Assembly (NCBI GenBank): GCA_024224415.1
Contig: JAAENK010000020.1
Span: 1-41,713, forward strand
Length of the DNA: 41,713 nucleotides
Reading direction: 5' to 3'
Source: Gammaproteobacteria bacterium
Lineage (GTDB): Bacteria; Pseudomonadota; Gammaproteobacteria; GCA-001735895
Within the stretch, counting starts at the first letter, position 1. Every line of letters begins with the position of its first letter. A model generated the notes under the pieces. That model had not been told where the DNA came from, searched no databases, and worked only from the letters and a program-made list of their open reading frames with translations. Shown piece by piece: positions 1 to 41,713 of this stretch. A program made the translations under genes and the position numbers.

Positions 1-543
1 ACGCAAAATACTGCCTGGACCAATGTTGAACTCGCACTTGAGAATCTGCGTAAGCATGATTGTTTAAATTATCAGGAAATCATCAAACTGTCGGTCGATG
101 AATTACGGTCACATATACGACCCGCGGGATTCTATCGACGCAAGGCTCGCAGTATTCAGGCCATTAGCCAATGTCTGCAAGACAGCCAGGGCATCGAGGC
201 ATTGAGTGGGCAAGATCACCAATACAGTCGTGCGTTATTACTTGGTATTTGTGGTATTGGGGAAGAAACCGCCGACGCGATATTATTGTATGCATTCGAA
301 AAGCCAGCATTTGTGATCGACAAGTATACCAGGCGGATCATGAGTCGCCTGGGTCTGGTGGATATCGGTTGCAGTTATCCAGTTCTTCAACAAGTCTTTG
401 TTTCCAGGCTGGAAAGCAGGCTTGAACTGTTTCAGGAGTATCATGCCTTACTGGTAGCTCAGGCTAAAACGCATTGCCGAGAAATCCCCGAGTGTGAGAC
501 TTGCCCGCTACAGAATTGCTGCCATTATTTTCACAAATTGTGA
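1..543 (+). CDS. Endonuclease III-like / MagIII-type HhH-GPD DNA glycosylase, 5'-truncated by window edge
   Basis: Frame 1 is open from base 1 (TQNTAWTNVELALENL...); HhH-GPD region LLLGICGIGEETADAILLYAFEKPAFVIDKYTRRI; C-terminal Cys cluster HCREIPECETCPLQNCC. The ORF track starts only at internal M202. Confidence 0.85.
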   Translation, partial: TQNTAWTNVELALENLRKHDCLNYQEIIKLSVDELRSHIRPAGFYRRKARSIQAISQCLQDSQGIEALSGQDHQYSRALLLGICGIGEETADAILLYAFEKPAFVIDKYTRRIMSRLGLVDIGCSYPVLQQVFVSRLESRLELFQEYHALLVAQAKTHCREIPECETCPLQNCCHYFHKL

Positions 544-612
544 GAGTATTTTTTCCCCTGTGACCTTGCTACACTACTCGCCTGGATTAGCCGACTTTAA
601 TGGAGAAATGGA

Positions 613-873
613 ATGACTAAACTGTCGACAACAATCATGATACTGTGGCTTCTGTTATGCAGTCATGCGTTCGCCTTACCAATCAACGTCAATACCGCTA
701 CCGTCGAGCAGATTGCCGATGCTTTATATGGCATAGGTCCCCACAAGGCGCAGGCAATAGTAGATTATCGAGAAAAGCATGGTAAGTTTAAATCACCAGC
801 CGAGCTTGCCAGGGTTAAGGGTATCGGAAAAGGAATCATCGCGGGTAATCAGGGTGATATCATCGTAGACTAG
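613..873 (+). CDS. ComEA-family helix-hairpin-helix protein with signal peptide
   Basis: N-terminal hydrophobic leader, then [53 protein letters not shown], typical ComEA HhH. Confidence 0.9.
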
Positions 874-877
874 GTGT

Positions 878-1324
878 ATGAGCAATAAACACCTGTCGAG
901 TTGGTGTCAGTCAATACTGCCAGCCAATTATCAACAAATTAAAAACCAGACCGAGAAGTTTCAACGGTTTTTGCGCGATCAACTACCCGAGCCGATAGCG
1001 GGGCGTATTCATGTCATGAATGTCACTCAAACAGAAATCGTGGTGGCTGTTGACGACTCGCAGGTTACCAATTACTTACGTCTACATCATCGAGAAATGC
1101 AGCAGCAATTGCTGGAAACCTTTCAATGCAATCATAAACTTCACTTTAAGACCCTGCCGGGTGAAGTGCTGGCCCATAGCGGGCGAGGGGATTTCAGAAA
1201 ACCCAGCCGTGTATCCACCGAAAATATCGATGGTATTAAGCGCGGTGCACAGTGGATAGAAGATGATCCACTGAAACAGGCGCTGGAATCGCTGTCAGAA
1301 AGTTTGAATTCGGGTGATGACTAA
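878..1324 (+). CDS. DUF721 / DciA-like protein
   Basis: 148 aa; DUF721-like layout (IHVMNVTQTEIVVAVDDSQVTNYLRLHHREMQQQLLETF). Confidence 0.6.
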   Translation: MSNKHLSSWCQSILPANYQQIKNQTEKFQRFLRDQLPEPIAGRIHVMNVTQTEIVVAVDDSQVTNYLRLHHREMQQQLLETFQCNHKLHFKTLPGEVLAHSGRGDFRKPSRVSTENIDGIKRGAQWIEDDPLKQALESLSESLNSGDD

Positions 1325-1418
1325 CTGGGTTACCAGTTATTGGGTTTCGTGCTTCAATCTAAGCTACCGGCTGCCATTACGACGGTTTCCCAAAGTGGTG
1401 ACCAGATTAGATTTAATA

Positions 1419-1769
1419 CTATTCCATCTTTGAAGTGATTTCATCGTATCCTCTCATAACACCTGTTGATACTATGGTTTCAAAGTACTCAACTTTCAGA
1501 TCAAAGGCTTTTAACAACTTTTGCGTACCTGGCTTCACAACGGAATCATCAAACGCCCCTTTAACAAAGTGGCCAACAGAGTTGATGTCTTTCCAAAAAG
1601 TCATTACAAGAAGTTCATTGTCAGTGCCATTAACTTTACGGGTGAGCGTTGCTCCTAAATGGCCTGGTAATTCTGTCATCTCAACGAATGTAGTTCTTTG
1701 TAGATGGTCGGCATACTTTTCCAGCACATCGTCTGCTCCTGCGACCGCACGCCAGTACCGAATTATCAT
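1419..1769 (-). CDS. Antibiotic biosynthesis monooxygenase (ABM)-like small protein
   Basis: 116 aa starting MIIRYWRAVAGADDVLEKYADHLQRTTFVEMTELPGHLGATLTRKVNGTDNELLVMTFWKD, an ABM ferredoxin-like pattern. The opposite-strand ORF 1435..1797 is its shadow. Confidence 0.65.
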   Translation of the reverse strand: MIIRYWRAVAGADDVLEKYADHLQRTTFVEMTELPGHLGATLTRKVNGTDNELLVMTFWKDINSVGHFVKGAFDDSVVKPGTQKLLKAFDLKVEYFETIVSTGVMRGYDEITSKME

Positions 1770-2133
1770 TTTATTTCTCCTGCTGTTTAGTTTATGAGTG
1801 TTTAGGGCATCCAGAGTGTAACAGGTGGATCACAAGGCTTTACAGACCAAAACTCCATTTATCATGCTTTTGGGGGAGATCAGGAATGTACGTCGTCAAA
1901 CCAGCTTGGACAGATATTCTACTCAACAGCAGTCATTTCCGATTCTGCCTAAAATAGTCAAAATTGGCACTAACCCCTTATTCGTGTGATACTCGTGAAC
2001 TAGCGTTAACGGCCATGAAGAAGTACTCGCTAACAACGGGTAACAATTCCCTCCAGATATAAACTTTATCTTTCCTGCAAGCTCATATCAAAATAGGTGT
2101 ATCATTGCGATTTCACAAAGGCGCTGAACAAAG

Positions 2134-2442
2134 ATGATAGAACAAACCACGGATGACTCTTACGCTAGAAAATTCCATGTAATCAGCATCGAAAAATCAG
2201 TCCCCCCCGAAGGCGTGGCAGAGGGGGAATGGTATCACTATGTAATCGGCGGAGGCTCTTCTCAAATTATGGGAAAACGCTCCGGTACGCTGAAATCAGT
2301 GACTGATCACGTTGAAGAATTCGTAGGCAATCTGAATCAACGAACAACATTGGGCTACTCCCCCAATGCAGCACGAAAACCAGTTCCCAAAAAAATAATA
2401 CCCAACAATTTGTCGAGCGATAGTCAGTCTAAGGTGAGTTAA
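2134..2442 (+). CDS. Hypothetical protein
   Basis: 102 aa, plausible composition (YHYVIGGGSSQIMGKRSGTLKSVTDHVEEFVGNLN); family not recognised. Confidence 0.5.
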   Translation: MIEQTTDDSYARKFHVISIEKSVPPEGVAEGEWYHYVIGGGSSQIMGKRSGTLKSVTDHVEEFVGNLNQRTTLGYSPNAARKPVPKKIIPNNLSSDSQSKVS

Positions 2443-2689
2443 TAATATAAAAGCACTGGCCCACCACACTTACTTAAAATGTAAATATTGAAAATGGAGT
2501 GCGTATCGGACTGCCTGTTACCAATGCCCGCTGAGGGTCGCTGGAGCCGGTCACTTTTAGATACTTAGCGGCAGCAATGGGCACAAAGTGGTCATAAATT
2601 TTTGACCGCAAAAACTCGAAAATACCCTACTTAATTTATAGTATGAACTATATTAAGGGACAACAACTCCATATGTTGAGAATAAGTGG

Positions 2690-4009
2690 TTGAGTATTCG
2701 GTATAAACTTAAGCTTCTACTTTTGATTTTATTTATTTCTGCTATCGGAAATACCATATTTATTTTCATTTTGGAGGATCAGGAAGAGGACAAGCTCGAC
2801 TGGGTTATTCATACTCATATGGTATTAACTCAATCTGAAAAACTGCACAGTTCGATGATTGATGCAGAAACCGGCCAAAGAGGATATTTGCTCACCAAGG
2901 ATACTACTTATCTGGAACCATACTATCTCGGATTAACCTCTTCACAACAGAATCTTAAAACGTTAATGCAATTGACATCAGATAATCCAGGTCAACAGGA
3001 AAGATTGGATGCAATCAAAAATATGATGGTGAAAAAGTTCGATGAGTTGAGTAAGACGATCAGCTTGATGAAAACTAGTTCTGATCAAGCCAGGAATGAA
3101 GCGCTCCAAATAGTCAAGGAAGACATCGGTAAAAAATACATGGATGCTATAAGAGATGAGCTATTGGAATTTAACAGCATAGAGCAAGTTTTATTAGAAG
3201 AAAGAAAAGGTGACTTTAGAGAAAGCCGTGCCTACATCACCACAATCGTCGGAGCTGAAATCATATTTTTTATTACTATGGCGTTAGTCACATGGATATT
3301 TATTAGGGATAAATTATTTAGCCCACTAGAGAAATTACTTGAAACAACGTCAAAGGTTGAAAGAGGAGAGAAGCAACAAATTTCGGATGTGCTACCAGAT
3401 GACGAAATGGGATATTTGCTCTCTCGTTTTTATCAGATGAGTGAAAAAATACACTCAAGAACAGAGGAATTAAGCTATGCGGCTAGCCATGATCATTTAA
3501 CGGGGCTTAGAAATCGAAGCAACCTAAAGCGTGTTATTGATGAGTCTCTCGTCAATATAACGAGTGATGGCCAAAAAGTAGCCGTGTTATTTTTAGACTT
3601 AAACAAGTTTAAACAATTGAATGATACTCTTGGGCATGATGCTGGAGACGCTGTACTGATAGAGACGGCGAATCGTCTTAAGGACTCTGTTCGTCTTGAT
3701 GATGATGTTTTTCGATTAGGAGGCGATGAGTTTGTTATCGTAGCCAAGTATCTCTCTGAGTTATCTGAGGTAAAAAAACTAGTTTCAAAGATTGCTAATA
3801 AATTTTCGTCTACTTACATATTTCAGGGGGAGTCTTTAGACATCTCAATAAGTATTGGGGTAGCGATTGCGCCTGAAAATACGATGTATAGCGTAGAGCT
3901 ATTAAAGTTTGCGGATATTGCAATGTATATGGCTAAAGCTGATAAAGAAACCAGTTTCAAATTCTATGAAAAATCCATGCTAACTCCAGCTATTGATAGT
4001 CATCACTGA
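2690..4009 (+). CDS. Membrane-bound diguanylate cyclase with CHASE3-like sensor domain
   Basis: TTG start; two TM segments flanking a CHASE3-like region (SSMIDAETGQRGYLLTKDTTYLEPY); HAMP-like linker; GGDEF domain with intact RLGGDEFVIV. Confidence 0.9.
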   Translation: MSIRYKLKLLLLILFISAIGNTIFIFILEDQEEDKLDWVIHTHMVLTQSEKLHSSMIDAETGQRGYLLTKDTTYLEPYYLGLTSSQQNLKTLMQLTSDNPGQQERLDAIKNMMVKKFDELSKTISLMKTSSDQARNEALQIVKEDIGKKYMDAIRDELLEFNSIEQVLLEERKGDFRESRAYITTIVGAEIIFFITMALVTWIFIRDKLFSPLEKLLETTSKVERGEKQQISDVLPDDEMGYLLSRFYQMSEKIHSRTEELSYAASHDHLTGLRNRSNLKRVIDESLVNITSDGQKVAVLFLDLNKFKQLNDTLGHDAGDAVLIETANRLKDSVRLDDDVFRLGGDEFVIVAKYLSELSEVKKLVSKIANKFSSTYIFQGESLDISISIGVAIAPENTMYSVELLKFADIAMYMAKADKETSFKFYEKSMLTPAIDSHH

Positions 4010-4429
4010 ATCTTTTGCCTTCACAATTGAGTGGCCTTTAGACCATATATGAATCTCTCCTCTGGGCACACGCGATTATTCCTCCGATAAATACGAATGA
4101 CAGCTTTTCGAAACATGAGGGGTAGGGTGGGCTAATTCTCTACAGCACCACAATCCCGCCAGCGACCTTACATCCACATTTATTTATCCCCAAAATGAAA
4201 ATATCGGTCTGACAAGTTAGATACAAAAAACCTCTAAATTCAATTACTTAGAATTGAATCAAGTATGCCTGTAAAATCCTTTTAAAATCAACGGTTTAGC
4301 AATTGATTCGAATGATCTGGATTGCGCTAGTGGGAAATCCAACAAATAAAATAGTTGGTTTTTATGTTGGTATATTCGTTATTGTTTAATGAAAAATGCT
4401 TTTTAAAACAATGAGATAGAGGTAGAAAA

Positions 4430-4505
4430 TGGCTCCCCGGCCCGGGCTCGAACCAGGGACCCAATGATTAACAGTCATTTGCTCTACCAACTGAGCTACC
4501 GGGGA
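4430..4505 (-). tRNA. tRNA-Asn (anticodon GTT), CCA encoded
   Basis: Reverse strand TCCCCGGTAGCTCAGTTGGTAGAGCAAATGACTGTTAATCATTGGGTCCCTGGTTCGAGCCCGGGCCGGGGAGCCA; 7-bp acceptor stem, D and T loops present, anticodon loop CTGTTAATC. Confidence 0.96.
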
Positions 4506-4609
4506 ATTGAGGATGCGTATACTAAATGAATTGAAATAATACGGCAACCATATTTATACGGCTATTTTTATGTGGTTACCGTACCGTTATTTTACTCTCG
4601 GAGACAGTG

Positions 4610-5797
4610 CTAGGATTCAAATACCTGTTTGATACGCTCCATGGCTTTTTCCAGATTTTCCATGCTGGTGGCGAAGGAAATCCGCATATAACCTTCAGCA
4701 CCGAAGGCCGAGCCAGGCACCAGTGCAACACCTACCTGATCGAGTAATAGATTGGCGGCGTCGACGTCGTTTTTAAGGTCATCGCGCGAATCAATGAAGC
4801 CCTGAATGTTGGGAAAGCTGTAGAAGGTGCCATCGGACTCGACGCATTGGATGTACTTGATTGCGTTTAATGATTCGACGACATAGTCATGGCGTTTTTT
4901 AAATTCAACCACCATTGCCTTAACACAGTCGTGATCGCCATTCAGCGCCGCAACTGAAGCCGCCTGTGAGACTGAACAGGGGTTAGAAGTGCTTTGCGAT
5001 TGTATTTTCTTCATCGCCTTGATGATATCGGCAGGGCCAGCTGCATAACCGATACGCCAGCCTGTCATCGCATAAGCCTTGGATACGCCGTTGAATACCA
5101 TACAGCGTGGATAGAGGTCAGGGCAGGCGTTGAGGATATTGCAAAAACCTTCCTCGTTCCAGACGATGTGCTCGTACATGTCGTCGGTAACAATAAGTAT
5201 ATCGGGGTATTTCAGCAGTACTTCACCGAGCGCCGCTAGATCGGCCTTCGAGTAAGCGGTGCCAGTCGGGTTGGATGGGCTGTTCAAAACCAGTAAGCGG
5301 GTTTTGTCGGTGATGGCATTTTCGAGCATTTGTGCGGTCATTTTGAATCCGCTATCGATACCAGTTTCCACAATCACCGGAGTACCTTCGCCGAGGATAA
5401 CCATGTCTGGATATGAAACCCAGTAAGGTGCCGGGATAATAACTTCGTCACCCTCGTTCAGAATAGCCTGGGCGAGGTTATAGAAACTCTGCTTACCACC
5501 ACAGGAAACCAGAATTTGCTCGGGTGTATAAGAAAAACCATTGTCACGCTGGAATTTATCGATAATGGCCTTTTTTAGCACCACCGTGCCATCGACCGCG
5601 GTATATTTGGTCTGGCCCGCCTGAATCGCCTCGATGGCGGCGTCTTTTATGTGTTGTGGTGTATCAAAATCGGGTTCACCCGCGCCCAGGCCAATTACGT
5701 CGCGACCTTCAGCACGAAGCTGGGCGGCGAGGTTAGAAACGGCAAGCGTTGGTGAGGGTTTGATGGCATTGACGCGATGCGATAAATCATTAAACAC
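4610..5797 (-). CDS. Pyridoxal-phosphate aspartate/aromatic aminotransferase (class I/II)
   Basis: 395 aa; GAGEPDFDTPQHIKDAA, NSPSNPTGTAYSKADL, VFNGVSKAYAMTGWRIGYAAGP (PLP Lys), MRISFATS. Confidence 0.93.
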   Translation of the reverse strand: MFNDLSHRVNAIKPSPTLAVSNLAAQLRAEGRDVIGLGAGEPDFDTPQHIKDAAIEAIQAGQTKYTAVDGTVVLKKAIIDKFQRDNGFSYTPEQILVSCGGKQSFYNLAQAILNEGDEVIIPAPYWVSYPDMVILGEGTPVIVETGIDSGFKMTAQMLENAITDKTRLLVLNSPSNPTGTAYSKADLAALGEVLLKYPDILIVTDDMYEHIVWNEEGFCNILNACPDLYPRCMVFNGVSKAYAMTGWRIGYAAGPADIIKAMKKIQSQSTSNPCSVSQAASVAALNGDHDCVKAMVVEFKKRHDYVVESLNAIKYIQCVESDGTFYSFPNIQGFIDSRDDLKNDVDAANLLLDQVGVALVPGSAFGAEGYMRISFATSMENLEKAMERIKQVFES

Positions 5798-5964
5798 GGG
5801 GTTGTCCTGCTGGCATTTGGGTTAAGAGAGCGTGAAGAATAAACAATGCCGAGTGATGGGTAAAGCGCTGTCAGCAAATCATTGATATTTAGGCTTGATA
5901 CTATTACCCAGCCTCATGTTAAAGTTAGCGTTCGCTCCGAAAAATACATACCAGTTACAGGCAT

Positions 5965-7995
5965 ATGGCCAGAAAATTTCAGCTAATTACCGACTACTCG
6001 CCAACCGGCGACCAACCTCAGGCGATTGCACAGTTGGTCGAAGGTATCGGCGATGGCCTGATGTATCAAACTCTGCTCGGCGTTACCGGCTCGGGTAAGA
6101 CCTTCACCGCTGCTAATGTGATTCAAACGCTTGAACGACCCGCCATCATCATGGCGCATAACAAGACCCTTGCGGCGCAGCTTTATGGGGAAATGAAGGA
6201 GTTTTTTCCGCATAACTCGGTGCAGTACTTTGTTTCTTATTACGATTACTATCAGCCTGAAGCCTATGTACCGGCCTCGGATACTTTTATCGAAAAGGAC
6301 GCTTCAATCAATGAACACATCGAGCAAATGCGCCTGTCGGCAACTAAGTCGCTGTTTGAACGTCGGGATACCATTATTGTCGCTTCGGTTTCGGCGATCT
6401 ACGGCCTGGGCGATCCGGAATCCTATTTGAAAATGCTGCTGCATGTAGTAGTGGGAGATGAAATCGATCAGCGCAGTATTTTGCGGCGTCTAGCCGAATT
6501 ACAGTATCGGCGCAATGATCTGGAGCTTAAGCGCGGTACTTATCGGGTGCGTGGCGAGGTGATCGATGTGCATCCTGCTGACTCTGATCGTGAAGCAGTG
6601 CGTATTGAATTATTCGATACCGAAGTGGAGAAAATCAGCCTGTTCGACCCACTCACCGGTGAAATCAATAAAACCGTCAAGCGCATTACCATTTATCCGA
6701 AAACACATTATGCGACACCGCGCGAAACCATCCTCGCCTCGTTGGAGTTGATTAAGGCAGAACTCGTGGTGCGTCTCGATGAGTTAACTCGTAACAACAA
6801 ACTGGTCGAAGCCCAACGCCTTGAACAACGGGTTAACTATGATATGGAAATGATGCGCGAATTGGGTTATTGCAGCGGCATAGAAAACTACTCACGATAT
6901 CTGTCGGGCAGACAGACAGGCGAGCCTCCGCCGACATTGTTTGATTACCTACCGGATGACTGCCTGTTATTCATCGACGAAAGCCATGTTTCCGTTCCGC
7001 AGATTGGGGGTATGTATCGTGGTGATCGCTCACGTAAGGAAACCCTGGTCGAATATGGTTTCAGGCTACCCTCTGCGCTCGATAACCGGCCTTTACGTTT
7101 TGACGAGTTTGAACGTATGTCGCCACAAACCATATTTGTATCCGCCACCCCAGGCGATTACGAAGGCAAACAAAGCGGCGCGATTGTTGATCAGGTCGTA
7201 CGCCCCACCGGACTGGTAGATCCAGAAATCGAAATACGCCCGGCCTTGAGTCAGGTTGACGACGTATTGTCCGAAATCAACAAGCGCGTCGAACTGGGCG
7301 AGCGTGTGTTGATCACCACGCTGACAAAACGTATGTCGGAAGATCTGACCGATTACCTCGCAGATCATGGCGTACGCGTGCGCTACCTGCATTCTGATAT
7401 AGATACTGTCGAGCGAATGGAAATTATTCGTGACCTGCGCCTCGGTGAGTTCGACGTGTTGGTCGGTATCAATCTGCTGCGCGAAGGTCTGGATATGCCC
7501 GAGGTCTCGCTGGTCGCCATTCTCGATGCCGATAAAGAAGGTTTCCTGCGCTCTGATCGGGCCTTGATTCAAACTATAGGACGCGCGGCGCGAAACATTA
7601 ACGGCAAATCGATTCTCTATGCAGACCGAATAACCGGCTCGATGCAACGCGCCATCGATGAGACGGATCGGCGTCGAGACAAACAACGGGCGTACAATAA
7701 ATTACACGGTATCGAACCACGTGGCATCGTTAAGCAGGTTACCGATGTAATGGACGTTGGCTACGCCGATTCATCGAAATCGCGTATCAAACGTTTTGAC
7801 CACGTCGCCGAGCAGCAACAAGGTTACGATAAACTCAGCCCCAAACAGTTAACTGCAAAATTGAAGAAGCTGGAAAACAGTATGTACGACCATGCACGCA
7901 ACCTGGAATTCGAAGAAGCGGCGCAGGTCAGGGACGAAATCTCAGGACTCAAGGAGCTTTATTTCAAGGGCGATGAAATTGCTCTGGCTCGATAA
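5965..7995 (+). CDS. uvrB: Excinuclease ABC subunit B
   Basis: 676 aa; [66 protein letters not shown] motif near C-terminus. Confidence 0.98.
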
Positions 7996-8013
7996 TTAAA
8001 ACCGAGGGTTACC

Positions 8014-9168
8014 GTGGCTATCCATTTTAGCGAAATAGAATTACAACAGCGTCGTGATCGCGCCTGTGAAGAATTACAACGTAGAGGCCTCGATGGCTTG
8101 CTGTGTTTCCGTCAGGAAACTGATTTTTACCTGACTGGTTACGACACCTTCGGCTATTGTTTCTTCCAGTGCCTGTTACTGTGCAGCGATGGTCGGATGG
8201 TTTTACTCACCCGTGCACCCGACCTGCGCCAGGCGCAAAACACCTCGGTGATCAAAGACATACGCATCTGGGTAGATGGCGCTGAAAATACCCCGTCGCA
8301 ACAATTAATTGAATTGCTCGATGAATTCGGCTGTCGTGGTAAGAAACTCGGCATCGAATACGACGCCTACGGTCTGCGAGCATCGGTCTGGCGTCAACTC
8401 GAAGCCGAGATAAGCGGTTTTTGCGAGCTCGAGGATGCATCAGACCTGGTCACAGAGCATAGGGTGATCAAGAGTGATGCCGAAATCGAATACGTCAAAC
8501 GCGCTGCCGAACTCGCCGACGATGCACTCGATGCTGCGCTGCCGTTAATAAAACCGGGTGCCTGGGAGGGCGATATTCTGGGTGCTATGCATCAGGCTAT
8601 ATTCGCCGGTGGTGGCGATTATTCTGGCAATGAATTTATCATCGGTGCTGGTGACGATGCTTTGCTTTGTCGCTATTTTAGCGGGCGCAAACACCTGGTC
8701 GAACAGGATCAGCTCACACTAGAATGGGCTGGTGCGTATCGGCATTATCATGCGGCGATGATGCGCACTGCAATAATCGGCGAGCCGGATGCTGAACATT
8801 TAAGAATGTACCAGCTAGCCCACGAAGCCTTGCTGGCTTGCGAACAAACTTTGAAACCTGGTGTCGCCGTTGGAGAGGTTTTCGATACCCACGCACGCGT
8901 TGCCGATGCCGGTGGTTTAAAAAGTCATCGACTCAATGCCTGTGGATATTCACTCGGCACAACCTACACACCGACCTGGATGGACTGGCCAATGCTGTAT
9001 CACGGTAATGCGTTAATTGCGCAACCCAACATGATCTTCTTCATGCATATGATATTTGCCAATTCTGACAATCAACGGGCGATGACAATGGGGCATACGG
9101 TAAGGGTGACGGAGCAGGGTTGCGAGCGTTTAAGCCGATCCTCGCTGGATATGATTGTGGTTGACTAA
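8014..9168 (+). CDS. M24-family Xaa-Pro peptidase-like metallohydrolase
   Basis: 384 aa with creatinase-like N domain (GLDGLLCFRQETDFYLTGYDTFGY) and M24 fold (IKSDAEIEYVKRAAELADDALDAALPLIKPG). Confidence 0.85.
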   Translation: MAIHFSEIELQQRRDRACEELQRRGLDGLLCFRQETDFYLTGYDTFGYCFFQCLLLCSDGRMVLLTRAPDLRQAQNTSVIKDIRIWVDGAENTPSQQLIELLDEFGCRGKKLGIEYDAYGLRASVWRQLEAEISGFCELEDASDLVTEHRVIKSDAEIEYVKRAAELADDALDAALPLIKPGAWEGDILGAMHQAIFAGGGDYSGNEFIIGAGDDALLCRYFSGRKHLVEQDQLTLEWAGAYRHYHAAMMRTAIIGEPDAEHLRMYQLAHEALLACEQTLKPGVAVGEVFDTHARVADAGGLKSHRLNACGYSLGTTYTPTWMDWPMLYHGNALIAQPNMIFFMHMIFANSDNQRAMTMGHTVRVTEQGCERLSRSSLDMIVVD

Positions 9169-10545
9169 TTAGTCGCCTAGCAATTGATAACAGGGCGAGT
9201 ATTTAGTGCCGGGGATTTTCATACGCTGTTGGTCAACAAAAGATTTTAACAGCGTATCGAGTGAGGCCATGATCCTGGCGTCGCCATGAATTTCAAAAGG
9301 GCCATGCTGTTTGATCGCGGCAATACCGTTTTCTTTAACATTGCCTGCAACAATGGCTGAAAATACACGTCGCAAGTTGGCGGCGAGTTTATGGCGTGGC
9401 ATGTCCCGCCTGATTTCGAGTTTGGCGATGTTTTCATGTGTTGGATGAAATGGGGTTTGAAAACCCTTATTGATTTCGAGTATCCAGTTAAAGTAGTAGG
9501 CATCGCTGTTTGCACGCCTGAAATTACGCACCGACTCAAGCCCGGCGCTCATTTCCCGGGCGACTTTCGAGGAGTCGTCGATGATGATCTGGTACAGCTC
9601 CTGGGTATCTTTGCCTAATGCCAGCTTGATGAATTCATCGATTTGCTGAAAATAGGCGCGTGAGCTTTCCGGTCCGGTTAGAATCAGCGGGAAGGGGATA
9701 CGTGCATTTTTAGGGTTTAGTAATATACCGAGGATGTACAGAATTTCTTCGGTGGTACCGACTCCACCGGGTAGCACTACAATGCCATGTCCCGCACGCA
9801 CAAAACTTTCCAGACGTTTTTCGATATCGGGCATGATTACCAGTTCGTTTACGATTGGGTTAGGCGATTCGGCGGCGATGATGCCTGGTTCAGTCATACC
9901 AACATACCGACCGTTGTGGATTCGCTGTTTGCTATGACCAATGGTGGCACCCTTCATCGGTCCTTTCATAGCACCGGGGCCGCAGCCGGTGCAGATGTTT
10001 AAACCGCGCAAGCCCAGTTCATAACCGATTTCCTTGCTGTAGTCGTATTCACCCCGGTTGATGGAATGGCCCCCCCAGCAAACCACCAGGTCAGGTTCAG
10101 AACCATGCACCAGGAGGCGGGCGTTACGCAGGATATGGAATACTGCGTTGGTAATACCCGCTGTGGTTTCGAGATCGAAGTTCTGGTTTGATTCGATTTC
10201 GTTTTTAACATAAACAATATCGCGTAATACCGAAAATAATTGCTCCCGAATTCCAGTAATCAACTGACCATCGACAAATGCGCTGGCGGGCGCATTTTCG
10301 AATTCGAGCTTAATACCGCGTTCCTGCTGAACAACGCGAATATTGAAATCTTTATACTCCTGCAACACCTGGGTGGTATCGTCAACTATACTGCCTACAT
10401 TGAGTACCGCCAATGAACAGCGCCGATAAATATCATAGCTGCCATGATGTTCACTGTTTTGTTTAAGCTGGTTAACTTCCAGGTGGGACAGAATCTCCAT
10501 ATGTCCATGTGGGGTGATGCGGGTGATTTCCGTGTTTTTACTCAT
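9169..10545 (-). CDS. ppnN: LOG-family nucleotide 5'-monophosphate nucleosidase PpnN (YgdH)
   Basis: 458 aa; VCWGGHSINRGEYDYSKEIGYELGLRGLNICTGCGPGAMKGPMKGATIGH and VLPGGVGTTEEILYILGILLNP. Confidence 0.93.
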   Translation of the reverse strand: MSKNTEITRITPHGHMEILSHLEVNQLKQNSEHHGSYDIYRRCSLAVLNVGSIVDDTTQVLQEYKDFNIRVVQQERGIKLEFENAPASAFVDGQLITGIREQLFSVLRDIVYVKNEIESNQNFDLETTAGITNAVFHILRNARLLVHGSEPDLVVCWGGHSINRGEYDYSKEIGYELGLRGLNICTGCGPGAMKGPMKGATIGHSKQRIHNGRYVGMTEPGIIAAESPNPIVNELVIMPDIEKRLESFVRAGHGIVVLPGGVGTTEEILYILGILLNPKNARIPFPLILTGPESSRAYFQQIDEFIKLALGKDTQELYQIIIDDSSKVAREMSAGLESVRNFRRANSDAYYFNWILEINKGFQTPFHPTHENIAKLEIRRDMPRHKLAANLRRVFSAIVAGNVKENGIAAIKQHGPFEIHGDARIMASLDTLLKSFVDQQRMKIPGTKYSPCYQLLGD

Positions 10546-10629
10546 AGGGGTAGAATAGGTTTAATATTAAACAGTTTATAAGTCGGGTAGTTCTAATTAT
10601 AGTGTAGCAATGACAAGGGGTATCATGAC

Positions 10630-11160
10630 ATGAGTGATGAATTATTCGAAGTAGCATTTTCTGGAGAAATTCTCGAGGGGGGAAACCCTGAAGACGTCAA
10701 GGTTCGGGTAGGTAAGATATTCAACGCCGATGAAGCCAAGATAGCGCAGTTGTTTTCGGGTAATCGCGTTGTTATCAAAAAGAACATTGATCAACAAACT
10801 GCCGCTAAATACAGGAAAGCACTCAACAAGGCCGGCGCAGCTTGTGAAATAAACTCGCTCACGCCTGCTGAACCTGTGCCGGTGGCAGCCCCGTCGCCAG
10901 AGCCGCCGGTTGACTATGGCGACGTTGCGCCGCCACCGCAGACCGATCCACTCGGTATTACCAGCGATCAAATCGAAGACCTGTCGGTATCGATTGCACC
11001 GATTGGCAGTGCCCTGCAGGATGATATCAAGCAACCCGAAGCGCCACAGATCGATATCACAGGTATCGATGTAGCGCCGGTTGGCGCCAATATCGGCGGT
11101 GGTAAAAAGGAGCCCGATCCACCGCCCCCCGATACTACTGGTTTATCGCTGGCGGATTAG
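10630..11160 (+). CDS. Hypothetical protein, small conserved N-terminal module plus acidic Pro-rich tail
   Basis: N-terminal FEVAFSGEILEGGNPEDVKVRVGKIFNADEAKIAQLFSGNRVVIKKNIDQQTAAKYRKALNKAGAACEI, then a low-complexity P/D-rich tail. Confidence 0.7.
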   Translation: MSDELFEVAFSGEILEGGNPEDVKVRVGKIFNADEAKIAQLFSGNRVVIKKNIDQQTAAKYRKALNKAGAACEINSLTPAEPVPVAAPSPEPPVDYGDVAPPPQTDPLGITSDQIEDLSVSIAPIGSALQDDIKQPEAPQIDITGIDVAPVGANIGGGKKEPDPPPPDTTGLSLAD

Positions 11161-11336
11161 GCTGGTTTGGTGGGCTTTGTGATCATTATTGCTCTATTTG
11201 AACCGGTATGAGAACAATGTATGACATAAGCCAATATTTTTTGTGTGTCGCATAATCAAGCTGTTAGAAACTCAAGGGTCACCCTTAATTTAGTTCTCAC
11301 CCTGAAAGTAAATTTAACTTGCAAAGTCCATGAAAG

Positions 11337-11364
11337 GATCTATATTTAGATTGATTAATAGATC
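11337..11364. promoter_or_regulatory. Inverted repeat GATCTAT...ATAGATC upstream of the toxin-antitoxin pair; candidate autoregulatory operator
   Basis: Perfect 7-bp half-sites 11337-11343 and 11358-11364, ~25 bp before the antitoxin ATG. Confidence 0.4.
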
Positions 11365-11388
11365 TTTATTTGGGCCACAGGAGCTACT

Positions 11389-11649
11389 ATGAGCACTGTA
11401 TCAAGAGTTATGGCTGGTATCTCTACTAGCATAACCAATTTCAAGGCGAACCCTAACGCTGTTATTGAACAGTCAGATGGGGAAGCTATAGCTGTGTTGA
11501 AAAGCAATGAGCCTAGTTTTTACGCCGTCCCACCTGAACTTTACGAATCTATGTTTGAGGCAATGGAAGACCTTGCTTTGTTAATGCAAGCAAATGCTCG
11601 AATGAATGATGGAAAAAAGTCGATAGAAGTAAGTTTGGATGACCTATAA
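11389..11649 (+). CDS. Type II antitoxin, Phd/YefM (StbD-like) family
   Basis: 86 aa; MAGISTSITNFKANPNAVIEQSDGEAIAVLKSNEPSFYAVPPELYESM; precedes and overlaps a RelE-like toxin gene. Confidence 0.9.
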   Translation: MSTVSRVMAGISTSITNFKANPNAVIEQSDGEAIAVLKSNEPSFYAVPPELYESMFEAMEDLALLMQANARMNDGKKSIEVSLDDL

Positions 11650-11935
11650 CTTAAAATTTCATCCAGACGCATTAAATGAATGGAATAATCTGTCAGCGGC
11701 AGATAAAAGTTATTTTAAAAAGAAGCTAAAACAGCGGCTAGAAAACCCGCATATTTCTGGATCAAGACTTTCAGGTGGACATAACCTCTACAAAATAAAA
11801 AGAATGCGTCCACCTCTTCGCTTAACCTATCACGCCGATGATAAAGATTTAGTGGTAACTGCACTGAGCGTGGGTAAGAGAGATGGTGATGTTTATAAAG
11901 AAATGATAAAACGATATAAACAAAGAAATTCATAA
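11639..11935 (+). CDS. Type II toxin, RelE/StbE family
   Basis: 98 aa; MTYNLKFHPDALNEWNNLSAADKSYFKKKLKQRLENPHISGSRLSGGHNLYKIKRMRPPLRLTYHADD...VVTALSVGKRDGDVYKEM; 11-bp overlap with antitoxin. Confidence 0.92.
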   Translation: MTYNLKFHPDALNEWNNLSAADKSYFKKKLKQRLENPHISGSRLSGGHNLYKIKRMRPPLRLTYHADDKDLVVTALSVGKRDGDVYKEMIKRYKQRNS

Positions 11936-12007
11936 CAAAACCTGGTCTTTTATAAAGTAAATAATATAGGATTATCATAGCCCTTTAACCCTGAGCTACA
12001 AACTAGC

Positions 12008-13426
12008 CTAAAGCATCTCTGAAGCATAATCTGCCAACCTTGAACGCTCAACACTCATCAGGGTGACGTGGCCGCTGTGTTCCCAGTTTTTAAATCGGTC
12101 GACCACATAAGTGAGACCCGAGGTGGTTTCGGTGAGATACGGTGTATCGATTTGTTTGAGGTTGCCGAGACAGACTATCTTGGTGCCATTGCCGCTACGT
12201 GTGATCAGTGTCTTCATTTGTTTCGACGTCAGGTTCTGGGCTTCGTCGATGATGATGTATTTGCTTAAAAAGGTTCGGCCACGCATGTAGTTTAACGATC
12301 GAATTTTAATACGGTTGCGTAGCAAGTCGTTGGTCGCTTCCTGCTCCCAGGCGTCGTGTTGATCGTTGCCGGTGAGTACCTCCATATTATCCATTAAGGC
12401 ACCCATCCAGGGCGTCATTTTCTCTTCTTCGCTACCGGGCAGGAAGCCTATATCTTCACCGATCGGTATGGTGACTCGCGTCATGATTATTTCCCTGTAA
12501 AGTCCCTGGTCGAGGGTCTGCGTCAAACCCGCCGCCAGTGCCAGCAGGGTTTTGCCGGTGCCGGCATTACCAGACAGTGTTACAAAATCTATGTCTGGAT
12601 CCATGAGTAAGTTCAAGGCGAAATTTTGCTCGCGATTCAACGCCGTAATACCCCACACTGAATGTCGACTGCCGTAATAGTTATGACAAACTTCAAGGGT
12701 AAACTTTTCTACGGTTTTGCTGCGAACCATGGCCTCGAAATCCTCACCCAGAAACACGAACTGGTTCGGGTACCAGTCCTCGCCGTTGAGGCAATCGACT
12801 TCGTAGAAAGTTTTTCCATCGGCTTGCCAGCTTTTTATTTTTTCCTCATGCTCATCCCAGAACCTATCGGTCAATTTTTTGGATCCGGAAAATAACAGGT
12901 CGAGGTCGTCAACTACGCGGTCGTTGGCGTAATCCTCAGACTTAATACCGAGAATCGAAGCCTTGATACGCAAATTGATATCCTTTGAAATCAAAACAAC
13001 CTGATGACTGGGAGCTGCCTCCCTGAGCGCGAGTATTGTGCTCAATATCGAATTATCATTTTTATTACCAGGCAGCGATTCGGGTAAATTGTCCTCGTGC
13101 GCCTGGGTCTGAAAAAATAGTCTGCCACCGCATGGGAATTGTTCATCGGCGGGTACAAACTGCGACAATGGCAAACCCTGGTCGATCACGCCGTCTTTGT
13201 TGGCAGTGAGTAGCTCATCGATAAAACGGTTGGTCTGGCGAACGTTGCGGGCAACTTCAGACACGCCGATCTTGGCATTGTCGAGTTCCTCCAGCACCGT
13301 CATCGGCAGATAGATATGATGCTCGTGAAAACGAAATAAAGCCGAAGGGTCATGCATCAACACATTGGTATCGAGAACAAAAATTTTACAATCGGCAGTT
13401 GAATCGCCGAAATCAAGAGGTGACAT
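12008..13426 (-). CDS. PhoH-family PIN domain/ATPase protein (YlaK-like)
   Basis: PIN domain (KIFVLDTNVLMHDPSALFRFHEHHIYLPMTVLEELD) plus PhoH ATPase (LSGNAGTGKTLLALAAGL, IIIDEAQNLTSKQMKTLITRSG). The track start (13594) overlaps the upstream gene; the internal ATG at 13426 fits the conserved start better. Confidence 0.92.
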   Translation of the reverse strand: MSPLDFGDSTADCKIFVLDTNVLMHDPSALFRFHEHHIYLPMTVLEELDNAKIGVSEVARNVRQTNRFIDELLTANKDGVIDQGLPLSQFVPADEQFPCGGRLFFQTQAHEDNLPESLPGNKNDNSILSTILALREAAPSHQVVLISKDINLRIKASILGIKSEDYANDRVVDDLDLLFSGSKKLTDRFWDEHEEKIKSWQADGKTFYEVDCLNGEDWYPNQFVFLGEDFEAMVRSKTVEKFTLEVCHNYYGSRHSVWGITALNREQNFALNLLMDPDIDFVTLSGNAGTGKTLLALAAGLTQTLDQGLYREIIMTRVTIPIGEDIGFLPGSEEEKMTPWMGALMDNMEVLTGNDQHDAWEQEATNDLLRNRIKIRSLNYMRGRTFLSKYIIIDEAQNLTSKQMKTLITRSGNGTKIVCLGNLKQIDTPYLTETTSGLTYVVDRFKNWEHSGHVTLMSVERSRLADYASEML

Positions 13427-13581
13427 AAACGGGGCTCGCAGCGTAAAAGTTATGTTTGAAAACGTAATGCGGGTAGGCGATGGATGGCTGATAATGGTAA
13501 TCCAATTACCGGTTGAATGCACCCGGCAAACTAACCAAAGTGTATTTATTACCAGTTTTTTTTGCCTTGACGTTTGCAGGT

Positions 13582-16500
13582 CTATTTGAGCCACGTAGTG
13601 AGGGCGTCTTTTAGTTTCTCCGGGTTAATGGGTTTTGAAATATAGTCATTCATGCCGACTTCCAGGGTGGCTTCACGGTCTCCTTCCATCGCATTGGCGG
13701 TCAACGCAATAATGGGCAACTCATGGTTTAACACGGAAGAATCGGCACTACGTATCCGCCGAGTCGCATCAAAACCATCCATCACAGGCATCTGCAAATC
13801 CATGAATACCAGGTCGTATTGCTTTTCCTGCAATGCATGCAGAGCTTCTTCTCCATTTCCAGCAATATCCAGGGTGACGCCAAGTTTTTTCAACATACCT
13901 TTCGCTACCAGCTGATTGGTGGGATTATCCTCGACGACCAGTACATGCGCCTCGAACTGAGGTTGTTCCCGCGCGGTATAACGTGTTACCAGTCTGTGTT
14001 CATCACCCGCACCACTCGCCACCTGCACCAGCGCACTGTATAAGTCTAACTGGTCGACAGGCTTGCTGATGTAGGCGGCGAAACCGAGAGATTTGAATCT
14101 GTCGGCATCACCTCGTATTCCCAGTGTGCGAAGCATCATCAACTGTGTTTTTGCCAGGTTACTGTCGGCCTGAATCTGTTTAGCTAGCTCGACTGCATTC
14201 ATTCCAGGCATATCCATCTCCAGTATCGCTATGCTGAATGGCTTGCTGTTTACCGCGCCTTTCAGGAGCTGGAGTGCCTGTTCGCCATTATTTGTCAGTT
14301 CATGCTCCACCTGCCATTTCTCCAGCAACAGGTGCAACAGATTTCGATTCGTCCTGTTGTTATCAGCAACGAGAATTTTCTCATCACCCAGGTCAGCCCG
14401 AAGTGGTAATGGTGGCGGCTCCTCGGCATTTTCAAGCAGCAATGTAAACCAGAATGTTGCACCCTTGTCTGGTTCGCTCACTACCCCGATCTCGCCCCCC
14501 ATCATTTCAACCAACTGCCTGGAGATAGCCAGGCCCAGGCCGGTACCACCATATTTACGTGTGGTTGATCCATCCGCCTGGTTAAAACGTTGAAATAGAC
14601 GGGTTTGCTGCTTATCGCTAAGGCCGATACCGTTGTCAACAACCTCGATTCGTAGTTTTGTGTGACTGGTGTTTTGTTCCAGCACCTTGTAATGCACCGC
14701 GACTTCGCCCTGCTCGGTAAACTTGATCGCGTTTCCAACTAGATTGGTTAGAATTTGACGGATTCGCCCTGGATCTGCGTGAAACCACTGGTGTTGAACA
14801 GCATTAGCCGGACAAATTATCTCCAGACCCTTTTCATGTGCCCGGTGGCCGATTGCATTGCCGACATCATCTAATAATGTCCCGATGTCAAAATCAATCG
14901 AGTCGAGTTCAAGCTTGCCAGCCTCGACCTTGGAAAAATCGAGGATATCGTTAATCAGACTGAGCAGCGATTCGGCACTACTTTTCACGGTGTTCGCAAA
15001 ATTGAGTTGCTGACGACTGAGATCGGTATCAAGTAAAAGAGTAGTCATGCCAATGACTCCATTCATCGGTGTACGGATTTCATGGCTCATGTTGGCAAGA
15101 AATTCACTCTTCGCCCGGCTGGCTTCTTCAGCCATTTCCTTTGCTTGCTTCAATTTAAGCTCTGCTAGCTTTTGCTCCGATATATCCGTGTAAGTGGAAA
15201 CCATTCCTCCGGAAGGTACCGGATAGCCACGGATTTCAATTGCGGTGCCATCTTCACGTTCGCGCTCAAACCGATGGTGTTCGAATTGCCTGGCTAGTTG
15301 TAACCTTTCATTGACCTGTTGATCTATATCCCCTTCACCATATTCTCCACGTTCAGCGTTGTAGCGAAAGAATGTTTCCATCGAGGTTCCCTGCTTGCCC
15401 AGGTAAGGTGGGAAATCTAGAATTTTCAGGTACTCACCGTTACAGATCATCAGGTTTAAATTATCGTCGAACAGGCTGATGCCGATATTCAGATTGTCAA
15501 AGACCACCTGCACGATGTCTTTCTGCTGGATCAGCTCAACTTCCGCATTCTTGCGATCAGTAATGTCGGTATGAATACCGAGCATACGTTCCGGTTTCCC
15601 ATCCGCATTCCATTCCATTACTCGCCCGACGTCTGCTACCCAAACCCAGTGACCTTGTTTGTGCTTCAGGCGCGTTTCACAAATATATTGATCAGTATTT
15701 CCACTCCAGTGAAGATTAAGCTGTTTCTCCCAGTTATCCATATCATCCTGGTGGATAAGCGATATCAAAGTATCGAGACCCACAGGTTGCAATTCTTCCA
15801 GGGTATAGCCAGCTATATATGCCCAGCGCTCATCGATCTCAAATTTGCCTGTCTGGATGAACCAGTCCCAGATGCCTGATTCGGTTGCGTTGATGACTGT
15901 TTCCAGCTTGTGCTTTCCTTCAGAGAGATCATCGAGTCCCTGTTTTATCTGAGTATTCGCCTGTATAAGTGAACTCTCATGCTTGTTCCTGGCAACCAGC
16001 ATCTTGTTAAAGGCTGTTGCGAGGCGAACTGTTTCCTCATTTCCGGATACATTTACCTGTTGGTTGGTTTCACCGGCCGCAACCGCTTCACTGGCACTGG
16101 CTATATCGATAATTGGTTTTGTAATGCGCCTGGATACGAAAACTGCCACCCCTATCGCCAGAAATGAACTGATGATAGCTACGATAACTATTACCCTACC
16201 TAACCAGTCTGCTTCAGCCAGGATTCTGTCCCGATTAACCTCACTGATTATGGCCCAGTGAACCCCTGTCAGATTGAGATCATGATGAATTCCGTAGACT
16301 TGTTGGCCGTCCGGCCCTTTATATTCAAACGCTGTCTCGACCTGACCCTCATGGTCAATCCCAGGTTGGTTGACTTCATCTAGCCAGAGCTCAACCTGTT
16401 GACTATCTATTTTAAGATCAAGAACTTCATCCATATTGCCCAGGGTGGTACGCAACCGTTTGTCTTCACCGACAATGTAATGTCTTAAGCCTGTGGGATC

Positions 16501-17208
16501 CTCCAGGCCATCACTCATGATTTTGAAAATCCGTTTCATATCGATTTGCATGATAAGCAGGCCGACCACTTCTTCGTTTTCGGCAACCAACGGCGTCATC
16601 AAAAAACTAGCCAGTCGATAAGCTGATGGTGCAAAACGCTCGATATCGGAGAATATCGGACGCCTGGTTATGAGTGATTGGCGCGCTGTCACAGCTAGCT
16701 GGGTAGTGGCTAACGGGCCATGAAACAGGTTGGTTCCGAGATCAGATTCGTGCTCCAGGGTAAAAAGAACATTACCCTTTGAGTCAATCAGAAAGATATC
16801 ATGAATATAGTCATAATAGCTTACTATACTGGCCAGCGTATTCTGGCTGTGGTTAATCTGCCTTAGCCATTCGTCACTTTTTGTATACTCAGTTGGGCTT
16901 TTACCACTGTATCGCAATCCATCAACGAGATCTTGCAATAGATGAAGATTGTCTAGATTCTCAGATTGGATGCCAAGATCCATAAACCGGTAATCGAACC
17001 AGTTGCTGATAAACTGGTATTTTGCCCTGGCTCCCAGTTGGATTTGCTGAACTGCACTGTCAATGAGATTTTTTCGGGCCTGATCATAACTGACCCAGGC
17101 AACCAGGCACATCGGAACCAGCGCAAGTAATAAAAACCACTGAATCAATATCTGCTTGAGAGTGAGCTGACCTCCTGTGTTTAGAGTCTCAGTACCTTTT
17201 ATTGACAC
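13582..17208 (-). CDS. Hybrid sensor histidine kinase: periplasmic Cache-like sensor, HAMP, two PAS-like domains, HisKA, HATPase_c, two receivers
   Basis: GTG start; two TMs; [63 protein letters not shown]1 [12 protein letters not shown]...[13 protein letters not shown]2 [11 protein letters not shown]...[13 protein letters not shown]. Confidence 0.95.
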
Positions 17209-17311
17209 TTAAATTATCTCTCACTTCTCTTGCTGATCTATGAAATACATGTAGAAAGTGGAACCCCGGTAACTGGATTATCCCTTAGTCAATAAGCATA
17301 GTACGAATAAA

Positions 17312-17527
17312 GATTATTTCCACCTGGCCAATCAAATCTAGCGGTCGGTGGCAGGTGGTTTGAGTTCGGATAAAGCGATGCAGATAATCCGCGCACTCTA
17401 AGGCATAAATATTGTCGCGATGGATGTTATGGTAGTCGCACCCGACTATGATCACGCGGAAATTACATCTCTGGTAGCTGCGACGATAGTGCTTGAATTG
17501 CTGCATATGATTGCAGCATCAAAGTAA
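17312..17527 (+). pseudogene. Degenerate C-terminal fragment of agmatinase/ureohydrolase
   Basis: Frame from 17345: [59 protein letters not shown]; upstream in a shifted frame LFPPGQSNLAVGG matches AFAPGTGTPEVGG. In-frame stop at 17399 plus frameshift. Confidence 0.85.
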
Positions 17528-17535
17528 TTTTCAGA

Positions 17536-18735
17536 TTACTCCTGATGGTAATAGTCGTATTTCACTAGCAAATTACGCATAAAATTCCACGCTTCGCTAT
17601 AGGTCAATCCGCTATCCTGCGGAATGATTATTTTGACGTATAAATCCTTGCCCCATTTTGTCTTGAGTTTGCTCAGGCGTTTCTCGACCTCAGATAATGG
17701 TAAATCGGCGAAACTTCTATCTCCGGGTTGTTTATAACGAATAATTTTGCCGTTCTTACCTTTAATATAATAAACCTCGGCGATATATTTACCTTTTGGC
17801 GAGCGAGCCGGTTTGATGAGTTCCTCATATTTCGATTTCACCACATCATACTCACCCTTGAGGGTTAGCAATTGGCGATTGTAAGTTTCGATTTCCTGAT
17901 TCAGGAGCTGCCTTTCCTGGGTCAGGCTGGAGATGTTTTGTTGCTGAGTCATGCCTGATTGGGTAAGCGATTCTATTTCCGCCTGAGTGTTAGACCGCAG
18001 TGCCAGATACTCACTTTCCAGTGCCCGTAGCTTTCGACTGGATTCTTCAATTTGCTGGTTTAAAAGTGGCTTTTCCTGGGTCAGGTTGGCAATTTGCTGG
18101 ATCTGAAGTTGTTTCTCCTCGCTCAGGCTGGCGACGTTTTGCTGTAGTGTCTGGCTGGACTGGGTGAGCGATGCAATATCTGACAAGGCGCTGGCAAGCT
18201 GCTTTTTAGTAACATCACCTTCAGCTTTTTGCCTTGTTATTTGTGTACTGAGATTGGCTACCTGTTTTTCTATTTCCAAATTCCGCATATTAACCTGCTC
18301 TATTTCGAGGTTTGCGGCGGTTATTAATTCATTCGCCTGGTTCAGGGCCTGCTTGAAGTCTGCATTTTCAATTTCCAGCGAAGTGATTTGAATTTCCTGT
18401 TGCTGCATCGCCTGGTTCGCTAGTAGCAATTCTTCGTCTTTCTTTAGTATACGTAGCCGCAGTATCGAATTGCTTTGCTCTGCATTTGCGAGTCTTTCTT
18501 CGAGGGTGAGATTTTCCTCTGAGGTTGACTGTATCAGTTGTGCAGCGAGTTGTTCTGCGGCAATACTTTCCTGCAGCTCGGCGACCAGTTGCCAGTTGCG
18601 CACTACCAGCAGGCTGGTTGCCATCAGGAATATCATCGTAACGACCATCATGATGTCGGTAAACGATGGCCAGAAACTGTTATCGCCGCTATGGCTGGCC
18701 TGTAGTTGTCCGATTGGTGCGAAATTTGTTTGCAT
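17536..18735 (-). CDS. MotB/ExbD-like single-TM protein with long coiled coil and short C-terminal domain
   Basis: N-terminal SFWPSFTDIMMVVTMIFLMATSLLVV resembles the MotB/ExbD/TolR TM with its Asp; ~240 aa Q/E/L-rich coiled coil with internal repeats; C-terminal domain ending YSEAWNFMRNLLVKYDYY. Start revised from 18792 to the internal ATG at 18735 to avoid overlap. Confidence 0.75.
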   Translation of the reverse strand: MQTNFAPIGQLQASHSGDNSFWPSFTDIMMVVTMIFLMATSLLVVRNWQLVAELQESIAAEQLAAQLIQSTSEENLTLEERLANAEQSNSILRLRILKKDEELLLANQAMQQQEIQITSLEIENADFKQALNQANELITAANLEIEQVNMRNLEIEKQVANLSTQITRQKAEGDVTKKQLASALSDIASLTQSSQTLQQNVASLSEEKQLQIQQIANLTQEKPLLNQQIEESSRKLRALESEYLALRSNTQAEIESLTQSGMTQQQNISSLTQERQLLNQEIETYNRQLLTLKGEYDVVKSKYEELIKPARSPKGKYIAEVYYIKGKNGKIIRYKQPGDRSFADLPLSEVEKRLSKLKTKWGKDLYVKIIIPQDSGLTYSEAWNFMRNLLVKYDYYHQE

Positions 18736-18748
18736 TGTGTTGTTTCGG

Positions 18749-19822
18749 CTACTCACTATCCCTGTTCGCAGGCTGTAATCGAAAACCTTCACGCAATAGT
18801 AATTTTACTTCTGAGAAGTCGCCGGACAGTTTATCCATCTGCTTATGGTTGGCCATTAGCATTTCCTGCAGGGTCTGCGCTGAAAATTGATAAAACTCCT
18901 GAGTTCTATCGACATTGTCCGTCAACAGTGATTTTATTTCAGACAGGTCGGATGAAAGCTGAGTTCTATGCTCCTGGTTGGTGGATATGGTTTCCTGTAA
19001 GGTCAGCGCAGAGGCCTGATAAACTTCCTGCGTCAGCTTCAGGTTGTCGGCTGCCTCGCGAACCGATTGCACCAGTTCTTCCATTTCGAAGGCGACATCC
19101 TCAGTGGTTTTAACCATTTTAGGTAACAAATAGACCGAAGTCAGATGCTCTACGCCGCTGAGTAAATGGGTTTGTGCATCATTGAGACGGGTATAGAAAT
19201 AGCCAAATAAGACGTAGCTGACGATCGCGGTGATAGTTGTGGATAACGCGGTAGACATACCGTGGATCACCAGCCCCATGCCGCCGAGGCTTCCTGCTGC
19301 TGAGTCAATCAGGTCGGACGCCCCAAGCAGGGCTATTGAAAGAGAAACAATTGTGCCAAAAACACCGGTTAATATCAGTATGTTGTTGATGAATTTGACT
19401 AGTCCAAATTTGGTTGTCTCGTCGGCGGTGAGCATGGCCGACAGTGCACTATGGTTGATCTCACCATTGGCAGACTGAATTGATTTCATCGTTGCATAAC
19501 GTTTGGCGATGATCGAATGGGGGGGCAGGCCATGGGTTAAATCCTGCCGCAAAGCTTCAATATTATTAACCAACACCGCAATTGCCTGTTCTTCGCGTTT
19601 ATAGCGTAACAGGTGCAACAGAATATTGAGCAGGCCGAATATCAGCAGGGCAGCGATTGAGCTGTTGATGATAATTCCGGTTTGGGTTTGTTGATTCTGA
19701 AAATAAAACTGATTGATAAAATCAAAATTCCAGGCGATCAGGATAACAGTTGCGACGATTGCAACGAAAAGCTGAATGATAATTTTCGTGCAAAGACTAG
19801 TGAGCAGTCGTTGTATATCCAT
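18749..19822 (-). CDS. MotA/TolQ/ExbB proton-channel-like membrane protein
   Basis: Several TM segments; FINNILILTGVFGTIVSLSIALLGASDL and GGMGLVIHGMSTALSTTITAIVSYVLFGYFYTRLN are MotA/ExbB-like; C-terminal coiled-coil repeats. Confidence 0.85.
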   Translation of the reverse strand: MDIQRLLTSLCTKIIIQLFVAIVATVILIAWNFDFINQFYFQNQQTQTGIIINSSIAALLIFGLLNILLHLLRYKREEQAIAVLVNNIEALRQDLTHGLPPHSIIAKRYATMKSIQSANGEINHSALSAMLTADETTKFGLVKFINNILILTGVFGTIVSLSIALLGASDLIDSAAGSLGGMGLVIHGMSTALSTTITAIVSYVLFGYFYTRLNDAQTHLLSGVEHLTSVYLLPKMVKTTEDVAFEMEELVQSVREAADNLKLTQEVYQASALTLQETISTNQEHRTQLSSDLSEIKSLLTDNVDRTQEFYQFSAQTLQEMLMANHKQMDKLSGDFSEVKLLLREGFRLQPANRDSE

Positions 19823-19902
19823 TGGTGGGATCTCTATATTCTGAAAATTCTTGTGTGGCTGGCATTAGATAACTTAAGCACGCAGATGTCAAAAGCCTGT
19901 GC

Positions 19903-20379
19903 CTAAAGCTGAGTGTGTATCGGTAGTTCTGTGGTATTTTTAATTTCAGTCACCGCTATATGTGAGTTCAATTCGCTAATCGCGGTATTCAAAGTGAGCG
20001 TATTGCGAACGAACTGCTCATAGTGACGAATATCGCGAACCACGATCTTAATCATGTAATCCCAGATCCCGGCGATGGTGTAACACTCCTGGACTTCGGT
20101 GTAGCTCGCAATATCGGCTTCGAAGACATCCATATTGTGCCGTGCTGCGGAAGTCAGTTTTATCGAAGCAAATATCACCAGTTCCATGCCCAGCGCGTGA
20201 CGGTCGAGCAGGGCGACACGTTTTTTTATCAAACCAGACTTTTCGATTCGATTGATGCGTCGCCAGCAGGGTGATTGTGACAGGTTAATTACTTCAGCAA
20301 TCCGAGTGCTGCTTAAGCTTGCATCGTTTTGCAGTAAATCAAGAATAGCAATATCTTGCTTTGTTAGTTCAAAACTCAT
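19903..20379 (-). CDS. Lrp/AsnC-family transcriptional regulator
   Basis: 158 aa; LTKQDIAILDLLQNDASLSSTRIAEVINLSQSPCWRRINRIEKSGLIKKRVALLD and AsnC effector domain. Confidence 0.95.
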   Translation of the reverse strand: MSFELTKQDIAILDLLQNDASLSSTRIAEVINLSQSPCWRRINRIEKSGLIKKRVALLDRHALGMELVIFASIKLTSAARHNMDVFEADIASYTEVQECYTIAGIWDYMIKIVVRDIRHYEQFVRNTLTLNTAISELNSHIAVTEIKNTTELPIHTQL

Positions 20380-20475
20380 AGTTAGTCTTAAATAGTTAAA
20401 TAATGGAATAAATTATGCATTAGTTACTAATCTATGTCATCCATTTAAATAATCAATTCAAGCGATTGCGGTATC

Positions 20476-23400
20476 ATGGGAAATCAGCGTTACGGTCGGA
20501 ATCAAGTCATGGGAAATAGTCTTTCGGAAAAGGTTTCACTGGATGACAAGTACTCGATGCAGAAAACGCGTGCCTATATGACGGGCATCGAGGCATTGGT
20601 GCGTTTGCCGTTGTTGCAACAACAGCGCGATGCGAATCGAGGATTGAATACAGCTGGTTTTATTTCGGGCTATCGTGGCTCGCCGCTGGGTGGTGTTGAT
20701 CAGGCGGTGTGGAAGGCTAAATCCTGGCTCGATCAGCACAATATACATTTTCAGGCAGGTATCAACGAAGACCTCGCCGCCACCTCGATCTGGGGTTCGC
20801 AGCAAACCAGTTTTTTCGCAGGCGCAAAATATGATGGCGTGTTCGGCATGTGGTATGGCAAGGGGCCAGGTGTCAATCGCAGCATGGATGTAATTGTTCA
20901 CGCCAATGCTGCAGGTACATCAAAATATGGTGGTGTGCTCGCTATCGCCGGAGACGACCACGCCTGTAAATCATCAACCCTGCCGCATCAATCGGAACAT
21001 ATGTTTATCGGTGCTTCGGTGCCAGTGTTGAATCCGAGCAATGTCCAGGAAGTGCTCGATCTCGGTATTTACGGCTGGGAACTATCGCGTTACTGCGGTT
21101 GCTGGGTCGCGATGAAGGCTATTACCGAAAATATGGATGCGGCAATATCAGCCGATATCGATCCCGAGCGAATTAATATAGTCCTGCCCGAGGAATTTGA
21201 ACTACCCGAAGACGGAGTGCACGCACGCTGGCCTGACCCGCCTCTGATGCAGGAGCGACGGTTAAACAAGTTCAAGATCTATGCCGCCAGGGAATTTGCC
21301 CGGGTCAATGGCTTAAACCGCATTGTTGTCAATAGTAGCAAACCACGCTTTGGTATTATTACCACCGGCAAGGCATATCTCGATGTGATGCAGGCGTTGG
21401 AAGATCTTGGTATCGATGCAGCAGTCGCCGAGCAAATCGGCCTGCGGGTTTACAAGGTCGGCATGAGTTGGCCACTGGAGCCGGTGACGACCCACGAATT
21501 CGCCGAAGGTTTGGAAGAAATACTGGTGGTCGAGGAAAAGCGCTCGATCATCGAAGACCAGCTTACCGGACAGCTCTATAATTATCCGGTCAAAGCGCGT
21601 CCGCGGGTATTTGGCGAATTCGATGAAAACGGCGATGATTTGCTGACTAACCTTGGTGAACTTACACCCGCGATGGTTTCCCTCGCGATAGCCAGCCGTA
21701 TCGAAGGCTTCTTTCAGTCCGAGACGATTGGCAATCGGGTCGAATGGATAAAGCATAAACAGGCATCGCTCGCCAAACCTTACGAAGGTATTGATCGCGT
21801 TCCACATTTTTGTTCGGGTTGCCCGCATAATACCTCGACCAGAGTCCCCGCGGGCAGCCGCGCATTTGCTGGCATCGGATGCCACTATATGGCAATCTGG
21901 ATGCCTGATCGGGCTACGCAAACTTTTACACAAATGGGTGGTGAAGGCGCAACCTGGATAGGGCAGGCGCCATTTACTGAAACCAGGCATGTGTTCCAGA
22001 ACCTGGGTGATGGCACCTACTTTCATTCCGGCATACTCGCGATCCGCGCCGCAGTCGCCGCCGGTGTCAATATAACCTACAAAATTCTATACAACGATGC
22101 CGTCGCCATGACCGGTGGGCAACCTATCGATGGATCACTGAAAATCGAGGATTTAATTTACCAGATACGTGGCGAAGGCATTAAACGTATCGCGTTGGTG
22201 AGTGATCAACCGCAGCAGTGGTCGGGACATGCCCGGCATATCAGTGGGTTCAGTTTGCATCATCGAGATGAAATGGATGTATTGCAACGTGAATTGCGTG
22301 AATTCAAAGGTGTTTCGGTAATCATCTACGAACAGGTTTGCGCCGCGGAGAAAAGACGCCGTCGCAAGAAGGGCATACTTGAAGACCCTGCCAAACGTCT
22401 GTTTATTAATACCGCGGTTTGTGAAGGTTGTGGCGATTGCGGTATTCAATCCAACTGCCTGTCGCTGCTACCGATAGAAACCGACCTTGGACGCAAACGC
22501 CAAATCGACCAGAGTGCCTGTAACAAGGATTACAGTTGTATCAAGGGTTTCTGCCCCAGTTTTGTCACTGTTAGCGGTGGACAATTAAAAAAACGCAAGC
22601 AAACCCTGGCATTGTCTGACAGCGCCTTTAAATCACTGCCGGAGCCGACCATACCCAGCTTGGCGCAGCCCTGGAATACCGTGATTACCGGTATCGGTGG
22701 CACTGGTGTGCTCACCGTGGGCTCGATCATCGGCATGGCTGCACATATTGAGGGCAAAGGATGCGCGACCTTGAACCAGACTGGACTCGCGCAAAAATTT
22801 GGCGCGGTAGTCTGTCATGTACGTGTTGCAAACAGGCAACGGGACATAAATGCCGTACGTATTCCCGCGGGCGAGGCTGATTTATTACTGGGTTGCGATC
22901 TGGTAGTTAGCTCAGGCTTTGAAGCCATGGCTAAAGTTTCCAATGATCGAACCCATGCGGTTATCAACGCGACAGAGGTACCGACCTCGGCCTTCATATT
23001 AAACCCCGATATGCCATTCCCGCAGCAAACCATGCGTGAAAAGATAGAAGCCGAAATCGGCGTGCAGAATACCAGTTTTCTTGATTCAAACCGAATTGCA
23101 ACCGAGCTGCTTGGTGATTCTATTGCGAGCAATCTGTTTTTGCTGGGTTATGCCTGGCAGTCAGGTTTGGTGCCGGTGTCTGCCGTAGCATTAGACGAAG
23201 CGATTGCATTGAACGGTGTCGAAGTCGAGTTCAATCAACAGGCTTTTTTGTGGGGCAGGCGATATGCACATCAGCCGGAACAGGTAAAGGCGCTGGTCAA
23301 AGAAGAAAAACCGATCAAGCCACTGTCACTGGATGAATTGATTGAAGATCGTGCAGGGCGATTGGTCGAGTATCAAAATACCAACTATGCTGAAAAATAT

Positions 23401-23952
23401 CGCCATCATGTCGAGCAGATTCAGGCCATCGATACCGAATCGTTTTCCCTGAGCAGCACGGTTGCGAAAAATCTCTACAGGCTCATGGCCTATAAAGACG
23501 AATACGAAGTAGCTCGATTATTTTGTCAAAAGAAATTTGTTGATGAAGTAAACCAGCAGTTTGAGGGTGATTTCAAGCTTGGCTTCAATCTCTCGCCAAC
23601 GATTTTTAATCGCCTGGATAAAAATAGCGGCAGGCCAAAGAAATATTCATTTGGTGGATGGATGATGAAGACTTTTTCATTACTGAGTTCCATGAAGGCA
23701 TTGCGTGGTACTGCCTTCGATCTGTTTGGGTATTCGCCTGAGAGGTGTCTTGAACGTGGCGATATTGAAAATTACCTTAGATTGCTCGGTCAGGTAAAAA
23801 GCGGTTTAACAAAGGAAAATTATGACCTGGCTTGTGAACTTTGCGACTCGGTTAGGTTGTTACGCGGCTTTGGTCCGGTGAAAACTGCTAACCGGGAAAA
23901 AGTGCTCGAGCAACAGGGTGTATTACTGAAGCGGTTTCTGGGTGGAGGGTAA
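20476..23952 (+). CDS. Fused indolepyruvate ferredoxin oxidoreductase (2-oxoacid:ferredoxin oxidoreductase, alpha+beta)
   Basis: 1158 aa; GFISGYRGSPLGGVDQ, HFCSGCPHNTSTRVPAGSRAFAGIGCHYMA, CEGCGDCGIQSNC, TVITGIGGTGVLTVGSIIGMAAH. An ATG at 20512 is an alternative start. Confidence 0.93.
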   Translation: MGNQRYGRNQVMGNSLSEKVSLDDKYSMQKTRAYMTGIEALVRLPLLQQQRDANRGLNTAGFISGYRGSPLGGVDQAVWKAKSWLDQHNIHFQAGINEDLAATSIWGSQQTSFFAGAKYDGVFGMWYGKGPGVNRSMDVIVHANAAGTSKYGGVLAIAGDDHACKSSTLPHQSEHMFIGASVPVLNPSNVQEVLDLGIYGWELSRYCGCWVAMKAITENMDAAISADIDPERINIVLPEEFELPEDGVHARWPDPPLMQERRLNKFKIYAAREFARVNGLNRIVVNSSKPRFGIITTGKAYLDVMQALEDLGIDAAVAEQIGLRVYKVGMSWPLEPVTTHEFAEGLEEILVVEEKRSIIEDQLTGQLYNYPVKARPRVFGEFDENGDDLLTNLGELTPAMVSLAIASRIEGFFQSETIGNRVEWIKHKQASLAKPYEGIDRVPHFCSGCPHNTSTRVPAGSRAFAGIGCHYMAIWMPDRATQTFTQMGGEGATWIGQAPFTETRHVFQNLGDGTYFHSGILAIRAAVAAGVNITYKILYNDAVAMTGGQPIDGSLKIEDLIYQIRGEGIKRIALVSDQPQQWSGHARHISGFSLHHRDEMDVLQRELREFKGVSVIIYEQVCAAEKRRRRKKGILEDPAKRLFINTAVCEGCGDCGIQSNCLSLLPIETDLGRKRQIDQSACNKDYSCIKGFCPSFVTVSGGQLKKRKQTLALSDSAFKSLPEPTIPSLAQPWNTVITGIGGTGVLTVGSIIGMAAHIEGKGCATLNQTGLAQKFGAVVCHVRVANRQRDINAVRIPAGEADLLLGCDLVVSSGFEAMAKVSNDRTHAVINATEVPTSAFILNPDMPFPQQTMREKIEAEIGVQNTSFLDSNRIATELLGDSIASNLFLLGYAWQSGLVPVSAVALDEAIALNGVEVEFNQQAFLWGRRYAHQPEQVKALVKEEKPIKPLSLDELIEDRAGRLVEYQNTNYAEKYRHHVEQIQAIDTESFSLSSTVAKNLYRLMAYKDEYEVARLFCQKKFVDEVNQQFEGDFKLGFNLSPTIFNRLDKNSGRPKKYSFGGWMMKTFSLLSSMKALRGTAFDLFGYSPERCLERGDIENYLRLLGQVKSGLTKENYDLACELCDSVRLLRGFGPVKTANREKVLEQQGVLLKRFLGGG

Positions 23953-23973
23953 CTGGCATAGGTCTAAAATAGT

Positions 23974-24059
23974 GTCATTGCGAGCGTAGCGCGGCAATCT
24001 TTTCCTCTCTAATCAATGCCTTAAAGATTGCCACGTCGCTGACGCTTCTCGCAATGGCG
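23974..24059. repeat. REP-like palindromic intergenic repeat (GTCATTGCGAGCGTAGCGCGGCAATCT ... AGATTGCCACGTCGCTGACGCTTCTCGCAATGGCG)
   Basis: Imperfect arms 23974-24000 and 24025-24059 can pair; matches the widespread 'GTCATTGCGAG...GGCAATCT' repeat type; lies between convergent genes. Confidence 0.85.
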
Positions 24060-25229
24060 TTAAATCAGCGACAAAGCCTGCTCCAGTTCGGCGATTAAAT
24101 CAGCTGTATCTTCAACACCAACCGATAGACGAATTAGCGAATCATTAATACCTAGCTCGGCGCGTTGGTCTTCCGGCACTGAGGCATGGGTCATAATAGC
24201 CGGGTGTTCGATCAGGCTTTCAACGCCGCCGAGGCTTTCGGCTAGTGCGAACAGGTGGCAGTTTTCGAGGAATTTTGTAGCTTCGGTGAGCCCTCCTTTG
24301 AGTGTTGCGCTGACCATACCACCGAAACCATTCATCTGCCGTTTCGCCAGTTCATGTTGAGGATGTGAAACCAGCCCTGGGTAATATACCGACTCGACCT
24401 TTGGGTGGGTATTGAGGTACTCGGCGATTTCCATAGCGCTTTGGCAGTGTTGGCGCATACGTAGCGCCAGGGTCTTGAGGCCGCGCAAGGCGAGAAATGC
24501 ATCGAAGGGGCCAGCGATGGCTCCAACTGAATTTTGCAGGAATGTCATTTGCTCGATGAGTTCATCGTTGTCGCCTATTAACGCAACACCACCCACCATA
24601 TCTGAATGACCGTTGAGGTATTTGGTGGCAGAATGCACGACGATGTCGAGACCAAAATCGAGTGGGGTTTGCAAATACGGTGTCGCAAAGGTGTTGTCGC
24701 AGACTGCAATAATGTCGTGTTCGTGGGCGATTTTGGCTATTGCTGGTAAATCAACCAGTCGCAACAGGGGATTGGTCGGTGATTCAATCCAGACCATGCG
24801 TGTGTTTGGTTTAATGGCTTTTTTGAAGTTATCTGGATTGGTCAAATCTTCCAGAGAGAATTCCAGGTTGGCCGACCTTGTCCTCACACGATTAAACAGG
24901 CGATTGCTGCCGCCGTATAAATCATCCATGGCGACCACATGCGAGCCGCTGTCGATGAGTTCGAGTATGGTGCCCGAAGCCGCCAGGCCCGAGGCAAATG
25001 CGAAGCCAGCTTTGGCATTTTCAAGATCGGCGACGCAACGCTCGTAAGCCATGCGCGTCGGATTTTGTGAACGACTGTACTCGTAACCCTGATGCACACC
25101 GGGGCTGGACTGTACATAAGTCGAAGTTGCGTATATTGGTGTCATTACCGCGCCGGTAGAGGGGTCAGGATACTGACCGGCATGGATTGCCCGGGTTGAA
25201 AAACCAGGTTTTTGTTTGTCATTGCTCAT
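24060..25229 (-). CDS. Cystathionine gamma-lyase/gamma-synthase (Cys/Met metabolism PLP enzyme)
   Basis: 389 aa; GFSTRAIHAGQYPDPSTGAVMTPIYATSTYVQSSPGVHQGYEYSRSQNPTR, VHSATKYLNGHSDMVGG (PLP Lys). Directly follows a cystathionine beta-synthase gene. Confidence 0.93.
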   Translation of the reverse strand: MSNDKQKPGFSTRAIHAGQYPDPSTGAVMTPIYATSTYVQSSPGVHQGYEYSRSQNPTRMAYERCVADLENAKAGFAFASGLAASGTILELIDSGSHVVAMDDLYGGSNRLFNRVRTRSANLEFSLEDLTNPDNFKKAIKPNTRMVWIESPTNPLLRLVDLPAIAKIAHEHDIIAVCDNTFATPYLQTPLDFGLDIVVHSATKYLNGHSDMVGGVALIGDNDELIEQMTFLQNSVGAIAGPFDAFLALRGLKTLALRMRQHCQSAMEIAEYLNTHPKVESVYYPGLVSHPQHELAKRQMNGFGGMVSATLKGGLTEATKFLENCHLFALAESLGGVESLIEHPAIMTHASVPEDQRAELGINDSLIRLSVGVEDTADLIAELEQALSLI

Positions 25230-26597
25230 TTAGAGGGTTGCCTTGCGTAAGTGGTTAATCAGGTCGATTTGAGTAATCAAACCGTAAAAGGTTTCGCCAT
25301 CGGCGACGATGGCGACTTTGTCCTGTTTGAACAAAGGTAGAATCGAATCGATACTTGCCGACGGTGCTACGATTTCGAGATTAGTGACCATCACGTCAAC
25401 CACTTTTTTGTTAAAACTGTTTTTATCGCTGTAGATACCAAACAGGATGTCGGACTCATCGATTAGACCGGTTACCTGTCCATCGTCCATGACGGGTAAC
25501 TGTGAGACATCAAACATGCGCATACGCTTGTAAGTCGTTACCAGGTTGTCATCGGAAGTGACGGTGACAATATCGCCGGTATCCGCAGGTCGGGCGATCA
25601 AATCGCGCAAGTCACCAAATTTTTCGCGATTGAGTAAACCCTGGTCCGCAAGCCAGGAATCGTTAAACGATTTTGACAAATACTTATTGCCGGTATCGCC
25701 AACCAACGTGACCACACGTTTTGGTTCGGTTTGTTCCCGGCAGTAACGCAAAGCTGAGGCGAGCAGGGTGCCCGTTGAAGAACCCGCGATAATGCCTTCT
25801 TTTTCAAGCAACTCGCGCTGGATGGCAAAGGCTTCACCATCGCTGATGCTATAGGCTTTGCTGACCAGGTTGAGATCGCAAATCGATGGCACGAAGTCTT
25901 CGCCAATGCCTTCCACCAGCCAGGAACCGGCTTCGTTCATGACACCGGTGTTGATCAAATCGGCGAGAATCGAACCTTTGGGATCGGCTAAAACCATTTC
26001 ACAATCCGGTGCGTTTTCCTTAAAGAATCGACCCAGGCCGGTTACTGTACCGCTGGAGCCAACGCCCACCACCATGGCGTCGATTCTGCCATCCATTTGT
26101 TCGAGGATTTCTGGTCCAGTATCAACTTCGTGGGTTAGCGGATTACTGGGGTTGGAAAACTGGTCGATGTAATGTGAATTGGGGATTTCGGTCGCCAGGC
26201 GTTTGGCGTAATCCTGATAGTATTCGGGGTGGCCTTTTTGTACGTCGGAGCGAGTCAAACGCACATCGACACCCATGGCGCGGATATGCCGGATTTTGTC
26301 CGGACTCATTTTGTCGGGGATCACCAGAATGAGCTTATAACCTTTCTGTGCGGCGACGAGACCCAGGCCAAGACCGGTATTGCCCGCAGTAGCCTCGATG
26401 ATTGTGCCGCCGGGTTTGATCTTGCCTGCTTTTTCCGCCGCTTCGATCATTACCACCGCAATACGATCCTTGATCGAACCACCCGGGTTCTGGCTTTCCA
26501 GTTTAAGGAAAAGGTCGCAGCATCCTGTGTCAAACTGATTCAGTTTCAACATAGGCGTATTGCCAATGAGTTCGAGCACGGAATTCGCAACAGTCAT
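25230..26597 (-). CDS. Cystathionine beta-synthase with C-terminal CBS pair
   Basis: 455 aa; LELIGNTPMLKLNQF, ESQNPGGSIKDRIAVVMIE, GTIIEATAGNTGLGLGLVA; C-terminal CBS motifs. Confidence 0.94.
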   Translation of the reverse strand: MTVANSVLELIGNTPMLKLNQFDTGCCDLFLKLESQNPGGSIKDRIAVVMIEAAEKAGKIKPGGTIIEATAGNTGLGLGLVAAQKGYKLILVIPDKMSPDKIRHIRAMGVDVRLTRSDVQKGHPEYYQDYAKRLATEIPNSHYIDQFSNPSNPLTHEVDTGPEILEQMDGRIDAMVVGVGSSGTVTGLGRFFKENAPDCEMVLADPKGSILADLINTGVMNEAGSWLVEGIGEDFVPSICDLNLVSKAYSISDGEAFAIQRELLEKEGIIAGSSTGTLLASALRYCREQTEPKRVVTLVGDTGNKYLSKSFNDSWLADQGLLNREKFGDLRDLIARPADTGDIVTVTSDDNLVTTYKRMRMFDVSQLPVMDDGQVTGLIDESDILFGIYSDKNSFNKKVVDVMVTNLEIVAPSASIDSILPLFKQDKVAIVADGETFYGLITQIDLINHLRKATL

Positions 26598-26650
26598 TTA
26601 TTTTTCCCCAGGATAAGCTGCTAATGCTAGCACGAAGCTTGAGTTTCAGG

Positions 26651-27760
26651 CTAGAAACGTGAACCGCAATAGCTGATTTGATGAGCACTCGATGCCAGCC
26701 AGCCCGGATTGATTTCAACACCCCAGCCCGGAGCATCGGATAACAATACCTGGCCATTTTTAACCTGATATCCAGGTGTGAAAATTCGATCCTGCCAGGG
26801 ATAGTAATTCAAGTCTTCGATAGAAAACTCAACATATTTCCCTGCGTTTTCAATTGCAGCCATAAAATGAATCGAAAACAGCGTCACCAAAGACAGATTG
26901 GCCGAATGCAAAGTGCAGGGCAGGCCTGCGGTTTTCGCCATGTTGGCTACCTGTAGTGTACGGGTGATGCCACCCATGTAACAAATATCGGGTTGTACAA
27001 TATTAACTGCCTTATTGTCGATCATCTGTCGCCAGACAATCATATTATTGTCCTGCTCGCCACCACTTACATCGATATCGAGCGCTTCTGTAACCTGACG
27101 GGTCCAGTCCAGTTCCCAGTAAGGGCATGGCTCTTCAAAATGGCTGACGCCGAAATCTGACAACATACGACCTACTTCAATCGCCTTTACGGGCGTATAG
27201 CCGCTATTGGCGTCAACTAGCAGGCTGACTTCATCGCCCAGGATTTTTCGCATTTGTGAGACAATTTTTTCAGTGCGTCCCGGCCATTGATCTTCGTCGT
27301 GACCGCATTCACGGCCGATACGAAACTTGAAAGATTGATAACCGTATTGTTCCTTCAAAGCCAACATGCGTTCGGCATCGGCCTCGGGGGAAATCTCGCG
27401 CTGCATACTTGATGCATAAACCGGGAAGCTGGTTGCGCTGCCACCGAGCAATGACGAAACACTTTTGCCAGCGCGTTTACCGCGAATATCCCACAACGCG
27501 GTATCCACGCCACACAATGCCCGATACAGATAAGTGCCCTGAAATTTGTGCTCTCGGTCGATCACAGTTTGCGTGATGGCTTCAGTATTGGCGGCATCCA
27601 TACCGAGCACATGATAAGCCACCTGGCGATGCACAACTTGTGCGGTGATGTCGGCATTATAGGGTGATACCTGTCCCCAGCCCTCATCGCCCTCGTCGGT
27701 GCGCAGGCGCACCAATGCGACATACTCGTTGTGGAATGTTTCGATACTGATTATTTTCAT
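26651..27760 (-). CDS. Mandelate racemase/muconate lactonizing enzyme-family (enolase superfamily) protein
   Basis: 369 aa; FKFRIGRECGHDEDQWPGRTEKIVSQMRKILGDEVSLLVDANSGYTPVKAIEVGRML, HFEEPCPYWELDWTRQV, SGGEQDNN, VQPDICYMGGITRTLQV. Confidence 0.92.
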   Translation of the reverse strand: MKIISIETFHNEYVALVRLRTDEGDEGWGQVSPYNADITAQVVHRQVAYHVLGMDAANTEAITQTVIDREHKFQGTYLYRALCGVDTALWDIRGKRAGKSVSSLLGGSATSFPVYASSMQREISPEADAERMLALKEQYGYQSFKFRIGRECGHDEDQWPGRTEKIVSQMRKILGDEVSLLVDANSGYTPVKAIEVGRMLSDFGVSHFEEPCPYWELDWTRQVTEALDIDVSGGEQDNNMIVWRQMIDNKAVNIVQPDICYMGGITRTLQVANMAKTAGLPCTLHSANLSLVTLFSIHFMAAIENAGKYVEFSIEDLNYYPWQDRIFTPGYQVKNGQVLLSDAPGWGVEINPGWLASSAHQISYCGSRF

Positions 27761-27834
27761 GGGCCTGGCGATTTTTGTTTGGTAGCAGATTACTTTTGGT
27801 TTATCGTCAGGTCAATGAAACGAGAGAGAAAAAT

Positions 27835-29070
27835 ATGACCATTGGGGTAGGTGGTTCCAGTGCTGAAACGACGTTATCAAAAATAACCTCACAACGCGAT
27901 CAGACCGCACCGATTGCCGTTGAGGAATATTATTCACGCTTAGGAAAATTACGCGAATTAATGGCGGAAGCTAACATCGATGCTTTTTATCTGGATGCCA
28001 GCACCAGTCTGCGTTACTTCACCGGGTTAATCTGTTATCCCAGCGAGCGTTTGCATGGTGCGATTATTACGGCGAATGAGCTGTTTTATGTTTGCCCAGC
28101 ATTTGAAGAAGAAAAAACAAAAGCAGGTTTGTTGATAGACGGAGAGCTCATACTCTGGCAGGAGCACGAGGTCCCGACCCTGGCCGTGGTTGAAACTGTT
28201 TTGAAATCGACCGGAGAAAATCCCTCGCTCGCGGTAGATGATCAAACACCGTTCTTTACGGCTGATGGTTTACAAAAGGCGTCAGCAAGAATAAGGATTT
28301 TAAATGGAGGCAGTCTGATCACTGCGTGCCGACGTATCAAGTCCACCCACGAACTTTCCTTGTTAAGAAAGGTAAAAGCCATTACCTTGAAAGTGCAAAA
28401 GGCCGCCGCCGAGATTTTATACGAAGGTATCGATACACGAGATGTGCAGACTTTTCTCGACGATGCCCATATTGCCTGCGGCATGGATGGACGTTCGACA
28501 TTTAAAATTGTTCTATTCGGCAAGCCGACGGCATACCCGCATGGCGTACCATACCCGCAGACACTCAAGGAAGGCGATATGGTTCTGATCGATACTGGCG
28601 CCACGCTGCATGGCTACCATTCCGACATTACCCGTAGTTATGTTTTTGGCGAACCAGCTCAGAGACAGCGTGAACTTTGGGAACTGGAGCAAGCTGCACA
28701 ACTCGCGGCATTCCAGGCAGCACAAATAGGTGCATCCTGTTCTGCACCGGATAGTGCAGCACGTAAAGTTATCACCGCCGCAGGACTAGGTCCTGACTAC
28801 CAGATACCGGGTTTGCCACATCGCACCGGCCATGGTGTCGGTATGGATGTGCACGAACATCCGTATATTGTAAAAGGAAATGAACTACCTCTTGCAGCTG
28901 GCATGTGTTTTTCTATCGAACCAATGATTTGCAGCTACGGTGAATTCGGCGTGCGACTGGAGGACCATGTCTGGATGGCTGAGGATGGACCGCATTGGTT
29001 TACCGAACCGAGTGGTTCGATGGATGATCCGTTTAACCTGGAAAAAACAGGTAAAGGTTTTATGCGCTAA
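27835..29070 (+). CDS. M24-family Xaa-Pro aminopeptidase-like metallopeptidase
   Basis: Metal-site motifs VLIDTGATLHGYHSDITRSYVFGEP, GLPHRTGHGVGMDVHEHPYIV, FSIEPMICSYGEFGVRLEDHVWM. ATG at 27835 preferred over the track start 27775. Confidence 0.92.
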   Translation: MTIGVGGSSAETTLSKITSQRDQTAPIAVEEYYSRLGKLRELMAEANIDAFYLDASTSLRYFTGLICYPSERLHGAIITANELFYVCPAFEEEKTKAGLLIDGELILWQEHEVPTLAVVETVLKSTGENPSLAVDDQTPFFTADGLQKASARIRILNGGSLITACRRIKSTHELSLLRKVKAITLKVQKAAAEILYEGIDTRDVQTFLDDAHIACGMDGRSTFKIVLFGKPTAYPHGVPYPQTLKEGDMVLIDTGATLHGYHSDITRSYVFGEPAQRQRELWELEQAAQLAAFQAAQIGASCSAPDSAARKVITAAGLGPDYQIPGLPHRTGHGVGMDVHEHPYIVKGNELPLAAGMCFSIEPMICSYGEFGVRLEDHVWMAEDGPHWFTEPSGSMDDPFNLEKTGKGFMR

Positions 29071-29074
29071 TAAC

Positions 29075-29324
29075 CTGCTGGGCAGCGCAGCCCCAACCAC
29101 AGAGTCCAGAAACCTACTGACTACCAGGGTTTTAAAATAGAGGCCGTGCCGCTAGACGAAAGTGGCAAATATCGCACTTCGGCTTTATCAGTGGTGATCT
29201 CGATGGCGAGACGAAACGCGTACAGTTTATCCGCGCCGACCAGAATACCGATTACCAGAGCGGCATCGATCATTCTATTAGCAAGGCGTAGCAAATTATC
29301 GACGAACAGGGGAAGTTTTTATAA
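29075..29324 (+). pseudogene. HlyU-family protein remnant (frameshift plus internal amber stop)
   Basis: From 29119: DYQGFKIEAVPLDESGKYRTS, then -1 frame FGFISGDLDGETKRVQFIRADQNTDYQSGIDHSISKA*QIIDEQGKFL*, matching the HlyU pattern YkGF.I.a.P...GdiDGE.k.h.fIRAD...SKArQiIDEQG. Confidence 0.82.
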
Positions 29325-29364
29325 AAAAGAATTTGCTATGATTTTTTGATTCCAGATGAACTAA

Positions 29365-31860
29365 TTAGTTGTTCTGATTGAAAAAATTGTCCAATGCTAG
29401 CGGCTTGCCGATGTAATAGCCCTGAGCATAGTCGATGCGTATAGCTTTCAAGACGTCAAGGATATTTTCATTTTCAACAAACTCAGCAATCGTTTTTTTA
29501 CCCATGACCTGACCAATTTCACTAATTGATTTAACCATCGCCCGGTCTATCGGATCGATAGCAATGTCACGCACAAACGAGCCATCGATTTTCAAATAAT
29601 CAACCGGTAAGTTCTTCAGGTAGGCAAAGGAGGAAAGGCCACTACCGAAATCATCCAGTGAAAACCGACAACCCAGTCCTTTCAGGGTTTTAATAAAGAT
29701 AATAGCAGCTGACAGATTAGTAATGGCTGCGGTCTCGGTAACTTCGAAGCACAACTTCCCTGACAAGTGAGGAACATTCCTCAGCTCCTCGAGGATGTAA
29801 TCAAAGAAAACACGATCAGCGAGTGACGCACCCGACAGGTTAATCGCACATGTGCCGGTTTTTTTAGCTAACTCAGGATGCCTGACCAGATATTCAAAAA
29901 CAGAGCGGGTCACCCATTGGTCTATTTTTATCGACAAATTGTAGCGTTCCGCGGCTGGCAGGAAAGCCCCGGCGGAAATTAACTCATCATTGTCTTCATG
30001 CATGCGTAATAATATTTCGAAATGCATAAGTTCATCCAGGCCCTCATCTACCGGCGATACTGACTGCGCGAAAAGAACAAAGTTATCATTTTCCAGAGCC
30101 TGATTGATTCGATCGACCCAGCGTAACTCACTGTGGTGCTGTGCGATATCCGTATCATCGTCCCGGTAGACATGAATACGATTTCGCCCCTGTTTCTTTG
30201 CCGTATAGCAGGCGGCATCGGCGCAATTAAGAATGTCGGACGAGTCAAGTACGACTGAGTTAATGGGCATCAGGCCTATGCTCACAGCCACGCGGAGTAT
30301 CTTGCGTTCCCATTCAAACCGAAAATCTTCCACACAATGACGCAATTCATTAGCAATTCGTTGCGCCTGCTCCAGAGAGCAATGCTCCATTAATACCGCA
30401 AATTCATCACCACCGATTCTTGCCAGGGTATCATTTTTCCGAACCGTCAGTTTCATCGATTCCGCTAGCTGACCCAGTAGTTCGTCACCTGCCAGATGCC
30501 CGTAAGTATCGTTAATGACCTTAAATCGATCCAGATCAAGATAACACAGGGCATGACAGGATTCGTCATTGACCTGGATTGATTGCACCAGTCGCTGCAA
30601 TTGTGCATCAAATTCATGTCGGTTCACCAGGCCTGTCAAAGAGTCGTGCCTGGCCTGATAGGAAAGCTGTTGTGACAAACGAAAGGACTCTGTGATATCG
30701 CTACCGGTGCCGCGATAACCTTTAAAAATGCCGTCACTATCGAACACCGGGATTCCACTGATTCTAACGCGGATTGGATTATCCTGGTGAATGTTCAGAC
30801 TGTATTCGAAATCCCGAAAAGCCTGCTGGTTTTTGAGCACAGCAAGATGTGCCAGCCACTGCTTTGATTGCAGATCGTGATATTGAACATCGACAAGCTC
30901 GACGCGTGTCTTTCCGATCACGTCTTCTGGTCTCAAGCCGTTGATTTCATAGGCCCTTTCCGAAAAGTGGGTAAACCGCAGATCCTCATCCATTTCCCAG
31001 TACCAGTCGGAGGCCGCTTTGGCGAAATCACGAAAACGCGCTTCGCTCTCGCTCAACGCCTCCTCTACCTCGCGGCGTTCCGTAATGTCAAAAATAACAC
31101 CTTCGATGTATACCAGTTCATCCCCGTGAAATACACCAACACCATGCTCTTCAACCCAGCGATAGCGCCCATTTTTATTTCGCAGTGGATAATTCAACAA
31201 AAAAGGTTCTCTCGCAGCTAATGCCGCATCGACATTAAGCCTGTCAACAGAACCAGGAGGTGTCAGTTCAGTAGTGCAAATAGTGCCACTCAGAAAGTCG
31301 TGCGGGGTATACCCGCAGAGCGTTTCTATCGCGTCATTAACGTATAACGTTGAAAATCGTTCATCATTCTTGCATTGGTAAATAACCGCAGGAATATTGT
31401 TTGCCAACACCTGGAATTTTTCCTCGCTTTCAAGCAAGGCAATTTCATTATTTTTCGACTCACTGATATCCTGTAACGATCCATGGGTAAATAAAGCGTC
31501 ACCACGATCATCAAAATAGATATCAGAAATTTCACGAACGTGGCGCACTTCTCCATCTGATCGCAGGATTCGATATTCGATGCTGAACTGCTGGCCTTCC
31601 GTATCTTTCTGGTATCGCTCTCGGTCATCTTCATGAACGAACAACAAATCGGACGCCTCGTTACCGAATAACTCAAGCACTTCATCGACGCTAACCCCCA
31701 GAATTCTGGCATATTCCTCCGACACTTCTACCAGACACCGATTTTTCACATCCCAAACCCAATATCCCAGTCCAGCCAATTTTGTCGCCAGATACAATGG
31801 TGAAAAACCATCTTTTGAAGGAGGTTCAATAAAGTGAAACTGCTTAGGTTTTTTTTCCAA
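29365..31860 (-). CDS. PAS-PAS-PAS-GGDEF-EAL c-di-GMP signalling protein
   Basis: 831 aa; PAS repeats; LARIGGDEFAVL; EAL region with EILLRM, FEVTETAAITN, LDDFGSGLSSFAYLKNLPVDYLKIDGSFV, AEFVEN. Confidence 0.95.
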   Translation of the reverse strand: MEKKPKQFHFIEPPSKDGFSPLYLATKLAGLGYWVWDVKNRCLVEVSEEYARILGVSVDEVLELFGNEASDLLFVHEDDRERYQKDTEGQQFSIEYRILRSDGEVRHVREISDIYFDDRGDALFTHGSLQDISESKNNEIALLESEEKFQVLANNIPAVIYQCKNDERFSTLYVNDAIETLCGYTPHDFLSGTICTTELTPPGSVDRLNVDAALAAREPFLLNYPLRNKNGRYRWVEEHGVGVFHGDELVYIEGVIFDITERREVEEALSESEARFRDFAKAASDWYWEMDEDLRFTHFSERAYEINGLRPEDVIGKTRVELVDVQYHDLQSKQWLAHLAVLKNQQAFRDFEYSLNIHQDNPIRVRISGIPVFDSDGIFKGYRGTGSDITESFRLSQQLSYQARHDSLTGLVNRHEFDAQLQRLVQSIQVNDESCHALCYLDLDRFKVINDTYGHLAGDELLGQLAESMKLTVRKNDTLARIGGDEFAVLMEHCSLEQAQRIANELRHCVEDFRFEWERKILRVAVSIGLMPINSVVLDSSDILNCADAACYTAKKQGRNRIHVYRDDDTDIAQHHSELRWVDRINQALENDNFVLFAQSVSPVDEGLDELMHFEILLRMHEDNDELISAGAFLPAAERYNLSIKIDQWVTRSVFEYLVRHPELAKKTGTCAINLSGASLADRVFFDYILEELRNVPHLSGKLCFEVTETAAITNLSAAIIFIKTLKGLGCRFSLDDFGSGLSSFAYLKNLPVDYLKIDGSFVRDIAIDPIDRAMVKSISEIGQVMGKKTIAEFVENENILDVLKAIRIDYAQGYYIGKPLALDNFFNQNN

Positions 31861-32141
31861 AATAGTGATGACACCCAGGTCAACGATATTAATTAAGACT
31901 GAATATTTCGTTAGTAAATCTAACTACCATGAAATACTGTCGAAATTGCCTGGACATAAACATGGATATGATTATTAGAGTTTAGTTGAAAAACTAATTT
32001 TATCAGCCCCTGGAAAGACTTGATTTAATACGAAGTTAATTGTTATGAGCGGGGTTCGAATATGCGATTTCAGTGGTTTTTCAGGTATTACAATAACGAG
32101 AGGGAAGCACATGAGCAATCAAAACCCCTATGCCACAGATG

Positions 32142-32250
32142 AACCAATCGATTGTGCAGACTTTTGTGATTCTACTGCGTTTTCCAGGATTATGGACCAC
32201 ATTGATTTACCGAGCCGAGTGGCTCGGTTGATAATCCGTTTAATTGTTAG
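32142..32250 (+). pseudogene. Degenerate second copy of the M24 peptidase 3' end
   Basis: 32194-32244 matches 28986-29036 at 43 of 51 bases by hand count; reads YGPH*FTEPSGSVDNPFNC* versus intact DGPHWFTEPSGSMDDPFNLE; weaker similarity extends back to GAACCAATcGATT at 32141-32152. Confidence 0.8.
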
Positions 32251-35200
32251 TGGTGCTCATTAACCTCACCAAGCATCCCGAAATCATTCAAAATACAGTA
32301 AATCGACGGCACCAGAAACAGGCCGATCAAGGTCGCTGAGGTAAGTCCAAAGGCCAGGCTTACGGCTAGCGGGATTAATATCTGAGCCTGACCACTGGTC
32401 TCTGCCAGCAACGGCGCCAGGCCTGCAATGGTGGTGATCGAGGTCAGCAGGATGGGTCGAAAACGCGCTCGCCCAGCCTGTTTGGCCGCTATGATAACTT
32501 CACTTCCATCTGCCCGGGCATCGCGCATGAATACCACCAGCAGGATCGAGTCGTTTACCACTACGCCAAATAGTGAAGCCATGCCGATAATGCTCGGCAT
32601 GGTGAGGTCGAGCCCCATCATCCAGTGACCGAATATGACTCCAATTAATGCGGTCGGGATCACCATCATTACCGTTATTGGAGCCAGATAGCCTCGAAAC
32701 TGCAAGGCCAGTAACATATAAACTCCGATTATACCGAGAATGATATTGGTGAGCATGGATTTACTGGTTTCGGCTGAACTCTTGCTGGCACCCTGGATTT
32801 CTATCTCAATATCATGGTAGCGTTGACGAAGTTGCGGGAACAATTCCTGGCTGGCCAGGGTGAGTAGCTCCTGGGCATTTACAATCTCACCCTGTACGTC
32901 GCCATAAATGGTGACGGCTCGCTGTCGATCAACACGATTGATGCGAGCCCAGCCGCGAACTTCGTTTATATGCGCGACAACAGGCAAGGGGATCAAACTG
33001 CCGTCATTGACGGTGATACTCATTTGTTCCAGGTGATGCGGGTCGAGGCGGTCGACGGCGGACAGGCGCAGGTCAACCTCGTATGTTTCAGAGCCCAGTG
33101 GAAATTCGTCTACTGTTATACCCTGGAATGCACTGCGAGTCTGGTCAGCAACCATACCGGCATTAATACCCAGGATCCCGGCGCTGTCTTTTAACTGTAA
33201 GCGTAATTCACGTTTACCAGGGCGTAAGTCATCGCTGATATCAGTGACACCGATATAACTGTTAAACCAGTTTTGCATCTCTTGTGATGCCTGTTTTAGG
33301 TGATGAAGTTCAGCACCCTTAAGCCGCACTTCGATAGCTCGGCCACCAGGACCCACTGCTGGTTCGGTAAATTTTAGTGAGATTACGTCACTGAGCTCAC
33401 CGAGCCGGTCACGCCAGGCGCTGCGAAATTCCGATAGGCTGGTATTGCGTATTTCGGCACCAAGCAGGTCGACGACGATGCGTGCGACATGAGGACCGCT
33501 TTCATAGGCGTCTGGGTTCTCGCCATAAATAACAGTGACATTTCGCACCAGATCCCGTGATTCGGGTTGATCTGGTTTGTATTGCTGATTCAACTCCCGA
33601 GCGGTGCTTTGAATACGCTCAACTATCGACTCGGTGCGGGAGAGCGGGGTACCCTGCGGCAATAGCAAACGAGCCTCAAGGATGTCACCTTCTGTAGCTG
33701 GAAAGCCAACAAATTTAAGCCTGCCACTGGCTGGTAATGCGATGGAGAGAATTATCATCATGACTACCAGGCCCAGTGTCAGGTAGCGATACTCGACGGC
33801 ACGGTCGAGTACGGGTCCAAACCACTGGTCTCGAAATTGATCAAACGCTGAGTCAAATTTCATTCTGAAATTTGATACCGGACGATCTTCGATGGCACTC
33901 AGGCTGTGCCCCAGATGGTTTGGCAAGACCAGAAAGGCTTCGATCAAACTGACACTCACGACTATGATAAGTACGATGGGCATGATGCGTAGTATCTGCC
34001 CGATTTCACCGGTGATGAAAGACAGAGAACCAAATACCAGTACGGTTGTTGCAAATGAAGACAAGATTCCAGGTAATACCTGTTTGACGCCTTCTACAGC
34101 CGCGTGCCTTGCGTGTTCACCTCGCTCCATGCGGGTGGCAATATTTTCGGCGATGACGATAGCATCATCCATCAACAAGCCAACGCCAATGAGCAGGCCG
34201 ACCATTGAAATCATGTTAATGGTTACGCCCATCACGGGTAGTATGAACAAGGCTCCCAGAAATGAAACCGGCAGACCCATAGTGACCCAGAAACTGTAGC
34301 GAAAACTGAAAAACAGCCACAGCACAAGAAACACCATGATTAAACCTTGCACACCATTCATGACAATCATATCGAGCCGATCCTGGACGGATGAAGCGCT
34401 ATCCTGTGTCAGGCTAAGCTGGATACCGGTAGGGGCACTAGTGTTTTCATTGTCGACAAATTTTGCTACATCGGTATAAGCTGTTAACACGTCCTGGTTT
34501 TTGGTTTTGGTGACAACCAAAATGGCCGCGCGTTGTCCGTTAAACAAAATCTTACTTTCGGGGCGATCAAAACGATCGGTGATGGTGGCAATATCGGCGA
34601 GGCGTATGGCAGCTCCAGAAGTGCCCGATATAACGATGAGTCGTCCCAGTGATTCGACAGTTTTACGCTGATCATCGAAGCGTAAAATCAAGTCTTCGTC
34701 TGCGCCTTCAAGTCGCCCGGCTGGCAGCCCTACACTCTGGTTTTGAATACGGCTGGCGACATCAGACATGGACAAGCCATATTGGCGTAGTCTGGCGGCC
34801 GATATCTCAACCCGAATCTGGTGATTGGAGAAACCGGTAATATCGACATTGGCAATTTCCGCTTTGGCCAGCAGACGGATTTTGACATCTTCGGCGTAAG
34901 CCTTTAAAACAACCGGATTGTCCGGGCCGGTAATCGCCACCGCAACCACCGAATCGGTACGCCCCAGTTCTTCTACGACGGGGGTATCTACCTGGTCGGG
35001 AAAGTCACTGATAGTATCGACTGCGGATTTGACATCATCCATAAACTGCGGCATTTCACTGCCTTCGATCATCACAGCCGTTGCTTTGCCTAGTCCTTCG
35101 CTTGACTCACAATGCATTTCATCCAGGTCGGCAATGCTCTCCAGTGCATCTTCCAGTCTTCGGCAAATCGCGTCTTCCACTTCGTCGGCGGTAGCGCCGG

Positions 35201-35348
35201 GATAAACCGCCACGATACTGACTTTGTCATTACTAATCGCCGGGAAGGTTTCGCGTTGCAGGTCAGGTAAAGCTTTGAGGCCTAGCAGTATAATTGCCAA
35301 CATAACCAGGTTGGCTGCGTTGGGGTGTTCGGCGAACCACTTAATCAT
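32247..35348 (-). CDS. RND efflux transporter permease subunit (AcrB/AcrD/AcrF type)
   Basis: 1033 aa; NAANLVMLAIILLGLKALPDLQRETFPAIS, VYPGATADEVEDAICRRLEDAL, GLLMDDAIVIAENI, FGVVVNDSILLVVF. Confidence 0.95.
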   Translation of the reverse strand: MIKWFAEHPNAANLVMLAIILLGLKALPDLQRETFPAISNDKVSIVAVYPGATADEVEDAICRRLEDALESIADLDEMHCESSEGLGKATAVMIEGSEMPQFMDDVKSAVDTISDFPDQVDTPVVEELGRTDSVVAVAITGPDNPVVLKAYAEDVKIRLLAKAEIANVDITGFSNHQIRVEISAARLRQYGLSMSDVASRIQNQSVGLPAGRLEGADEDLILRFDDQRKTVESLGRLIVISGTSGAAIRLADIATITDRFDRPESKILFNGQRAAILVVTKTKNQDVLTAYTDVAKFVDNENTSAPTGIQLSLTQDSASSVQDRLDMIVMNGVQGLIMVFLVLWLFFSFRYSFWVTMGLPVSFLGALFILPVMGVTINMISMVGLLIGVGLLMDDAIVIAENIATRMERGEHARHAAVEGVKQVLPGILSSFATTVLVFGSLSFITGEIGQILRIMPIVLIIVVSVSLIEAFLVLPNHLGHSLSAIEDRPVSNFRMKFDSAFDQFRDQWFGPVLDRAVEYRYLTLGLVVMMIILSIALPASGRLKFVGFPATEGDILEARLLLPQGTPLSRTESIVERIQSTARELNQQYKPDQPESRDLVRNVTVIYGENPDAYESGPHVARIVVDLLGAEIRNTSLSEFRSAWRDRLGELSDVISLKFTEPAVGPGGRAIEVRLKGAELHHLKQASQEMQNWFNSYIGVTDISDDLRPGKRELRLQLKDSAGILGINAGMVADQTRSAFQGITVDEFPLGSETYEVDLRLSAVDRLDPHHLEQMSITVNDGSLIPLPVVAHINEVRGWARINRVDRQRAVTIYGDVQGEIVNAQELLTLASQELFPQLRQRYHDIEIEIQGASKSSAETSKSMLTNIILGIIGVYMLLALQFRGYLAPITVMMVIPTALIGVIFGHWMMGLDLTMPSIIGMASLFGVVVNDSILLVVFMRDARADGSEVIIAAKQAGRARFRPILLTSITTIAGLAPLLAETSGQAQILIPLAVSLAFGLTSATLIGLFLVPSIYCILNDFGMLGEVNEHH

Positions 35349-35350
35349 AA

Positions 35351-36664
35351 CTATTGCTCAAAATTGAGGCTATCTTGCAAGGCCTGATCGACTTCGGTTT
35401 TCAGCAACATACCATCCACTGCCGGAACCAGATCGCTGACTACAATTTTCTCACCAGGCTTCAGGCTGTTATCTATAACAGTGAATTGTTGCTGGTTGTA
35501 TAAGCGTTTGATAGGACGCGTTTGTAAGCGGTTTTCGCTATCAACCAGGTAAACCTGATCGTTACGAATAATTGAGCGTGGTATCACTATTTTGTCTTTC
35601 TGTGGATGACCAGCAATAGCGACCTGTACGAACATCCCCCTGGACAGCGGTGGGCGAATACCGGGGACTATCTTTTGCAGGGGATTATCGACTGCGACAA
35701 TAATGCCTATGGTTTGTGTCTGCAAGTCGACGCTTTCGGAAATCCGTACAAATTCTGCATCCCATTGTGCCGGTTGAGGGCCACCCAGATCGAACTTGAT
35801 CGTCGGTTTAAAACCAGCGATTTCTGCCAGATTCAGATTCAACGTTGCGGTATCGGCGGGAAGATTGGGCCGACCTATAAACAGATTCCTCAGGCTTCCC
35901 ATAGCGATTTGTGCGGTAATTTCGACCCGGTCCGTCGACTCCCCGGAAAATAGTGTTTGTCCGACCGGTGCAAATTGATGTTGCTCCACCGATAAGCCCG
36001 AAACACGCATGTTAAACGGTGCCGATAATTGCGTATTGGCCAGATCGCGCTCGGCCTGGGTAATTCTGGATGCCAGTAGTTTGCGTTGTACCGGCAATAA
36101 GGCCAAAGTGTTCCGCAGGTTTTGTACCAAACTGCGTGAACCGAGCATCACCCGCTCGGCTTCGTCGGCACTGCTTTTGGATATACCGCCCTGGCTGGCC
36201 AGTTTCTTTTTGCGGGCCAGTTCTTTTTCTGCCAGTGCAAGGTTGCTCTTTTCGATAGCCAGCGAAGCATCTGCATTGTCACCCTGGACATTCAATTCTG
36301 CCAATTCATTTTGAGCCTGAACCAGCGCCAGTTCGTAATCAGCCGGGTCAATTCGAATTAATTCAGTACCAGCAGTAATCATACCTCCGTTGCGTAGCAT
36401 AGGGTGCATATACACCACCCGGCCAGAAACCTGAGATACTGCGGCCCAAATCTGAGCCGGTTGTACAATGCCATAGCCCTCGGCAATGGGGGTAAAGTCG
36501 GTAGTCTCGGCGTTGATGATACGCACAAACCGGGTCGGTTCACTCTGCTCTTCTTGCTCGGGGGGTTGTTTGCCGCTAACCGATATAATTAATATGATGA
36601 TGCCGATAGCAATTGGTGGAACTATCCACAGAGAATGCCATCGAGAAGAGTCAGATTTAGCCAT
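35351..36664 (-). CDS. RND periplasmic adaptor (HlyD/MFP family)
   Basis: 437 aa; N-terminal TM, GYGIVQPAQIWAAVSQVSGRVVYMHPMLRNGGMITAGTELIRIDPADYELALVQAQNELAEL; directly upstream of the RND permease. Confidence 0.93.
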   Translation of the reverse strand: MAKSDSSRWHSLWIVPPIAIGIIILIISVSGKQPPEQEEQSEPTRFVRIINAETTDFTPIAEGYGIVQPAQIWAAVSQVSGRVVYMHPMLRNGGMITAGTELIRIDPADYELALVQAQNELAELNVQGDNADASLAIEKSNLALAEKELARKKKLASQGGISKSSADEAERVMLGSRSLVQNLRNTLALLPVQRKLLASRITQAERDLANTQLSAPFNMRVSGLSVEQHQFAPVGQTLFSGESTDRVEITAQIAMGSLRNLFIGRPNLPADTATLNLNLAEIAGFKPTIKFDLGGPQPAQWDAEFVRISESVDLQTQTIGIIVAVDNPLQKIVPGIRPPLSRGMFVQVAIAGHPQKDKIVIPRSIIRNDQVYLVDSENRLQTRPIKRLYNQQQFTVIDNSLKPGEKIVVSDLVPAVDGMLLKTEVDQALQDSLNFEQ

Positions 36665-36757
36665 TGAATTGCTTCCTTTATTGTTTGACCAGGGTGCGCC
36701 TGCGAGTCTATTGTGCGCTAAAACGGATGAAAATTAAATGGTTCTTTCTTGATTGCC

Positions 36758-36980
36758 CGGGTAAATTTGAATCATCCTTGACAAGGGTTTTTCAGGGCAA
36801 AAAATGGTTAACATGAAAGGATTGGGCATGTGTGACTGTGTAATAAACATGAAGCCAGGATGGAGCAAAAACTATCTCTGTATCAGACTAGAGAGGCCCA
36901 ATCCTGTCTTGGTAAAATGATCTGCCCTGAAAAACCATTGTCAAGGACGTAGCCGCGCAGCGGTGATTCAAATTTACCCG
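36758..36980. repeat. Long imperfect inverted repeat (arms ~70 and ~85 bp, 68-bp centre)
   Basis: Left arm CGGGTAAATTTGAATCA-TCCTTGACAAGGGTTTTTCAGGGCA...AGGATTGGGC (36758-36827); reverse complement of 36896-36980 is CGGGTAAATTTGAATCA-[16 bp]-TCCTTGACAATGGTTTTTCAGGGCA...AGGATTGGGC. Confidence 0.9.
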
Positions 36981-37053
36981 CTCGATTTGATGAAGAGACA
37001 ATTAATCAATTGTTTAACTGGTGTTACCGACCATCATCTTGCAGAATAAAATT

Positions 37054-39126
37054 ATGTCGAAAATTCAGTCACACAAACGAGTCCACTCAACCTGTCCACA
37101 CGACTGTCCAGGCACCTGCGCTCTCGAAGTTGAACTGCTGGATGAGCATACAATCGGTCGTATTTATGGCGCAAAGGATAATAGCTATACCGCTGGTGTG
37201 ATTTGTTCCAAGGTAGCACGTTATGCCGAGCGTATTCATCATCCTGACCGGCTTGGCCAACCCTTGCGCCGGGTGGGACAAAAGGGTGTTGGTATATCGG
37301 CATTTGAAGTTATTAGCTGGGATCAGGCGCTTGATGAAGTAGCCCATAAATTCCAGAAATCCATAGATAGATACGGCAGTGAAACGCTATGGCCCTTCCA
37401 CTACGCCGGCACCATGGGATTGCTGCAACGCGATGCACTGGATTGCTTTAGGCATTGTCTCAAAACTTCGCGGCAACACTCGACTTACTGCACGGGCTTA
37501 TCTGAGGCAGGATGGAAAGCAGGCGTTGGTGGCAGACGCGGTTCGGATACGCGTGAGATGGTCAATAGCGATTTGATCGTTGTCTGGGGCGGTAATCCGG
37601 TGAGTACACAGATTAATGTCATGCAGTATATTGCCCGGGCAAAACGTGGACGTAATAGCAAACTAGTAGTAATCGACCCTTACCGCACTCCGACTGCGGA
37701 GAAAGCCGATATGCATTTAATGTTACAGCCAGGCAGTGACGGCGCATTAGCTTGCGCGGTGATGCATGTATTGTTTACTGAAGGCTATGTTGATCGGGAT
37801 TACCTGCAGGAATATACCGATGTGCCAGATGAGCTTGAGAACCATTTAGCTACAAAAACACCACAATGGGCAGCCTCTATTACCGGCCTTGATATTGACA
37901 CTATTCTGGCTTTTGCACGAATGTATGGCAAAACCAGTCGTAGTTTTATTCGTATTGGTTATGGCTTTACCCGCTCGCGTAACGGTGCGGCCAATATGCA
38001 CGCTGTTTCCTGCCTGCCCGCACTCACCGGTGCGTGGCTACACCAGGGAGGCGGTGCATTGTACTCCCAGGGTGATTTATACGGTGTTGATCAAAGCGTT
38101 ATTAAAGGTATTGATCAACTTGATAGCGATACCCGTGTTTTCGATCAATCACGCATTGGTGATGTGCTTTGTGGTAACTTTGCTGACTTGCAGGGAGGCG
38201 CACCTGTAAGCGCGATGATCATACAGAATACCAATCCGGTTGTGGTCGCTCCTGAGACAAAAAAAGTCATCGCAGGCATGCAACGCGATGACTTGTTTAT
38301 TTGCGTGCACGAGCAGTTTATGACCGAAACTGCGGCAATGGCCGACATTGTGTTACCAGCGACCATGTTCCTCGAACACGATGATTTTTATCAGGCTAGC
38401 GGTCACACCCACCTGCAGACAACGCGTCAGGTGATTGAAGCTTATAGCGAGTGTCGGAGTAATCACCAGGTATTGAGCGATCTGGCCAAAAGACTCGGGG
38501 TCAGTCATCCATGTTTTGAAACTGAAGCGCGTGACTTGATAGACCAGAGCTTGCAATGTTCGGGTTATCTCGATGAAAGCAGTTTGTTTGCACAGCACTG
38601 GCAGGACTGCGCCACCGACTTCGAAACTGCCAACTTTGTCAACGGGTTCGATACGCCTGATAAGCGTTTTCATTTCAAACCCGACTGGCGCCGGGTAGGG
38701 CAGGACATCGATGACATGCCGGTGTTGCCCGATTATATGCCGGTTTTAAACAACCGTGATGCAGACCATCCATTTCGCCTGGTGGCAGCGCCAGCGCGTC
38801 ATTTTCTCAATACCAGTTTTACCGAGACGGCAACTTCGCAACGCTACGAAAAACGCCCGACAGTAAAAATCCATCCGCAGGATGCATCAGACTTGAAGAT
38901 TGTCGATGGACAGAAAGTAAGGGTTGGCAATCAACAGGCCGATATCGTCTTACACACCGAAATCTTCGATGGTCTGCAACCGGGCGTAATCGTTATCGAA
39001 AGCATCTGGCCAAACAAATCCTTCGAGGAAGGCCTGGGTGTCAACGCATTGATATCTGCAGAACCTGGAAAGCCAAACGGTGGTGCAGTGTTTCATGATA
39101 CAGCGGTCTGGTTGCGAGGTGAGTGA
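37054..39126 (+). CDS. Molybdopterin (bis-MGD) oxidoreductase with N-terminal 4Fe-4S motif
   Basis: CPHDCPGTCALEVELL...GVICSKVARYAERIHHPDRL; MopB core VVWGGNPVSTQINVMQYIARAKR; C-terminal molydop-binding domain. ATG at 37054 preferred over GTG at 37021. Confidence 0.92.
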   Translation: MSKIQSHKRVHSTCPHDCPGTCALEVELLDEHTIGRIYGAKDNSYTAGVICSKVARYAERIHHPDRLGQPLRRVGQKGVGISAFEVISWDQALDEVAHKFQKSIDRYGSETLWPFHYAGTMGLLQRDALDCFRHCLKTSRQHSTYCTGLSEAGWKAGVGGRRGSDTREMVNSDLIVVWGGNPVSTQINVMQYIARAKRGRNSKLVVIDPYRTPTAEKADMHLMLQPGSDGALACAVMHVLFTEGYVDRDYLQEYTDVPDELENHLATKTPQWAASITGLDIDTILAFARMYGKTSRSFIRIGYGFTRSRNGAANMHAVSCLPALTGAWLHQGGGALYSQGDLYGVDQSVIKGIDQLDSDTRVFDQSRIGDVLCGNFADLQGGAPVSAMIIQNTNPVVVAPETKKVIAGMQRDDLFICVHEQFMTETAAMADIVLPATMFLEHDDFYQASGHTHLQTTRQVIEAYSECRSNHQVLSDLAKRLGVSHPCFETEARDLIDQSLQCSGYLDESSLFAQHWQDCATDFETANFVNGFDTPDKRFHFKPDWRRVGQDIDDMPVLPDYMPVLNNRDADHPFRLVAAPARHFLNTSFTETATSQRYEKRPTVKIHPQDASDLKIVDGQKVRVGNQQADIVLHTEIFDGLQPGVIVIESIWPNKSFEEGLGVNALISAEPGKPNGGAVFHDTAVWLRGE

Positions 39127-39130
39127 TAAT

Positions 39131-39457
39131 TTGAATATTCGCGCCATGAGAGATATCGAAGGGTATTTAGTCAATCCTGACGAATGGAATGAGGATATTG
39201 CAAATAGACTGGCCAGCGAAGAAGATATTGAACTTGATAGTAAGTATTGGTCAATATTGAATTTTATTCGGAAGTATTATAACCAGCAAAATATCGCCCC
39301 GGATGTTCGTCACCTGATTAATTACCTGGCGAGTGAAAACAAATGCGAAAAGAGAGAGGCCAAGCAGCATATTTTTGAATTGTTTCCATATGGATACGTG
39401 AAGCAGGCCTGCAAAATTGCCGGAATGAAAAGGCCGCGTGCGTGGAGCACGGGTTAG
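39131..39457 (+). CDS. DsrC/TusE-family protein lacking the C-terminal penultimate Cys
   Basis: EGYLVNPDEWNEDIANRLASEEDIELDSKYWSILNFIRKYYNQQNIAPDVRHLINYL...FELFPYGYVKQACKIAGMKRPRAWSTG; start TTG 39131 or ATG 39146 (track start 39080 overlaps the upstream gene). Confidence 0.88.
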   Translation: MNIRAMRDIEGYLVNPDEWNEDIANRLASEEDIELDSKYWSILNFIRKYYNQQNIAPDVRHLINYLASENKCEKREAKQHIFELFPYGYVKQACKIAGMKRPRAWSTG

Positions 39458-39466
39458 TGTAAGTAA

Positions 39467-39491
39467 GTTAGGGTGAGGAACGAACCCCAAC
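39467..39491. repeat. Short palindromic repeat/terminator-like element (GTTAGGGTGAGGAACGAACCCCAAC)
   Basis: Imperfect palindrome just after the DsrC-like stop; resembles the common intergenic 'GTTGGGTTGAGGAACGAAACCCAAC' repeat. Confidence 0.6.
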
Positions 39492-39737
39492 ATTTACAAT
39501 TCACCTCAGTGGTAGATGTTGACTCTACTGTTGGTGTTCCTGTTGTCACCTCAATCTGTCTGCTACTTGCTACAAGTCCGCCTGGGGCACATTGCAGCAA
39601 AAACCTGGCTAAAGATGAATGACTGCTTCCAATAATTTCTATACAAATCAGGCTTCAGCTAGACTTTTATCGACAGAGATCTTATTCTGTTCTCGCACGT
39701 GGAATTACATAAAGAACCAAATGGCAAAGGAGCATAC

Positions 39738-40238
39738 ATGCTTGTTCAGGTTGTATCATTGTTTGTGATTGGTGGAGGGGTAGGCTGGCTCGCGGGCCTT
39801 TCTGTTTCTCCGGTGATTGCAACGATTCTTGCCAGTCTGGTCGGAATTGCGGGGGGCATTGTCGCCGGTGCTCGCAGCCTTGGCAACGACTCCGAGACAG
39901 GCAAAAGTAAGGTGAGAATCGGTTGGGTCGACGCTCGCCCGGCTGCGGTGCTGGTGCTGGGAATTGTCATCGGCGCACCGCTTGGTATCATGGCTCGCAC
40001 CCATCAAATCTTCGAAGCTCCGGGCCGTGATCCGTCAACCCCTGCCGCACGGGGCGTCTTATTCGGTGCTTCGGCCGAGGAATGTGAAAGGCTTCGCGCG
40101 AGGCTGCGAAGCTCCAATGTAAAAGCTTTTCGAGATGTGCTCGCGGCGACTGGAGACTGGGGGCGGTTGCTCGAAAGCGAAATTTCCGATACCGATACTT
40201 TAAAAACGATTGTGGAGGATTTATGCGAAGCCTCGTAG
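39738..40238 (+). CDS. Small membrane protein of unknown function
   Basis: Hydrophobic Gly-rich segments (VSLFVIGGGVGWLAGLSVSPVIATILASLVGIAGGIVAGA; AAVLVLGIVIGAPLGIMA) plus a soluble C-terminus. ATG at 39738 has an AAGGAG RBS; track start 39699 is GTG. Confidence 0.7.
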   Translation: MLVQVVSLFVIGGGVGWLAGLSVSPVIATILASLVGIAGGIVAGARSLGNDSETGKSKVRIGWVDARPAAVLVLGIVIGAPLGIMARTHQIFEAPGRDPSTPAARGVLFGASAEECERLRARLRSSNVKAFRDVLAATGDWGRLLESEISDTDTLKTIVEDLCEAS

Positions 40239-41713
40239 TTGCGCTTGGCTTTTTAAGTGTTTCGGCCTGGATCAACCTGGCACTGGCCGCGGAATTGTGC
40301 CCACCGCCAATACCGTTGAGTGGTGGTGACTATGTAGATGACTGCCGCGAGGTGCTCCGCGTCGAGTGCCCGGAGCAAGGTCAGGTTCTGACTGGATTCA
40401 AGGCACGGGTTGACGGGCTTAGCGGAATCATTACTGCGCTTCACGGAGTTGTCGGCTGCCGTGAACTAGTTGCCTTCAACGCTACCGATTCCTACCGAAA
40501 CTTGCGTATTGCCAGTGTCGATATAGGCATGGATGCGGCTTTTCTCACCTCCGGCACGACGAACGAAACCGGCCTGCAATCGACCAACGGGTATGAGGAA
40601 CAGGCATTGCGTGTCATCGGTTATCCACAGGCGCTCGATTATCAATTCAGTCATCGTGTCGAGCTCCAGATTCCACCGTTGCGACAACTTTTCACCACCG
40701 TGCCGGAATGGGTGCGCACCGATCTCGAACGGCGCGGCAGTCCGCATATCGATCAAACCGTTATGAGCCTGAGCGGTGCGATCCAGAACGGTTATTCCGG
40801 GGCGCCGATACTCACCTGGGACGGACGCGTAGTCGGTGTAGCAAACGGCGGACTCAAGGAGGGCTCGGTCGATATCGGCTGGGCGATGCCGATATGGCAG
40901 CTACAGTGGCGGGATGCTCGCCTCGTCGAAACCGAACTAGCTGCACTGAGTGGTGGTCGGCCCAGCACTCTGTTCGGAGCTAACGCGAGTACCCCGGCAA
41001 CGTTGCCTGTCTACTACCTGGCGGATGGCGGTAATCCCGTCGGCCGCATTTACGAGGTTCGCGACGGTCGGCTGCGCGAGATTTACCGGCGCAAGAGTGG
41101 CCGACTTTATTCGGTTGCTGTCGCGCCGAATGGAATCTTTTACTTTTCCAACGCCAATGATAATCATATCTACAAACTCAAGGGCAACACCGAAATCAAG
41201 GTATATACGCATACCACTTATACACGAGACGTGGAATTCGATTCCCAGGGGCGTCTGTATTTTAGCGAATCCACGGGAGCAGGTGGTGATGGGATAATTT
41301 ATCGGCTGGAGGGTAACCGTGCTAAGCCGTATTACCGTGTGCGTCTCAAGGATGTGGGAGGTTTCTGGGCAGGCAATTTTGCGTTCGATTCCACTGGTTC
41401 ACTCTGGTTGAGCAATGGCAATAAAATTCTGGCTTCCTTGTACAAGGTTGTAAACAGTAAGCCACGACGAATGTTTAACTCGGGTGGCTCAATCTCGGGT
41501 TTCGCTTTCACCCGAGGCGGCGAATTGCTCTACACGGACTGGCGTCAAACCGTGCATCGTCTCGAACTACCGGGTTTCTTCGCTTCCGAAGCATTGCGTA
41601 ACGACAAGATAAAATGGGCGTCCGATGTTTCATTCGCAATCGACGGTGCCGACGCCAAGTTAAAATTGAAATTAAAACTGCCAACAATAGAAAAAATCGC
41701 GCCAGGAACAATA
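40223..41713 (+). CDS. Secreted trypsin-like serine protease fused to an NHL/SMP-30-like beta-propeller, 3'-truncated by window end
   Basis: Not in the ORF track (no stop in window). ATG with RBS TGGAGGAT; signal peptide; triad motifs ITALHGVVGC (His), IGMDAAFL (Asp), QNGYSGAPIL (Ser); then propeller-like repeats GRIYEVRDG, NGIFYFSNANDNHIYKL, QGRLYFSEST, GSLWLSNGNKI. Confidence 0.85.
   Translation, partial: MRSLVVALGFLSVSAWINLALAAELCPPPIPLSGGDYVDDCREVLRVECPEQGQVLTGFKARVDGLSGIITALHGVVGCRELVAFNATDSYRNLRIASVDIGMDAAFLTSGTTNETGLQSTNGYEEQALRVIGYPQALDYQFSHRVELQIPPLRQLFTTVPEWVRTDLERRGSPHIDQTVMSLSGAIQNGYSGAPILTWDGRVVGVANGGLKEGSVDIGWAMPIWQLQWRDARLVETELAALSGGRPSTLFGANASTPATLPVYYLADGGNPVGRIYEVRDGRLREIYRRKSGRLYSVAVAPNGIFYFSNANDNHIYKLKGNTEIKVYTHTTYTRDVEFDSQGRLYFSESTGAGGDGIIYRLEGNRAKPYYRVRLKDVGGFWAGNFAFDSTGSLWLSNGNKILASLYKVVNSKPRRMFNSGGSISGFAFTRGGELLYTDWRQTVHRLELPGFFASEALRNDKIKWASDVSFAIDGADAKLKLKLKLPTIEKIAPGTI

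Follow-up and report, generated by a model that had tools for sequence, protein, structure and literature searches.

A conserved gene pair encoding a small membrane protein and an exported trypsin-like protease in at least seven bacterial phyla

The DNA analyzed in this work (the window) spans an entire contig of 41713 bases from a fragmented draft genome of 3.07 Mb, which comprises 347 contigs, is 87% complete and has an estimated contamination of 4.2%. Two genes lie at its 3' end, one for a small membrane protein and one for an exported trypsin-like protease. The initial annotation had pointed to an open frame from 40223 to the window end; this frame exists and runs off the contig, the protease gene being broken off by the end of the assembly. 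The genes and their features are as follows.

39727-39732, + strand: Shine-Dalgarno sequence AAGGAG of the membrane-protein gene, read directly
39738-40238, + strand: gene of the membrane partner, open reading frame of 166 aa
39750-39872, + strand: TM1-TM2, glycine-rich hairpin with a near-invariant G-L-S motif (residues 20-22), from hydropathy and the homologue alignment
39933-39998, + strand: TM3, ending in Arg87, which is invariant (37/37), from hydropathy and homologue comparison
40083-40085, + strand: partner Cys116, putatively disulfide-bonded to Cys163, from cysteine co-occurrence
40214-40218, + strand: Shine-Dalgarno sequence GGAGG of the protease gene, within the partner gene, read directly
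40223-40238, + strand: 16-bp overlap of the partner and protease frames, from the open reading frames
40223-41713, + strand: gene of the exported trypsin-like protease, open reading frame with ATG start, 497 codons, no stop, 3' end missing
40223-40291, + strand: export signal, hydrophobic N-terminus (about residues 1-23), from hydropathy and a modelled helix
40224-40226, + strand: partner Cys163, from cysteine co-occurrence
40340-40957, + strand: chymotrypsin-fold protease domain (about residues 40-245), Trypsin_2, best Foldseek match Rv3671c/MarP
40367-40369, + strand: protease Cys49, putatively disulfide-bonded to Cys79, beside the active-site loop, from cysteine co-occurrence
40442-40444, + strand: catalytic His74 (37/37)
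40457-40459, + strand: protease Cys79, from cysteine co-occurrence
40532-40534, + strand: catalytic Asp104 (37/37)
40796-40798, + strand: catalytic Ser192 in GYSGAP (37/37)
41009-41713, + strand: probable beta-propeller of at least five repeats, incomplete (residues 263-497), from a repeat test and weak family matches

A Shine-Dalgarno sequence precedes both starts, and the 16-bp overlap with the upstream membrane-protein gene is present as originally described. From this layout we infer translational coupling of the two genes across the overlap. Recovery of the missing 3' end of the protease gene through contig overlap was tried and yielded nothing; none of the genome's other contigs matches the final 120 bases over their full length.

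The gene pair is richer in GC than its surroundings, as had been noticed by eye. Its total GC is 0.54-0.57 against about 0.48 for the rest of the contig, but the rise in GC3 is modest (0.55-0.57 versus 0.51 +/- 0.05 in 18 other window genes, about one standard deviation higher). Such a rise could reflect a binning or assembly artefact, that is, a foreign or chimeric contig end carrying a pair that does not belong to this genome, and the absence of the pair from relatives of the source genome and the estimated contamination of the bin agree with this. The same contig, however, bears an oxidoreductase gene with homologues in many genomes of the same genus, and the GC3 shift is small. An artefact is considered very unlikely; even if it applied here, the pair would still be genuine in the many other genomes that carry it.

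Two other observations concern the same contig. An open reading frame of 440 codons at 2690-4009 has a GC content of 0.37, compared with about 0.48 in the other window genes. A DsrC-like open reading frame (39080-39457) follows a molybdopterin oxidoreductase gene (37021-39126), and in relatives these two genes are mostly matched at separate places.

When the window protease alone was used as the query, a scan for close relatives in a species-level collection of 84,980 genomes returned nothing. Class- and phylum-wide searches retrieved three distant relatives of the protease, in the genomes G274, G471, and G547. In each of them, a gene for a small membrane protein overlaps the protease start by 4-19 bp, and these membrane proteins are related to the window partner (BLASTP E 1e-5 for that of G274). 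A profile built from these three concatenated pairs and that of the window succeeded where the window query had failed, detecting 48 loci and one viral contig (E-values of the relative scans refer to candidate stretches only). After two duplicates were removed, 37 loci with the pair were obtained, the window and 36 others. According to the record titles, the carriers represent at least seven phyla: Pseudomonadota (alpha, beta, gamma, and zeta), Bacteroidota, Acidobacteriota, Calditrichota, KSB1, Gemmatimonadota, and Nitrospirota; several carriers are metagenome bins, in which foreign contigs are possible.

The order of the two genes is constant, with the membrane protein first and the protease second. 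In gene calls based simply on the longest open reading frames, the two overlap by 1-25 bp in 23 of the 37 loci and are separated by 2-24 bp in the other 14. Two members of the protease clade have no partner (L064 and L082), and both begin at contig ends; no comparable upstream membrane gene accompanies twelve more distant trypsins of the same scan. Conversely, a scan of 369 genomes with a profile of the partner detected no orphan. The pairwise distances of the membrane proteins and the proteases are strongly correlated (Mantel r=0.82), a value reached in none of 5000 permutations. Both window genes have their nearest relative in L084, a locus from a magnetotactic Nitrospirota organism labelled Candidatus Magnetocorallium paracelense, at 34-35% identity; the window and this locus are joined in the tree at 100/99 support, although the window branch is long. 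Because of this relative, a similarity of the protease to the magnetosome protease MamO was considered; it was set aside, being weaker than that to MarP and common to many other members.

The pair is a real two-part envelope protease system, and the dedicated membrane partner proposed at the outset has proved to be conserved, tightly linked, and co-evolving with the protease across phyla. The two genes occur together at 36 further loci and do not correspond to a named family. No description of the pair was found in the literature, within a search limited to open-licence papers.

The constant order, tight coupling, and strict co-occurrence would also suit a protease with its inhibitor or immunity protein, in which the partner, made first, would shield the cell while the protease targets other cells or the extracellular space. 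Neither protein, however, resembles known secreted toxin or immunity families at a meaningful score, and no conserved secretion apparatus is located near the pair, which leaves this explanation improbable.

The protease carries a hydrophobic export signal, recognized by hydropathy and as a modelled helix, in agreement with the signal peptide originally assigned to it. The trypsin-like triad is equally well founded, since H74, D104, and S192 are invariant in all 37 homologues, window included, and the AlphaFold model of the fold has a pLDDT of about 90 or higher over most of its length. Every member matches Pfam Trypsin_2 at E<=0.01, the window protease scoring 27.4 bits, just below the cut-off of 27.6. 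Matches to Peptidase_S3 and other viral proteases were judged to be general trypsin-fold similarity. The Cys49 and Cys79 positions, near the active-site His, are both occupied by cysteine in 13 of the 37 proteases and both missing in 24, counts of co-occurrence that are inflated by relatedness among the sequences.

Among known proteases, MarP (Rv3671c) is the closest to this domain in both sequence and fold. The MarP model NF033740 matches all 37 proteases over the protease part, with E down to 2.6e-21, and Rv3671c takes rank 1 in the Foldseek search with the modelled domain. MarP is a membrane-anchored periplasmic protease with four N-terminal helices within the same chain, and in acid stress it cuts RipA, a peptidoglycan hydrolase (PMC6628586). 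Both proteases are exported to the periplasm and tied to a few membrane helices. In MarP, however, these helices belong to the protease chain, whereas in the pair they are encoded by a separate gene, and the protease has one export signal only and an extra C-terminal domain. No sequence similarity was detectable between the partner and the membrane part of MarP. The window protease reaches 36.9 bits with NF033740 against a cut-off of 250 and covers only model positions 223-371 of 390. Although the protease resembles MarP in both sequence and fold, it stands outside the MarP family by score and by the placement of its helices.

The protease could also be an ordinary quality-control protease of the HtrA/Deg type that has lost its PDZ domain, with the partner merely as an anchor. 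Many members match HtrA, DegP, and DegS models weakly, HtrA proteases appear in the structure-search list below MarP, and the HtrA/DegS group (S1C) has the chymotrypsin fold, the periplasmic location, and the export signal in common with the protease of the pair. The PDZ domain of that group, however, is missing from the Pfam matches of all 37 members, and a PsbP-fold or other domain is conserved at that place; the protease is therefore not an HtrA by definition. In addition, the HtrA family motif is GNSGG, and the proteases of the pair have GxSGAP instead. The separate membrane partner is a further difference, and on sequence as well as fold the protease is matched better by MarP. An ordinary protease of the HtrA/Deg type is judged unlikely.

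The membrane partner consists of three hydrophobic helices, as seen by hydropathy, and a C-terminal domain of variable length. No consistent family match was obtained for it in Pfam, NCBIfam, or PDB; matches to SLATT, TauE, and pyrophosphatase were scattered, weak, and inconsistent, and were attributed to hydrophobic composition. Of the 37 partners, 33 have both cysteines of the C-terminal domain, and the same four lack both. The chance of their missing in the same four rows is 1/66045 when relatedness is ignored, and relatedness inflates this co-occurrence as it does in the protease. The simplest reading of the cysteine covariation is a disulfide in each protein and hence a periplasmic location. 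Net charge is positive in the TM2-TM3 loop and negative in the segment following TM3, a distribution that agrees with the periplasmic C-terminal domain predicted from the partner sequence. The export signals and the two covarying cysteine pairs support the envelope location first proposed.

The C-terminal region of the window protease differs from that of most relatives. Five tandem repeats score 233 versus 186 +/- 12 in shuffled sequences (0/1000 as high), with repeat boundaries chosen by eye, and weak matches connect the region to the Reg_prop, WD40, Vgb, PorZ, and ScyE models and to G-beta in PDB. AlphaFold left this region without a confident model, because the 36 alignment mates carry no propeller. 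The significant repeats and the weak family resemblance make the propeller described in the initial annotation likely, on the basis of sequence, for this incomplete gene.

In typical relatives, the protease is followed by a domain of about 210 residues that matches no Pfam family and gives a confident PsbP-like model (pLDDT 93.7). Its similarity to the PsbP/Mog1 fold is supported by Foldseek (probability 1.00, E 6.8e-5, TM 0.5-0.6 on the target), with an identity of only about 10%. A profile of this domain is matched in 33 of the 37 proteases, with a second copy in some Rhodobacterales, and is absent from the window protease, L074, L084, and L097. Thus, the PsbP-fold domain is typical of the module, not defining. 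In the window protease, the probable propeller takes its place, and no recognized propeller occurs among its relatives in the 37-member set. The earlier view of a propeller sensor as the defining part of the system is not borne out, and the surveillance or signalling role suggested along with it is conjectural; the propeller appears to be a replacement found once in the set and not a hallmark.

The interpretation favored here, with moderate confidence, is that of a split, membrane-tethered periplasmic serine protease with a C-terminal module binding a substrate or signal. The first product would be inserted in the inner membrane by its three helices and would present a disulfide-bonded domain on the periplasmic side. 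The second would be exported and then, through contact with this domain, held, folded, or switched on; the holding is modelled on MarP, whose N-terminal helices act in one chain. The C-terminal module, with the PsbP fold in most relatives and probably a propeller here, may bind the substrate or signal, and under stress the protease may cut one or a few envelope proteins. The best-supported model is a membrane-held periplasmic protease acting on specific envelope proteins, like MarP on RipA, with its membrane part contributed by the partner gene. Support for a split protease comes from the tight adjacency of the genes, the correlation of 0.82, the absence of orphan partners from 369 genomes, and the invariant triad, together with the cysteine covariation, the loop charges, and the resemblance to MarP in sequence and at Foldseek rank 1. 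The lack of similarity between the partner and the membrane part of MarP counts against it. So does the patchy distribution; this pattern is uncommon for a housekeeping stress protease and would suit an accessory or conflict role as well.

This distribution is sparse at every level. With the partner profile, the pair was found in 2 of 369 genomes of the class; with the protease profile, it was found in none of 40 other genomes of the same order. For each of three carriers, about 100 related genomes likewise lack it, and the tree of pairs mixes phyla. No neighbor gene is conserved across clades, and a search for a fixed third gene yielded only a GH19/peptidoglycan-binding gene in some Bacteroidota. 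In G471, a tyrosine integrase adjoins the pair, and on one IMG/VR contig (L097, 3975-6131 and 7198-9413) a divergent copy of the pair lies beside a tape-measure protein gene. The position around groEL-fxsA-dsbD also differs between two loci: in Bowmanella (L086) the pair lies between fxsA and dsbD, near groEL, whereas in Alteromonas antoniana (L071) it is missing from that stretch and is located across groEL instead. The integrase, the tape-measure gene, and the shifted positions are hints of mobility of the pair. Further scans of viral contigs with other subgroups gave no additional pair copies. The G471 protease has no match at 1e-5 in 50,697 phage and 72,556 plasmid records, nor has the window protease in the plasmid records; at 1e-3, the matches of another member's protease to phage and plasmid records cover the protease domain only. 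The absence of a full match in these records counts against heavy mobility.

These same observations bear on a conflict module, in which the protease would sense an envelope event and cleave or release the glycine-rich partner, so that the membrane is perturbed in phage exclusion or an abortive response. The sporadic presence, the mixed phyla, the lack of neighbors common across clades, and the three contexts just described all speak for it, and trypsin-like peptidases are found in known conflict systems (PMC7159879). Trypsin-Trypco and NucA-trypsin (PMC7159879) likewise combine a trypsin-like protease with a dedicated neighbor; the partner of the pair differs in being a membrane protein of three helices that matches no Pfam family, and vWA-MoxR, NucA, or STAND genes do not recur among the neighbors of the pairs. 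The RT-Protease XI model of PADLOC resembles the protease domain (3.5e-8), but the match is confined to the model's protease part, and the pair has no reverse transcriptase. Beyond the protease domain, neither protein has a specific PADLOC match. Defense models match few of 113 neighbor genes, a count given without a baseline, and the phage and plasmid records offer no more than the protease domain. A conflict module is possible but rather doubtful.

A second reading, entertained tentatively, is that the pair represents an undescribed class of two-protein envelope device that has spread horizontally and in which the partner controls the protease, possibly in defense against phages or competitors. 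Its recognition domains (PsbP-fold, propeller, and others) would be interchangeable, and the polytopic partner would relay or execute the response.

The protein pair is conserved in at least seven phyla, and the family libraries searched contain no entry for its membrane half. Its strict pairing, invariant catalytic residues, and covarying cysteines offer clear experimental targets. If the partner controls the protease, the pair would be a two-gene version of the one-gene control of MarP, with swappable recognition domains. The window copy, with a propeller suggested by its repeats, may be an instance in which such a swap has happened.

Additional genes accompany the pair in some Bacteroidota. 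In L054 (7120-7935), L059 (4014-4829), and L060 (7147-7932), the pair is immediately preceded, at about 22-26 bp, by a gene for a lytic enzyme of the GH19 type that bears a peptidoglycan-binding domain, in an operon-like arrangement. A second relative of the partner is located 3' of the protease gene in L054 (10240-10710), L059 (7156-8103), and L064 (1278-1877).
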